A stretch of 64,000 nucleotides of DNA from Flavobacteriaceae bacterium (GTDB lineage Bacteria; Bacteroidota; Bacteroidia; Flavobacteriales; Flavobacteriaceae). The notes below the pieces were generated by a model, which worked only from the letters and a program-made list of their open reading frames with translations, did not search any database and was not told where the DNA came from. Shown piece by piece: positions 1-64,000 of this stretch (within the stretch, counting starts at the first letter, position 1; each line of letters opens with the position of its first letter). The stretch is from positions 212,292-276,291 of the forward strand of contig PBHD01000001.1 of NCBI GenBank assembly GCA_002719315.1. The letters run 5' to 3'. Made by a program: the position numbers and the translations under genes.

Positions 1-1
1 A

Positions 2-376
2 AAAAGAATGTTAAGTTCTATGACTCCTACTATAATTGAAAAAAAAGGAAAAATATTAATGATTTTGGGAACTCCAGGAGGTTCAACAATTATTACTTCA
101 GTTCTACAAACTATTTTAAATGTTTATGAATTCCAAATGAATATTCAAGAAGCAGTAAATGCTCCTAGGTTCCATCATCAGTGGCTCCCTGATGAAATTA
201 GATTGGAGCCTGAAAAATTTGATCATTTAATTCCAAACTTATTAAACAAAGGTTATTTCATTAAACCCGAAAAAGAATTAATAGGGAGAGTAGATGCATT
301 ATATATTGACTCTAAAGGATTAATTCAAGCGGGAGCTGATCCTAGAGGAGATGATTTTGCTTCTTATTTATATTAA
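2..376 (+). CDS. ggt: Gamma-glutamyltransferase, C-terminal fragment (5' end lies outside the window)
   Basis: In-frame from the window edge; 'RMLSSMTPTIIEKKGKILMILGTPGGSTIITSVLQTILN...NAPRFHHQWLPDEI' matches the GGT small-subunit C-terminus. Confidence 0.9.
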   Translation, partial: KRMLSSMTPTIIEKKGKILMILGTPGGSTIITSVLQTILNVYEFQMNIQEAVNAPRFHHQWLPDEIRLEPEKFDHLIPNLLNKGYFIKPEKELIGRVDALYIDSKGLIQAGADPRGDDFASYLY

Positions 377-424
377 TTTAAATTTTCAATTTCATTTAAG
401 TAGCAAATTTTAAGCTTAATATCT

Positions 425-432
425 TAATTTTG
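425..432 (+). promoter_or_regulatory. Putative Bacteroidota -7 element TAATTTTG upstream of uvrA
   Basis: Matches TAnnTTTG 12 nt before ATG 445; the TTG start proposed by the ORF track (430) lies inside this motif. Confidence 0.45.
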
Positions 433-444
433 CAAACTTACTTT

Positions 445-3276
445 ATGAAATCAAAAAACACAATTGAAATAGAAGGTGCTAGAGTTCACAATTTAAAAAA
501 TATAAACTTATCAATTCCAAGGGATAAATTTGTTGTAATTACTGGTTTATCAGGTAGCGGAAAATCTTCACTTGCATTTGACACTATATATTCAGAAAGC
601 CAAAGAAGGTATATGGAAACCTTTTCAGCATATGTACGTCAATTTATAGGAAATATGGAAAGACCAGAAGTTGATAAAATTGAGGGGCTATCACCTGTAA
701 TTGCGATTGAACAAAAAACAACTTCTAAAAATCCAAGATCTACAGTTGGAACAGTTACAGAATTATATGATTTCATTAGACTTTTATATGCCAGATTAGG
801 GGTTGCTTATAGTTCATTTAACAATAAAAAAATGGTTAGCTATACTGAAGACCAAATAATTCAATTAGTTAAAAAAGATTTTGAGTATAAAGAAATTTAT
901 ATTTTATCACCAGTTGTAAAATCCAGAAAAGGTCATTACAGAGAATTGTTTGATTCATTTATAAAAAAAGGCTTTTTAAAATCTAGAATTAACGGAAATA
1001 TTATTGATTTAAAGAAAGGAATGATGTTAGATAGATATAAAAATCATGATATCGAATTATTGATTGATAGAATAATAGTAAAAAATAATAAAGAATCGAT
1101 TTCTAGATTAACAAATTCAATAAAAACAGCTCTTTATAATGGTGAAAATTCTGTTTTAATTATTAACCCTAAAACTAAAAAAGAAAAATATTACAGCAAA
1201 GATCTTGTCTGTCCTGATAGTGGAATTTCTTATAGTAAACCTGAACCCAATACATTTTCATTTAACTCTCCCAAAGGAATGTGCAAAACATGTAAGGGAT
1301 TAGGTGTTCAATATATCATAAATAGAAAAAAAATCATACCAGATTATAATAAATCAATTAAAGATGGTGGTATTATTCCTTTAGGCACCAATAAAAGTTC
1401 ATGGTCATATAAGCAAATTGAAACTATATCAAAGAAATATAACTTCTCACTAAAGGATCCTATTAAAAAAATTAAAACAAAAGCTCTTGATGTGATTTTA
1501 AATGGAGGTGTCGAAAATTTTGATATAGAATCTAAAACACTTGGAATCACAAGAAAATATAATATTAATTATGAGGGAATTGAAAATTTTATAAAAAACA
1601 CCTATGAAAATTCAGAATCTTCCTCTTTAAAAAGATGGGCATCAAGTTTTATGGATCAAATTGAATGTGAAAAATGCAAAGGAAATCGATTACAAAATGA
1701 AGCTCTTCAATTTAAAATTGATAATAAAAATATTTCTCAATTGTCTAAAATGGATCTTTCTCAATTATATTCATGGTTGGATAGTTATTCAAAAAAAATT
1801 TTAGATAATGAAAAATTAATTGGAGAGGAAATTATCAAAGAAATCCTAACGAGAATTAAATTTTTATTAAATGTTGGACTAAGTTATTTAAATTTAAACC
1901 GACCTACTAAATCACTTTCTGGGGGAGAATCTCAAAGAATTAGACTGGCAACACAAATTGGTTCACAATTATTAGGAGTATTATATATTCTCGATGAGCC
2001 TAGTATAGGTTTACATCAAAGAGATAATATTAAATTAATAGATTCATTAAGATCTTTACGTGATATTGGAAATTCAATCATAGTAGTTGAACATGACAAA
2101 GACATTATGCTTAATTCAGATTATTTAATTGACATGGGGCCTTTCGCCGGCAATAATGGTGGTGAAATAATTTCTACCGGCCCCCCTACTCTTCTTAAGA
2201 AAAAAGGAACAATTACAGCTAAATATTTAAACGATACATTAAAAATTAAAATCCCAAATAAAAGAAGAATTGGAAACGGAAAGTTTATTGAACTAAAAGG
2301 ATGTAATGGTAATAATTTAAAAAATCTTAATGTCTTATTTCCACTTGGATTAATGATATGTGTTACAGGGGTTTCAGGAAGTGGCAAATCAACTCTAATA
2401 AATGAAACTTTATACCCTATATTAAATAATAAAATTTTTAATGGTGTAAAAAAACCTTTATCCTATTCAGAAATTACTGGAGTTGAAAATATTGACAAAG
2501 TAATTGAAATTAATCAACAACCAATAGGAAGAACTCCAAGAAGTAATCCAGCAACTTATTGTGGTATATTTAGTGAAATAAGAAACTTGTTGTCAATGAC
2601 ACCTGAGGCTAAAATTAGAGGTTATAAGCCTGGCCGATTTAGTTTTAATGTTGTTGGAGGAAGGTGTGAAACATGTAAAGGTGCAGGTTTAAAAACAATT
2701 GAAATGAATTTTCTTCCTGATGTAAATGTTCAATGTGAGAGTTGTCAAGGCAAAAGATTTAACAGGGAAACTCTAGAAATAAGATACAAAGGAAAATCTA
2801 TTTCTGATATATTGAAAATGACCATTAATGAAGCTTATATTTTTTTCAAATCAATTCCAAAAATCTCAAGAAAATTAAAAACAATAAAAGATGTTGGTCT
2901 TGGTTACATTTCTTTAGGTCAGTCATCTGTTACACTATCAGGTGGAGAAGCACAAAGAATAAAACTTTCAAGTGAACTTTCAAAAAAAGATACTGGCAAT
3001 ACTTTTTATATATTAGATGAACCAACAACAGGGCTTCATTTTGAAGATATTAGAGTCCTTTTAAATGTTTTAAATATCATTTTAGAAAGAGGAAATACTG
3101 TATTAATAATTGAACATAACATTGATGTTATAAAACAGGCTGACTATATTATTGATATTGGATTAGAGGGAGGAGAAAATGGTGGCAAAATCATATGTCA
3201 AGGAACTCCTGAAGAAATAATTAAAAACAAAAAAAGTTACACAGCGCCTTTTTTAATGAAAGAGCTTGTCAAATAA
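445..3276 (+). CDS. uvrA: Excinuclease ABC subunit UvrA
   Basis: Two ABC ATPase halves: GLSGSGKSSLAFDTIYSESQRRYMETFSAYVRQF, LSGGESQRIRLATQIG, GVSGSGKSTLINETL, LSGGEAQRIKL. ATG 445 preferred over TTG 430. Confidence 0.97.
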   Translation: MKSKNTIEIEGARVHNLKNINLSIPRDKFVVITGLSGSGKSSLAFDTIYSESQRRYMETFSAYVRQFIGNMERPEVDKIEGLSPVIAIEQKTTSKNPRSTVGTVTELYDFIRLLYARLGVAYSSFNNKKMVSYTEDQIIQLVKKDFEYKEIYILSPVVKSRKGHYRELFDSFIKKGFLKSRINGNIIDLKKGMMLDRYKNHDIELLIDRIIVKNNKESISRLTNSIKTALYNGENSVLIINPKTKKEKYYSKDLVCPDSGISYSKPEPNTFSFNSPKGMCKTCKGLGVQYIINRKKIIPDYNKSIKDGGIIPLGTNKSSWSYKQIETISKKYNFSLKDPIKKIKTKALDVILNGGVENFDIESKTLGITRKYNINYEGIENFIKNTYENSESSSLKRWASSFMDQIECEKCKGNRLQNEALQFKIDNKNISQLSKMDLSQLYSWLDSYSKKILDNEKLIGEEIIKEILTRIKFLLNVGLSYLNLNRPTKSLSGGESQRIRLATQIGSQLLGVLYILDEPSIGLHQRDNIKLIDSLRSLRDIGNSIIVVEHDKDIMLNSDYLIDMGPFAGNNGGEIISTGPPTLLKKKGTITAKYLNDTLKIKIPNKRRIGNGKFIELKGCNGNNLKNLNVLFPLGLMICVTGVSGSGKSTLINETLYPILNNKIFNGVKKPLSYSEITGVENIDKVIEINQQPIGRTPRSNPATYCGIFSEIRNLLSMTPEAKIRGYKPGRFSFNVVGGRCETCKGAGLKTIEMNFLPDVNVQCESCQGKRFNRETLEIRYKGKSISDILKMTINEAYIFFKSIPKISRKLKTIKDVGLGYISLGQSSVTLSGGEAQRIKLSSELSKKDTGNTFYILDEPTTGLHFEDIRVLLNVLNIILERGNTVLIIEHNIDVIKQADYIIDIGLEGGENGGKIICQGTPEEIIKNKKSYTAPFLMKELVK

Positions 3277-6093
3277 ATGAAAAAACTTTCTAATTTAATA
3301 TTTGCTTTCTTTCTGTTGATCAGTATTTATAATACTTCAGCTCAAGTAGATGTTAGTTACAAAATTAAAGCTAATCTAAATTTGCTAAATGAAACCATAG
3401 ATATTTCACAAATAATCAGGTATAAAAATATAAGAAAAGAACAAACTAATGAGATTTACCTCTATGATTGGTCAAACTCTTATAAAGATACTAAAACTCC
3501 CTTATCAAATAGGTTAGCAGAAGAATATAACAGAAGTTTTTATTTATCTTCAAAAAACAAAAGAGGTTTTACTAAAATAGAGAATATTTCATTCGAAAAT
3601 ATTGATCTTGTATGGTTAAGAGAAAAAAATAAACCTGATATAATTAAGTTGTTTCTTCCTAAATTTATCGATAATAATGAAATAGTTGAAATTCACTTAA
3701 ATTATTCAATTAAACTACCTGACCAAAAATTTACTGGTTTTGGAATTAAGAATAAAAAGTCAATAAATTTAAGATATTGGCATATATCACTAGCTCCATT
3801 TATTAAAGACAAATGGATAATTAATAGCAATCTTGATATAGATGACAACAGTTCATTACCATCAAATTTTATTATAAAATGGAATTATACTAATGAATTA
3901 AGTTTAATAAGCAACCTAGATAAAGTTAGTTCTGAAAACAAAAACAATAACCTTATAGAAGAGTATGAGGGTATAAATCAGGTAAGAGCTCAATTTATAT
4001 TTAACAATGAAAATAAATTCAAATCAAATAAATTAAAAAACGGAAAAGTAATATTAACTGATCTAAATCATAAATTCAATGATTCAAATCAATTAAAAAA
4101 GAGTCAAAAAAAAATTGATTCATTTGTTTCCTCTCTAATAAAACCTTTCCCCCATAACAAGATTTTAGTATTAAAAAAAGACTATGACAAAAATCCATTT
4201 TATGGATTGAATCAACTACCAAAATTTCTTAATGTATATTCTGATAAATTTTATTATGAAATACGATTTTTAAAAGCATATTTAAACAACTACCTAAATG
4301 AAGTATTACATATAAACAAAAGAAAAGATCATTGGATAATAAATGGAATTAACACATATATAATGATGAAATATGTTGAAACCTTCTACCCTAATAAAAA
4401 ACTTTTAGGGGAAATTGCAAACTATTCTTTGTTGAAGCCATTTAAATTATCAAAATTAAATTTTAATGATGGATATGAGTTTTTTTATGAGTTTTCTCAA
4501 AGATCAAATCTTCAACAACCTGATATTCTATCTAAGGATAAGCTAATAAAGTTTAATGAAAAAATTGCTTCTCCATCACATGTGGGTATAGGCCTAAATT
4601 ATATTGAAAAAAATATAGGAGAAAAGAATTTTAATAAATATTTAAAAGAATATATTTCAAAATCAAAAATTAAAAATTTTGAAGAATTTTTTATAAAAAA
4701 AACTAATAAAAAAGCAGAATGGTTTTTTAAAACATACATTAGAGACAGAAAAGCCTATGATTTTAAAATCAAAGACATTGAATTAAACAAAGAAAACATA
4801 TCTTTTAAAATAGAGGAGAAATCAAAAAGATCACTACCAATTAAAATTGCTTTGATTAAAAATGATTCAACTATTTTAAAAAAATGGATTTCTTTTAAAA
4901 ATGACACAATTATTAAATTAAAAAGAATTGAAGCTGATTACATATCTCTTAATTCAGGGATAAATTTTCCTGAATCAAACAAAAAAAATAATTGGAAGTT
5001 TATAAAAAAACCCTCGAGAATTAAACCTTTAAAGTTTAATTTTTTAAAAGATGTTGAAGATCCAAAAAAAAATCAAGTTTTTTACACCCCTATTATAAAT
5101 TTCAATAATAAATATGACGGTATTTCAGTTGGAATGCGATTATTTAATAAGAGAATAAAGTCTCAATCATTTACATTAGATACTTTTCCGGAATATTCAT
5201 TTAACGAAAATACGTTGGTTGGTTCTTTTAGATCAGTTTTTAAATTTTATAACGATTATAATAACAATTATCTAACTCAATTTCAAATTTTTGGGAGTTC
5301 TTATCATTATAATTCCAATTTAAGGTATACTGTATTTGTTCCTAGTTTATCATGGGTTTTTAGAACACCTAATTTAAGATCAAATAAAAGACAGCTTCTA
5401 AATGTATCATGGTATAATGTTCATAGAGAAAAAGATTTGAATATTAAAACAGATCCTGATTATAGTATCTTAAATTTAAGATATGATTTTCATAATAAAG
5501 GGGCTATTAATTATCTTACATTTAGATCAAGTTTAGAATTATCAAAAAATTTTGGAAAAATAATTCTTGAAAATAATTACAGAAAACTATTTCCTAGTGG
5601 TAGACAACTTGAAATTCGGTTTTTTGTTGGAAAATTTCTTTGGTATGACTACTTCAATAAAGACAAATTCTTTGATTTTAATTTGAATAGAGTAACTGAT
5701 TATCTTTTTCAATACAATTACCTTGGTAGATCAGAAAAAACTGGATTTTATAGTCAACAATTTATTCCTGCAGAAGGAGGTTTTAAATCAAAATTTGAAC
5801 AATCTAATGCTAATGATTATATGTTTTCAACAAACCTATATATTGGTATATGGAAATGGATAGAATTATATACTGATTTCGGACTAATCAAAAGTAGAAA
5901 TTTGAAGTTAAAAGGTTATTATGATTCTGGATTTAGAATAAATTTAGTACCTGATTACCTTGAGCTTTATTTTCCTTTAGCTTCATCAAATGGATTTGAA
6001 ATTTCTCAGTTTAAATATAATTCTAAATTAAGATTTAAAATTCTTGTTGAACCTAGGACTCTTACGTCTTTATTTACCAGAAAATGGTTTTAA
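3277..6093 (+). CDS. M1 (gluzincin)-like secreted protein with probable C-terminal outer-membrane beta-barrel; apparently lacks catalytic zinc ligands
   Basis: Signal peptide; central 'NDYLNEVLHINKRKDHWIINGINTYIMMKYVETFYP' resembles the M1 active-site region without HEXXH; Tyr/Phe-rich C-terminal third ending ...FTRKWF. Confidence 0.65.
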   Translation: MKKLSNLIFAFFLLISIYNTSAQVDVSYKIKANLNLLNETIDISQIIRYKNIRKEQTNEIYLYDWSNSYKDTKTPLSNRLAEEYNRSFYLSSKNKRGFTKIENISFENIDLVWLREKNKPDIIKLFLPKFIDNNEIVEIHLNYSIKLPDQKFTGFGIKNKKSINLRYWHISLAPFIKDKWIINSNLDIDDNSSLPSNFIIKWNYTNELSLISNLDKVSSENKNNNLIEEYEGINQVRAQFIFNNENKFKSNKLKNGKVILTDLNHKFNDSNQLKKSQKKIDSFVSSLIKPFPHNKILVLKKDYDKNPFYGLNQLPKFLNVYSDKFYYEIRFLKAYLNNYLNEVLHINKRKDHWIINGINTYIMMKYVETFYPNKKLLGEIANYSLLKPFKLSKLNFNDGYEFFYEFSQRSNLQQPDILSKDKLIKFNEKIASPSHVGIGLNYIEKNIGEKNFNKYLKEYISKSKIKNFEEFFIKKTNKKAEWFFKTYIRDRKAYDFKIKDIELNKENISFKIEEKSKRSLPIKIALIKNDSTILKKWISFKNDTIIKLKRIEADYISLNSGINFPESNKKNNWKFIKKPSRIKPLKFNFLKDVEDPKKNQVFYTPIINFNNKYDGISVGMRLFNKRIKSQSFTLDTFPEYSFNENTLVGSFRSVFKFYNDYNNNYLTQFQIFGSSYHYNSNLRYTVFVPSLSWVFRTPNLRSNKRQLLNVSWYNVHREKDLNIKTDPDYSILNLRYDFHNKGAINYLTFRSSLELSKNFGKIILENNYRKLFPSGRQLEIRFFVGKFLWYDYFNKDKFFDFNLNRVTDYLFQYNYLGRSEKTGFYSQQFIPAEGGFKSKFEQSNANDYMFSTNLYIGIWKWIELYTDFGLIKSRNLKLKGYYDSGFRINLVPDYLELYFPLASSNGFEISQFKYNSKLRFKILVEPRTLTSLFTRKWF

Positions 6094-6141
6094 CAAAAAA
6101 ACTAATTAAAAATCTTCTTATATTACAATTCAAACTATTAA

Positions 6142-8550
6142 ATGAGTCTTATTAAAAAAGAATTAGATAAAAAAATTTCATTTGATGCATTTAAAAAACA
6201 GGTGCTTCAAGATTATAAAATAATAGTTGAAAGCAGGGAATGTGCAATTCTAGGAAGAAGAGAAGTTCTTTCAGGGAAAGGGAATTTTGCCATTTTTGGA
6301 GATGGGAAGGAATTACCCCAAGTTGTTTTAAATCATTTTTTTCAAAACGGGGATTTTAGATCAGGATATTATAGAGACCAAACTATTCTTTTAGCTCAAA
6401 ATAACTTATCTATTAAACAAATTTTCGCAGCTATATATGCTGATCTTGATATAGTTCGTGAACCGATGTCTGGAGGAAGGCAAATGGTTGGCCATTTTGT
6501 TACAAAAAGTAATATAAACAATGAGTTTGTTGATCTAATTAATCAAAAAAATCATGCTGCTGATGTTTCTCCAACAGCATCACAAATGCCTAAGTTAGTT
6601 GGCTTAGCCCAAGCATCAAAAATATATAGAAATCTTTCAACTAAAAATTCTAGTAAATTTTCAAATAATGGAAATGAAATAGCTTGGGGAACTATTGGTA
6701 ATGCAAGTACTAGTGAAGGTGTTTTTTTTGAGGCAATTAATGCAGCTGGTGTTCTGCAAATCCCAATGGTAATAAGCATATGGGATGATGATTATGGAAT
6801 CTCTGTTCACAATAAAGATCAAACAACTAAAGAAAGCATTTCAAAAGTATTAAAAGGTTTTCAAAAAACAGATAGTCAACCTGGTTTAGAAATAATTGAA
6901 GTTAAAGGATGGGATTATACGGCTCTTATTGATGCTTATAGCTACGCTTCAAAACTTGCAAGAAATGATCATATTCCTGTAATGGTCCATGTTACTGAGT
7001 TAACTCAACCTTTGGGGCATTCTTCATCTGGATCACATGAAAGATATAAAACAACAGAAAGGCTAGAATGGGAAAAAAAATATGACTGTAATTTAAAAAT
7101 GAAGGAATGGATTTTATCAAATGGTATAGCAGATCATGATGATCTTGAATTAATTGAAAAAAATGCAAAAATAACAGTAAAAAATGAAAGAATCTCTGCA
7201 TGGAATGAGTATCAAAAACCCATATTAAAACAAAGAGAAATTTTTTATAATTTTTATACTGATTTTATTGATAAAACTAATAATGATATAAATCTACAAT
7301 TAATTAAGAAAGAATTAGTCTCAAATACTGAACCTTGTTATAATGATATAATCTCTTCGGCGAGAAAAAGTCAATATATTTTATCTAAATTTCCAAATAT
7401 TAATTCTGAAAAATTCAAAAAATGGCTTAATAATCTCAAATCAGAGATTGAAGAAAAAGTTTCATCGAATTTATATTCATATAATCTTGATTTTTATAAT
7501 AAAATTGAAATTACGCCATTAGAATATGACGAAAAACCTAAAATCGTTGATGGAAGAATCATAATTAGGGATAATTTTGAAGCTTTACTTAGTAAAAATG
7601 ATGATTTATTAATTTTTGGAGAAGATGTAGGTAAAATTGGCGATGTAAATCAAGGTTTAGAAGGTCTTCAAGAAAAATTTGGAAAAATAAGAATAGCTGA
7701 TACTGGCATAAGAGAAGCTACAATTGTTGGGCAAGGAATAGGTTTAGCTCTCAGAGGGTTCAGACCGATTGCTGAAATTCAATATTTAGATTACATTTTG
7801 TATTGTATTCAAATTTTGAGCGATGATTTAGCCTCATTAAACTATAGAACAAATGCACAGCAAATTGCACCTTTGATAATAAGAACTAGAGGACATAGAC
7901 TAGAAGGAATTTGGCACTCTGGATCTCCAATGGCAGGTATGATTCATTTATTAAGAGGTATTCATATTATAGTTCCTAGAAATATGACGCAAGCAGCTGG
8001 GTTTTATAATTTTTTAATGACAATTCAACAACCAGCTGTTGTAATTGAGCCATTAAACTCCTATAGACTTAAAGAAAAACTCCCAAATAATTTAGGAGAT
8101 TACACGATCAAACCAGGAGAAATTGAAATATTAAAAAAAGGTGAAGATATAACTATAATTTCATATGGCTCAACTCTGAGATTAGTTCAACAAGCTTCGA
8201 AAAAATTATTAAATAATGGAATAAGTGTTGAGGTAATTGATATTCAAACTTTAATTCCTTTTGATACTAATAAAAATATTTTTAAAAGCATTAATAAAAC
8301 CAATAATCTTCTGATAGTAGACGAAGATGTCCCAGGTGGAGCTAGCGCATATATTTTACAGCAATTACTTGAAAAACAAAATATATTTAAACACCTTGAT
8401 AGTAAACCCGTTCTTCTTTCAGCTAAATCTCATAGGCCAGCATACGGTTCTGATGGTGACTATTTTTCTAAACCATCATTTGATGATATCTACGATGCTG
8501 TTTACAACATTATGCATGATCAAAATCCAAATAAATTCCCAAGGATTTAA
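6142..8550 (+). CDS. Thiamine-dependent 2-oxoacid dehydrogenase E1, alpha/beta fusion (branched-chain 2-oxoacid type)
   Basis: N-terminal E1-alpha-like (GNASTSEGVFFEAINAAGVLQIPMVISIWDDDYGISV) and C-terminal transketolase-like E1-beta (FGEDVGKIGDVNQGLEGLQEKFG.RIADTGIREATIVGQGIGLALRGFRPIAEIQYLDYI). Confidence 0.9.
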   Translation: MSLIKKELDKKISFDAFKKQVLQDYKIIVESRECAILGRREVLSGKGNFAIFGDGKELPQVVLNHFFQNGDFRSGYYRDQTILLAQNNLSIKQIFAAIYADLDIVREPMSGGRQMVGHFVTKSNINNEFVDLINQKNHAADVSPTASQMPKLVGLAQASKIYRNLSTKNSSKFSNNGNEIAWGTIGNASTSEGVFFEAINAAGVLQIPMVISIWDDDYGISVHNKDQTTKESISKVLKGFQKTDSQPGLEIIEVKGWDYTALIDAYSYASKLARNDHIPVMVHVTELTQPLGHSSSGSHERYKTTERLEWEKKYDCNLKMKEWILSNGIADHDDLELIEKNAKITVKNERISAWNEYQKPILKQREIFYNFYTDFIDKTNNDINLQLIKKELVSNTEPCYNDIISSARKSQYILSKFPNINSEKFKKWLNNLKSEIEEKVSSNLYSYNLDFYNKIEITPLEYDEKPKIVDGRIIIRDNFEALLSKNDDLLIFGEDVGKIGDVNQGLEGLQEKFGKIRIADTGIREATIVGQGIGLALRGFRPIAEIQYLDYILYCIQILSDDLASLNYRTNAQQIAPLIIRTRGHRLEGIWHSGSPMAGMIHLLRGIHIIVPRNMTQAAGFYNFLMTIQQPAVVIEPLNSYRLKEKLPNNLGDYTIKPGEIEILKKGEDITIISYGSTLRLVQQASKKLLNNGISVEVIDIQTLIPFDTNKNIFKSINKTNNLLIVDEDVPGGASAYILQQLLEKQNIFKHLDSKPVLLSAKSHRPAYGSDGDYFSKPSFDDIYDAVYNIMHDQNPNKFPRI

Positions 8551-9555
8551 TTATAAACTCATTATTTTTAATAAGACTTCTTTTAATAATTCATAATGAT
8601 TAAAACCAGATGAATTTATTCCTTTAATTTTCAGATCTGATTCATAAATTATAGAAAGAGCATCTTCACATTGCTTTATTGAGTAATTATTTGACGCTAT
8701 GGTATATTGTTTAATAAAAAAAGGATTAATACTTAATTTTGAAGGAGCTTCTTTTAATGGATTATTAAAACAATGAAAGATTAATACTTTTTGAAAAAAA
8801 GAATGCATTACCGAAAGCGTCAATACAATTGGATATTTTTTTGAATTATTACTTAAATATCTAATTATGTGAAATGCTTTAGAGAAGTTTTTTAACCCAA
8901 TTTCATTTTGTAACTCAAAATTATTAAAATCTTTGCTAAAACCAATCTGACTTTCTATGATATCAGCAGTAATTTCCTTTTTTTCTTTTATAGCTAATTT
9001 AATTTTATTTAATCCTTTTTCAATAACACTAAGATCTGAACCTACTGAGTCTGCCAAAAATTTCGAATTTGATGGAGAAATAACCAAACTCATTGAATTT
9101 GATAATTCAGAAATAAATTGAGGCAATTGATACTCATATAATTTTTTAAACTCAAGTATTTTCCCATACTTAAAAGCAGATTTATATAGTTTTTTTCTTT
9201 TATCAAAAACTTTGTTCATATAACAAAAAACAATTATTGATCTTTGTGATGAATTTTCAACATATTTAGCTAAGTCATCTAACCCTTTATCTATATATTG
9301 TGCCTCTTTTACAATAATTAAATTATATTTTGATACTAAAGGAAATCTTCTAGCAACCTCTATCAAATTGTTTACAGTTGTTTCTTTTCCATATAAAACA
9401 AAATAATCAAAGTTTTTAGATTCTTCAGTTACAATTTTATCGACTAAAAGCTTTACTAATCTTTTGATAAAAAATTCTTCAGTTCCCGATAATAAGTAAA
9501 ATGAATGGAATACACCTTTTTCTATATCAGAAATTGCTAATTTATAATCATTCAT
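8551..9555 (-). CDS. holA: DNA polymerase III subunit delta
   Basis: N-terminal 'YLLSGTEEFFIKRLVKLLVDKIV' and overall HolA architecture. Confidence 0.85.
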   Translation of the reverse strand: MNDYKLAISDIEKGVFHSFYLLSGTEEFFIKRLVKLLVDKIVTEESKNFDYFVLYGKETTVNNLIEVARRFPLVSKYNLIIVKEAQYIDKGLDDLAKYVENSSQRSIIVFCYMNKVFDKRKKLYKSAFKYGKILEFKKLYEYQLPQFISELSNSMSLVISPSNSKFLADSVGSDLSVIEKGLNKIKLAIKEKKEITADIIESQIGFSKDFNNFELQNEIGLKNFSKAFHIIRYLSNNSKKYPIVLTLSVMHSFFQKVLIFHCFNNPLKEAPSKLSINPFFIKQYTIASNNYSIKQCEDALSIIYESDLKIKGINSSGFNHYELLKEVLLKIMSL

Positions 9556-9566
9556 ATTAAAAAATT

Positions 9567-10028
9567 ATGCAATTTTACCATATGTACAAATTAAATTTTC
9601 CATTATATCAAATCCCTCTCAAAAATAAAGAAAATAAAACGTTGGTATTCGATTCTATAAGAAAAAAATGGCTAAAACTTGTTCCTGAAGAATGGGTTAG
9701 ATTAAATTGTATTGAGTTTTTAATAAATGAAAAAAAAATTTCTAGATCATTAATTTCTGTTGAAAAAGAATTCAAATTAAATAACTTAAAAAAAAGATTT
9801 GATATTGTAGTTTTTAATAAAAAAGGTGAAATTTATTTACTCGTTGAATGTAAAGCTCCAAATGTCAAAATAAGTCAATCTGTTTTTAATCAAATCACTA
9901 AATATAATTTAGTTTTAAAAAGTAAATTTTTAATGATCTCAAATGGAATTAATCATTATTTTTTTTCAATGAATTTTGAAAGTCAAAAAATTGAATTTTT
10001 AAAAGAACTCCCCTATTATGATTTATAA
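9567..10028 (+). CDS. Small protein with type I restriction enzyme R-subunit N-terminal-like (HSDR_N) nuclease domain
   Basis: 'KRFDIVVFNKKGEIYLLVECKAPNVKISQSVFNQITKYN' has D...ECK PD-(D/E)XK-like motifs; no HsdM/HsdS nearby. Confidence 0.75.
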   Translation: MQFYHMYKLNFPLYQIPLKNKENKTLVFDSIRKKWLKLVPEEWVRLNCIEFLINEKKISRSLISVEKEFKLNNLKKRFDIVVFNKKGEIYLLVECKAPNVKISQSVFNQITKYNLVLKSKFLMISNGINHYFFSMNFESQKIEFLKELPYYDL

Positions 10029-11049
10029 ATTATCAAATATTGGAATTGTAATTTTAAATTATAATGGAGAGAATTTTTTAAAAAAATTTCTTCCTGATAT
10101 ATTAAAATATAGTCCAAATTCTAAAATTTATATAATTGATAACTGTTCTGAAGATAATTCTATCGAATTAATTAAGAATAATTTTAAAAAAATTAACATA
10201 ATTCAATTAAAAAAAAACTACGGATACTCAAAAGGATATAATTTAGGTTTAAAAAATATAAAAGAAAAAATTTTATGTTTAATCAATAACGATGTTAAAG
10301 TAAGTAAAGGTTGGATTAATCCAATTCTCGCTTTTTTTAATAAAAACAAGAAAGCAGCAATTTTACAACCTCACATAATGAGTTATTTAAATAACAATAA
10401 ATTTGAATATGCAGGAGCAGCAGGAGGATTTATTGATAAATTAGGATATCCTTTTTGTAAAGGAAGAATTTTTAATTATTTAGAAGAAAACAAAAAACAA
10501 TATGACAAAAATTGTCAAATATTTTGGGCAAGCGGATCATGTTTTTTTATTAAAAATGATCTATTTAGAGAGTTAAATGGCTTTGATGATGATTTTTTTG
10601 CCCATCAAGAAGAAATTGATTTATGTTGGAGAACTAAAATAAGAGGAAATGAAATTTGGTCAATTTACAACTCTAAAGTTTATCATTTAGGAGGTGGAAC
10701 CATTAGTTATAATAGTTCACATAAAACTTTTTTAAATCATCGAAATAATATTTTAATGCTCATTAAAAATCTTCCTAATAATTTGTTTTTTAATGTGTTA
10801 TTTAAAAGATTTATTTTAGATTTTATCACATCTCTTTGGCATTTACTTAATTTTAGACCAAGACATTCATTCTCAATAATTAAGGCATACTGGCATTTAA
10901 TCTTCTTGTTTAATCGGTTCAAAAAAAAACGACACAAGTCTAATAATTACGATAAGTACTTTAAAATCAATAACTTGCCATATAATTACTTTGTTAAAGG
11001 GCTAAAAAAATTTACAGACTTGAAGGTGAATAATAATAATTTGTGTTAA
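10018..11049 (+). CDS. Glycosyltransferase family 2
   Basis: 'IVILNYNGENFLKKFLPDIL...YIIDNCSEDNSIELIK...INNDVKVSKGW' GT-A fold motifs. Confidence 0.9.
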   Translation: MIYKLSNIGIVILNYNGENFLKKFLPDILKYSPNSKIYIIDNCSEDNSIELIKNNFKKINIIQLKKNYGYSKGYNLGLKNIKEKILCLINNDVKVSKGWINPILAFFNKNKKAAILQPHIMSYLNNNKFEYAGAAGGFIDKLGYPFCKGRIFNYLEENKKQYDKNCQIFWASGSCFFIKNDLFRELNGFDDDFFAHQEEIDLCWRTKIRGNEIWSIYNSKVYHLGGGTISYNSSHKTFLNHRNNILMLIKNLPNNLFFNVLFKRFILDFITSLWHLLNFRPRHSFSIIKAYWHLIFLFNRFKKKRHKSNNYDKYFKINNLPYNYFVKGLKKFTDLKVNNNNLC

Positions 11050-11078
11050 TTTGTAAAAAAAATTTAAAAATCATAATA

Positions 11079-11927
11079 ATGAAAAAGGTACTAGCTCTGA
11101 TACTTACGGTTTTTTTAGCCTCTTGTGTATCACAAAAGAAATTTACAGAACTTGAACAACTTCAACAAAACACGAAAAGTTTATTAGACACAACAACCAT
11201 TAAAATGAATGCTTGTGAAGAAGAAAAAGAAGCAGCTTTAGCTTCTTTAGAAACATTAAAAGAGCAAAATAAATTCTTGAATGCAAATAACCAAGACTTA
11301 ATCAATAATATTGGAAATCTTACTACTCTTTCTCAAAAAGGAGCTGAAAATCTGGAAAGATCTTTAGAAAGTATGAAAGAAAAAGATTTAAGAATTGAAA
11401 AAATGCAAGATGCCGTTACCAAAAAAGATTCTGTTACTCTAGCTTTAGTAACAAGTCTTAAAGGTGTTCTTGGAAATATGAGTGATGATGACATAGAAAT
11501 AAATGTAGAAAAAGGTGTTGTTTATGTTTCAATTTCAGATAAATTACTCTTTAGAAGCGGAAGTTACACTGTTACTTCAAGAGCAAAGGCTGTATTAGGC
11601 AAAGTTGCAAAAGTTGTAAACGACAAACCTGAGATAGAATTTATGGTTGAAGGCCATACTGATAATGTTCCGATTAAAGCTGATGGAATTCTTGATAATT
11701 GGGATCTAAGTGTTAAAAGAGCTACAGCTGTAATTAGAATTTTACAAAACGACTTTGATGTCAGCCCTGAAAGAATGACTGCCTCTGGAAGAAGCTATTA
11801 TGTTCCTATTGCTGACAATGATACTGCTCGTAATAGAGCTAAAAACAGAAGGACAAGAATAGTTATTCTTCCAAAACTAGATCAATTTTACGACCTAATA
11901 GATCAAGGAATGAACTCTAGTAAATAA
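11079..11927 (+). CDS. OmpA-family lipoprotein
   Basis: Lipobox 'LILTVFLASC'; C-terminal OmpA domain 'FMVEGHTDNVPIK...NWDLSVKRATAVIRIL...RNRRTRIVI'. Internal ATG 11079 preferred. Confidence 0.92.
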   Translation: MKKVLALILTVFLASCVSQKKFTELEQLQQNTKSLLDTTTIKMNACEEEKEAALASLETLKEQNKFLNANNQDLINNIGNLTTLSQKGAENLERSLESMKEKDLRIEKMQDAVTKKDSVTLALVTSLKGVLGNMSDDDIEINVEKGVVYVSISDKLLFRSGSYTVTSRAKAVLGKVAKVVNDKPEIEFMVEGHTDNVPIKADGILDNWDLSVKRATAVIRILQNDFDVSPERMTASGRSYYVPIADNDTARNRAKNRRTRIVILPKLDQFYDLIDQGMNSSK

Positions 11928-11948
11928 TTTTAAAAAAGACTAATTGAT

Positions 11949-11979
11949 AAAACACGCTTATTTAAGCGTGTTTTTTTTT
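11949..11979 (+). terminator. Intrinsic terminator between convergent ompA-like and pcrA-like genes, potentially bidirectional
   Basis: Perfect inverted repeat aaaacacgctta / taagcgtgtttt with an A-tract on one side and a T-run on the other. Confidence 0.88.
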
Positions 11980-14266
11980 AACTAGTTTTTAATTTTGCAA
12001 ATCTTAATAATAATTTTTTAACACCAATGCCTTTAAAATCAATAGAAGCTATTTTATCTTTTCCTTTACCATCAATTCCTATTATGATTCCATATCCAAA
12101 TCTTTCATGAGAAACCTCTTGGTTAATTTTTAAAGAATTGTTTTTAATTGAAAAATCAGATATTTTACCAACATTATTTATTGTTTTTAATCTCTTATTA
12201 TTAGTTGTGTAAAAATTGCTTAGTGAATTTATTTTTTTTTCTTTTTTTCGAGTTCCTCCATAAGATGGAAAGAAAGTTTCTTCATTATTATTAAATTCTA
12301 AATATTCAGTATCCATTTCTTCAATGAATCTGCTAGCTTCGACATCTATAATTTTACCCCACCTATATCTTGACAAAGTATAAGATAAAAAGGCCTGCTT
12401 TTCAGCTCTTGTTAATGCTACATAAAATAATCTTCTTTCTTCTTCTAATTCACTTCTACTATTAAGACTTAGAGCTGAAGGAAAAAGATCTTCTTCCAAA
12501 CCAACAATAAAAACATAAGGAAATTCAAGTCCTTTTGACAAATGAATTGTCATAAGTGAAACTTCATCTTTTTCATAATTATTATTTATATCAAAATCAG
12601 TTACTAAAGAAATATCTTGAATAAAATTTGCAAGACTTGTATCAGCATCCGCTAATTCAACTTGACCCTCTATAAAATCTCTTATTCCATTTAACAATTC
12701 TTCAATGTTTTCAATTCTTGTTAAAGATTCTGGAGTAAAATCTTTTTTTAATTCTTGAATTATACCTGATTTTTTAAAAACTAAGTCACATATTTCAAAT
12801 GCATTTAATTTTTGATTTTCAATTCTAAACATTTCAATTAAAAAATAAAATTTTGATAATCTCTCTAAAACGCCTTTATTAAATATATTTTTTATTTTAT
12901 TTGAATCGCTAATTGATTCATATATACTAATATTATTCTCATTAGAGTAAAAAATAAGTTTATCCAAGGTCGATTGACCTATTCCTCTTGCAGGATAATT
13001 AATAATTCTTTTTAAACTTTCTTCATCCTTTGGATTAATTATCAATCTCAAATAAGCCAAAACATCCTTAATTTCTTTTCTTTTATAAAAGGAAAGGCCT
13101 CCATAAATTCTATAAGGAATTGATTTTTTTCTTAATGAATCTTCAATTGCCCTTGATTGAGCATTTGTTCTATAAAGAATTGCAAAATCTTTATTCTTTA
13201 AAAGATTTTTAGTTTTAATCTCTTCAATTTTTGAGGCAACATATCTACCCTCCTCTGCATCTGAATGCATTTTACTAACTAAAATTTTTTCTCCATTATC
13301 ATTATGAGTCCAAACAGATTTTTCAATTTTAGATAGATTATGCTTTATTACAGAATTAGCAAGATTGACAATGTTTTTAGTTGATCTATAATTTTGTTCT
13401 AATCTATATAGATTTACATCTTCATAATCTTTTTGAAAATTTAATATATTATTAATATTTGCACCTCTAAAAGAATAAATGCTTTGAGAATCATCCCCAA
13501 CAACACAAATGTTTTGATATCTATCTGATAAAGCCTTAACAATAAGATATTGAGAATGATTAGTATCTTGATACTCATCAACTAAAATGTATTTAAATCT
13601 TTCCTGATATTTGGCTAGAACATCTGGGAATTTGTTCAATAGCTCATTAGTTTTAAGTAATAAATCATCAAAATCCATTACACCTGCCTTAAATGTTCTC
13701 TCAACATATTCCTTATATATTTCACCGATTTTAGGTCTTTTAGACATTAAATCTGCTTCCATAAGCTCAGGGTTATTGAAATAAGCATTAACAGTTATCA
13801 AATTGTTTTTAAATGTAGAAATACGACTTCTAATTTGTTTATACTTATATAAATCTTTATCAAAGTTTTTTTCTTTAATTATTGAGGAAATTAGTCTTTC
13901 CGAATCCTGGGTATCATATATAGTAAAATTCGAAGGATATCCAAGTTTATTTGACTCTGCTCTTAAAATTCTTGCAAAAACAGAATGAAAGGTCCCCATC
14001 CATAAATTCATTGCTTCACTCTGACCAACAACTTTTGAAATCCTATCTTTCATTTCTCTAGCAGCTTTATTAGTAAAAGTCAATGCCAAAATTGAAAAAG
14101 GATCAATACCTTGATCCATTAAATATGCGATTCTATATGTTAAAACTCTAGTTTTTCCTGATCCTGCACCAGCAATAACAATTAAGGGACCCTCTTTTTG
14201 AATTACAGGAGCTTTTTGAGCTTCATTTAAATCTGAAAGATATTCTTTGTCCTCTTTGATTTGCAT
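11978..14266 (-). CDS. UvrD/PcrA-type superfamily 1 DNA helicase
   Basis: 'LNEAQKAPV', 'VIAGAGSGKTRVLTYRIAYL', 'LVDEYQDTNHSQY', 'VGDDSQSIYSFRGA', 'LMTIHLSKGLEFPYVFIVGLEE'. Confidence 0.96.
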   Translation of the reverse strand: MQIKEDKEYLSDLNEAQKAPVIQKEGPLIVIAGAGSGKTRVLTYRIAYLMDQGIDPFSILALTFTNKAAREMKDRISKVVGQSEAMNLWMGTFHSVFARILRAESNKLGYPSNFTIYDTQDSERLISSIIKEKNFDKDLYKYKQIRSRISTFKNNLITVNAYFNNPELMEADLMSKRPKIGEIYKEYVERTFKAGVMDFDDLLLKTNELLNKFPDVLAKYQERFKYILVDEYQDTNHSQYLIVKALSDRYQNICVVGDDSQSIYSFRGANINNILNFQKDYEDVNLYRLEQNYRSTKNIVNLANSVIKHNLSKIEKSVWTHNDNGEKILVSKMHSDAEEGRYVASKIEEIKTKNLLKNKDFAILYRTNAQSRAIEDSLRKKSIPYRIYGGLSFYKRKEIKDVLAYLRLIINPKDEESLKRIINYPARGIGQSTLDKLIFYSNENNISIYESISDSNKIKNIFNKGVLERLSKFYFLIEMFRIENQKLNAFEICDLVFKKSGIIQELKKDFTPESLTRIENIEELLNGIRDFIEGQVELADADTSLANFIQDISLVTDFDINNNYEKDEVSLMTIHLSKGLEFPYVFIVGLEEDLFPSALSLNSRSELEEERRLFYVALTRAEKQAFLSYTLSRYRWGKIIDVEASRFIEEMDTEYLEFNNNEETFFPSYGGTRKKEKKINSLSNFYTTNNKRLKTINNVGKISDFSIKNNSLKINQEVSHERFGYGIIIGIDGKGKDKIASIDFKGIGVKKLLLRFAKLKTS

Positions 14267-14369
14267 ATATTATAAATTTAATTAATTATTGATTTTCCAA
14301 CCCTGATTAAAAAAATAAATTATAAACATATATATTTAACTTTATATCAAAATGAATTAATTTGCACAA

Positions 14370-15650
14370 ATGAAACTCATAAAAATTATATTCTTATTAA
14401 TTTTATTAAGCTTTAACTATACTATTACAGGACAATATGAAAAAGAAATATTTAATAAAATTGAAAATAAAGTAATTAAATGGAGACACCATATTCATCA
14501 AAACCCAGAACTTTCTAACAGAGAATTTGAAACGGCAAAATTTGTTTCCAAACATTTAAAATCACTTGGTATAAAAGTAACTGAAAACGTTGCTCATACT
14601 GGAGTAGTAGGAATTTTAAAAGGTACATCTCCAGGAAAAGTTTTAGCATTAAGAGCAGATATGGATGCTCTTCCAGTAACAGAAAGAAATAATTTACCAT
14701 ATAAGTCAACTAAAACAACATTATATAATGATCAAAAAACTGGAATTATGCATGCTTGTGGTCATGATACCCATGTTGCAATATTAATGGGAGTAGCAGA
14801 ATTGTTATCAAAAAATAATGATTTTCCAGGTACAATTAAATTTATTTTTCAACCTGCTGAAGAAGGTCCTCCTCCTGGAGAAGAGGGAGGTGCAAAATTA
14901 ATGATAAAAGAAGGTGTTTTAGAAAATCCAAAAGTTGATGCAATCTTTGGGCTACATATAAATTCTGGCACCCATGTTGGAAAAATAAAGTATAAACCTG
15001 GAGGAATGATGGCTTCATCTCAAAGGTTTGTAATTAAAGTTAAAGGTAAACAAGCACATGGTTCCAGACCATGGCAAAGTGTTGATCCTATAACAATTTC
15101 AGCCCAAATAATTAACAGTTTGCAAACTTTAGTAAGTAGAGAATCTGAACTAACCAAAGAAGCTGTTGTAATAAGTGTTGGTTCAATCCACTCTGGAATA
15201 AGATTTAATATAATTCCTGAAGAATTGGAAATGATTGGAACTATTAGAACATTAGACAAAGAAATGAAAGAATATATAAGAAACAGAATTAAAAATATGG
15301 TGCCAAATATAGCTAATGCTTATAGAGCCTCTGCCAGTGTTGAAATAGTTGATGGTGCAGATATTACTTATAATGATCCAATGTTAACTAAAAAAATGAT
15401 TCCTTCATTAGAAAAAGTTGTTGGAGAAGAAAATGTTATAGAAATTTCTGCTGTTACTGGAGCCGAAGATTTTTCATATTTTCAATCTAAAATTCCTGGA
15501 TTTTATTTCTTTTTAGGAGGGACACCATTAGATATTAATGAAAATATGGCGCCTTCCCACCACACACCAGATTTTTTTGTTGATGACAAAGCCCTAATAA
15601 TTGGAGTTAAAGCTTTAACACAATTGTCAATTGACTATTTATCAAATTAA
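14370..15650 (+). CDS. M20-family amidohydrolase / N-acyl-L-amino acid amidohydrolase, secreted
   Basis: 'WRHHIHQNPELSNREFETAKFV', 'LALRADMDALPV', 'MHACGHDTHVAILMG', 'FQPAEEG', 'TGAEDFSYF'. Confidence 0.95.
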   Translation: MKLIKIIFLLILLSFNYTITGQYEKEIFNKIENKVIKWRHHIHQNPELSNREFETAKFVSKHLKSLGIKVTENVAHTGVVGILKGTSPGKVLALRADMDALPVTERNNLPYKSTKTTLYNDQKTGIMHACGHDTHVAILMGVAELLSKNNDFPGTIKFIFQPAEEGPPPGEEGGAKLMIKEGVLENPKVDAIFGLHINSGTHVGKIKYKPGGMMASSQRFVIKVKGKQAHGSRPWQSVDPITISAQIINSLQTLVSRESELTKEAVVISVGSIHSGIRFNIIPEELEMIGTIRTLDKEMKEYIRNRIKNMVPNIANAYRASASVEIVDGADITYNDPMLTKKMIPSLEKVVGEENVIEISAVTGAEDFSYFQSKIPGFYFFLGGTPLDINENMAPSHHTPDFFVDDKALIIGVKALTQLSIDYLSN

Positions 15651-15655
15651 GTTCA

Positions 15656-17755
15656 ATGGATCAACTCCAGACTTCAATTGAATACGTTAAAGGTGTTGGT
15701 CCAAATAGGGCAAAATTATTAAAAGAAGAATTAAATATTTTAACTTATAGAGATCTTTTAACTTTTTTTCCTTTCAGATATATAGATAGAAGTAAATTTT
15801 ATAAAATATCTGAAATACCAAAAAACAATATTGAAATTCAAATAATAGGTCAAATAATTGATATTAAAATTATTGATCAAAGAAAAGGGAAAAGAATGGT
15901 TGCTATACTAAAAGATTTTTCAGGAGAAATTGATCTTGTTTGGTTTAAAGGTTATAAATGGATTAAACAAAGTCTTATTAAATACAAAAACTATGTCATA
16001 TTTGGAAAAATAAATTGGTTTAAAGGCAGAGCCTCAATCCCACACCCTGAAATACAAACAGAAGAAGATTTTAAAAAAAAAATAGGGAATAAACTTCATC
16101 CTATTTATCCTTCTACTGAAAAACTTACTAATTCTGGATTTACTCAAAGGACTATTAAAAATATAGTTTTTGAATTATTAAAAATAAACAGTTCTAAAAT
16201 AAAAGAAAACTTACCAAAAAATTTAATTAATAAATTAAAATTAATATCTAATTCAGAGGCAATAAAACAAATTCATTTTCCAGAAAACAATTCAATATTA
16301 GCTAAAGCTCAATTTAGATTGAAATTTGAAGAACTTTTTATTCTTCAAATGAAGATGTTAATTAAAAATATTGAAAGAAAGGAAAAAATTAAAGGATTTA
16401 AGTTTCAAAAAATAGGAAAATCATTTAATTCCTTTTACAAGGAACATCTTCCTTTTAGCCTGACATCATCACAAAAAAAGGTTATGAAAGAGATAAGACA
16501 AGATTTATCAAAAGGAATTCAAATGAATCGTCTTCTTCAAGGTGATGTTGGTTCAGGCAAAACTATTATAGCTGTTTTATCTTCTTTAATTGCTATTGAT
16601 AATGATTTTCAGTCAACCATTGTTGCGCCAACTGAAATTTTAGCTCAGCAACATTATAATTCATTTAAGTCATTATTAATAAAGACAAGTATTAATTGTT
16701 ACTTACTTACAGGCAGTTCTACAAAAAAAGAAAGAATTGAAATAAAAAATAACCTAAAAAACGGCACACTAAATATTTTGATTGGAACTCATGCTGTTCT
16801 TGAAAGTAATGTTGAGTTTAAAAATCTAGGTCTCGCTATAATTGATGAACAACACAGATTTGGTGTAGCTCAAAGATCTAAGTTATGGTTAAAAAATAAT
16901 CTTCCTCCTCATATTTTAGTCATGACCGCTACTCCAATTCCAAGAACATTAGCAATGAGTATTTATGGTGACCTTGACATATCCATTATAAATGAACTTC
17001 CTCCTGGAAGAATACCTGTTAAAACTTTCCACAGATATGAAAATAAACGACTACAAGTTTTTAAATTTATTAAAAATCAAATAGATAAAAACGAACAAGT
17101 TTATATTGTTTACCCACTTATAGAAGAATCCTCAAAATTAGACTATAAAGATCTAATGGATGGATACGAAAGTATTTCTAGATATTTTTCAAAACCCAAA
17201 TATCAAATTAGTATTGTTCATGGAAAAATGAATGCTGAAGAAAAAAAAATTGAAATGGATAGATTCGTAAAGAATCAAACTCAAATAATGGTTGCAACAA
17301 CTGTTATAGAGGTCGGAGTTGATGTCCCAAATGCTTCACTAATTTTAATTGAAAGTGCTGAAAGATTTGGATTATCTCAACTTCATCAACTAAGAGGAAG
17401 AGTTGGAAGAGGAAAAAAACAAAGCTATTGTATTTTAATGAGTTCAAATAAATTATCTGAGAATGGAAAGGTAAGGTTAAAAACAATGGTGGATACAAAC
17501 AATGGTTTTAATATAGCAGAGGTTGATTTAAATCTTAGAGGTCCTGGAGATTTATTAGGAACACAACAAAGTGGAATTATTAAATTAAAAATTTCTGACC
17601 TAGTAAAAGACTCAGAGTTAATCCTATTAGCAAGAAATGAAGCTATTAAAATATTAAAAAATGATCCTAGCCTTTCAAGTAAAGAAAATTTGGTATTAAA
17701 TAGAACTATTTCAAAATTGGAACTAGATAAAAGTTTTTGGAATCTTGTAAGCTAA
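15656..17755 (+). CDS. recG: ATP-dependent DNA helicase RecG
   Basis: N-terminal wedge 'YVKGVGPNRAKLL', 'LLQGDVGSGKTIIA', 'IIDEQHRFGVAQR', 'MTATPIPRTLAMSIYGDLDISII', 'LRGRVGRG'. Confidence 0.97.
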   Translation: MDQLQTSIEYVKGVGPNRAKLLKEELNILTYRDLLTFFPFRYIDRSKFYKISEIPKNNIEIQIIGQIIDIKIIDQRKGKRMVAILKDFSGEIDLVWFKGYKWIKQSLIKYKNYVIFGKINWFKGRASIPHPEIQTEEDFKKKIGNKLHPIYPSTEKLTNSGFTQRTIKNIVFELLKINSSKIKENLPKNLINKLKLISNSEAIKQIHFPENNSILAKAQFRLKFEELFILQMKMLIKNIERKEKIKGFKFQKIGKSFNSFYKEHLPFSLTSSQKKVMKEIRQDLSKGIQMNRLLQGDVGSGKTIIAVLSSLIAIDNDFQSTIVAPTEILAQQHYNSFKSLLIKTSINCYLLTGSSTKKERIEIKNNLKNGTLNILIGTHAVLESNVEFKNLGLAIIDEQHRFGVAQRSKLWLKNNLPPHILVMTATPIPRTLAMSIYGDLDISIINELPPGRIPVKTFHRYENKRLQVFKFIKNQIDKNEQVYIVYPLIEESSKLDYKDLMDGYESISRYFSKPKYQISIVHGKMNAEEKKIEMDRFVKNQTQIMVATTVIEVGVDVPNASLILIESAERFGLSQLHQLRGRVGRGKKQSYCILMSSNKLSENGKVRLKTMVDTNNGFNIAEVDLNLRGPGDLLGTQQSGIIKLKISDLVKDSELILLARNEAIKILKNDPSLSSKENLVLNRTISKLELDKSFWNLVS

Positions 17756-17765
17756 TATAGATTAG

Positions 17766-17773
17766 TATATTTG
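17766..17773 (+). promoter_or_regulatory. Putative -7 element TATATTTG upstream of pheT
   Basis: TAnnTTTG match in the recG-pheT gap, 17 nt before the TTG start. Confidence 0.4.
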
Positions 17774-17790
17774 TTGAAAATTTTAGACTC

Positions 17791-20199
17791 TTGAAAGTAT
17801 CTTATAACTGGTTAAAAGATTTTATAGATTTCGATGTTTCTCCTAATCACTTATCAGAGATTTTAACTAATCTAGGCCTAGAAGTTGAAAAAACAAAGAA
17901 AATTGAATCTATAAAAGGAGGTCTTGAGGGGATTTTTGTTGGTCACGTAATCGAATGCTATAAACATCCCAATGCTGATCGATTAAAGTTAACAAAAGTT
18001 AAAATAGATAAAGACAATATTTTACAAATAATTTGTGGCGCTCCAAATGTTTCTTCCAATCAAAAAGTTGCAGTTGCAACCGTTGGCACAATTTTATATG
18101 ATCAATATGGGAAAGAGTTTAAAATAACCAAGAGCAAAATAAGAGGAGAATTAAGTATGGGTATGATATGCTCTGAAAAAGAATTAGGAATAAGTGATAA
18201 CCATGATGGCATATTTGTTTTAAAAAGTTCAATTAAAGCTGGAACACCATTAAAAGAAATAATAAAATCTGAAACTGACCATGTTTTTGATATTGGATTA
18301 ACTCCAAATAGGTCAGATGCAATGAGTCATATGGGTATAGCAAGAGATTTAAAAGCTGTATTTAACTTTAAGAATATAAATTATAAGAACAAAAAATATG
18401 ACGTAAATGCATTTAAAATTGATAGTAATTCTAATAATATTCCTGTCGAAATATTAAATCCAAAAAAATGTTATAATTATCATGGTTTAACTATTAGCAA
18501 TGTAATTGTAGAGGAATCACCTGAGTGGTTAAAAAACAGATTAACTTCCATCGATATAACTCCAAAAAACAATATTGTCGATATTACAAATTATGTTTTA
18601 CATCATTTAGGACAACCTCTTCACGCATTTAACGCTGACATAATCAAAAACAAAATTGTTGTTAAGGAATGTGATTCAAAAACAAAATTTAAAACTTTAG
18701 ATGGTGTTGAAAGGCTTTTAGACAAAGAAGATTTAATGATTTGTGATGATGAAAAACCATTATGTATTGCTGGAGTATTTGGAGGAGAAAATTCTGGAAT
18801 CAATAATAATACAACTAATATTTTTTTAGAAAGTGCTTGTTTTGAACCTAAAACAATTAGAAAAACTGCTAAAAGACATTTCCTTAGTACAGATGCTTCA
18901 TATAGATTTGAAAGAGGTGTAGATCCAGAATTGACTCTTTTTACATTGAAGTTTGCAGCTTCTCTTATAAAATCAATATGTGGTGGAAAAATTTCCAGTG
19001 AAATTCAATCTTTTTCTAATCATCCAAAAGAAAAAGAAATAGTTGATTTGAAGTTAAGAAGTATTGACTCTTTAATTGGTGAAAAAATCTCATTAAAATT
19101 TATTATTTCTATTTTAGAGTCTTTAGAAATTAAAATAGTTAAAGAATCAAAAGAAAACCTTTTATTAAAAATTCCATATTACAGAGTTGATGTTACAAGA
19201 CCTGCAGATGTTATTGAAGAAATTCTTAGGATATATGGTTATAATAATTTAAAATCTTCAAATTTAAAACACCAATTTAAACCTAAATTTGATTTATTTG
19301 AACCAGCAAAAGTTGAAAAGTCAATTTCAAATTTTTTGATTTCCAATGGATTCAATGAAGTATTGAACAATTCTTTAACATCCTCTAAAAAAACAAAAGA
19401 TAAATTAAATGATTCCATAACTATTTTAAACCCTCTTAGTAGTGAAACTTCTTCTCTAAGACAGTCAATGATAAATTCAATTTTAGGATCCATTTCATAT
19501 AACATAAACAGGCAAAACAGAGATTTAAAATTATTTGAGTTTGGAAACGTATATTTTAAAAAAGAAAAATATATTGAAACACAAAAATTATGTATTTCTT
19601 TATTTGGAAATATTTTTGATGAAAATTGGAATGTAACTTTTTCAGTGTCAAAATTTTACTATCTAAAAGGTGTTATATCAAATATTTTAGATTTACTTAA
19701 AATTTATAATTATAATGTTGAATATTTTAAAAATAGTTTTTTTTTAGAAGGAGTCTTCTATAAAACAAAGGGGTTAAAATTAATTGAAATGGGATTATTA
19801 GATAACAAACTTCTTAATAACTATGATATAAAAGGGTCAGTATACGTTGCTGAATTTGATTGGAATAATATTTTAAAACTTGCATATAAACAACCAATTA
19901 AATATAAAAATCTTTCAAAGCATCCATCTTCAAGAAGAGATTTTTCTCTTTTAATAAATGATTCAGTCAACTTTAATTCAATAAAAAAAATTGCGTTCAA
20001 AACTGATAACAGCATATTAAAAAATGTAAGTTTATTTGACTATTACAAAGGCAAAGAGATTCCTTCTGGAAAAAAGTCTTATGGAGTTAGCTTTAGTTTT
20101 CAGGATGAAAAAAGAACATTAACTGATAAAGAAATTGATTTTATAATGGATAAACTTTTTGTAAATTTGCAAAAAGAATTAAAAGCTGAATTAAGATAA
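17791..20199 (+). CDS. pheT: Phenylalanyl-tRNA synthetase beta subunit (TTG start)
   Basis: 'MKVSYNWLKDFIDF', tRNA-binding domain 'VGHVIECYKHPNADRLKLTKVKI', 'FDIGLTPNRSDAMSHMGIARDL', C-terminal anticodon-binding domain. Confidence 0.97.
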   Translation: MKVSYNWLKDFIDFDVSPNHLSEILTNLGLEVEKTKKIESIKGGLEGIFVGHVIECYKHPNADRLKLTKVKIDKDNILQIICGAPNVSSNQKVAVATVGTILYDQYGKEFKITKSKIRGELSMGMICSEKELGISDNHDGIFVLKSSIKAGTPLKEIIKSETDHVFDIGLTPNRSDAMSHMGIARDLKAVFNFKNINYKNKKYDVNAFKIDSNSNNIPVEILNPKKCYNYHGLTISNVIVEESPEWLKNRLTSIDITPKNNIVDITNYVLHHLGQPLHAFNADIIKNKIVVKECDSKTKFKTLDGVERLLDKEDLMICDDEKPLCIAGVFGGENSGINNNTTNIFLESACFEPKTIRKTAKRHFLSTDASYRFERGVDPELTLFTLKFAASLIKSICGGKISSEIQSFSNHPKEKEIVDLKLRSIDSLIGEKISLKFIISILESLEIKIVKESKENLLLKIPYYRVDVTRPADVIEEILRIYGYNNLKSSNLKHQFKPKFDLFEPAKVEKSISNFLISNGFNEVLNNSLTSSKKTKDKLNDSITILNPLSSETSSLRQSMINSILGSISYNINRQNRDLKLFEFGNVYFKKEKYIETQKLCISLFGNIFDENWNVTFSVSKFYYLKGVISNILDLLKIYNYNVEYFKNSFFLEGVFYKTKGLKLIEMGLLDNKLLNNYDIKGSVYVAEFDWNNILKLAYKQPIKYKNLSKHPSSRRDFSLLINDSVNFNSIKKIAFKTDNSILKNVSLFDYYKGKEIPSGKKSYGVSFSFQDEKRTLTDKEIDFIMDKLFVNLQKELKAELR

Positions 20200-20874
20200 A
20201 TGAAAAACTATAACATTCTAAAAAAAACAAATATTCAAAAAGTCTTAGAAAAAGAAAAAAAATCCAACTTTGACTTTACTCTTAAAGAATTACTTAAAGA
20301 GTTTAAAATTAAAAGAAAAAATAATTTTAATATTAAACTCTTAGACAGGAACAGGATATACCATATAAATCAAATTAAAAAAGTCTGTATAGACTATAGA
20401 TTAAGATTTTTAGATATTAAATACTTTAAAAATAAAATACCTATTGAAGCGTCAAGTCAAATCAAATTATTAGAAGAAGTTCATAATAATTCAATTTCTG
20501 ATTACAAAATAATGGCTCCTTCAAAGTTATTTAGATTAATAAGAAAAGATGATCCATTACTTTTTGCTCCATTAGGTAACGGATACTTTTATCTTATTCA
20601 CAAATGGGGAAATGACTTGAACCCAATAAGAAAAATTTTAATGTGGCCATTAAAAAACATTAAAAATCTATTTATTACAATTTTTTCTCTGACTCTTATT
20701 TTAACTTTAATTACCCCACAAAACCTATTTACCAAAAACCCCTCTTTATCATCATTCTGGTTACTTTATTTTTTTAATTTAAAAGCTGTAATGTTTGTTT
20801 TCTTTTTTTATGGTATTTCAATGGGCAAAAATTTTAGCAAATTTATTTGGAATAGTAAGTATAACAAAAGTTAA
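20200..20874 (+). CDS. Conserved hypothetical protein with two C-terminal transmembrane segments
   Basis: ATG directly abuts the pheT stop; hydrophobic stretches 'NLFITIFSLTLILTLI' and 'FWLLYFFNLKAVMFVFFFYGISM'. Confidence 0.7.
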   Translation: MKNYNILKKTNIQKVLEKEKKSNFDFTLKELLKEFKIKRKNNFNIKLLDRNRIYHINQIKKVCIDYRLRFLDIKYFKNKIPIEASSQIKLLEEVHNNSISDYKIMAPSKLFRLIRKDDPLLFAPLGNGYFYLIHKWGNDLNPIRKILMWPLKNIKNLFITIFSLTLILTLITPQNLFTKNPSLSSFWLLYFFNLKAVMFVFFFYGISMGKNFSKFIWNSKYNKS

Positions 20875-20879
20875 ATTTA

Positions 20880-21104
20880 TTGAAAAAAGATAGTTACTGT
20901 AAAATATTTTCAGGTCAACTAATTGAAATTATCAAAGTTAAAGCAGAATTAAAAAAATTTAATATAATTCCAATAATAAAAGACAAGAATGAATCTGCAA
21001 GACTAGCTGGTTTTGGCTCAATTTTCAATGTAATTGAAGTTTTTGTTCATAATGACGAATTAAATAAATCTCTAGAAATAATTTCTGAATTAAATATTAA
21101 ATAG
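20880..21104 (+). CDS. Small DUF2007-like (putative signal-transducing) protein
   Basis: 'KIFSGQLIEIIKVKAELKKFNIIPIIKDKNESARLAGFG...IEVFVHNDELNKSLEII'; TTG start. Confidence 0.65.
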   Translation: MKKDSYCKIFSGQLIEIIKVKAELKKFNIIPIIKDKNESARLAGFGSIFNVIEVFVHNDELNKSLEIISELNIK

Positions 21105-22722
21105 AATATAATTTTTGTCTAAGTTCCTTAATTTTAGGATCAGCCATATAATCTTCAAACATTGAATATCTGTCAATTACACCATTTGGTGTTAATTCAA
21201 TTATTCTATTACCTAGTGTTTGAGCAAAAGTATGGTCGCTAGTACTAAAAATCAAAGTTCCTTTATAATTTTTTAATGAATTATTAAATGCAGTTATAGA
21301 TTCTAAATCTAGATGATTAGTTGGTTCATTTATTAATAATACATTAGCCTTTTCCATCATTATTTTTGAAAGCATACATCTAACTTTTTCTCCACCTGAT
21401 AAAACATTAACATTTTTTAATGCTTCATCGCCACTAAATAACATTTTTCCTAAAAACCCTCTTATAAAAACCTCTTCTTTTTCCTCATCAGATTTTGAAT
21501 ATTGTCTTAACCAATCTATTAAAGAAATCTCTCCTTTAAAATAAGAATCATTTTCTGATGGGAGAAATGCCTTTTTTGTTGTAATTCCCCATTCAAATTT
21601 ACCTTTATCAGCAACTAAACTACCTTCTAATATTTCGTAAAAAGCTTTAATAGCTCTAGAATCTTTAGAAAAAAGAACTACTTTATCTGATTTCATTAAG
21701 CTGAAATTTATTTTCTTAAATAAAATATCATTATCAAAACTATATGTCAAATTATCAACATTAAGAATTTGATTCCCAGCCTCTCTTTCTTGTTCAAAAA
21801 TAATAGCAGGATATCTTCTAGATGAGGGTTTTATATCTTCAAAATTTAATTTATTAATCATTTTCTTTCTTGATGTAGCTTGTTTTGATTTAGAAACATT
21901 TGCTGAAAATCTAGCAATAAACTCCTCTAATTCTTTCTTCTTTTCTTCAGCTTTCTTATTTATTTGATTTTTTTGTCTTAAAGCTAATTGACTAGATTCG
22001 TGCCAAAATGTATAATTTCCTGTATAATGGTTGATTTTTCCATAATCTATATCTGAAATATGAGTGCAGACCGAATCTAAAAAATGTCTGTCATGAGAAA
22101 CAATAATAACCGTATTTTCATAACTAGATAAAAAATCTTCTAACCACATTATTGTGTAATAATCCAAATCATTAGTAGGCTCATCCATAATTAAAATGTC
22201 TGGGTTTCCAAATAAAGATTGGGCTAACAGAACTCTAACCTTTTGTTTTCCATCTAAATCTCCCATATTTAAATGATGAAGATTTTCATTAATATCTATA
22301 TTTGATAATAAATTAGCTGCATCACTTTCTGCACTCCACCCTCCTATTTCTTCATATTTTGTCTGAAGTTTTCCAACTAAATCACCATCATCATCTGAAA
22401 AGTTTTCCTTAGAGTATAATTCCTCCATTTTCTTTTTAATATCAAATAGTTTTTTATTACCCATTAAAACAGCATCTAAAACACTATGATTGTCATAAAT
22501 ATTATGATTTTGTTCTAAAACTGATAATCTTTTCCCTGGTTCAATATTTACAGATCCAGAATTTGGTTCTAAATCTCCAGACAAGATTTTCAAAAAGGTT
22601 GATTTTCCAGCTCCATTCGCTCCTATTATTCCGTAACAATTTCCTGGAGTAAAAGTTATATTAACCTCATCAAATAAAACTCTTTTTCCAAATTGTAAAG
22701 AAAGATTTGATACCGTAAGCAT
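21097..22722 (-). CDS. ABC-F family ATPase (ribosome-associated type)
   Basis: Two ABC domains (GANGAGKSTFLKIL; LSGGEKVRCMLSKIMMEKANVLLINEPTNHLDLESI) joined by a charged linker, no transmembrane region. Confidence 0.93.
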   Translation of the reverse strand: MLTVSNLSLQFGKRVLFDEVNITFTPGNCYGIIGANGAGKSTFLKILSGDLEPNSGSVNIEPGKRLSVLEQNHNIYDNHSVLDAVLMGNKKLFDIKKKMEELYSKENFSDDDGDLVGKLQTKYEEIGGWSAESDAANLLSNIDINENLHHLNMGDLDGKQKVRVLLAQSLFGNPDILIMDEPTNDLDYYTIMWLEDFLSSYENTVIIVSHDRHFLDSVCTHISDIDYGKINHYTGNYTFWHESSQLALRQKNQINKKAEEKKKELEEFIARFSANVSKSKQATSRKKMINKLNFEDIKPSSRRYPAIIFEQEREAGNQILNVDNLTYSFDNDILFKKINFSLMKSDKVVLFSKDSRAIKAFYEILEGSLVADKGKFEWGITTKKAFLPSENDSYFKGEISLIDWLRQYSKSDEEKEEVFIRGFLGKMLFSGDEALKNVNVLSGGEKVRCMLSKIMMEKANVLLINEPTNHLDLESITAFNNSLKNYKGTLIFSTSDHTFAQTLGNRIIELTPNGVIDRYSMFEDYMADPKIKELRQKLYSI

Positions 22723-22806
22723 ATTTAATATTTATTTTTCGGCAAATTTATAAAAATAGATTATTTAAGATTTTATTAATTTTATTATTTAATTAAATAT
22801 TAAACT

Positions 22807-24180
22807 TTGATAATCAAAACACCTCCTTTTCATATATTTTTAATTTTCATCTTGTTGTCGTGTGAAAATGAGAAATCAAAAGGAGTTTTTTTTGGAGGAC
22901 ATATAATAAATCCCTCATCTAATTATGTATCGCTTTATAAAGGAAATATTAGTATAGATACTTTTAATCTAAATAAGGATTATAAATTTATCAAAAAATA
23001 TGACACCATCTCAGATGGAATTTATGAATTGGAGCATATGCCAGAACATCAAACAATCTTATTAGAAAATGGAGATAGTATATGGGCTAGAATAAATGCT
23101 TCTTCTTTTGATGAATCTATTTATTTTTCAGGTAAAGGTTCTTCTAAAAATAATTTCTTAATTGAATCAATGCTTAATGAAAAAAATGATGATAAATACC
23201 TTTCTACAAAATATTCTACAAATAGTATTGATTTTAACTTAATAATTGATTCTTTGATAATGAAGCATAAGAATTCTTGGATTATAATGGATTCTTTAAA
23301 TGAACTATCTGAAATTGCTCAAAAAATCACACAAGCCTCATATATATATCCTTATGCAACAAAAAGAGAAAGGTATGCTCTATTAAGAGGAACAAATTGG
23401 TCAAAAAAAGAAGATAGTGTTTTTTTTGATTACAGAAAATATTTGAATTACGGTGACAACGATTTGGCTTTTTTTAATCCATATATAAATTACACAATAA
23501 ACTATATTAATGAAAAAGCTTTAGATAGTGGTCAATTATATTTTAATGAAAAGTCATTAACTAAATTTAATATTAAAAGACTTAAAATGATTGACAAATT
23601 AATTTCTGGGGATCTTCTCAGGAATAATTTAGCTAGAGCAATTGCATTTGAAGAAATATTAAATTTTGATAATCATAATAATCATAATGAATTTCTTGAA
23701 ATTTACTCCGAGATTAACACTTCTAAAAATTATATATCTGAAGTTTTAGAAATGCATTCTGATATTACGAAAATGGGATACGGCAAAAGATTACCTAGAA
23801 TTCAACTTAATAATACAGATGGTCAAATAACAAACAGTTCTCAAATATTGAATGGAAGACCAACTGTTTTTTATTTTTGGTCACAAACTCAAATGAATCA
23901 TTACAGAAACACAATAGAAAAAGTCTTTTTTCTTCAGAAAAAATATCCAAAATATAGATTCATTGGAATTTGTATTCAGCCTTTTAACTCCATGATATCT
24001 AAGGTCTTAAATATGATGAATATTAACTTGCAAAATCAATTTTCAATATCAAATTTTGAAAGAGCAAGTAAAAGATGGGTTTTAACTCTACTTAACAAAG
24101 CAATTGTTGTTGATTCTAGGGGTAGAATAAAACAAGGGTTTGCGAATTTCTCGGAAGAAAATTTTGAAGAAAACCTCTAG
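22807..24180 (+). CDS. Lipoprotein with C-terminal thioredoxin-like (TlpA-like) domain lacking CXXC
   Basis: Lipobox 'LIFILLSC'; C-terminal 'GRPTVFYFWSQTQMNHYRNTIEKVFFLQKKYPKYRFIGICI' is TlpA-like without active-site cysteines. Confidence 0.65.
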   Translation: MIIKTPPFHIFLIFILLSCENEKSKGVFFGGHIINPSSNYVSLYKGNISIDTFNLNKDYKFIKKYDTISDGIYELEHMPEHQTILLENGDSIWARINASSFDESIYFSGKGSSKNNFLIESMLNEKNDDKYLSTKYSTNSIDFNLIIDSLIMKHKNSWIIMDSLNELSEIAQKITQASYIYPYATKRERYALLRGTNWSKKEDSVFFDYRKYLNYGDNDLAFFNPYINYTINYINEKALDSGQLYFNEKSLTKFNIKRLKMIDKLISGDLLRNNLARAIAFEEILNFDNHNNHNEFLEIYSEINTSKNYISEVLEMHSDITKMGYGKRLPRIQLNNTDGQITNSSQILNGRPTVFYFWSQTQMNHYRNTIEKVFFLQKKYPKYRFIGICIQPFNSMISKVLNMMNINLQNQFSISNFERASKRWVLTLLNKAIVVDSRGRIKQGFANFSEENFEENL

Positions 24181-24182
24181 AA

Positions 24183-24836
24183 TTAATTGTTTTTTTTATG
24201 GTCAGCAAGAAACTTTGCTAAACCAATATCTGTTAATGGGTGTTTTAAAAGTCCTTTTATTGCAGATATAGGACCAGTCATAACATCAGCTCCAATCTTT
24301 GCGCAATTAATAATATGCATTGTGTGTCTAATAGATGCAGCTAAAATTTCTGTTTCATAGGCATAATTATCATAAATATCTCTAATCTCACTAATTAAAT
24401 TTAATCCATCAGTAGATACATCATCTAATCTTCCAATAAAAGGCGAAACATAAGTTGCTCCAGCTTTTGCTGCAAGAAGAGCTTGACCAGCAGAAAAAAT
24501 TAGAGTGCAATTTGTTTTTATTCCTTTATCTGAAAAATATCTTAATGCTTTAACTCCTTCTTCAATCATTGGAACTTTAACAACTATTTGCGAATGTAAT
24601 GAAGCTAATTTTTCACCTTCTTCAACAATTCCTTCAAAATCGACTGAAATAACCTCTGCAGACACATCTCCTTTAACTAAATTACAAATGTTAACATAAT
24701 GATTTAATATATCTTTTTCTCCACTAATACCCTCTTTCGCCATTAAACTAGGATTGGTAGTTACACCATCTAAAATACCAAGAGATTGTGCTTCTTTGAT
24801 TTCTTCTAAATTAGCTGTGTCAATAAAAAATTTCAT
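24183..24836 (-). CDS. fsa: Fructose-6-phosphate aldolase / transaldolase-like protein
   Basis: 'MKFFIDTANLEEIKEA..GILDGVTTNPSLMAKEG', 'VKVPMIEEGVKALRYFSDKGIKTNCTLIFSAGQALLAAKAGATYVSPFIGRLDD'. Confidence 0.95.
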   Translation of the reverse strand: MKFFIDTANLEEIKEAQSLGILDGVTTNPSLMAKEGISGEKDILNHYVNICNLVKGDVSAEVISVDFEGIVEEGEKLASLHSQIVVKVPMIEEGVKALRYFSDKGIKTNCTLIFSAGQALLAAKAGATYVSPFIGRLDDVSTDGLNLISEIRDIYDNYAYETEILAASIRHTMHIINCAKIGADVMTGPISAIKGLLKHPLTDIGLAKFLADHKKNN

Positions 24837-24840
24837 ATTA

Positions 24841-24848
24841 CAAATTTA
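24841..24848 (-). promoter_or_regulatory. Putative -7 element TAAATTTG for fsa (leaderless spacing)
   Basis: Minus-strand TAAATTTG with 4-nt spacer to ATG 24836; its first three bases are the stop codon of the upstream SDR gene. Confidence 0.5.
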
Positions 24849-25652
24849 AAGTTTATAATGATTCATTAATAATCTTTGATAAATTTTTTCTGGTAAAATC
24901 TTTTTTAAAAAAACACTAATCTTCTGTAAAAAAGGACCAATTATATAATGGATTTTTGGATTTTTCGATTTTATAACTTTTTCAACAAGGTTAGCTACTT
25001 CAATAGGGTTTCTGGATCTACTCATATTTAAACTCCACTGATCAATGCAGTCTTTATAGACATTGTAATAAGGTGAATTTTTAGATAGATTAGTATCATT
25101 ACGATTATAAATTATATTGGTTTTATAATCTCCTGGTGCAATATTTACAACCCTTATTCGAAACTTATTCAATTCCATATTTAAAGCTTCACCTAAATAC
25201 TCCATTGAGGCTTTAGAAGCACTATATATGCTGCCAAAAGGGATTCCTTGATAGCCTGCAATTGAAGTTATATTTATAATAAGACCAGATTTATTTTTTC
25301 TCATTATTGGTAGAACTGATTGAACAATATCAATATGACCAAAATAATTTGTATCAAATACTCTCTTAATATCTTTGATTAAAATTTCTTCAATTGGCCC
25401 AGTAAACCCTATCCCAGCATTATTAATTAAAACGTCAATTCTTTCATTCTCAGATACTATTTTTTCAACAAGTTTTTTTGATTCTTTAAATGAAGTAATA
25501 TCAAATTTTAATAATTTATAATTTTTAGGTTCAGGATATTTTTCAGGATTTCTGCTCGTTCCATATACCGTATTTCCAGATTTGGATAATTTTTCAGCTA
25601 TAACTTGGCCAAAACCAGATGAGGCTCCTGTAATTAAAATAACTTTATTCAT
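24846..25652 (-). CDS. Short-chain dehydrogenase/reductase (SDR) family oxidoreductase
   Basis: 'MNKVILITGASSGFGQVIAEKL', 'LINNAGIGF', 'IYSASKASMEYL'. ATG 25652 preferred because the 25673 start lies in the SRP RNA gene. Confidence 0.93.
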   Translation of the reverse strand: MNKVILITGASSGFGQVIAEKLSKSGNTVYGTSRNPEKYPEPKNYKLLKFDITSFKESKKLVEKIVSENERIDVLINNAGIGFTGPIEEILIKDIKRVFDTNYFGHIDIVQSVLPIMRKNKSGLIINITSIAGYQGIPFGSIYSASKASMEYLGEALNMELNKFRIRVVNIAPGDYKTNIIYNRNDTNLSKNSPYYNVYKDCIDQWSLNMSRSRNPIEVANLVEKVIKSKNPKIHYIIGPFLQKISVFLKKILPEKIYQRLLMNHYKL

Positions 25653-25668
25653 AAATAAACACAAAAAA

Positions 25669-25762
25669 GGCAAGCTACCTACATCACACCGCTACAACCG
25701 TATACCCTTGCTGCGTTCCCGCCCTGGGGGATTAAACAGGAGCTGGTTGTGTAGGACTTGCC
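25669..25762 (-). ncRNA. ffs: Signal recognition particle RNA, small bacterial type
   Basis: Minus strand: ggcaag...cagGGCGGGAACGCAGCAAGGG...cttgcc. Contains GCG-GGAA-CGC tetraloop hairpin, conserved AGCA loop strand and closing terminal helix ggcaag/cttgcc, followed by a U-tract. Confidence 0.95.
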
Positions 25763-25766
25763 ATAA

Positions 25767-25774
25767 CAAATATA
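25767..25774 (-). promoter_or_regulatory. Putative -7 element TATATTTG for SRP RNA
   Basis: Minus-strand TATATTTG 4 nt before the RNA 5' end, with TTG 17 nt upstream as a possible -33 element. Confidence 0.65.
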
Positions 25775-25831
25775 AGCTCTTACATTGATTTCAACAATCA
25801 TTTTATTTGCTTAATTTTGAAAAAAAAAAAA

Positions 25832-26854
25832 ATGAAAGTTTCATTATTAAGTTTAATTTTAATCTTATTTCTTAAATGTAATAGTGAAATTCAGGAAAAT
25901 TTTTCTCTTAAAATTGATTCTCCAAATAAAAAAATCAAAATTAATGACTCTATAAATTTAAATGTCATTAATAAGAACAATATAGAAATTGATTCAATTC
26001 ATTTTTTTCTTAATGAAATGAAAATTGACCAAACTTACACTCTAAAAAATATAAGTACAGGAGAAAATAAAATTAAAGTAATCGTTTATCAGAATAAACA
26101 AGAAACCATTTTGAATCAAAAAATAATTATCTTTTCAAAAAATCCCCCTAAACTATATAGCTATAAAATAATTAACGAGTTCCCGCATGACCAACAAGCT
26201 TACACTCAGGGGCTTGAATTTGATGGTGATGAATTATATGAAAGTACTGGTTTAAATGGAAAATCTTCATTAAGAAAAATCTCTTTTGAAAATGGTGAAA
26301 TAAAGAAAAATGTACCATTAAACCAGTCTTATTTTGGTGAAGGTTTGACAATAATTAATAATAAAATAATACAGTTAACATGGAAATCAAAAATTGGTTT
26401 TGTTTATGACAAAATAACCATGGATTTAAAAAGCTCCTTTCAGTATAAAGAAAGTGCTGAAGGATGGGGCCTATGTAATGATGGGGAATTTTTATACAAA
26501 TCAGACGGAACAAATAAAATATGGAAATTAGATCCTAACTCCTATCAAGAAATTAGTTATATAGAAGTTTATACTAATAAATCAAAATTGAATAAATTAA
26601 ATGAATTGGAGTGGGTTAATGGTGACATTTATGCAAATACTTATCAATTTAAAAAAGATGTTGTTGTAATAATTAATCCAGTTAATGGGTCTGTTAAAGG
26701 AGTAGTTGATTTTTCTGGTTTAAAAAATAAAGTTAATCAACATCCAAACTTAAATGTTCTAAATGGAATAGCTTTCAGCAAAAAAAGAAACAGTTTTTTT
26801 ATAACAGGAAAAAATTGGAATAAAATTTTTGAAGTTTTAATATTTGAAAAATGA
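25832..26854 (+). CDS. Glutaminyl-peptide cyclotransferase (glutamine cyclotransferase) family lipoprotein
   Basis: 'EFPHDQQAYTQGLEFDGDELYESTGLNGKSSLRKISFENGEI', 'LNELEWVNGDIYANTYQ', 'LNGIAFSKKRNSFFITGKNWNKIFEV'. Confidence 0.92.
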   Translation: MKVSLLSLILILFLKCNSEIQENFSLKIDSPNKKIKINDSINLNVINKNNIEIDSIHFFLNEMKIDQTYTLKNISTGENKIKVIVYQNKQETILNQKIIIFSKNPPKLYSYKIINEFPHDQQAYTQGLEFDGDELYESTGLNGKSSLRKISFENGEIKKNVPLNQSYFGEGLTIINNKIIQLTWKSKIGFVYDKITMDLKSSFQYKESAEGWGLCNDGEFLYKSDGTNKIWKLDPNSYQEISYIEVYTNKSKLNKLNELEWVNGDIYANTYQFKKDVVVIINPVNGSVKGVVDFSGLKNKVNQHPNLNVLNGIAFSKKRNSFFITGKNWNKIFEVLIFEK

Positions 26855-27258
26855 TTTCAAAAAAATTTGAAATTGAAAAGACAGTACAAAAAAAGCATTT
26901 AGACGACTTAAACCACGTAAATAACGTTCAATATCTTTACTGGGTTCAAGAAGTTTCTCAAGCTCATTGGGATAATTTAATAAACAAAAAAAAAATTCTA
27001 GAAAAAGGTTTATGGGTTGTAAGAAGTCATAAAATTGAATATAAAAATTTAACCAAACTCAATGATAAAATTATAATTTCAACATATGTTAAAAATGTAA
27101 AAGGTTACTTATCAGAACGAAGTGTTGTGATAAAATTAAAAAAAACAGAGAAAATTTTAGTTAAGTGCTTAACTGAATGGTGTTTTATTGACTTAAAAAC
27201 TCAAAAATTAAAAAAAATTCCTCAAGAAATTATAAAATTATTTAATGACATAAATTAA
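26851..27258 (+). CDS. Acyl-CoA thioesterase, 4HBT hotdog family
   Basis: '[30 protein letters not shown]' hotdog motif; ATGA overlap with the upstream gene. Confidence 0.88.
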
Positions 27259-28529
27259 AAATAAAATAATTTCCTTGATGACATCATTGAGTTAACATCC
27301 AGTTTAACTTTTTTAATTATCTCATTATCATTAGGATTTTTAATAACTTTGTCGATTAATCCTACAATAACCTTCATATCAAAATCGACTAAACCTCTTG
27401 TAGTTATAGCAGCTGTGCCAATTCTTATTCCAGATGTAACAAAAGGAGATTTATCATCATACGGAACCATATTCTTGTTTAAAGTGATATCAGCCTTAAC
27501 TAAAGTTTCTTCAGCATCTTTTCCACTGATACCTTTATTCCTTAAATCAATAAGCATTAAATGATTATCTGTTCCTCCAGAAATTAATTTATAATCCTTT
27601 TTTAAAAATTCATCTGCCATAACTCTTGCATTAATTTGAACCTTTTTCATGTAATCTTTAAATTCAGAAGTTAAAACTTCGCCAAAAGATATTGCTTTTG
27701 CTGCAATTATATGCATAAGTGGCCCTCCCTGATTGCCTGGAAAAACGGACAAATCAATGAGGTTTGACATTTTTTTTAAATTTCCATTTTTTAATCTTAA
27801 TCCAAAAGGGTTTTCAAAATCATTTCCCATTAATATTAACCCTCCTCTTGCCCCTCTCAATGTTTTGTGAGTTGTAGTAGTAACTACATGACAATGTTTA
27901 ATTGGATTATTTAAAAGACCTGCAGCTATTAATCCTGATGGATGTGCTATGTCAGCCAAAAGAAATGACCCTACTTCATCTGCAATTTCTCTGAATTTTT
28001 TAAAATTCATATCCCTTGAATAAGCAGAAGCACCTGCAATAATCATTTTAGGTTTGTTTTTTTTAGCTAATTCAAAAATTTTATCATAATCTAAAAGACC
28101 ACTTTCTTTATCTACACCATAAAAATATGCTTCATATAATTTGCCTGAAAAATTAACTGGAGAACCATGAGTTAAATGACCTCCATGTGCTAAATCAAAG
28201 CCTAGTATTTTATCTCCTGGATTTAAAAAAGCTTGAAAAACAGCTGAATTTGCTTGAGAGCCTGAATGAGGTTGAACATTAGCATATTCGGCCCCAAAAA
28301 TTTTTTTTGCTCTGTCAATTGCAATTTGTTCTATGACATCCACTACTTCACATCCTCCATAATACCTTTTTGCAGGATAACCTTCTGCATATTTGTTTGT
28401 AAGAACAGAACCTTGAGCCTTCATAACTGCGGGACTGACAAAGTTTTCAGAAGCAATTAACTCTATTCCATTTATCTGCCTATTTCTCTCGGATTCAATT
28501 AGGCTAAAAACTTTTTTATCTATTTCCAT
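27255..28529 (-). CDS. glyA: Serine hydroxymethyltransferase
   Basis: '[51 protein letters not shown]', '[16 protein letters not shown]'. MEIDKKVF start (28529) preferred over 28598. Confidence 0.97.
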
Positions 28530-28618
28530 TTTTTTTGCTAAAATACATAATAGGGTGATTGATAAAAAAACTATATTATTTATTTTTAAAAAAATCAATT
28601 AACATTTTTTAATAATTG

Positions 28619-28626
28619 TAAATTTG
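28619..28626 (+). promoter_or_regulatory. Putative -7 element TAAATTTG for smpB (leaderless spacing)
   Basis: TAAATTTG with 4-nt spacer (AAAA) to GTG start 28631. Confidence 0.5.
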
Positions 28627-28630
28627 AAAA

Positions 28631-29098
28631 GTGCAAAAACAAATTAATATCCAAAACAAAAAAGCAAAATATGAGTATAGTTTTATTCAAAATTATACAG
28701 CTGGAATTGTATTGACTGGTAGTGAAATAAAATCTATTAGAAATGGAGAAGCTTCAATCAATAATAGTTTTTGTGAATTTAATGATAGGCAAGAGTTATT
28801 TATTATAAACATGCAAATAAATAAATATTCTGCAAGCTCAATTTTTAATCACAATCCAAAAGCTTCAAGAAAATTGCTTTTAAAAAAAAATGAATTAAAA
28901 AAACTATCAAAAGAGGTTAAATCAAATGGTTTAACTATAATACCAATTAAATTATACATAAATGAAAAAGGAATTGCCAAATTACTTATTTCTCTTGCTA
29001 AAGGAAAAAAATTATATGATAAAAGAGTTAATATAAAAAACAGGGAAATAAAAAGAGATCTAGACAGATTAAACAAATCTTTTAAAAATAAAAATTAG
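28631..29098 (+). CDS. smpB: SsrA-binding protein SmpB (GTG start)
   Basis: 'NKKAKYEYSFIQNYTAGIVLTGSEIKSIRNGEASINNSFCEF', 'ISLAKGKKLYDKRVNIKNREIKRDLDR'. Confidence 0.96.
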   Translation: MQKQINIQNKKAKYEYSFIQNYTAGIVLTGSEIKSIRNGEASINNSFCEFNDRQELFIINMQINKYSASSIFNHNPKASRKLLLKKNELKKLSKEVKSNGLTIIPIKLYINEKGIAKLLISLAKGKKLYDKRVNIKNREIKRDLDRLNKSFKNKN

Positions 29099-29736
29099 AT
29101 TTTATCCTTAAGAAGTGGGACAAACCTAAATTCTCCAAAAGTTTCTTTTGTAAATTTTTTTTCTTCTTCTCTTTTAACCCTTGTCATAACTTGAGTTTTA
29201 ATTCCAACAGGTATGACTAAACAACCTCCTAATTTTATTTGTGATAAAAGAGCTTTTGGAATTTCCTCTGATCCAGCTGTTACAATAATACCATCATAAG
29301 GAGCAAATTCAGGCAACCCTTTATAACCATCTCCAAAAATTATTTTTTTTGGCATGTAACCTATTTTTGACAATAAAAGATTTGTTTTTTTAAATAATTT
29401 TGATTGTCTTTCGATTGAATATACTTTGCAACCCAAGTTAACTAAAATAGATGTTTGATAACCAGAACCTGTTCCAATTTCTAAAACCTTGTCGCCTTTT
29501 TTTAAATTTAATAATTCTGTTTGAAAAGCTACTGTATAAGGTTGTGATATTGTTTGTTCTGCAGCAATTGGATAGGCTTTATCCTCATATGCAAAAGGTT
29601 CTAAGCCCTTTTCCATAAAAAGATGCCTTGGAATTGATTTAATTGAATTTAGAACATCTTTGTTAGAAATACCTTTATTAATTAACTTTTTAACCAATTG
29701 CCTTCTTAAACCTTTGTGTTTATTATTATCAACCAT
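29095..29736 (-). CDS. pcm: Protein-L-isoaspartate O-methyltransferase
   Basis: 'EQTISQPYTVAFQTELLNLKKGDKVLEIGTGSGYQTSIL', 'DGIIVTAGSEEIPKALLSQIKLGGCLVIPVG'. Confidence 0.95.
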   Translation of the reverse strand: MVDNNKHKGLRRQLVKKLINKGISNKDVLNSIKSIPRHLFMEKGLEPFAYEDKAYPIAAEQTISQPYTVAFQTELLNLKKGDKVLEIGTGSGYQTSILVNLGCKVYSIERQSKLFKKTNLLLSKIGYMPKKIIFGDGYKGLPEFAPYDGIIVTAGSEEIPKALLSQIKLGGCLVIPVGIKTQVMTRVKREEEKKFTKETFGEFRFVPLLKDKI

Positions 29737-29740
29737 AATG

Positions 29741-29748
29741 CAAAAATA
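29741..29748 (-). promoter_or_regulatory. Putative -7 element TATTTTTG for pcm (leaderless spacing)
   Basis: Minus-strand TATTTTTG with 4-nt spacer to ATG 29736. Confidence 0.45.
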
Positions 29749-29806
29749 GCTCAGAAAAGCTAAATTATAATTATAAGATTGTACTTTTGATCGTAATAAA
29801 AAAAAT

Positions 29807-30772
29807 ATGATAAAAATTGGTGTTTTTGGCGCTGGACATTTAGGAAGAATCCATATTAATTTATTGAATTCCTCAAATAAATTTAAACTTGTTGGTTTTT
29901 ATGATCCGGATAAAAATTCCATAAATAAACTAAATGAGAAAAATAATTTTAAATGTTATGACTCTCCCCTTAAATTAATTAAAGAAGTTGACGTAATTGA
30001 TATTGTTTCTCCAACTTCTTCTCATCTTGAAATGGCCATGTTGGCAATAGATAATAAAAAACACGTCTTCATTGAGAAACCGATTTCCTATTCTATTAAC
30101 GATGCAAATAAAATTATTAGAAATGCAAAAAAAAATAATGTTATCGGTCAAGTCGGTCATGTTGAAAGGTTTAACCCTGCTTTTAAAGCAGTTAAAAAAT
30201 TAATTGATAAACCAATGTTTATTGAATGTCATAGACTTTCAGAATTTAATCCAAGAGGAACAGATGTTTCTGTTGTACTGGACTTAATGATCCATGATAT
30301 TGATATTATTTTAAACCTAGTCAATTCAAAAATTAAATCTATTGAAGCTTCAGGTGTTTCAGTTGTTAGTAAAAGTCCTGACATATGTAATGCTCGAATT
30401 TTATTCGAATCTGGATGTGTTGCAAATTTGACATCAAGTAGAATATCATTAAAGAAAATGAGAAAGGCACGATTTTTTCAAAAAGACGCGTATATTTCAA
30501 TTGATTATTTATTCAAAAAAGTTGAAGTTGTTAAAATTAAAGATTATGACGGAGCTTCTAATGATTTACCTTTAATTATTCAAAATGCAGAAGGAGAAAA
30601 AAAACGAATATTTTTTGAAAATCCACCAATAATTGAATCAAATGCTATTCTAGAAGAATTAGAATCTTTCGCTGATTCAATAAATCAAAACACACCCCCA
30701 CTTGTATCTCTTGAAGATGGGAAGAATGCGATTGAAATAGCTAATAAAATTATTAGTAAAATAACTTCGTAA
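29807..30772 (+). CDS. Gfo/Idh/MocA family oxidoreductase
   Basis: 'IGVFGAGHLGRIHINLL', 'HVFIEKPISYSINDANKII', 'VGHVERFNPAF'. Confidence 0.93.
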   Translation: MIKIGVFGAGHLGRIHINLLNSSNKFKLVGFYDPDKNSINKLNEKNNFKCYDSPLKLIKEVDVIDIVSPTSSHLEMAMLAIDNKKHVFIEKPISYSINDANKIIRNAKKNNVIGQVGHVERFNPAFKAVKKLIDKPMFIECHRLSEFNPRGTDVSVVLDLMIHDIDIILNLVNSKIKSIEASGVSVVSKSPDICNARILFESGCVANLTSSRISLKKMRKARFFQKDAYISIDYLFKKVEVVKIKDYDGASNDLPLIIQNAEGEKKRIFFENPPIIESNAILEELESFADSINQNTPPLVSLEDGKNAIEIANKIISKITS

Positions 30773-31419
30773 TGGATATTGTTAAAAACTTTAAATTAAT
30801 TAAAAAAACTATCACTGATAATGTTCAAATTATTGCTGTTTCAAAAACAAAATCAAAAGATGAAATTCTTAAAATTTATAATATAGGTCACAAAAATTTT
30901 GGCGAAAATAAAATCCAAGAGTTAAAAGAGAAATACAATCAACTTCCAAAGGACATAAAGTGGCATATGATAGGTCATGTTCAAAGAAACAAAGTAAAAT
31001 ATATTGCGCCTTTTATTGAATTAATTCACTCAGTAGATTCACTTAAGTTAATGCTAGAGATCAACAAACAGGGGGAAAAAAATAAAAGAACAATAAAATG
31101 TTTACTGCAAATTAAAATAGCAAATGAAGAAAATAAGTTCGGTCTTTTTAAAGATGAAGTTGAAAATTTAATATCGCTCTCAAATAACTTAAATTATATT
31201 AAAATAATTGGCCTTATGGGAATGGCCACATACACAAATAATGATAAAATTATAGATAGAGAATTTAAAGAAATCTATAACTTATTTAAAATACTTAAAA
31301 TTTCATACAAACAACTTTCTATTCTATCAATTGGAATGAGTAATGATTATTTAATCGCAATAAATAATGGAAGTAATATGGTTAGAATAGGAAGTCAAAT
31401 TTTTGGTGAAAGAAATTAA
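30772..31419 (+). CDS. YggS/PLPBP family pyridoxal-phosphate homeostasis protein
   Basis: 'IIAVSKTKSKDEILKIYNIGHKNFGENKIQELKEKY', 'WHMIGHVQRNKVKYI', 'LSIGMSNDYLIAINNGSNMVRIGSQIFG'. Confidence 0.95.
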   Translation: MDIVKNFKLIKKTITDNVQIIAVSKTKSKDEILKIYNIGHKNFGENKIQELKEKYNQLPKDIKWHMIGHVQRNKVKYIAPFIELIHSVDSLKLMLEINKQGEKNKRTIKCLLQIKIANEENKFGLFKDEVENLISLSNNLNYIKIIGLMGMATYTNNDKIIDREFKEIYNLFKILKISYKQLSILSIGMSNDYLIAINNGSNMVRIGSQIFGERN

Positions 31420-31423
31420 CGCA

Positions 31424-32530
31424 ATGTATGCAATAATAGATATTGAAACAACTGGAGGTAAATTTGACTGTGAAAGTATAACTGAAATTGCAATAATAAA
31501 ATATAATGGAGAAAAACTCTTAGATCAATTTTCTTCACTTGTAAATCCTGAAAAAAAAATTGACAGTTTTGTGGAAAAACTAACTGGTATTAACAGTAAA
31601 ATATTAAAGAATGCTCCAAAATTTTATAACATTGCGAAAAGAATAATAGACATAACAGATAATTGTGTTTTAGTTGCTCATAATGCTTCATTTGACTACA
31701 GAATACTTAAAACTGAATTTAGAAGATTAGGTTATAACTACAATAAAAAAACCTTATGTACTGTTAATCTTTCAAAAAAATTAATTCCAAATAAAAAATC
31801 ATATAATTTAGAGAAATTAACTAAATCTTTGGGAATTCCTCTAAAAAGAAATCATAGGGCTTTAGATGATGCAATTGCAACTTTCAAACTATTTAAATTA
31901 CTTAAAGATCTTGATTTAGAAAAAACCATTTTAAAAACAGAAACAAAAAACTTAAAATTAAATTCTATATCTATTAATATTTTGAAAAATATTGATAAGA
32001 TTCCTTCTAAAATTGGACTATATTACTTTTACAATCAAAAAAAAGAAATAATTTTTATTGGAATATCATCAAATTTAAAAAAGAAAATTCTTAATCATTT
32101 TTTAAAAAATAATACTAAAAATCATGGTATTAATAAAGAAACGAAAAAAATTTCTTATTCATTAACTGGAAATAAAACAATAGCTCTTTTAAAAATGAAA
32201 AACGAAATTAAAAAACACATTCCTGTTTACAACAAAAAAGAAAATAAACTATCAAAAAAAATTAAAGTTTCTAATAAAAATTTAAAATATCCTTTTTATA
32301 ATTTTTTAATAATTGACAAAGGAAGAGAAATTGACGAATTTTCATTTATTCATATAAAAAGCAGAAAAATTAAAGGGTATGGTTTTTTTGATTTGAATCA
32401 TCAGATAAAAAATGATTTTAACATTAATTCTAGAACTATAAAAATAATTGAGAATACAGAGATAAGTAATATTATTACTAATTTAATTTTAAAAAAAAAT
32501 TATCTAAAAATAATTTCATTAGAAAATTAA
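31424..32530 (+). CDS. DEDDh exonuclease (DnaQ-like) fused to a GIY-YIG domain
   Basis: 'YAIIDIETTGGKFDCESITEIAI', 'LVAHNASFDYRIL', 'HRALDDAIAT'; then 'IPSKIGLYYFYNQKKEIIFIGISSNLKKKILNHF'. Confidence 0.88.
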   Translation: MYAIIDIETTGGKFDCESITEIAIIKYNGEKLLDQFSSLVNPEKKIDSFVEKLTGINSKILKNAPKFYNIAKRIIDITDNCVLVAHNASFDYRILKTEFRRLGYNYNKKTLCTVNLSKKLIPNKKSYNLEKLTKSLGIPLKRNHRALDDAIATFKLFKLLKDLDLEKTILKTETKNLKLNSISINILKNIDKIPSKIGLYYFYNQKKEIIFIGISSNLKKKILNHFLKNNTKNHGINKETKKISYSLTGNKTIALLKMKNEIKKHIPVYNKKENKLSKKIKVSNKNLKYPFYNFLIIDKGREIDEFSFIHIKSRKIKGYGFFDLNHQIKNDFNINSRTIKIIENTEISNIITNLILKKNYLKIISLEN

Positions 32531-32555
32531 TATTCATGAATCATTTTTTGTAATC

Positions 32556-33452
32556 ATGAAAAAAAAGACACTAATTTATATTACTGGGGCAACTGGTATA
32601 GGAAAGACAAAGGTTAGCATTTTACTTGCTAATAAACTAAACTCAGAAATTATATCAAGTGATTCAAGACAATTTTATAAGGAGATGACTGTTGGAACTT
32701 CTGTGCCTTCAGCAAATGACTTAAAAACAGTAAAACATCATTTTATTCAACACATGAGTGTTGTTGAAGATTATTCAATTGGAAATTATGAAAAAGATTG
32801 TATTAAAATAATCAATGAAAAGTTTAAAATTCATGATTTATTAATTATGACTGGAGGTTCTGGAATGTATGCTGATTCAGTTTTATATGGCTTAGATGAA
32901 TTTCCTAATATTAATAAAAAAATAAGAAATAACTTAATTTCATTATTTAGAAAAAAAGGTATAGGATGTCTTCAAGAAAAACTTAAAGAAAAAGATCCAA
33001 TATATTATAGAAAAATAGATCTAAACAATCATCAAAGAATAATTAGGGCTTTAGAGGTTTGTATTTTTACAGGAAAAACTTATTCTAGTTTTTTAAAAAA
33101 AAGAAAAGCAAATAGAATATTTAATATTAAAATTTTAATTATTGAAGAAGACAGGAATAAACTTTATAAAAAAATTAATAATAGAGTTGATTTAATGATT
33201 AAAAATGGGCTTGAAAAAGAAGCAAAATCTCTAATAAAATACCGAGATAAAAACTCTCTTCAAACAGTTGGCTATAAAGAATTTTTTGATTTTTTTAATG
33301 GAAATATAACTAAGGATGAAGCAATTTTAAAAATAAAGAAAAACACTAGGAATTATGCTAAAAGACAAATTACATGGAATAAAAAATATAAAAATGCAAT
33401 TAGAATTTCTCCAAACACTTCTTTAAATAAAATTTTAAAATTAATTAACTAA
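32556..33452 (+). CDS. miaA: tRNA dimethylallyltransferase MiaA
   Basis: 'LIYITGATGIGKTKVSILLANKLNSEIISSDSRQFYKEMTVGTSVPS', 'GGSGMYADSVLYGLDEFP', 'YAKRQITW'. Confidence 0.96.
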   Translation: MKKKTLIYITGATGIGKTKVSILLANKLNSEIISSDSRQFYKEMTVGTSVPSANDLKTVKHHFIQHMSVVEDYSIGNYEKDCIKIINEKFKIHDLLIMTGGSGMYADSVLYGLDEFPNINKKIRNNLISLFRKKGIGCLQEKLKEKDPIYYRKIDLNNHQRIIRALEVCIFTGKTYSSFLKKRKANRIFNIKILIIEEDRNKLYKKINNRVDLMIKNGLEKEAKSLIKYRDKNSLQTVGYKEFFDFFNGNITKDEAILKIKKNTRNYAKRQITWNKKYKNAIRISPNTSLNKILKLIN

Positions 33453-34400
33453 GTATTTTTTTAGGTTTTCTTCAATTCTTAAATTGATATTTTCAATATT
33501 TCCTTTTTGAAAACTTTCATTAGTTATTTTTTCATACAACTCTATATATCTGTTAGAAATATTATTAATAACATGATCATCTATTTCTGGCAAAGCTTGA
33601 CCTTCTAACCCTTGAAAATCTCTTTCTATCAACCATTGTCTTACAAATTCTTTTGATAATTGTTTTTGAGGTTTACCTTTTTTTTGAAGTTCTTCATATG
33701 TGTTTTTATAAAAATATCTAGATGAATCTGGTGTATGCAATTCATCAATCAACATAATTCTTCCATCTCTTGATTTTCCAAACTCATACTTAGTGTCTAC
33801 TAGAATTAGACCTTTTTTATCAGCTAACTCTGTTCCTTTTTTAAATAACTTATAGGTATAATTCTCAATAATATTATAATCATCCTCAGACACAATTCCT
33901 TTTTCTATAATATCTTCTTTTGAAATATCTTCGTCATGACCTTTATCTGCCTTTGTAGCAGGTGTTATTATGGGCGTGTCAAACCTGTCATTTTCAATCA
34001 TGCCTTTAGGCATGGAAACTCCACATATTTCTCTATCTCCACTCTTATATTTTCTTGCTGCATGTCCTGACAAATAACCTCTTATAACCATCTCTACTTT
34101 AAAAGGGGAACATTTAATTCCAACAGACACATTTTCATCAGGTATAGATATTAACCAATTTGGAACAATGTCTGAAGTTTCTTTTAACATTTTATTAGCA
34201 ATTTGATTTAAAATTTGACCTTTAAAAGGTATTCCTCTTGGCATCACTATATCAAAAGCAGATAGTCTGTCAGTTGAGATAACAATTAAAGTGTCGTTTT
34301 CCAAAAAATACACATCTCTTACCTTTCCAGTGTACTTTGAAACCTGGCCTCTAAAATTAAAATTGGTATCAATTAAAGTATTATGATTTCTATTAATCAT
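33441..34400 (-). CDS. purC: Phosphoribosylaminoimidazole-succinocarboxamide synthase
   Basis: 'KYTGKVRDVYFLENDTLIVISTDRLSAFDIVMPRGIPFKGQILNQI', 'LILVDTKYEFG', 'LIDELHTPDSSRYF'. Confidence 0.96.
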   Translation of the reverse strand: MINRNHNTLIDTNFNFRGQVSKYTGKVRDVYFLENDTLIVISTDRLSAFDIVMPRGIPFKGQILNQIANKMLKETSDIVPNWLISIPDENVSVGIKCSPFKVEMVIRGYLSGHAARKYKSGDREICGVSMPKGMIENDRFDTPIITPATKADKGHDEDISKEDIIEKGIVSEDDYNIIENYTYKLFKKGTELADKKGLILVDTKYEFGKSRDGRIMLIDELHTPDSSRYFYKNTYEELQKKGKPQKQLSKEFVRQWLIERDFQGLEGQALPEIDDHVINNISNRYIELYEKITNESFQKGNIENINLRIEENLKKYLVN

Positions 34401-35343
34401 TTTTCTTTTTATAAGCTTTGATTATTTTATCAACAAGTTTATGTCTAATTATATCACTCTCATTTAAATTTACAATTTCTATCCCTTTTATATTTTTTAA
34501 AATTAAAAGAGCTTCATTCAATCCTGAAACTAACTTTTTTGGTAAGTCAATCTGACCTGGATCACCTGTTAAAATAAATTTTGCATTCTTACCCATTCTA
34601 GTTAAAAACATTTTCATTTGGGCATGAGTAGTGTTTTGAGCTTCATCCAAAACTACAAATGCATCATCTAAAGTTCTTCCTCTCATAAAAGCCAATGGAG
34701 CAATTTGAATTATTCCTTTTTCAATATAGCTGATCAATTTACCATGCGGAATCATATCCTTTAAAGAATCATATAAAGGTTGCATATAGGGGTCTAATTT
34801 ATCTTTCAAATCACCAGGTAAAAAACCTAAATTTTCTCCTGCTTCAACTGCAGGTCTTGTTAAAATTATTCTTTTGACCTCTCTTTCTTTTAAAGCTTTA
34901 ACTGCCATGGAAATAGCAGTATATGTTTTTCCAGTTCCAGCTGGTCCTATTGCAAAAACTAATGAATTCTGTTTAATAGTTTCAACTAATTTAATTTGAT
35001 TTAAAGTAAGAGCTTTGATTATTTTTCCATTTACACCATGCAAGATTATTGAATTATTTTCTTCTTTATATTTTAAAAAATCAATCTTATTATTTGAAGA
35101 AACAACTTCTTCTATAAACTTTGAATCTAAAGAATTATACATACCATAATAATCAATTAGGGAATTTACACACTGATTAAATTCCTTTAAAACTTTTGTT
35201 TCACCGTAAGCTCTCAATAAATTTCCCCTAGCTACAAGCTTTAATTTTGGAAAATATGATTTTAGTTTATTTAGATGGGAATTTTGATCACCAAAAAAGT
35301 CTTGTGGATTTATATTTTTTAATTCAATTTTAATATCATTCAA
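34393..35343 (-). CDS. PhoH family protein
   Basis: 'VFAIGPAGTGKTYTAISMAVKALKEREVKRIILTRPAVEAGENLGFLPGDLKDKLDPYMQPLYDSL', 'VVLDEAQNTTHAQMKMFLTRMG'. Confidence 0.96.
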   Translation of the reverse strand: MNDIKIELKNINPQDFFGDQNSHLNKLKSYFPKLKLVARGNLLRAYGETKVLKEFNQCVNSLIDYYGMYNSLDSKFIEEVVSSNNKIDFLKYKEENNSIILHGVNGKIIKALTLNQIKLVETIKQNSLVFAIGPAGTGKTYTAISMAVKALKEREVKRIILTRPAVEAGENLGFLPGDLKDKLDPYMQPLYDSLKDMIPHGKLISYIEKGIIQIAPLAFMRGRTLDDAFVVLDEAQNTTHAQMKMFLTRMGKNAKFILTGDPGQIDLPKKLVSGLNEALLILKNIKGIEIVNLNESDIIRHKLVDKIIKAYKKKND

Positions 35344-35441
35344 AGGCTAATCAATTAAAAAAAATTAATTTTAACATGTTTTAAGAATTTTTAGTAAAAA
35401 TATGTAAATTTTAATTTAATTCAAGAAAGATTTAATAGTTT

Positions 35442-36272
35442 ATGAATTTTATAACCTTAACTACTGACTTTGGTTACAAAGATTTTTCAGTAGCTATTAC
35501 TAAAGCAAATATTTACAATAATATCAATAATGCCGTAATTGTAGACATTTCACACCAAATTAGTCCATTCAATAATACTCAGGCTGCTTATATTTTAAAA
35601 AATTCTTATAAATCTTTTCCAAAAGGAACAATTCATATAATTGGAATTGAGTCTGAGCTTACACCTGAAAACTCTCATTTAGCAATGGATTTTGATGACC
35701 ATTACTTTATTGGAGCAAATAATGGAATTTTTTCTTTAATTACTGAAGATTTAATGCCAGATAAAATAGTAGAAATTAATATTCATAAGAACATAATTAG
35801 TAACTTTCCTGTTATAGATGTTTTTGTTAAAGTTGCTAAACATTTGTCTTCAAATGGCTCATTAGATGTAATTGGAAAGGAAATTAAAAAAATTAAACAA
35901 TTAACTGATATAAAACCTGTTATAAACCAAAATAAAGATCAAATATTAGGAAGTGTAATTTATATTGATAATTATGGTAATGTAGTAACAAATATTACAA
36001 ATAAAATTTTTAATGAAATAGGAAAATCAAGACCCTATATAATTGAAGCAAGAAGAATTAAGTTCAAAAAAATTTTTAAAAGTTACAGTCAAGCCATTAA
36101 TTTTTCAATAAAAAAAGAAAAAAGAGAAGAAGATGGAAAAAAATTAGCATTATTTAATACCGCAGGTCATCTGGAGTTAGCAATATACAAGAGTAATCCT
36201 GAAACTGTTGGTAGCGCAAGTTCTCTTTTTGGTCTTAATTATAGAGATCCAATAACTATTTTTTTTGAATAA
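35442..36272 (+). CDS. SAM hydroxide adenosyltransferase family protein (DUF62-type)
   Basis: 'ITLTTDFGYKDFSVAITKANIYNNINNAVIVDISHQISPFNNTQAAYILKNSYKSFPKGTIHIIGIE', 'FIGANNGIFSLI', 'YIDNYGNVVTNI'. Confidence 0.93.
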   Translation: MNFITLTTDFGYKDFSVAITKANIYNNINNAVIVDISHQISPFNNTQAAYILKNSYKSFPKGTIHIIGIESELTPENSHLAMDFDDHYFIGANNGIFSLITEDLMPDKIVEINIHKNIISNFPVIDVFVKVAKHLSSNGSLDVIGKEIKKIKQLTDIKPVINQNKDQILGSVIYIDNYGNVVTNITNKIFNEIGKSRPYIIEARRIKFKKIFKSYSQAINFSIKKEKREEDGKKLALFNTAGHLELAIYKSNPETVGSASSLFGLNYRDPITIFFE

Positions 36273-36275
36273 AAT

Positions 36276-37004
36276 ATGAGAGCCATAATTATTAAAGAAT
36301 TAAAAAGTTTCTTTTTATCTACAATTGGATTAATTTTAATTTGCTCATACCTCTTAATTAATAGTTTAATATTAGTTTTTTTTGAAACAAACTATAATTT
36401 GATAAAATTTAATTTAATTGATTTGAATTCATTTTTTAAGCTTTCACCTTGGATACTTTTATTTATAATTCCCTCAATATGTATGAGAAATTTCTCGGAA
36501 GAAATTTCAAATGGAACACTTGAGATTCTAATTACTAAACCAATCTCATTAGCAAAAATATTATTAGCAAAATACTTTTCAGTTCAATTTATTATTATAT
36601 TTTGTTTTTTATTATGTATTCCTTATTTACTTTTTGTAAATAATTTAATTAGTTCTAAATCAAATATAGATACTGGCGTTATATTTTTTGGATTTATTGC
36701 ATTAACACTTCTATCTAGTGTTTTTATTTTAATTTCCACTTATGTTTCATTAAGATTTAAATCCCAATTCAATGTTTTTCTTGTTTCTTTTTTAATTTGT
36801 TTTTTTGACTATTATTTAATTAATGTCATTTCGGAATATTCTAGTAATAGTAATTTATATAACTTCATAAACAACATTGGAATTCAAATTCACTATCAAA
36901 GATTAAGTTTAGGAATTATAAACTCCTATGATATAAGTTATTTTATTTTAAATATATTTTTATTTTATTTAATAGGGTTAAAATCAATAAAAAAAATGAA
37001 ATGA
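36276..37004 (+). CDS. gldF: Gliding motility-associated ABC transporter permease GldF
   Basis: 'IIKELKSFFLSTIGLI...ILLFIIPSICMRNFSEEISNGTLEILITKPISLAKILLAKYFSVQFIII'; followed by gldG. Confidence 0.88.
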   Translation: MRAIIIKELKSFFLSTIGLILICSYLLINSLILVFFETNYNLIKFNLIDLNSFFKLSPWILLFIIPSICMRNFSEEISNGTLEILITKPISLAKILLAKYFSVQFIIIFCFLLCIPYLLFVNNLISSKSNIDTGVIFFGFIALTLLSSVFILISTYVSLRFKSQFNVFLVSFLICFFDYYLINVISEYSSNSNLYNFINNIGIQIHYQRLSLGIINSYDISYFILNIFLFYLIGLKSIKKMK

Positions 37005-38647
37005 AAAAAATAGACTTTTTTGTATTATTCATTATTTTCTTAATTCTTTTTACTTCAATTCCTAATATATTTAGTTACAAATCTATTGACATTACAACCG
37101 ATAAAAAATTCACATTAAGCAAAACAACTATTTCTAAAATTAAAGAATTAGAAAAACCATTAATAATAGACATTTTACTCGAAGGCTCAATGCCAAACTA
37201 TTACTATACCTTTCAGAATCAAATAAAAGAAACTATTAAACTTTTTATAAATGAAAATGATCTGATATCCTATAATTTTGTTGATCCTTATGATGTAAAA
37301 CAAAAAAAATTATTTTTTCAAAAAATGGCTGATTTTGGTATTGATCCTGAAATTTTAATATTAAATAAAAACAACAATAGAAAAGAATACAAAATTTATC
37401 CATGGGCAATACTTACATATAATAAAAAATCAGTTAAAATTAAATTGATTGAGGACAAAATTGGTGATAGTGAAGAAGATAAAATTATCAGATCAACAGA
37501 ATTGTTAGAACACAAATTAATAGATGGTTTAATTAAATTAACAATTGAAAATAAGCCAAAAATATCATTTTTAAATTCTCATGGGACATCTGAAGAAATA
37601 AAGATTTTTGATTTTAAAAATAGTATTTCAAAATATTATGATGTTTCATACTTTAATTTAAAAAAATCTTTAAATGCAATTGATGCTCTAAATTTTCTTA
37701 AAGACAAAAAAACTCTTATTATTTCGAATCCAACTGAAAATTTTAGTGAAAAAGAAAAATTTATTTTAGATCAATATTCACTTAATGGAGGTAAAATTAT
37801 TTGGTTAATAAATGCAGTTATTATGAATTTAGAAATGCTGTATAATGAAAATTCAAAAGCATTAGCAATTGCAAATGAATTAAATTTAGAAGATTTATTT
37901 TTTCATAATGGGATAAAATTAAGAAAGGAATTAATAAAAGATTTATATTGTGCTCCTATAGTTGTTGCTACTGGTTCTTCTAACTCTCAATACATACCAT
38001 ACCCTTGGTTATATTTTCCTATTATTAAATACAAAAATCAATCCAACGAAAATAATTTAGACCTACTAACAAATTTTGTGAGTCCTATTGACACAATTAA
38101 AACAACCTTAAATAGGAAAATAATTTTAAAATCTTCAGATTACACAAAGATATTAACAATTCCAAATTATATAAATTTAAGTGAAGTTAATAATAAAATA
38201 AACCCCTCTTCATTTGACAATAAAAATTATATTATTGGAATAGAATTAAGCGGAAACTTTGTCTCGTTTTATAAAAATAAAACTGTAGGTCAAAAAATAA
38301 AAAATAAAATTTATGAAGGAGTTTCAAAATGGCTAATTATTAGCGACGGCAATATAGCTGAGAATCAAATTGACAAAAACAAACCCCTAAAATTGGGTTA
38401 TGATAAATGGACAAATAATAGTTATTCAAACAAGGAGTTTTTAATAACTAAAATCCATGAATTTTCAGACAATAAAAGTCTTCTAAATCCAAAAAGTAAA
38501 AAAATTAATAGATTTGAAGTTGATAAGTTTAAATTAAATAAAAATTTGAATTTTTGGAGGTTTTCATTAATTATCTATCCCTTTTTTATATCCTCATTAT
38601 TATATTTATTAATGACTCTGTATTTAAAATCAAAGTTTAGAATTTAA
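37001..38647 (+). CDS. gldG: Gliding motility-associated ABC transporter substrate-binding protein GldG
   Basis: 'DITTDKKFTLSKTTISKIKELEKPLIIDILLEGSMPNYY', 'LNSHGTSEEIKIFDFKNSISKYYDVSYFNL'; ATGA overlap with gldF. Confidence 0.9.
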   Translation: MKKIDFFVLFIIFLILFTSIPNIFSYKSIDITTDKKFTLSKTTISKIKELEKPLIIDILLEGSMPNYYYTFQNQIKETIKLFINENDLISYNFVDPYDVKQKKLFFQKMADFGIDPEILILNKNNNRKEYKIYPWAILTYNKKSVKIKLIEDKIGDSEEDKIIRSTELLEHKLIDGLIKLTIENKPKISFLNSHGTSEEIKIFDFKNSISKYYDVSYFNLKKSLNAIDALNFLKDKKTLIISNPTENFSEKEKFILDQYSLNGGKIIWLINAVIMNLEMLYNENSKALAIANELNLEDLFFHNGIKLRKELIKDLYCAPIVVATGSSNSQYIPYPWLYFPIIKYKNQSNENNLDLLTNFVSPIDTIKTTLNRKIILKSSDYTKILTIPNYINLSEVNNKINPSSFDNKNYIIGIELSGNFVSFYKNKTVGQKIKNKIYEGVSKWLIISDGNIAENQIDKNKPLKLGYDKWTNNSYSNKEFLITKIHEFSDNKSLLNPKSKKINRFEVDKFKLNKNLNFWRFSLIIYPFFISSLLYLLMTLYLKSKFRI

Positions 38648-38686
38648 CTGTTAATAAGTTTCTTTTTCAAATAAGTAGCTTTAAAA

Positions 38687-38694
38687 TATATTTG
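38687..38694 (+). promoter_or_regulatory. Putative -7 element TATATTTG upstream of dnaN
   Basis: TAnnTTTG match 15 nt before ATG 38710. Confidence 0.45.
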
Positions 38695-38709
38695 AATTAA
38701 ATTACATAC

Positions 38710-39828
38710 ATGAAATTTATTGTTTCAAGCTTTTCTCTATTAAAACAACTTCAAATTATAAGTGGAATAATAAACAATAATAATACATTACCTATCCTAG
38801 ATAATTTTTTGTTTGAAATAGAAAAAAACGAGCTTACAATAACTGCATCTGATCTTGAAAGCACCTTTTCAACAAAATTAAAAATAGAATCTAAAGAAAT
38901 TGGAAAGATTGGATTACCTGCAAAACTATTATTAGATACCCTAAAAACATTTCCTGAACAACCGCTTACTTTTATTAAAACTGATAAAAACTCTTTTGAT
39001 ATTATTGCAAATAATGGTAAATATTCTTTAGCTTACATTAATGGAGAAGACTTTCCAAATCAAAATATTTTAAAAGATTTTAGTCAATTAACTTTGAAAT
39101 CAAATGTGCTTTTAAATGCTATCAATTCAACTATTTTTGCTAGTGGAAATGATGATTTAAGACCTGTAATGAGTGGGGTGTTTTTTGAACTAAATTCAAA
39201 TTCAATAAATTTTGTTGCGACAGATGCGCATAAATTAGTAAAGTATACAAGAAATGATTCTAATGTAAGTGAAAATGCTGAATTTATAATGCCTAAAAAA
39301 CCTTTGCAATTACTAAAAAATGTGTTGCAAGATAATGAAGATGAAGTGATAATTGAATACAATGAAACAAATGCTCAATTTAGTTTTAAGGACTCTATTC
39401 TTATTTCAAGGCTAATTGATGGAAAATACCCAAATTATGAAGCAGTTATTCCTAAAGAAAATCCTAATGAGTTAACTATTGAAAAAAATATTTTTTTAAA
39501 TTCTTTAAAAAGAGTTAGTATTTTTTCAAATAAAACAACTCATCAAATAAAATTAAAAATTACGGGGTCAATTCTCAATATTTCAGCTGAAGATCTTGAT
39601 TATAATAATAGTGCAGAAGAAACCTTAAATTGTGACTATAAAGGAGATGATATTCAAATTGGATTTAATTCAAGATTTTTGATTGAAATGTTAAACAATA
39701 TTGATCAAGATGAAATTAAATTATTTATGTCGCTCCCAAATAGAGCTGGGATAATTAAACCTTCTAAAGAAAACTTAGATTCTGAAGAAATAACAATGTT
39801 GGTAATGCCAGTAATGTTAAACGACTAA
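38710..39828 (+). CDS. dnaN: DNA polymerase III beta sliding clamp
   Basis: 'MKFIVSSFSLLKQLQIISGIINNNNTLPILDNFLFEI', 'RPVMSGVFFEL...FVATDAHKLV', C-terminal 'EITMLVMPVML'. Confidence 0.97.
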   Translation: MKFIVSSFSLLKQLQIISGIINNNNTLPILDNFLFEIEKNELTITASDLESTFSTKLKIESKEIGKIGLPAKLLLDTLKTFPEQPLTFIKTDKNSFDIIANNGKYSLAYINGEDFPNQNILKDFSQLTLKSNVLLNAINSTIFASGNDDLRPVMSGVFFELNSNSINFVATDAHKLVKYTRNDSNVSENAEFIMPKKPLQLLKNVLQDNEDEVIIEYNETNAQFSFKDSILISRLIDGKYPNYEAVIPKENPNELTIEKNIFLNSLKRVSIFSNKTTHQIKLKITGSILNISAEDLDYNNSAEETLNCDYKGDDIQIGFNSRFLIEMLNNIDQDEIKLFMSLPNRAGIIKPSKENLDSEEITMLVMPVMLND

Positions 39829-39835
39829 ATAAATT

Positions 39836-41077
39836 TTATTTTACTTTTGTTTTTAACTTATATACTCCTCTTTTAAGCCTTTCTCTTATTTTAGAAAAAG
39901 CATCTAAAGTTTCATTAATATCTTCTTTTGTATGAGTTGCTGTAGGGATTAACCTCAACAAAATAAGTCCTTTTGGAATAACAGGGTATACTACTATTGA
40001 GCAGAAAACGCCAAAATTTTCTCTCAAATCTTTTACCAAACTCATTGCTTCTGGAATACTTCCTTCAAGATAAACAGGAGTTACACAACTTTGAGTATTA
40101 CCAATATTAAAACCATTATTCTTTAATCCGTTTTGTAACATTAGAACATTTTCCCACAACTTGTTTTTTAATTCAGGCCTACTTTTAAGAATACTTAATC
40201 TTTTTAAAGCACCTATTACAAGTTGAGTTTGTAAAGACTTAGCAAACATTTGTGACCTCATATTATATTTTAAATAGTCAATAACTTCTTTCTCAGAAGC
40301 TATAAAAGCTCCAGTAGAAGCCATTGATTTTGCAAAAGTTGCGAAATAAACATCAATTTCATTCTGAATACCTTGTTCAAACCCAGTACCAGCTCCAGTT
40401 TTTCCTAATGTTCCAAAACCATGAGCATCATCTACTAAAAATCTAAAATTAAATTTTTTCTTTAATTCGCAAATTTCTTTTAAACAACCTTGCTCTCCCC
40501 TCATTCCAAAAACTCCTTCTGAAATAACAAGTATTCCACCACCCGTTTGCTCAATTATTTTTGAGGCTCTTATTAAATTTTTTTCAAGACTTAAAATATC
40601 GTTATGCTTATAAGTAAATCTTTTTCCTATATGAAGTCTTACTCCATCAACTATACAAGCGTGAGAATCAACATCATAAACTATAACATCATTTTTTCCA
40701 ACCAATGCATCAATAGTAGACAAAATACCTTGGTAACCAAAATTTAATAAATATGCTGATTCCTTCTCAACAAATTGAGCTAACTCATTTTCAAGTTTTT
40801 CATGAAGATCCGTGTGTCCAGACATCATTCTGGCTCCCATAGGATAAGCAGAACCATAATCATATGCAGCTTTAAAATCTATTTCTCTAACTTCTGAAAG
40901 GTTTGACAATCCTAAATAGTCATTAATACTCCAAGTAATAACCTCTTTGCCTTTAAATTTCATTCTATTGCTTATTGGACCTTCTAATTTTGGAAAAACA
41001 AAATACCCTTCAGCTTGAGATGCCCACATTCCAAGAGGTCCTTTATTTTTATATATTCTGTCAAATAAATCTCTCAT
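39836..41077 (-). CDS. AONS/serine-palmitoyltransferase-like PLP acyltransferase (candidate cysteate/serine acyltransferase)
   Basis: alpha-oxoamine synthase motifs: '[14 protein letters not shown]', '[22 protein letters not shown]', '[19 protein letters not shown]', '[21 protein letters not shown]', '[16 protein letters not shown]'. Confidence 0.88.
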
Positions 41078-42129
41078 TTTTTTTCAGAAGAATTATCAAT
41101 AAACTCAATTTTTTGACGGTGATTTTTAGATGAATTCATAAAACCTTGATTTTCCATCCAATTTTCATTGTAAATTTGACTCATATATCTAGAACCATGA
41201 TCAGGAAAAATAATAACAACCCTACTTTCATTATTAAAATATTTATTAGAATTTAACTGATAAAGAGCCTGCATTGCTGCTCCAGAAGTATATCCGACTA
41301 GGATTCCTTCAGAACTTGTTACTTTTCTTGCTCGATGAGCACTTTCTTCATCAGAAACTTTTTCAAAATGGTCAATCAAATCAAAATATGTTGTTGAGGG
41401 AATTAAATTTTTTCCAATACCAGTTATTCTATATGGGTATATTTCATTTAAATCTAATTCTTTTGTTTCATGAAATTTTTTTAAAACTGAACCATAAGCA
41501 TCTACTCCAATTATTTTAATCTCTGGGTTTTTTTCTTTTAAAAATTTAGCACAACCTGAAATAGTTCCTCCAGTACCACTACATGCAACTAAATGGGTGA
41601 TTTCACCACTAGTTTGCTCCCATATTTCTTTTCCTGTAGTCATATAGTGTGCTTCTGTATTCAAATCGTTAAAATATTGATTTATGTATATAGAGTCTTT
41701 TATTTCATTATTAAGTCTTTTAGCAACTTGATAGTAAGATCTAGGATCTTGTGGAGAGACGTTAGCAGGACAAACATAAATTGTTGCTCCCATTGCTCTT
41801 AACATATCAATTTTATCCGTAGAAGATTTAGATGTAACTGCTAAAACACATTCATATCCTTTAATTATTGATACCATAGCTAAGCTAAAGCCGGTGTTTC
41901 CTGATGTAGTTTCTATTATAGTTGATCCTGGTTTTAAAATACCATTTTTTTCAAGTTTTTCAATTATATAAAGAGAAATTCTATCTTTACTTGAGTGTCC
42001 AGGATTATAAGCCTCATATTTGGCAAAATACTTGCCACTAAAGTTTTTAACAGACTTATTTAACTTAATTAAAGGAGTTTTGCCTATCATCTGCAGAACA
42101 TTTTGATAGACAGATTTGTTATTTTTCAT
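41074..42129 (-). CDS. Cystathionine beta-synthase/cysteine synthase-like PLP enzyme (candidate cysteate synthase)
   Basis: '[14 protein letters not shown]', '[45 protein letters not shown]', '[31 protein letters not shown]', '[15 protein letters not shown]'; ATGA overlap with the downstream SPT-like gene. Confidence 0.85.
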
Positions 42130-42157
42130 ATAACAGTTTTTCTCTCTTAAAAACGCA

Positions 42158-42165
42158 CAAATTTA
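42158..42165 (-). promoter_or_regulatory. Putative -7 element TAAATTTG upstream of the CBS-like/SPT-like pair
   Basis: Minus-strand TAAATTTG 28 nt before ATG 42129. Confidence 0.35.
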
Positions 42166-42176
42166 AAAAAAATTAT

Positions 42177-44315
42177 TTAGTTATTAATTCCTTCTAAACT
42201 AAGTAAAAAAGAATATTTTTCTGCTATTTCATAAATGGAACTATACCTTCCTGAAGCCCCACTATGTCCAGCTTTCATATTAGTTTTAAAAAAAAGTAGA
42301 TTATCATCAGTTTTAAATTCTCTTAATTTTGCCACCCACTTTGCAGGTTCCCAATATTGAACTTGTGAATCATGATAACCTGCTGTAACAAATAAATTTG
42401 GATATCTTTTCTTTTCAATATTGTCGTATGGAGAATAAGATTTCATATAATCATAATATTTTTTATTATTAGGATTACCCCATTCATCATACTCAGAGGT
42501 TGTTAAAGGAATCTTATCGTCCAACATAGTAGTTATTACATCTACAAATGGAACTGAAGCAATAACACTAGAATATAACTCAGGATTTTTATTAAGAACA
42601 ACTCCCATTAATAGCCCTCCAGCAGAACCACCGTATGCATGTAGATTATTTTCGCTTGTATATTTATTTTCAATTAAAAATTTTGAGCAGTCAATAAAAT
42701 CATTAAATGTATTCCATTTTTTTAGAAGCTTTCCTCCTTCGTACCAATTTCTACCTAAATACTCACTTCCTCTAATATGAGAAATTGCAAAAATAAATCC
42801 TCTGTTCAAAAGAGTTAATCTTGTAGAAGAAAATGACGGGTCAATAGTTGATCCATATGAACCATAACCGTATTGTAACAATGGGTTTTTGCCATTTAAT
42901 CTAATTCCTTTTTTATGTACAATTGAAATAGGAATTTTTAAACCATCTCTTGAATTGGCCCATATTCTTTTTTCAATATAATTTGATTCATTAAATGTTT
43001 TATCTAAGACTTTGTTTTTCTTTAAAACTTTTTTTGATTTTTTTAAAACATCATATTCATAAACAGTTCTTGGTGAAACAAGTGAACTAAAAATATATCT
43101 TAATTTATTTGAATTAAATTGAGGATTATAACCAACATATGAGGAGTAAGTTTCTCCTTTCATTGGAATATAATAATCGTCAAAACTATTATTCCAACTT
43201 TTTACAAGAAGTTTATTTAATCCATTTCTTCTTTCGGATATTATATAAAAGTTATCAAAAACATCAATGTCCTCAATTAATATATCTTCTTGATGATCTA
43301 TGAAATTTTCCCAATTTGCAATACCGGGATTTTTAATTGAAGTTTTTACAATCTTGTTGTTAAAAGAATTATCATGGTTTGTCAATATATAAAAATTGTT
43401 TTTATAATGTTTCACATCATACTCAAGTCCATTAATTCTAGATTGTATAAGATTAAATTTGTTTAATGGTTTACTTGAATTTAAATATCGATGTTCAGAT
43501 GTTAATGTACTATATGAAGAAATAAAAATAAATTTCCTAGATTTAGAACTACTTACATAAGTAGAATACGTAGAATCTTTTTCATGATATACTAAAAACT
43601 CTTTTTTTCTGTCATTTATATTACGCCTATAAATCTTTTCGGTTCTTAATGTTTTAGGATTTTTTTTTACATAAAAAAAATGTTTACTATCTGCAGCCCA
43701 TGCACTACCTCCACTGGTATTTTTAATCGAAAAATTTAATGATTTTTTAGTTTTAAGATCTTTAACATACATTGAATACTTTCTTCTTGAATTAACATCT
43801 ATTGCATAAATGACTTTTGTGTTATCAGGGCTAACATTAATTCCTACTAAACTAAAGTAATCATAACCTTTTGCCATTTCATTGCAGTCAAATAATATTT
43901 CTTCTTTTGAATTAAGTGATTCTTTTTTCCTTGTGTAGATTGGGTATTCTTTTCCTTTTTCATATCTAGTTATGTACCAATAATCATTATAAAAATATGG
44001 AGCTGAAGTATCGTTTTTTTTAATTCTACTTTTCATCTCAAGAAACAGATTTTCTTTAAACTCTTTTTGATTTTTAGTCTGGTTTTTATAATAATTGTTT
44101 TCCTTTTCTAAATATTCAATAACGTCCTTATCATCTCTATTTTTTAACCAGAAATAATTATCTTCTCTAGTATAGTTATGTTCTTTGTGAATAACTTTTA
44201 TTTTTTTTGCAAATGGAATATTATTCATGTTTTTTTGTTTTGGGTCAATTTCAAATAAATTACAAGAGAATATAATTGTAAGAAAAAAAAAGGTGGCAAA
44301 AATTTTTTTAATCAA
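42177..44315 (-). CDS. S9-family prolyl oligopeptidase / oligopeptidase B-like lipoprotein
   Basis: 'FAKKIKVIHKEHNYTREDNYFWLKNRDDKDVIEYLEKEN', catalytic 'AYGGSAGGLLMG', C-terminal 'FKTNMKAGHSGASGRY'. Confidence 0.94.
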   Translation of the reverse strand: MIKKIFATFFFLTIIFSCNLFEIDPKQKNMNNIPFAKKIKVIHKEHNYTREDNYFWLKNRDDKDVIEYLEKENNYYKNQTKNQKEFKENLFLEMKSRIKKNDTSAPYFYNDYWYITRYEKGKEYPIYTRKKESLNSKEEILFDCNEMAKGYDYFSLVGINVSPDNTKVIYAIDVNSRRKYSMYVKDLKTKKSLNFSIKNTSGGSAWAADSKHFFYVKKNPKTLRTEKIYRRNINDRKKEFLVYHEKDSTYSTYVSSSKSRKFIFISSYSTLTSEHRYLNSSKPLNKFNLIQSRINGLEYDVKHYKNNFYILTNHDNSFNNKIVKTSIKNPGIANWENFIDHQEDILIEDIDVFDNFYIISERRNGLNKLLVKSWNNSFDDYYIPMKGETYSSYVGYNPQFNSNKLRYIFSSLVSPRTVYEYDVLKKSKKVLKKNKVLDKTFNESNYIEKRIWANSRDGLKIPISIVHKKGIRLNGKNPLLQYGYGSYGSTIDPSFSSTRLTLLNRGFIFAISHIRGSEYLGRNWYEGGKLLKKWNTFNDFIDCSKFLIENKYTSENNLHAYGGSAGGLLMGVVLNKNPELYSSVIASVPFVDVITTMLDDKIPLTTSEYDEWGNPNNKKYYDYMKSYSPYDNIEKKRYPNLFVTAGYHDSQVQYWEPAKWVAKLREFKTDDNLLFFKTNMKAGHSGASGRYSSIYEIAEKYSFLLSLEGINN

Positions 44316-44319
44316 TGTT

Positions 44320-45345
44320 TTAAAATTTAATTTTTTTAATTGTTGACAAAAAATAATTATGATGATTATCAGTATAATCTCTATGAGTCACAATTCTTAA
44401 CTTATTATTACCAAGAGAGATTATAAAAATATTATTTTCTTTCATTTTGTTTATAAAATAATTTTGATCAATTTCTTCAATTAAAGAAAATATAATAATA
44501 TTAGTTGAAACTGGTTCAACCTTCTTTATGAAATTTAACTTTTCAAGAACATTTCCAATTTCTTTAGCTTTTATATGATCTTTTTTTAAATCTTCAATTT
44601 GATTTTCAATTGCAAAAATTGCTGCAGAGGCTAAATATCCACTCTGTCTCATTCCACCTCCTAAAATTTTTCTAATTCTTAAAGCTTTATTGATTTTTTC
44701 CTCATTTCCTACTAAAATTGATCCTACTGGACACCCTAGTCCTTTTGAAAAACAAAGTGAAATAGTATCAAAAATATCTCCATAATCATTTGTTTTTAGA
44801 TCTGTTTCCACTAAAGCATTCCATAACCTTGCACCATCCAAATGAAGCATTATATTATGTTTATCACATAAAGTTTTAATTTTTGTTATTTCATTAAAAT
44901 CATATATTGATCCTCCCCCCTTATTAGTTGTATTTTCTAAACAAACTAAAGTGGTCTTCGGACTATGATAAAAATCAGGTTTATTAATATTTTTTTCTAT
45001 TTGTTCAGAAGATATTCTGCCTCGATCTCCTCTAATTAACTTACATGATACACCTGAATTAAAACTTGCACCACCTCCTTCATAATTATAAATATGTGAA
45101 AAATGATCACATATTAACTCATCTCCAGGTTCAGTGTTAATTTTAATTGCAACCTGATTTGTCATTGTTCCTGAAGGAAAAAATAAAGCAGAAGATTTAT
45201 TAAACTTTTTAGCGATTATTTCTTCTAATTTATTAACTGAAGGATCCTCTTTAAAAACATCATCTCCAACTTGAGCATTTAGCATTGCATCAAGCATTCC
45301 TTTTGATGGTTTTGTTACAGTATCGCTTATTAAATTAACTTTCAT
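44320..45345 (-). CDS. Low-specificity threonine aldolase family protein
   Basis: 'VNLISDTVTKPSKGMLDAMLNAQVGDDVFKEDPSVNKLEEIIAKKF', 'LHLDGARLWNALVET', 'CFSKGLGCPVGSILVG'. ATG 45345 preferred. Confidence 0.94.
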   Translation of the reverse strand: MKVNLISDTVTKPSKGMLDAMLNAQVGDDVFKEDPSVNKLEEIIAKKFNKSSALFFPSGTMTNQVAIKINTEPGDELICDHFSHIYNYEGGGASFNSGVSCKLIRGDRGRISSEQIEKNINKPDFYHSPKTTLVCLENTTNKGGGSIYDFNEITKIKTLCDKHNIMLHLDGARLWNALVETDLKTNDYGDIFDTISLCFSKGLGCPVGSILVGNEEKINKALRIRKILGGGMRQSGYLASAAIFAIENQIEDLKKDHIKAKEIGNVLEKLNFIKKVEPVSTNIIIFSLIEEIDQNYFINKMKENNIFIISLGNNKLRIVTHRDYTDNHHNYFLSTIKKIKF

Positions 45346-45346
45346 A

Positions 45347-47755
45347 TTAATAATCACAAGAAAAATTTCCAATTGGAGATCCGTCAGGCATTCTGTTACT
45401 AGGATTTGGTTTAAAGTAACTAGGGTTGTTAAAATATTTTTGAATCTCATTACGATAATAGTTACTATATACTGAATCTTCTTTATCAGCTAAAAAATTA
45501 TCTAAAGATTCAAGTTTTGAAAAAATTATTGCTTTTATTTCTGGATAAGCTTTTGGATTTTGACCTAGACTAAAAATATTTTTCAAAATGTTGTGTTTTA
45601 CCACTTCATTAATTTGTCTATTATGATTATCACTATATCTTTTTTTAAAACTTACAGCAAAAAGACTTTCTAAAACTTCTTCAAAAGACAACTGGCCAAC
45701 TTCAAATCCTGACTGCTGAATCAATCTAGATACTCTTTCAGGGTTCAATAAAAGTTCCAATAAATTATCTGATAAAGTATTTGCTGAACCAATAAAATCA
45801 AATACTACTCCTGTTTGTGTTAAAAAATTTTCACGAGTAATTTTTGATCCAAATGCTTTAGGAAAAAGTATTTTTCTTAAATTATTTGGAAATTTTAATT
45901 TTTCAGGTGTAAGTAATTGAATAAAATTATTTAAAGCCTCTCTTTGTTTAACTTTATCAATTGTTTTAATCTCGTATTTTATATTTCCTTTTACAGCATA
46001 ATCATAATCAAATCCAGCAATTAGCTTGACAACAGCCTCTGATTGATATCTATGCAATAAATATATTGGAACAATAATGTCTTGCAGGTTTGAATACGGT
46101 TCTCCTTTTTTTAAATGATCTAAAGAAATATTTTGCAGGGCTATATCTCTTACTTTCATTATTTTTTTCAACTCAATTATAGCATCTTCTCCATTATCCC
46201 ATAAATGAGCTAAAGGATGAGAACTTCCTTTTGGTCTTGAATCTTTATCACTAATAAAACGGAGATTATTTTTGTATGCATTTTCTAAAATCTTATTTAA
46301 CTCTATATTTTCATCTTCTGATTCATCAAATTCCGAATATGAGTAGGCAACACTAACTTTGTCCCATTCTCCAATTCCTGAAGAATATGCATTTTTAATG
46401 TCAATTTTATTGTTCTTTATATTTATAATTGGATGAGGATAATCCATTACAGATGAATTTTTATTAGAACTAGCTAAAAAATTATGAGAAAATCCTAAAG
46501 TATGACCAATTTCATGAGCTGACAATTGTTTTATTCTTGAAAGGGCCATATCTAATGCAATCTTTTCTTTGTTACCTGTCGATTTATACGGAGCCTCTAA
46601 TAAACCAATTGCAATCATAAAATCCTGCCTAATTCTCAAGCTTCCAAGGCTGACATGGCCTTTTATAATCTCTCCAGTTCTAGGATCAACCACAGATGAA
46701 CCATAACTCCATCCTCTTGTTGATCTATGAACCCACTGTATTACATTATATCTTATATCTAATGGATCTACATTTTTTGGTAAAATTTTTATTTTAAATG
46801 CGTTTTTAAAACCTATTTTTTCAAAAGCTTCATTCCACCATTCACCTCCTTCAATTAATGCAGATCTAACTGGTTCAGGCACTCCATTATCCAAATAATA
46901 AATTATAGGTTTTAAGGGTTCACTTAAAGTTAAGTTTTTATCTTTTTTAATTAATCTATGTCTTAAGATATATTGCTTTAATGTTTTTTCAGTGACTGGT
47001 GATGCATAGTCAAAAAAACTTATTGAATTAGCTCCAGATCTGGGGTCAAAGATTCTAGGTGAATATTTATTATCAGGTAATGCTATAAAAGAGTGATGCT
47101 GAAAAACAGTTAAATTGTTTGAAGATGGTGTAACCGACTTTATAAAATTTCCTTCAGCATTTCCAACAAAAGTTAATAATACATCAAATTCAATATTTTT
47201 TTCAAAAGCTTTAGTTCGATCCAAATTTATGGATGACATAGATTTATCAATAATATATTCTCCTTGATTTCTATCAACTAATCTTTGTGTTATTCCATGT
47301 CTGTCTTTCAATAAAAAAGGGGTTATATCAATTTTATATGAACCGTTTTTATAATCAATTATTTTAAAACCGTGTAAAACAGACTTAGCAAAAGCCTCAT
47401 TAACTGATTTTTTTTCTAACGGATTATTTGTTTCTGCAATATATTTTAAATTCGGTTCTATTAACAAAAGTTTATTTCCTGTTTTTTTAAAAAAAACTAT
47501 TTTTCTTACACCTAATTGACCTCTATCAAGGCCTATATCATTACTTCCTATTCCTTGACTTAAAGCGCTTACATACAAAAATTGTTTATTCAAAGAATTT
47601 ACCTCCAAATAAATTCTGTCTTTATTTTCAGAATATGAAAAATTAAAAAAACCTTTAAAATTAATTAAGTTATTATTGCTTTCTTTTATTTTATTTTGAG
47701 CAAACGATAAATTAATAATAAATAAAAAGATAGAAAAATTTATAAATTTTATCAT
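45347..47755 (-). CDS. Zinc-dependent metalloprotease, DUF5117/DUF4953-type
   Basis: 'SAHEIGHTLGFSHNFLASS' (HEXXHXXGXXH); N-terminal 'FLYVSALSQGIGSNDIGLDRGQLG...VFFKKTGNKLLLIEPNLKY'. Confidence 0.9.
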   Translation of the reverse strand: MIKFINFSIFLFIINLSFAQNKIKESNNNLINFKGFFNFSYSENKDRIYLEVNSLNKQFLYVSALSQGIGSNDIGLDRGQLGVRKIVFFKKTGNKLLLIEPNLKYIAETNNPLEKKSVNEAFAKSVLHGFKIIDYKNGSYKIDITPFLLKDRHGITQRLVDRNQGEYIIDKSMSSINLDRTKAFEKNIEFDVLLTFVGNAEGNFIKSVTPSSNNLTVFQHHSFIALPDNKYSPRIFDPRSGANSISFFDYASPVTEKTLKQYILRHRLIKKDKNLTLSEPLKPIIYYLDNGVPEPVRSALIEGGEWWNEAFEKIGFKNAFKIKILPKNVDPLDIRYNVIQWVHRSTRGWSYGSSVVDPRTGEIIKGHVSLGSLRIRQDFMIAIGLLEAPYKSTGNKEKIALDMALSRIKQLSAHEIGHTLGFSHNFLASSNKNSSVMDYPHPIINIKNNKIDIKNAYSSGIGEWDKVSVAYSYSEFDESEDENIELNKILENAYKNNLRFISDKDSRPKGSSHPLAHLWDNGEDAIIELKKIMKVRDIALQNISLDHLKKGEPYSNLQDIIVPIYLLHRYQSEAVVKLIAGFDYDYAVKGNIKYEIKTIDKVKQREALNNFIQLLTPEKLKFPNNLRKILFPKAFGSKITRENFLTQTGVVFDFIGSANTLSDNLLELLLNPERVSRLIQQSGFEVGQLSFEEVLESLFAVSFKKRYSDNHNRQINEVVKHNILKNIFSLGQNPKAYPEIKAIIFSKLESLDNFLADKEDSVYSNYYRNEIQKYFNNPSYFKPNPSNRMPDGSPIGNFSCDY

Positions 47756-47812
47756 AAAATCTTTTTAAAGTTCCTTCAATATTAAAGAAAAAAATATATA
47801 TATTCAATTAAC

Positions 47813-47820
47813 TATATTTG
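47813..47820 (+). promoter_or_regulatory. Putative -7 element TATATTTG for prfB (leaderless spacing)
   Basis: TATATTTG with 5-nt spacer to ATG 47826. Confidence 0.5.
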
Positions 47821-47825
47821 AAAAA

Positions 47826-48915
47826 ATGATTTCAACAGATAATTATAAAAATTTAATTGATCGCCATGGTGCGTTAAGGAGGTATCTTTGACATAGATTC
47901 AAAAATTATTGAACTAAAAAATAAAGAAGAAATAACATCTGATCCATTATTTTGGAATGATAAAAAAAATGCTGAAAAAAACCTCAAAGCTATAAGTTAC
48001 TTAAAACAATGGATTGATCAATTTAATGAAATTACTTCTAAACTTGAAGATCTAGAAGTTTTATTTGAATTTCAAAAAAATGGAGAATTAGAATATTCAG
48101 AATTAGAAGAAAGTTATAATACAGCATTAGAATTAATTGAGTCATTAGAATATAGAAATATGTTGTCTAATGAGGGTGATGATCTGTTTGCTGTGCTTCA
48201 AATAACTTCTGGAGCCGGAGGTACCGAAAGTTGTGATTGGTCTGAAATGCTAATGAGAATGTATATTATGTGGGCAGAAAAAAAAGGATTTAAAATAAAA
48301 GAGCTAAATAATCAACCGGGCGACGTAGCTGGGATTAAAACGGTAACATTACAAATTGATGGGGCATATGCTTTTGGATGGTTAAAAGGAGAAAATGGTG
48401 TGCACAGACTTGTTCGTATTTCTCCTTTTGATAGTAATGCCAAAAGACATACTTCTTTTGCTTCTGTATATGTATATCCATTAGTAGATGAAGATATTGA
48501 AATTGAAATTTTATCTTCTGACATTACATGGGAGACTATGAGGTCAAGTGGCGCTGGTGGGCAGAGTGTTAATAAAATAGAAACAGCAGTAAGATTAAAA
48601 CATAAACCTTCAGGTATCGTTATAGAAAATTCTGAAACTAGATCTCAACTAGAAAATAAAAATAAAGCTCTACAGCTTCTAAAATCACAACTTTATGAAA
48701 TTGAATTGCAAAAAAAAATGAAAGAAAGAGATAAAATAGAAGACTCTAAAATGAAAATTGAATGGGGATCTCAAATTAGAAACTATGTTATGCATCCATA
48801 CAAGCTTGTCAAAGATGTAAGAACCCAAAAAGAAATAAAGGATGTTGAAAGTATAATGAATGGAAACATAGATCCTTTTTTAAAATCATATTTAATGATG
48901 AAAGGTAATAATTAA
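47826..48915 (+). CDS. prfB: Peptide chain release factor 2, with programmed +1 frameshift at the in-frame TGA 47889-47891
   Basis: Frame 0: ATG ATT TCA ... TTA AGG AGG TAT CTT TGA C; frame +1 continues DIDSKIIELKNKEEITSDPLFWNDKKNAEKNLKAISYLKQ... into the listed ORF (GAGGTESCDWSEMLMRMY, SSGAGGQSVNKIETAVRLKH). Confidence 0.97.
47877..47892 (+). promoter_or_regulatory. RF2 programmed frameshift site: internal Shine-Dalgarno plus CTT TGA C slippery/stop context
   Basis: AGGAGG TAT CTTTGAC; same layout as the classical prfB site. Confidence 0.95.
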
Positions 48916-48924
48916 ATTTATAAA

Positions 48925-49530
48925 ATGATAAAGAATATAATTTTTGATCTAGGAGGAGTATTGATTGACTGGAACCCAGAATACGTATATTTAGATGTTT
49001 TTAAAGGAAATAAAAAAAAGATGAATTGGTTTTTTAAGACTATTTGTACTGAGGAATGGAATTTAAATCAAGATGCAGGATATCCATTAGAAAAAGCAAC
49101 TAACGATTTGATAAAATTACACCCAAATTATAAAAGTTATATTGAGATGTATTACGGAAGATGGGAAGACATGTTAGGTGGTGAAATTAAAAAAAGTGTG
49201 TGGATTCTTAAAAAATTGATTTTAAAATTTAAAGTTTATGCCCTCACTAATTGGAGTGCAGAAACTTTTCCAGTTGCTCTAAATAGATTTAAATTTTTAG
49301 AATCATTTAATGATATAATTGTTTCTGGAAAAGAAAAATTAATTAAACCTGATCCAAAAATATTTGAGTTAGCAATTATTAGATTTAAAATAAAACCAAG
49401 TGAAACACTATTTATTGATGATAACTTAAATAATATAATTTCTGCAAATAATATGAACTTTATTACTCATCATTTTAAGAATCCTGAACAATTACTTATT
49501 GATTTAAACAGAAAAGGAATTAAATTCTAA
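48925..49530 (+). CDS. HAD-family hydrolase
   Basis: 'IIFDLGGVLIDWNPEYVY', 'YALTNWSAETF', 'KPDPKIFELAI', 'LFIDDNLNNI'. Confidence 0.92.
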   Translation: MIKNIIFDLGGVLIDWNPEYVYLDVFKGNKKKMNWFFKTICTEEWNLNQDAGYPLEKATNDLIKLHPNYKSYIEMYYGRWEDMLGGEIKKSVWILKKLILKFKVYALTNWSAETFPVALNRFKFLESFNDIIVSGKEKLIKPDPKIFELAIIRFKIKPSETLFIDDNLNNIISANNMNFITHHFKNPEQLLIDLNRKGIKF

Positions 49531-51038
49531 AAAGGAGGATTGTTTTCGTCTATGTTTTGAATATTACTATCCATATCTTTATTTTTGTATTTACCACTAT
49601 TGATACTTGAATCATATTTTAAAGAAGTCTCATTAAAATTATTTAAATCCTCAAACTTACCAAGACTAGAAATAAACTTTAATCTAATTGAATCTAAAGC
49701 TCCATTTCTGTGTTTTGAAACAATAAATTCAGCTTGGCCTTCAGCTGAGGACCTTTCATCATCATCCCATTCATCCATTCCATAGTACTCTGGTCTATAA
49801 ATAAATGATACAATATCGGCATCTTGTTCTATAGCTCCTGACTCTCTCAAATCTGAAAGCATTGGTCTTTTAGTTCCTCCTCTAGTTTCAACGGCTCTAG
49901 ATAATTGAGATAAAGCAATTACGGGAATATCTAGTTCTTTAGCAAGGGCTTTAAGGTTTCTTGATATTGTTGAAATTTCCTGTTCTCTATTTCCAGTCTT
50001 ATTGTTTGATCCTATTGTCATTAGCTGTAAATAATCAACTATAATCAATTTTATTTTGTGCTGAGATGATAATCTTCTTGCTTTAGCTCTCAAATCAAAT
50101 ATTGAAAGAGAAGGGGTATCGTCAATAAATAATGGAGCTTTTTCTAAAAAACCAACTTTTGAATTTAATTGTTGCCATTCATAATCTTTTAATTTTCCAG
50201 TTCTAAGTTTTTCTGATGACAATCCTGTTTCTGAAGAAATTAATCTAGTAATTAATTGTAAGGAAGACATCTCAAGAGAGAAAAAAGCAACAGGTATATT
50301 TTTTATAACTGAAATATTTCTTGCCATAGACAAAGTTAAAGCAGTTTTTCCCATACCTGGTCTTGAAGCAATTATAATTAAGTCACTAGGTTGCCAACCA
50401 GAAGTTAATTTATCTAATTTTTGAAAACCTGTACTAACTCCACTTAATCCATCTTTTTTTGAAATTTCTTCAATTCTTTTTTTAGCCTTAATAACTAAAT
50501 TTTGTGCAGATAAAGATGGATTTTTTATATTACCCTGAGTAACATCATAAAGTTTTGATTCAGCTTCATCTAATAAATCAAAAACATCAGTTGATTCTTT
50601 GTATGAACTTTCAATAATTTCATTTGAAATTTTAATTAGACTTCTTTGAATAAATTTCTGTAAAATAATTCTTGCATGAAACTCAATATGAGCTGAAGAA
50701 GAAACTTTTTGGGATAATTGAACTAAATAAAATTCTCCTCCAATAGAGTCCAGTTTTCCGTTTTTTCTCAAAGAAGCGGATACGGTCAATAAATCAATAG
50801 GTTCTGAAGATTTAAATAACTCAAATATAGATTCAAAAATATATTGATGAGAAGTTTTATAAAAAGCTTCAGGCTGCAAAATATCAATAACTTCATCAAC
50901 TCCTTTTTTGTCTATTAACATAGCCCCTAAAACGGCTTCCTCTAGATCTAATGCTTGAGGTGGAATCTTTCCTTGACTCAAATTAATAATATTAGAATCT
51001 CTTTTTTGATGAATATTTAAAGGTTCCTTATCTTCCAT
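49527..51038 (-). CDS. dnaB: Replicative DNA helicase DnaB
   Basis: 'PPQALDLEEAVLGAMLIDK', 'IIASRPGMGKTALTLSMARN', 'IIVDYLQLM', 'DLRESGAIEQDADIVSFIYRPEYY'. Confidence 0.97.
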   Translation of the reverse strand: MEDKEPLNIHQKRDSNIINLSQGKIPPQALDLEEAVLGAMLIDKKGVDEVIDILQPEAFYKTSHQYIFESIFELFKSSEPIDLLTVSASLRKNGKLDSIGGEFYLVQLSQKVSSSAHIEFHARIILQKFIQRSLIKISNEIIESSYKESTDVFDLLDEAESKLYDVTQGNIKNPSLSAQNLVIKAKKRIEEISKKDGLSGVSTGFQKLDKLTSGWQPSDLIIIASRPGMGKTALTLSMARNISVIKNIPVAFFSLEMSSLQLITRLISSETGLSSEKLRTGKLKDYEWQQLNSKVGFLEKAPLFIDDTPSLSIFDLRAKARRLSSQHKIKLIIVDYLQLMTIGSNNKTGNREQEISTISRNLKALAKELDIPVIALSQLSRAVETRGGTKRPMLSDLRESGAIEQDADIVSFIYRPEYYGMDEWDDDERSSAEGQAEFIVSKHRNGALDSIRLKFISSLGKFEDLNNFNETSLKYDSSINSGKYKNKDMDSNIQNIDENNPPF

Positions 51039-51153
51039 TTAGCTAAATTAAAATGTTTAAAACAGAATGTGTTAAAAAAACGAAAACCTTATTACATAAA
51101 TATGAAAAATTGAATGTTTATAAAAAAAAATAAATGTTAATAAGTATTAAAAA

Positions 51154-52107
51154 CTACTCTAAAAAACTACCCATAGAAATAAACTTGTTTCTTCTTCTAT
51201 TGATTAACTTTTCATAAGAAAACTTTTTAGTTTCTTGAAAAGCCATAATGATTTCATTTTTAACATCTTTGAAAATTTTATCTCTATCAAAATGAGCACC
51301 TCCAAGAGGCTCTTTTATTATTTTATCAATTAATTTGGCTTTCAACATATCTTTTGCAGTCAACTTTAAAACTTCAGCAGCTTTTTCCTTATGCTCCCAA
51401 CTTCTCCATAGTATTGAAGAGCATGATTCGGGAGAAATTACAGAATACCATGTGTTTTCTAGCATAAATATATTATCACCTACTCCAATTCCTAATGCTC
51501 CACCAGAAGCACCTTCTCCTATTATAATAACAGTAATTGGAACCTTAATGGATGACATTTCAAAAATGTTTCTAGCAATTGCCTCACCTTGACCTCTTTC
51601 CTCTGCTTCAATTCCTGGAAAAGCACCAGGAGTATCAATCAAGCTAACAATTGGTATATTGAACTTTTCTGCAGATTTCATTAATCTTAAAGCTTTTCTG
51701 TAACCCTCTGGATTTGACATACCAAAATTTCTAAATTGTCTGGTTTTTGTATTGTAACCCTTTTGAGTTCCAATAAACATAAACGACTGATCATCTATTT
51801 TCCCAAGACCCCCAATCATTGCTTTATCATCTCCAAAATTTCTGTCACCATGTAATTCTAAAAAAGAATCTCCACAAATAGCTTTTATATAATCTAAAGT
51901 ATAAGGTCTAGAAGGATGTCTAGATAACTGAACTCTTTGCCATGCAGTTAAATTACTATAAATTTTCTTTTTAATATAAACCAGTTTTTTGTTTATTGAT
52001 TTATATGTTTCAGAAACATCAACTTCACTTTCACTTGCAATTTTTTTAAAATTTTCAAGCTGATCATTTAACTCTTTAATAGGCAATTCAAAATCTAAAT
52101 ATTCCAT
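51154..52107 (-). CDS. accA: Acetyl-CoA carboxylase carboxyltransferase subunit alpha
   Basis: '[20 protein letters not shown]', '[20 protein letters not shown]', '[29 protein letters not shown]', '[15 protein letters not shown]'. Confidence 0.97.
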
Positions 52108-52154
52108 ATATAAAATTGTAATTTATAAAAAATACTTTTTAAAAATATGAGATT

Positions 52155-53033
52155 TTATTTTTTTTTGAATTTAAAAAAACCATTTATAATTACTGCAATT
52201 AATATTATAATAAATCCAATATAAAAATTAATTGACAAATACTCACTTTCACCAAAAATTATTAGAGAGATAAAAATAGCATAAACGGGTTCCATGTTTA
52301 TTATCATCATAATTGTGAAAGGTTTTAAATACTTAATTAAATCTACAGATTTTGTAAAAGCATAAGAAGTACATGCAATCGCCAATATTAATAATAACAT
52401 AAAATCTTGGCTACTTATTTCTTTTAACGAAAAAGATTTATCAATAAACAAATAATAACATAAAAATGAAAATAAAAACCCTATAAACAATTCATAAAAA
52501 GAAATTGTAAGAGATGAATTATTTACAATAATTCTGCTGTTTAATATTGTAAAAACAGAAATTAGAATTGCAGAAATTAAGGCAACTATTAACCCATCAA
52601 TAAATTTTATTTCTGCATTAAAGATAATTGAAACGCCAAATAAAGATAAAATTCCCAAAATTAATTCGTAGAATAAAAATTTTTTCTTAAAAAACAAAGG
52701 CTCAATAAGTGATGTCAAAAATGCTGCAGAAGACATCATAGAAACTGTTATAGAAACATTAGAGATCTTAATAGCATAAAAAAAAGTTATCCAGTGAAGC
52801 GCAATTATCAGCCCGCAAATAAAAACTTTTTTTATTAAAGCTTTTTTTAATATTATTTTTTTTTTATCGTAAAAAAAAATAAATAAAGCTAAAAACAAGA
52901 CTGCAATTCCCATTCTAAATATTGTTAATTTAATTGCAGATATAGAAATTAATGCTCCCAAAACTGAAGTGAAGCCAAAAAGAAAAACAATAAAGTGAAG
53001 TTGTAATATGTTTTTTGCTCTATTGTCTTGCAT
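52155..53033 (-). CDS. EamA/DMT-family transporter
   Basis: About ten hydrophobic helices, internal duplication, 'EPLFFKKKFLFYELILGILSLFGVSIIF' EamA-like. Confidence 0.85.
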   Translation of the reverse strand: MQDNRAKNILQLHFIVFLFGFTSVLGALISISAIKLTIFRMGIAVLFLALFIFFYDKKKIILKKALIKKVFICGLIIALHWITFFYAIKISNVSITVSMMSSAAFLTSLIEPLFFKKKFLFYELILGILSLFGVSIIFNAEIKFIDGLIVALISAILISVFTILNSRIIVNNSSLTISFYELFIGFLFSFLCYYLFIDKSFSLKEISSQDFMLLLILAIACTSYAFTKSVDLIKYLKPFTIMMIINMEPVYAIFISLIIFGESEYLSINFYIGFIIILIAVIINGFFKFKKK

Positions 53034-54093
53034 ATTTCAATAAAAAATATCCTAAAAACCCAAAAATTATCAATGGAAGCCAAGCAGCTAAAAAGGGAGA
53101 GAAAGTTGATTTAGCTACTAATACACCAAAAATTTTATCAAAAAAAACAAAAATAAAACCAAGAGAAATTCCAAAAGCAAGATTAAAACCCATACCTCCC
53201 CTTCTTTTAAAAGATGAAACAGAAACAGCTATAATTGTTAAAATAAAAACAGAAAAAGGTGTGCTCCATCTCTTATGTCTAACCAAAAGATGTTCATTTA
53301 TAAGATTTGATCCTCTAACTTTTTCATCACTAATAAACTTGTTTAAATCAAAAAATGTTAAAGTTTCAGCTAAATAAGTAACTGGAGCTAAATCATCAAT
53401 AGAAAAATCTAAAAGAGTATCTTTTCTAGATAGTTTTTCATAAATCTCTTTATCTGAAATAAAGGTTCTTTTAGAATAATTTGAGAGTCTAAACAAACTG
53501 TCTCTTTCAATCCATCTAATAGTTTTAGCTTTAATTTTAAATTTCAATTTATTACCTTCAAAATGTTCAAGAGTAAAATTGTTGGCTCTTTTTCTTCTTG
53601 GATCATAATTACTTACATAAATAAATTCATTTTCATTAATTTGTTGAAAAACATTTGATGTGTTTCTTTCTTTTTTCTTGTTTATATACTTGTATCTAAA
53701 TTCATTATAACCAAGATTAGATTTTGGAATTATAAATGACCCTGCAATAAATGAAAAAACAAAAATTATACTTGACGAAATTAAATATGGTTTTAAAAAA
53801 CGAGAAAAAGATATTCCAGATCCCAAAATAGCAATAATCTCTGTATTACTTGCTAGTTTTGAGGTAAACCATATAACTGAAAGAAAAAGGAAAACAGGAT
53901 AAAGAATATTTGCAAAGTGCCATGTAAAATCAAGATAATAATTTATTATTTCATTAAAAGGAACTTCTTTTTCTCGAAACTTGTCTATTTTTTCTGCAAT
54001 ATCAACCATTACTCCTATAGGTATAAATAATAATAACATTACAAAAAATGTTGTCAAGTATTTTTTTATAATATATCTATCAATAATTTTCAT
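53020..54093 (-). CDS. LptF/LptG (YjgP/YjgQ)-family LPS export permease
   Basis: 'IIDRYIIKKYLTTFFVMLLLFIPIGVMVDI', 'PVFLFLSVIWFTSKLASNTEIIAILGSGISFSRFLKPYL'. Confidence 0.92.
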   Translation of the reverse strand: MKIIDRYIIKKYLTTFFVMLLLFIPIGVMVDIAEKIDKFREKEVPFNEIINYYLDFTWHFANILYPVFLFLSVIWFTSKLASNTEIIAILGSGISFSRFLKPYLISSSIIFVFSFIAGSFIIPKSNLGYNEFRYKYINKKKERNTSNVFQQINENEFIYVSNYDPRRKRANNFTLEHFEGNKLKFKIKAKTIRWIERDSLFRLSNYSKRTFISDKEIYEKLSRKDTLLDFSIDDLAPVTYLAETLTFFDLNKFISDEKVRGSNLINEHLLVRHKRWSTPFSVFILTIIAVSVSSFKRRGGMGFNLAFGISLGFIFVFFDKIFGVLVAKSTFSPFLAAWLPLIIFGFLGYFLLKYARQ

Positions 54094-55220
54094 AACCTAT
54101 TGCCCAATTTACTAATCATTTTTGATTTCCATAAAGAAAATGTACCCTCTAAAATTTGTTTTCGTGATTCATTTAACAACCAATTATAAAAACCTAAGTT
54201 ATGAATTGAAGCTATTTGTTTCCCTAAAATCTCATTTATAGAAAATAAATGCCTTAAATAAGCTTTCGAATATTCATGGTCAACAAAAGTATAATTTTTA
54301 TTATCTATGACTGAAAAATCATTTTCCCATTTTTTGTTTTTAATATTTATTGTTCCTTCTGAAGTAAAAAGCATTCCATTTCGAGCATTTCTAGTAGGCA
54401 TAACACAATCAAACATGTCTACACCTAAAGATATATTTTCAAGAATATTAATAGGGGTTCCAACTCCCATTAAATAACGAGGCTTATTTTCAGGCAGAAT
54501 AGAACAAACGGTTTCTACCATTTCATACATTTCCTCATCAGGCTCACCTACAGATAACCCTCCAATTGCATTTCCTTTACAATTTTTTTCTGAAATAAAA
54601 TTTGCTGATATTTTCCTTAACTCTTTATTTGTTGATCCTTGAACTATAGGAAAAAGAGTTTGTAACCACTCGTATTTATATGACAATTTTTTATGATGAA
54701 TTAAACACCTTTTCAACCATCTATGAGTTCTTTCCATAGAATCTTTATTATAGTTGTAATTTTTAGAATATGGTGGACATTCATCAAATGCCATTATTAT
54801 GTCTGCTCCTATTGACCTTTGAATTTCTATTACATTTTCTGGTGTAAAAAAATGATAAGATCCGTCAATATGTGATTTGAATTTCACTCCACTCTCTTTA
54901 ATTTTTCTGTTACTAGACAAAGAATATACTTGATATCCGCCTGAATCAGTCAAAATAGGTTTATTCCAATTCATAAAACTGGATAGTCCCCCAGCATTTT
55001 CAATTATTTTTATACCAGGTCTTAAATACAAATGATATGTATTAGCTAAAATAATGTCTGGTTTTATATCATTCTTTAGTTCTCTTTGATGAATACCCTT
55101 TACATTTGCTGATGTTCCAACTGGCATAAAAACTGGAGTTTTAATTATTCCGTTTGATGTTTTAATTAAACCAGCTCTTGCAGAAGATAATTTGTCTTTT
55201 GATACTAAGTCAAATTCCAT
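54090..55220 (-). CDS. tgt: Queuine tRNA-ribosyltransferase
   Basis: 'ARAGLIKTSNGIIKTPVFMPVGTSANVKGI', 'LTDSGGYQVYSLSSNRKI', 'GGLSVGEPDEEMYEMVE', 'DCVMPTRNARNG'. Confidence 0.97.
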   Translation of the reverse strand: MEFDLVSKDKLSSARAGLIKTSNGIIKTPVFMPVGTSANVKGIHQRELKNDIKPDIILANTYHLYLRPGIKIIENAGGLSSFMNWNKPILTDSGGYQVYSLSSNRKIKESGVKFKSHIDGSYHFFTPENVIEIQRSIGADIIMAFDECPPYSKNYNYNKDSMERTHRWLKRCLIHHKKLSYKYEWLQTLFPIVQGSTNKELRKISANFISEKNCKGNAIGGLSVGEPDEEMYEMVETVCSILPENKPRYLMGVGTPINILENISLGVDMFDCVMPTRNARNGMLFTSEGTINIKNKKWENDFSVIDNKNYTFVDHEYSKAYLRHLFSINEILGKQIASIHNLGFYNWLLNESRKQILEGTFSLWKSKMISKLGNRL

Positions 55221-55225
55221 TAAAA

Positions 55226-55233
55226 CAAATATA
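55226..55233 (-). promoter_or_regulatory. Putative -7 element TATATTTG for tgt (leaderless spacing)
   Basis: Minus-strand TATATTTG with 5-nt spacer to ATG 55220. Confidence 0.5.
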
Positions 55234-55353
55234 CTTATTGAAAAAAATAAAATGAAATTGTTGATAATTAATATGATTATTGTAATAAACTTTATAATCT
55301 ATCTTTTGAGATTGATTTTGTATGAATTAAATTAGCTCCCAAGATTCCAATAC

Positions 55354-56199
55354 ATGTCAAATATCAAAAAACTTCAAGACATAGTTATTCAAGTAAGAAG
55401 AGATATTTTAAGAATGGTCCATAAAGTTAATTCGGGTCACCCAGGTGGTTCTCTTGGCTGTGCTGAATTTTTTGTTGCATTATTTTATGATATAATGGAA
55501 ATTAAAATGCCCTTTGATATGAATGGAATAAATCAAGATGTTTTTTTTCTTTCTAATGGTCATATATCCCCTGTTTTTTATAGTGTTTTATCTAGAAAAG
55601 GATTTTTTCCTATTAAAGAATTGGAAACTTTTAGATTAATTAATTCAAGACTTCAAGGTCATCCTACAACACATGAGGGACTTCCTGGAATTAGAGTAGC
55701 ATCTGGATCTTTAGGTCAAGGATTATCTGTTTCGATTGGCGCTTCTATATCCAAAAAATTAAATAAAGATTCTAAAACAGTATACGTTTTACTCGGAGAT
55801 GGTGAACTGCAAGAAGGACAAAATTGGGAAGCTATCATGTTTGCAGCTGCAAATAATGTTGATAATTTAATTGCTACTGTAGATGTTAATGGAAAACAAA
55901 TTGATGGAACAACTGATGAGGTTTTAAACTTAGGAAATCTCAAAATGAAATTTACATCATTTGGATGGGAAGTAATACTTTTAAATAAAGGTAATAATAT
56001 TTCTGAGGTGATAAAATCTCTAAATGAAGCTAAATCAAAATTAGGTAATGGTAAGCCTATTGTTATATTGATGAAAACAGAAATGGGAAATGGAGTTGAT
56101 TTTATGATGAACACCCATGCCTGGCACGGTATTGCCCCTAATGATCAACAATTAAAAATTGGACTTAAACAAAACCCTGAAACTATAGGTGATTATTAA
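55354..56199 (+). CDS. Transketolase, N-terminal (thiamine-binding) subunit
   Basis: 'MVHKVNSGHPGGSLGCAEFFVALFYDIM', 'GHPTTHEGLPGIRVASGSLGQGLSVSIGA', 'VLLGDGELQEGQNWEAIMFAA'. Confidence 0.95.
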   Translation: MSNIKKLQDIVIQVRRDILRMVHKVNSGHPGGSLGCAEFFVALFYDIMEIKMPFDMNGINQDVFFLSNGHISPVFYSVLSRKGFFPIKELETFRLINSRLQGHPTTHEGLPGIRVASGSLGQGLSVSIGASISKKLNKDSKTVYVLLGDGELQEGQNWEAIMFAAANNVDNLIATVDVNGKQIDGTTDEVLNLGNLKMKFTSFGWEVILLNKGNNISEVIKSLNEAKSKLGNGKPIVILMKTEMGNGVDFMMNTHAWHGIAPNDQQLKIGLKQNPETIGDY

Positions 56200-56204
56200 A
56201 AATC

Positions 56205-57161
56205 ATGAAGAAAATTATAAACTTTGGAGATAAAGATACGCGATCAGGGTTCGGGGAGGGCTTAACGGAGCTTGGAAGAATAAACCCTAATATTGTTGCA
56301 TTATGTGCTGATTTAACTGGATCTTTAAAAATGCAAAATTTCAAAGAAGAAAACCCCGAAAGATTTTATCAAGTTGGTGTAGCTGAAGCAAATATGATGG
56401 GTATTGCTGCTGGATTAACTATTGGAGGTAAAATACCATTTACAGGAACCTTTGCTAATTTTTCTACAGGAAGAGTTTATGATCAAATTAGACAATCTAT
56501 TGCATACTCCTCTAAAAATGTTAAAATATGCGCTTCTCATGCTGGACTTACTCTTGGAGAAGATGGAGCTACTCATCAAATTTTAGAAGATATAGGATTA
56601 ATGAAAATGCTTCCTGGCATGACAGTTATAAATCCTTGTGATTTTAATCAAACAAAATTATCAACTATTGCTATATCTAAACACAAAGGGCCTGTATACC
56701 TTAGATTCGGAAGACCTAAAGTTCCAAACTTTACTGACGATAAATCAAACTTTGAAATTGGAAAAGGAATTTTATTAAATGAAGGCTCTGATGTGACATT
56801 AATTGCTACAGGGCATTTAGTTTGGGAAGCAATTCAAGCTGCTGAAGAAATTAAAGAACAAAACATTAATGTAGAGGTTATTAATATTCATACAATTAAA
56901 CCTTTAGACGATAAAATAATAATTGACTCTGTAAAAAAAACAGGATGTTTGGTTACGGCTGAAGAACATAATTATATTGGAGGTCTTGGAGAAAGTATAT
57001 CAGGTATGTTATCTAAAAAACACCCAACCCCTCAAGAATTTGTTGCAGTTAATGATTCTTTTGGAGAGTCAGGAACTCCTAGTCAATTAATGGAGAAATA
57101 TGGATTAAATAAAAAAACAATAATTCAAAAAATAAAAAAGGTAATTAATAGAAAAATATAA
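56205..57161 (+). CDS. Transketolase, C-terminal subunit
   Basis: 'DTRSGFGEGLTELGRINPNIVALCADLTGSLKM', 'FYQVGVAEANMMGIAAGLTIGGKIPFTGTFANFSTGRVYDQIRQSIAYS'. Confidence 0.95.
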   Translation: MKKIINFGDKDTRSGFGEGLTELGRINPNIVALCADLTGSLKMQNFKEENPERFYQVGVAEANMMGIAAGLTIGGKIPFTGTFANFSTGRVYDQIRQSIAYSSKNVKICASHAGLTLGEDGATHQILEDIGLMKMLPGMTVINPCDFNQTKLSTIAISKHKGPVYLRFGRPKVPNFTDDKSNFEIGKGILLNEGSDVTLIATGHLVWEAIQAAEEIKEQNINVEVINIHTIKPLDDKIIIDSVKKTGCLVTAEEHNYIGGLGESISGMLSKKHPTPQEFVAVNDSFGESGTPSQLMEKYGLNKKTIIQKIKKVINRKI

Positions 57162-57165
57162 GTTA

Positions 57166-57729
57166 TTGAAAAAGTTTTATTTTATTTTAATTTTTTTATT
57201 TAGCATAGAATTAATAAATTCTCAATTTGATTATGGTGTTAATGGAGGGATATCAATGAGTTCAAAGGATGCGATTAAAATCGATAATTTTGAAAACAAC
57301 ATTAGAGGGTTTTACGCTGGTATTTATGGAGAAGTCAATTTCTTAGTTTTGTATGTTCGGCCAGAAATAAATATTATTAGGTCTTCCTCTAAAATTAATT
57401 CAAAGGAATATATAGAATCAAATATAGAAATACCCGTATCTCTTGGCTATAAACTTTTTCCTTTATTTAGCATTTATGGAGGTCCCACATTTATATCTAA
57501 CTTAAATAGGAATTATAATGATTTAAATTTAAGTGAAGTAAACGATAAAAAAAATACTAGTTTTCATTTAGGAACAAGATTTTCTTTCGGTCCTTTATCA
57601 ATAAATTTAACATATAATCAAGGAAGAAATAACACTCGGTTATCTTCAAATGATTTAAACATAGAAACTGGCAAAATAGATAAATCTAATAGATTTTTAA
57701 AAATAGGACTCTCCTATTCTCTAGATTAA
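57166..57729 (+). CDS. Outer-membrane beta-barrel protein (PorT-like fold)
   Basis: Signal peptide; 'FDYGVNGGISMSS...RGFYAGIYGEVNFLVLYVRPEINI..' alternating barrel strands; terminal 'FLKIGLSYSLD'; TTG start. Confidence 0.7.
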   Translation: MKKFYFILIFLFSIELINSQFDYGVNGGISMSSKDAIKIDNFENNIRGFYAGIYGEVNFLVLYVRPEINIIRSSSKINSKEYIESNIEIPVSLGYKLFPLFSIYGGPTFISNLNRNYNDLNLSEVNDKKNTSFHLGTRFSFGPLSINLTYNQGRNNTRLSSNDLNIETGKIDKSNRFLKIGLSYSLD

Positions 57730-58490
57730 TCCTTGTCTAAATAATCTAAAATACCGTCTCCATCTGAATCATCAGGTACACCATCATTATCAATATCATA
57801 TTCATCAATAGTAAGTATCCCATCACCATCATGATCAGTCTTTTTAATTGTAAATAATGAAATTTTAAAAATCAAAGGAGAATATTCAGGAATTAAAGAT
57901 GAGCTTTGAGCAAAATATCCTAAACCTGAAGGAATGAAAATTAATCCCTGTCCATAATTTTGGTAATTTATAGTGTTATCATCATTTACAGAAAAATCGC
58001 CAGGCTTAAATTCAGAAACTCCTTCTTTAAACCCCATTACAACACTAGTTAAATCAAACCAAATTGGAATATTGCTTCTGTCAAAAATTGAACCGTCTAA
58101 CAAACTACCTTCATATGAAACATATACAGAATCAACTTTAGATGGATTTTCTCCATTTCCTTCCCTAACTGGTAAATAATATAAAGTATGATTAATTGGT
58201 CCATTATCTGATTCAATAGGTATATTTTTTTTAAAAACTTTATTAATTAAAGGGGTCTTGTTAATATTATCATCAAATATTGAGTCTATAATTATGTCTA
58301 AATTTTCAAAATCATCTAATTTTTCAAAATCTTCATAATTATAAAAATGAGTTTCTAAAAAATTTTTTAAATCTGTATCATCAGCTAAAGCTTGATCTGC
58401 CACATCTCTAATTTTAACAGAATCATCATCTTTCTTGCAAGATTTACTGATTAGAATTATTAATAAACTGTAAAAAATAATTTTTTTCAA
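57726..58490 (-). CDS. FKBP-type peptidyl-prolyl isomerase lipoprotein with C-terminal Asp/Gly-rich (TSP3/EF-like) calcium-binding repeats
   Basis: Lipobox 'LIILISKSC'; FKBP-like 'DSVYVSYEGSLLDGSIFDRSN...FKEGVSEFKPGD...IFIPSGLGYF'; C-terminal 'DHDGDGILTIDEYDIDNDGVPDDSDGDGILDYLDKD'. Confidence 0.88.
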   Translation of the reverse strand: MKKIIFYSLLIILISKSCKKDDDSVKIRDVADQALADDTDLKNFLETHFYNYEDFEKLDDFENLDIIIDSIFDDNINKTPLINKVFKKNIPIESDNGPINHTLYYLPVREGNGENPSKVDSVYVSYEGSLLDGSIFDRSNIPIWFDLTSVVMGFKEGVSEFKPGDFSVNDDNTINYQNYGQGLIFIPSGLGYFAQSSSLIPEYSPLIFKISLFTIKKTDHDGDGILTIDEYDIDNDGVPDDSDGDGILDYLDKD

Positions 58491-58559
58491 AAAAAGATTT
58501 TTTTGTTAAGCAAGATACAATTTACTTTATTTTTGTTTAAAATAAATTAGTTCTTTTTT

Positions 58560-58919
58560 ATGAGAATAGACCAATTTTTATGGAATATTAGATATTTCAA
58601 ATCAAGAAGTCAATCAACTAATGCTTGTAAAAAAGGGAAAATTAAACTAAATAACAAAATCATAAAGCCTTCCAAAGAAATTGGAATTGGAGAAATAATT
58701 GAAATAAGAAAAAAACAAAATAATTTTAAGATAAAAATATCAGATATTCCAAAAAAAAGAGTTGGCCCAAAAATCAGCAATCTATATTTTGAGGATTTAA
58801 CTGATTATTCTATCTTAAAGAAAAATCAAATGATTAATATTTCAAAAAAAATTGAAAGAAATGAAAAAGGAAGGCCAACAAAAAAACAAAGAAGAGAGAT
58901 CGACAATTTTTTAAATTAA
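58560..58919 (+). CDS. RNA-binding S4 domain protein, Hsp15-like
   Basis: 'MRIDQFLWNIRYFKSRSQSTNACKKGKIKLNNKIIKPSKEIGIGEIIEI', basic C-terminus. Confidence 0.9.
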   Translation: MRIDQFLWNIRYFKSRSQSTNACKKGKIKLNNKIIKPSKEIGIGEIIEIRKKQNNFKIKISDIPKKRVGPKISNLYFEDLTDYSILKKNQMINISKKIERNEKGRPTKKQRREIDNFLN

Positions 58920-58921
58920 AA

Positions 58922-59428
58922 ATGAATTCTAAAAAAACTAAAATAAAAGATATAGCTAACATAGAAATGTATTTAAAGAGAATAGCTTATCAGATTTACG
59001 AGGATAATCACGAAGAAGATAATTCTCTTATTATAGTTGGTGTTGAAAAAAACGGAAAAATACTAGCTGATAAAATATTTGAAATATTAAAAAATATTTC
59101 AAGTTTTGATTTAACATTAATGTCAATTCAAATAAATAAAAAAAACCCAACAAATAATATTTCATCTTCTATTGATGAAAATAAATGCTTAAATAAAAAT
59201 ATTATAATTGTTGATGATGTTCTTAATACAGGAAAAACACTAATTTATGCCGTTGATTTTTTCTTGAAAATTCCTGTTAAAAAAATACAAACTGCTGTTA
59301 TAATCAACAGAAATCATAAAAAATTTCCAATTAAAGCTGATTTTAAAGGAATTTCACTATCAACTTCAATCAAAGAACATATTGATGTAGTCCTTGATGG
59401 ATCAAAAAAAGGTATATATTTAAGTTAA
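58922..59428 (+). CDS. Phosphoribosyltransferase family protein (PyrR-like)
   Basis: 'IIVGVEKNGKILADKIFEIL', PRPP-binding loop 'NIIIVDDVLNTGKTLIYAV'. Confidence 0.87.
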   Translation: MNSKKTKIKDIANIEMYLKRIAYQIYEDNHEEDNSLIIVGVEKNGKILADKIFEILKNISSFDLTLMSIQINKKNPTNNISSSIDENKCLNKNIIIVDDVLNTGKTLIYAVDFFLKIPVKKIQTAVIINRNHKKFPIKADFKGISLSTSIKEHIDVVLDGSKKGIYLS

Positions 59429-59950
59429 TTTTTCTTTTATTTCAGAAATAACTTCACTAGTATTTTTATTTTCAATATCAATTATATAATCAGCTTGATT
59501 ATAAAAAACATTTCTTTCAAATAAATGTTTGGAAATAAAACTATTTAAATCTTTTTTTGAATTTATATTTGAAATTAAAGGTCTTTTTTCTTTTTCATAA
59601 AACAATCTATTTGTTAATTGATTACTTGAGGATTTCAAATAAAAAGATTTTAATTGTTTATTATTCTTAATCAATTCTATATTATTTGAATAACATGGTG
59701 TTCCTCCTCCTGTTGAAATAACATATTTAATGTTTTTATCTAATATCGATTCTAAATATTTATTTTCAATATTCCTAAAATAAATTTCTCCTCTTTCAAA
59801 AAATATATCACTAATTGATTTTTTTTCATAAGATTCAATATAACTATCTAAATCAAAAAAATCTATCATAAATTCTTTAGATAGTTTTCTTCCAATATAA
59901 GATTTCCCAACCCCCATATATCCAATAAGAATAATTGAATAATTTATCAT
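59420..59950 (-). CDS. aroK: Shikimate kinase
   Basis: 'IILIGYMGVGKSYIGRKLSKEFMIDFFDLDSYIE', 'GEIYFRNIENKYLESIL', 'VISTGGGTPCY', 'KRPLIS'. Confidence 0.93.
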   Translation of the reverse strand: MINYSIILIGYMGVGKSYIGRKLSKEFMIDFFDLDSYIESYEKKSISDIFFERGEIYFRNIENKYLESILDKNIKYVISTGGGTPCYSNNIELIKNNKQLKSFYLKSSSNQLTNRLFYEKEKRPLISNINSKKDLNSFISKHLFERNVFYNQADYIIDIENKNTSEVISEIKEKLT

Positions 59951-60012
59951 TATAATAAAAATTATGTAGCAAATTTATATTAATTAGCCATTATAAATTA
60001 ATAATAGATAAT

Positions 60013-60020
60013 TATATTTG
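60013..60020 (+). promoter_or_regulatory. Putative -7 element TATATTTG for the tRNA cluster
   Basis: TAnnTTTG match 11 nt before the first tRNA-Lys. Confidence 0.5.
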
Positions 60021-60031
60021 CAGGCTCAAAA

Positions 60032-60104
60032 GATTCGGTAGCTCAGTTGGTAGAGCATCTCCCTTTTAAGGAGAGGGTCCTGGGTTCGAGACCCAGCCGA
60101 ATCA
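60032..60104 (+). tRNA. tRNA-Lys (anticodon TTT), copy 1
   Basis: 73 nt; acceptor gattcgg/ccgaatc, anticodon loop cttttaa, T arm ctgggttcgagacccag. Confidence 0.97.
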
Positions 60105-60112
60105 CAAAGTAA

Positions 60113-60185
60113 GACTTGGTAGCTCAGTTGGTAGAGCATCTCCCTTTTAAGGAGAGGGTCCTGGGTTCGAGACCCAGCCAAGTCA
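60113..60185 (+). tRNA. tRNA-Lys (anticodon TTT), copy 2
   Basis: 73 nt; acceptor gacttgg/ccaagtc; all other arms identical to copy 1. Confidence 0.97.
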
Positions 60186-60194
60186 CTTAAAATT

Positions 60195-60280
60195 GCGCAT
60201 GTGGCGGAATTGGTATACGCGCTAGGTTGAGGGCCTAGTGGGGTTTATTCCCCATGGAAGTTCGAGTCTTCTCATGCGCA
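60195..60280 (+). tRNA. tRNA-Leu (anticodon GAG)
   Basis: 86 nt; acceptor gcgcatg/catgcgc, anticodon stem ctagg/cctag with loop ttgaggg, long variable arm tggggtttattcccca. Confidence 0.95.
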
Positions 60281-60301
60281 CATTATTACTTCTATAATTC
60301 C

Positions 60302-60309
60302 TATATTTG
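60302..60309 (+). promoter_or_regulatory. Putative -7 element TATATTTG upstream of crtB
   Basis: TAnnTTTG match 19 nt before ATG 60329. Confidence 0.4.
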
Positions 60310-60328
60310 ATTGTTTAATATTTAAAAA

Positions 60329-61168
60329 ATGATAAGTCTCTTCAATAATATTAGTCAGGAATTTAGCAAACAAGTGACAATTAAATATAGCACATCATTT
60401 TCCTTAGCTACTAAAACATTAGATTCTTCAATCAGAAATCATATATATAACATTTATGGTTTTGTCCGTTTTGCAGATGAAATAGTTGACACTTTTCATG
60501 ACTTTCCTAAAAAAGAGCTTTTAGAAAATTTTGAAAAAAATTTATTGATGGCATTAGATAATAAAATTAGCTTAAATCCTATTTTAAATTCATTTCAAAT
60601 TACTGTTAATAAATTTAATATTGATTACTCTTTAATTGAAGCTTTTTTAAAAAGCATGAGGTGGGATTTAAATAAAAAAGAATATAAATCACAAAAAGAA
60701 TATAAAAAATATATATATGGATCTGCAGATGTAGTTGGTCTAATGTGTTTAAAAGTTTTTGTTAATGGAGATCAATTAAAATATGATGAGCTAATGCCAA
60801 ATGCAATGGCTCTTGGATCAGCATTTCAAAAAGTGAATTTTTTAAGAGACTTAAAAAATGATTTTGAAAATTTAAATAGATCTTATTTTCCAAATATTGA
60901 TTTTACTAACTTTTCTGAAGAATCAAAAAAAAGAATAATTAATGAAATTAAAAATGATTTTAATTTAGCATTAAAAGGAATCAAAAAGCTCCCTAATACT
61001 TCTAAATTAGGAGTTTATACTGCGTATAAATATTATTACAAATTACTCAATAAGTTAGAAAACACTCCTTCTGTTAAAATTAAATCTACAAGAATTAGAA
61101 TACCAAATTATCAAAAAATTAAACTTTTATTGTACTCTTATTTTCAACATCAATTTAAATTTATATAA
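60329..61168 (+). CDS. crtB: Phytoene synthase (squalene/phytoene synthase family)
   Basis: 'YSTSFSLATKTLDSSIRNHIYNIYGFVRFADEIVDTF', 'YIYGSADVVGLMCLKVF', 'ALGSAFQKVNFLRDLKNDFENLNRSYFP'. Confidence 0.93.
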   Translation: MISLFNNISQEFSKQVTIKYSTSFSLATKTLDSSIRNHIYNIYGFVRFADEIVDTFHDFPKKELLENFEKNLLMALDNKISLNPILNSFQITVNKFNIDYSLIEAFLKSMRWDLNKKEYKSQKEYKKYIYGSADVVGLMCLKVFVNGDQLKYDELMPNAMALGSAFQKVNFLRDLKNDFENLNRSYFPNIDFTNFSEESKKRIINEIKNDFNLALKGIKKLPNTSKLGVYTAYKYYYKLLNKLENTPSVKIKSTRIRIPNYQKIKLLLYSYFQHQFKFI

Positions 61169-61177
61169 TTTTATATC

Positions 61178-61621
61178 ATGATAATTCTATGGATAATAAT
61201 TTTAATTTTTTCTTTTCTTTTTATGGAACTTAATGCATGGTTTACTCATAAATATATAATGCATGGTTTTTTATGGTCCATACACAAGGATCATCATAAA
61301 AAACATGGAAAATCTTGGTTTGAAAGAAATGATTTGTTTTTCATCTACTATGCTCTCGTTAGTTTCGGGTTTGTTATTTTATGGGGAGAGTATAACTTTT
61401 GGCCTGGATTACCTATTGCTATAGGAATTTTTCTTTATGGTCTTTGTTATTTTATTGTTCATGATATTTTTATTCACCAAAGGTTTAAATTATTTAGAAA
61501 CATTGACAATAAATATGCTAGGGGAATAAGAAGAGCTCATAAAGTTCATCACAAAAATATTAATAAAAATAATGGTGAATGTTTTGGAATGTTATGGGTT
61601 CCAAAAAAATATTTTAAATAA
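61178..61621 (+). CDS. crtZ: Beta-carotene hydroxylase CrtZ-like
   Basis: Histidine motifs 'HKYIMHGFLWSIHKDHHKKH', 'HDIFIHQRF', 'RRAHKVHHKNINK'; adjacent to crtB. Confidence 0.9.
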   Translation: MIILWIIILIFSFLFMELNAWFTHKYIMHGFLWSIHKDHHKKHGKSWFERNDLFFIYYALVSFGFVILWGEYNFWPGLPIAIGIFLYGLCYFIVHDIFIHQRFKLFRNIDNKYARGIRRAHKVHHKNINKNNGECFGMLWVPKKYFK

Positions 61622-62977
61622 TTATAATTTTAGCCAATTATTTACAAAAACACATTTTCGACTATCCTTGTTTATGTTAATATATGTTTCCTCAATTTTT
61701 TCTTCCATCCAAGTCTGAATTATCTTAATTTGTTTTTCCTTTAACGCAAGGTCTTTAATTTTAGAATAGTCTAATGAATAATCAGCTTTATGTTCATCAA
61801 ATCGATTACTAATCAACAAAATCTTATATTTTTTTAATCCTGATCTATCTTCATCTAAAATTGGATATGAAATCTCTCCATCTTTCAAGTTTCTAATTTG
61901 ATTATATAAAACAGGATCCAGTTTAGTTAGCTCAAATTTATTATCTCCAGTTTCTGGGTTTATAAGGACACCACCATTAAATTTAGTTTCCTTTTCAGTT
62001 GAAAAAGCTAAAGCTGCTTTCTCAAAAGAAATTTCTTTGTTAATTATTCTTGTTCTAATTGTGTCAATAATTTTTTTTGCTTCTAACAACTGAGGAGGAT
62101 CAATCTTTGGAGTTAATAAAATATGTCTAATATCAACTTCTTGTCCTCTAATTTTATCTACTAAAATAATATGCCATCCAAAATCAGATTTAAAAGGTTC
62201 CGAAATTTCTCCTTCCTGCAACCTAAAGGCAACATCTCTAAATTCTTTTACCATTCTTGGTTTTTTTCTATGTAAAGTATATTTTCCACCACTAGATCTG
62301 GAACCAGGATCTTGAGAATATAAAATAGCCTTTGACGAAAAGCTTGATCCGTTTTCTAAAATATCTTCTTTAAATGACTTTAACAAATTGATTATTCTAT
62401 TTTCTTCATTTTTAGAAACTTTAGGCTCTATAACAATTTGTGAAATTTCCAGTTCAGTACCTATAACTGGAAGATCTATTTCAGGTATTGAATTAAAAAA
62501 AAGTCTTACCTCTTCTGGTGTAATCTCAATATCTTGGATTATTTCAGCTTGCATTAAAGATGATAATTTTTGAGTCTTATTAATTTCAAAAATTTCTTGT
62601 CTAAATGAAGGTTCATCTTCCTTATTATAAAACTCTAAAACCTTTTCAATACTACCTAGTTGATTAATAAAATTATCAATAATTCGATCAACCATACTAT
62701 AAACTTCTTCAACACTTACCTCTAAACTATCCTGAATTGCATGATGAGCATATAATTTGTCCTCCATTAATTTTCCTAGTAATTGACATCTTGAAATGCC
62801 CTTAGTTGAAATTCCTTGAGATTCCATATCAATTAATGTTTTATCAATATCAGAATCTAAAATCACATAATCTCCAATAACAGCAGACACTCCGTCAACC
62901 TTTAATTTATTAACTGAATTTTGAGAAAAAGAAAAATTAAATACTAAAAACAATATAAACAAAAGTTTTTTTTCCAT
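61622..62977 (-). CDS. SurA-like periplasmic peptidyl-prolyl isomerase (two parvulin domains)
   Basis: 'VDGVSAVIGDYVILDSDIDKTLIDMESQGI', 'ISQIVIEPK...SQDPGSRSSGGKYTLHRKKPRMVKEFRDVAFRLQEGEISEPFKSDFGWHIILV', 'VDIRHILLTPKI'. ATG 62977 preferred. Confidence 0.92.
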   Translation of the reverse strand: MEKKLLFILFLVFNFSFSQNSVNKLKVDGVSAVIGDYVILDSDIDKTLIDMESQGISTKGISRCQLLGKLMEDKLYAHHAIQDSLEVSVEEVYSMVDRIIDNFINQLGSIEKVLEFYNKEDEPSFRQEIFEINKTQKLSSLMQAEIIQDIEITPEEVRLFFNSIPEIDLPVIGTELEISQIVIEPKVSKNEENRIINLLKSFKEDILENGSSFSSKAILYSQDPGSRSSGGKYTLHRKKPRMVKEFRDVAFRLQEGEISEPFKSDFGWHIILVDKIRGQEVDIRHILLTPKIDPPQLLEAKKIIDTIRTRIINKEISFEKAALAFSTEKETKFNGGVLINPETGDNKFELTKLDPVLYNQIRNLKDGEISYPILDEDRSGLKKYKILLISNRFDEHKADYSLDYSKIKDLALKEKQIKIIQTWMEEKIEETYININKDSRKCVFVNNWLKL

Positions 62978-62978
62978 A

Positions 62979-63953
62979 TTATTTATATATTTCAAATTTC
63001 TTAGATTTAATTGCATCTTGAATTATGTCTCTATCAATTATTTTTGAAAACTCAATTTTATTTTTATTTAAAATTATATTTTTAACACTTGAAATAACAT
63101 GAGATAATGGTGCTATTTCCCCATTTTTTTTATAATCTAACATATACAATAAATATAGTTCTAATGAATCTTTATATTCAAAATAATTCATTTTTTTAAC
63201 ATATTTTTTTAAATTATTATTGTTTATAAATGGAACAGAATTAATTAATTTTTTTTTTGTAATCCAATTTGAGTCTGAAAATATCTTGTTATTAAATTGA
63301 TAAGATAAAGAATCCAAAAATTTCTTATCAATTTTATTATATCTAATAAAACTCTTTATAATTTCATTTTTATCAACGTTATCAATAGGAAACTGAATAA
63401 AACGAATTTTATACAAAGATTCATTTAATTTAAAAATATCATAATTCTCCTCATAAAATAAATTAATTTTTTTTTCTAAAGATAATGTGTCTAATGCTTT
63501 TTTTAATAGTTTTTCTTTATATACTGACCCATATAAATCATATCTGTAATTATTAATTAAATTCTCAAGATTATCAATTCTATATTCAGGAAGATTAATT
63601 AAAGCTTTTTGATATAAAAGATTTTTTCTTGCCCATTTATCAATAAAATTTCTAACCTTTAAAATACTATCTTTCTTGTTGTCGAAAGAATTAAACTTCA
63701 ATTTTATATCAGATTTATAAAGATATTTATCTTCCACTCTTGCAATTACTTCATCTTGTCTGTCATTACAACTAAAAAAAACAACAGAAAACAAAATAAA
63801 ATTTATCAACCAATTCAATCTTATATAATTGTTATTAACAATACTATTAACATTTTTAACAAATTTTCTTAATAAATCAAATAACACCTTGTAAAACAAT
63901 GACTTAATATGTTTATATTTTTTGTAGATTAATTTTTTTATTGTAAATTGCAT
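62979..63953 (-). CDS. Putative lipoprotein, PpiC/SurA-like N-terminal region; start codon uncertain
   Basis: 'LFSVVFFSCNDRQDEVIARVEDKYLYKSDIKLKF' lipobox followed by SurA-N-like start; directly upstream of the SurA-like gene. Confidence 0.55.
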   Translation of the reverse strand: MQFTIKKLIYKKYKHIKSLFYKVLFDLLRKFVKNVNSIVNNNYIRLNWLINFILFSVVFFSCNDRQDEVIARVEDKYLYKSDIKLKFNSFDNKKDSILKVRNFIDKWARKNLLYQKALINLPEYRIDNLENLINNYRYDLYGSVYKEKLLKKALDTLSLEKKINLFYEENYDIFKLNESLYKIRFIQFPIDNVDKNEIIKSFIRYNKIDKKFLDSLSYQFNNKIFSDSNWITKKKLINSVPFINNNNLKKYVKKMNYFEYKDSLELYLLYMLDYKKNGEIAPLSHVISSVKNIILNKNKIEFSKIIDRDIIQDAIKSKKFEIYK

Positions 63954-64000
63954 AAAAATAATAACATTTGAGATTAATTTTATTATTTATTTTATTGATA

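Follow-up and report, generated by a model that had tools for sequence, protein, structure and literature searches.

Promoter boxes a few nucleotides before start codons in a Flavobacteriaceae genome: a small class of predicted near-leaderless genes

The window analysed here, a stretch of 64,000 nt with a GC content of 26%, belongs to a MAG of 2.10 Mb (17 contigs, 89% complete, 6.9% contamination, scattered Ns), whose nearest Tgt relatives in GTDB belong to the Flavobacteriaceae and are in many cases marine. It carries fsa, smpB, pcm, prfB and tgt, identified with NCBIfam models at scores above the cut-off, together with a small SRP RNA and an M20 peptidase gene (PF01546) that begins at ATG 14370. 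Each of these is closely preceded by the octamer TAnnTTTG, or, at the peptidase gene, by a version of it with one mismatch (Table 1). The housekeeping sigma factor of Bacteroidota uses TAnnTTTG as its -7 box. The initial annotation had proposed that the boxes before start codons give leaderless or near-leaderless messages, and all of its motif coordinates were recovered. Distances are given below as the gap, i.e. the number of nucleotides between the last G of TAnnTTTG and the start codon. No other in-frame ATG, GTG or TTG lies upstream of the six starts (fsa, smpB, pcm, prfB, tgt and 14370) before a stop codon, and the only downstream in-frame start within 60 nt is a TTG at +39 in pcm, and the short distance to the box is therefore not due to a wrongly placed start.

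Table 1. Boxes, genes and RNA in the window, in order of position
Feature	Position	Strand	Details
One-mismatch box TTAATTTG	14357..14364	+	gap 5, before ATG 14370
fsa	24183..24836	-	TIGR00875, 283 bits
TAAATTTG before fsa	24841..24848	-	gap 4, TAAATTTG-TAAT-ATG; doubtful promoter
Small SRP RNA	25664..25762	-	Rfam RF04183, 104 bits, match 25664-25770
SRP RNA -7 box TATATTTG	25767..25774	-	TATATTTG-TTAT-GGCAAG
SRP promoter TTGTTG, -33 element region (about -35 to -30)	25792..25797	-	from sequence
smpB -7 box TAAATTTG	28619..28626	+	gap 4, TAAATTTG-AAAA-GTG
smpB, GTG start, predicted leaderless (0 nt leader)	28631..29098	+	NF003843, 179 bits
pcm, predicted leaderless in this lineage	29095..29736	-	NF001453, 221 bits
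pcm -7 box TATTTTTG	29741..29748	-	gap 4, TATTTTTG-CATT-ATG
prfB -7 box TATATTTG	47813..47820	+	gap 5, TATATTTG-AAAAA-ATG
prfB with +1 frameshift site AGGAGGTATCTTTGAC, predicted near-leaderless	47826..48915	+	TIGR00020, 465 bits
tgt, predicted near-leaderless (0-1 nt)	54090..55220	-	TIGR00430, 472 bits
tgt -7 box TATATTTG	55226..55233	-	gap 5, TATATTTG-TTTTA-ATG

The SRP RNA promoter was used to calibrate the start point. The 5' end of the RNA at 25762 was inferred from its GGCAAG core and not from the Rfam match, which begins at 25770, inside the box, and runs 8 nt (25763-25770) upstream of the likely 5' end; the 5' boundary of RF04183 seems too long for Flavobacteriaceae. Across 30 Flavobacteriaceae genera, TAnnTTTG stood 4 nt before GGCAAG in 10, 5 nt before it in 19 and 6 nt before it in one, which agrees in every genus with the calibration that had been drawn from the window. 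With this spacing, leaders should measure 0-1 nt at a gap of 4-5 and about 1-4 nt at a gap of 6-8. The SRP promoters also share a TTG at -34 to -32, 83-93% conserved in 29 family members, and are rich in A from -42 to -38 and from -21 to -18. At holB, at the SRP RNA and, more weakly, at smpB the box comes with an A-rich block at -20 to -18. The -33 element, present at the SRP RNA, is not visible at smpB or holB. That clear -33 elements are mostly missing had been entered as a caveat to the leaderless proposal; as an objection it is not strong, as weak -33 elements are the norm in Flavobacterium johnsoniae according to the RNA-seq study of that species (PMC6847099), which also places the start 4-5 nt after the box and an AT-rich element at -18.

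The positions of the box relative to genes were tallied over 1.06 Mb, about half of the genome (the window plus 50 stretches of 20 kb), for 855 genes called with our own simple gene caller, and expected counts were taken from 60 shuffles. The main hump lay at gap 14-25, with 87 genes against 10.4 expected. At gap 3-5 there were 18 of the 855 genes, compared with 2.5 expected and a shuffle maximum of 6. Genes whose upstream neighbour is divergent must have a promoter of their own, and they contributed 13 of 266 (1.0 expected, shuffle maximum 4), whereas among the 312 genes lying ≤30 nt from a co-directional neighbour there was a single case, fsa (0.8 expected). Gap 4-5 occurred in 12 of the 266 divergent genes versus one of the 312 operon-internal genes (Fisher p 0.0009) and stood above gap 6-14 both for all genes (binomial p 0.0055) and for divergent genes (p 0.002); gap 4 alone accounted for 11 genes, the mean at other gaps from 0 to 14 being 2.7. 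In total, about 160 genes had a box at gap 0-40, and 28 had one at gap 3-8 (~5 expected by chance). By box spacing the genes fall into two classes, a large leadered one and, set apart from it, a small near-leaderless one, and the peak at 4-5 nt on which the initial annotation had staked its proposal is present in this histogram. GTG starts were more frequent at gap 4-5 (3/16) than elsewhere (26/839) in the same sample (p 0.015). One of the sampled stretches (G000:C5:1-20000) had a GC content of 37% and hardly any called genes, the remainder of the genome being mostly 25-30% GC.

Relatives were searched at the family level in 61 Flavobacteriaceae genera, 20 kb stretches from five genomes were sampled in addition, and the near-leaderless class in relatives was defined as gap 3-8. 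The strongest prediction of a leaderless or near-leaderless message from these comparisons, together with that for tgt, concerns smpB, the GTG of which is its only standard start (an in-frame TGA lies at -6) and the upstream neighbour of which is divergent. The gap was 3-8 in 56 of 63 Flavobacteriaceae genomes against 0.47 expected, which upholds the original suggestion for this gene, and near-leaderless spacing was also found beyond the family in about eight of 36 sampled Bacteroidia genomes, from seven families. The genera share ancestry, but the sequence around the smpB box is mostly unconserved among them, so that the box is not simply inherited sequence. The smpB gaps reach 8, with a mode of 6, and those of tgt reach 6, so that the leaders may measure 1-4 nt and not 0 nt. 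All six near-leaderless smpB genes of the family that start with GTG have a gap of exactly 4, for which the chance is about 5e-5 (13 gap-4 genes of 56) if they are independent, although the six come from small, possibly related genomes and are not fully so; one further near-leaderless GTG-started smpB was found outside the family (L144). The gap of 4 shared by the six would fit recognition of a 5'-terminal start codon, with G as the first RNA base.

The tgt gene has a divergent neighbour at 55354. Among 80 relatives its gap was 5-6 in 31, 14-22 in 37 and 10 in two, and its proposed near-leaderless status is thereby well supported; Tenacibaculum and Lutibacter are examples of genera with the near spacing. 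The holB gap was 3-8 in 23 of 30 family members (3-4 in 22), and that of rlmH 3-5 in 13 of 29; for each of smpB, holB, rlmH and tgt, 0.1-0.6 near-leaderless cases were expected by chance. At pheS the box stood at a greater gap in 26 of 30, mostly 17-25, the gap being 5 in the present genome and 4 in one relative. Gaps of 9-13 were rare throughout the genes compared among relatives. Judged by box spacing, one architecture prevails for each gene, and changes between the predicted leadered and near-leaderless forms have occurred repeatedly. Apparently near-leaderless genes of replication and repair include holB and dnaX, the latter with a gap of 7 here and of 6 in G047. A dnaB-like and a priA-like gene in G053 and a uvrA-like gene in G047, all three recognised from their N-terminal sequence alone, look near-leaderless as well.

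Both prfB and pcm have divergent upstream neighbours, that of pcm 70 nt away, and unambiguous starts in this genome, but their relatives are mostly not near-leaderless. For prfB the gap in relatives was mostly 15-19, with gap 4-5 found here and in about three others; the near spacing of pcm was shared by one of 27 relatives tallied (G020, gap 5), nearly all others being leadered or without a clear box. It is plausible that the two genes are near-leaderless in this lineage, with little conservation. Within the prfB frameshift site AGGAGGTATCTTTGAC lies TATCTTTG (47883-47890), a perfect match to the -7 box, and TATCTTTGAC recurs in most prfB genes of the family, an inherent source of false hits when the motif is scanned for.

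The proposal for fsa, in contrast, is probably wrong. It is doubtful because the box overlaps the stop codon TAA (24846-24848) of a co-directional SDR gene upstream, from which fsa is separated by only 9 nt. None of 27 relatives had a near-leaderless fsa, nearly all being leadered or without a clear box, and one relative with a similar fsa upstream sequence (G004) had no box. Probably fsa is co-transcribed with the SDR gene and the box is a chance or minor match.

The explanation that we favour, and consider very probable, is that TAnnTTTG at gap 4-5 marks a promoter giving leaderless or near-leaderless mRNAs, conserved in a gene-specific manner; both the transcription start point and the mode of translation are deduced here from promoter spacing. 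RNA polymerase would start 4-5 nt beyond the final G of the box, and at a gap of 4-5 (tolerated range 3-8) the transcript would have its 5' end on the AUG or GUG or only a few bases from it, and would be translated as a leaderless message without an upstream ribosome-binding region. Leaderless translation is established in other bacteria. The class would be small and discrete, beside ordinary leadered promoters with a gap of 14-25 and a leader of about 10-20 nt. Its spacing would have been maintained across Flavobacteriaceae for smpB, holB and partly rlmH and tgt, and would have arisen in this or a few lineages for prfB, pcm and pheS. The core of the initial proposal is thus retained, given the 4-5 nt peak and the conservation at smpB and tgt, but not for fsa, and with prfB and pcm mostly unlike their relatives.

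In a genome of 26% GC an octamer of this kind falls near starts now and then, and the hits in the window were hand-picked. The warning that chance matches were likely is apt in so far as the word has no overall excess in the window (121 observed versus 128 expected) and fsa resembles such a case. For the class as a whole, however, chance is refuted by the spacing kept at smpB and holB across tens of genera, and it is also at odds with the positional enrichment over shuffles and with the confinement of the box to genes dependent on a promoter of their own; we give it very little credence. Alternatively, transcription might start further upstream, from another promoter, with the TTTG-containing sequence acting as a translation-enhancing element. 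Translation in Bacteroidota does depend on bases upstream of the start, adenines above all, according to the F. johnsoniae study (PMC6847099), but such an element would be needed equally in operon-internal genes, where the box at gap 4-5 is all but missing, and the same box serves a non-coding RNA at the SRP locus, which makes this reading highly improbable.

The near-leaderless spacing could also have come about simply because intergenic regions were compacted as the genome was streamlined, leaderlessness itself not being selected. Near-leaderless genes made up 37 of 243 motif-bearing genes in three genomes of 1.8-2.1 Mb versus four of 69 in three of 3.4-3.9 Mb (Fisher p 0.044), and the spacing of fsa, pcm, prfB and pheS is rarely met elsewhere. 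Against this, genomes of 3-5 Mb also have smpB and holB at near-leaderless spacing, and relatives fall into two classes with no continuum between them, as at tgt. We regard compaction as an unlikely account of the class, though one to be taken seriously; the size comparison hints weakly that, beyond a conserved core, streamlining has produced further cases specific to a lineage.

Shine-Dalgarno sequences are almost lacking in Bacteroidota, whose leaderless mRNAs have been measured as rare and set aside. The promoters described here resemble those of Bacteroidota sigma-ABfr (-33/-7; TTTG / TAnnTTTG) in the -7 box, in the 4-5 nt to the inferred SRP RNA start, in what appears to be a weak or absent -33 element at most genes and in the A-rich block near -18. 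As in the leaderless mRNAs of Actinobacteria and Deinococcus-Thermus, the box is fixed just upstream of ATG or GTG and leaves no room for a leader, but in those groups it is TANNNT, about 12 bp before the start, a different sigma box, and leaderless genes average 19% and 39%, respectively (PMC3160421), compared with a few percent of genes here. Closer at hand, three RNA-seq studies describe a minority class in the same phylum and with the same box: 3.7% of 5'UTRs are under 10 nt in B. thetaiotaomicron (PMC7366714), 5.5% are leaderless in F. psychrophilum (PMC9723704), and 13% of predicted transcripts lack a leader above 10 nt in F. johnsoniae (PMC6847099). Shares as low as 3.7-5.5% in other Bacteroidota count against the explanation favoured here. 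Conserved leaderless genes are not reported in the parts of those studies consulted, whereas the near-leaderless spacing of smpB and holB is conserved across the family here, and literature searches pairing leaderless mRNAs with either smpB or holB brought up no account of such an arrangement. A leaderless minority in Bacteroidota is already known; its gene-specific conservation at smpB and holB is, as far as we have found, new.

Conserved near-leaderless genes such as smpB and holB, across some 60 genera, are natural test cases for whether this phylum has two modes of initiation and for why ribosome rescue would use the leaderless mode. For annotation, TAnnTTTG 3-8 nt before a codon can be taken as a sign of a probable leaderless start. 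A speculative reading, to which we attach a low probability, is that the conserved set (smpB, holB, rlmH and tgt, with prfB and tilS in some lineages) is kept for leader-independent initiation, so that rescue, termination and clamp-loader functions are expressed when initiation is impaired; if that were true, the boundary between two modes of initiation would show in how few leaders of about 5-9 nt there are.

Many smpB promoters (L023-L051, L161-L191) read TAGTTTTG or TAGCTTTG, with G at -10. This differs from the F. johnsoniae consensus TAHHTTTG, G at -10 being reported as virtually absent from promoters of that species (PMC6847099), and a strict TAHHTTTG was rejected as too narrow, many smpB boxes having G at the third position. 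Elsewhere in the window, TATATTTG occurs at 60013-60020, 11 nt before a tRNA-Lys/Lys/Leu cluster, and at 60302-60309, 19 nt before an ORF at 60329, in both cases as for an ordinary promoter.
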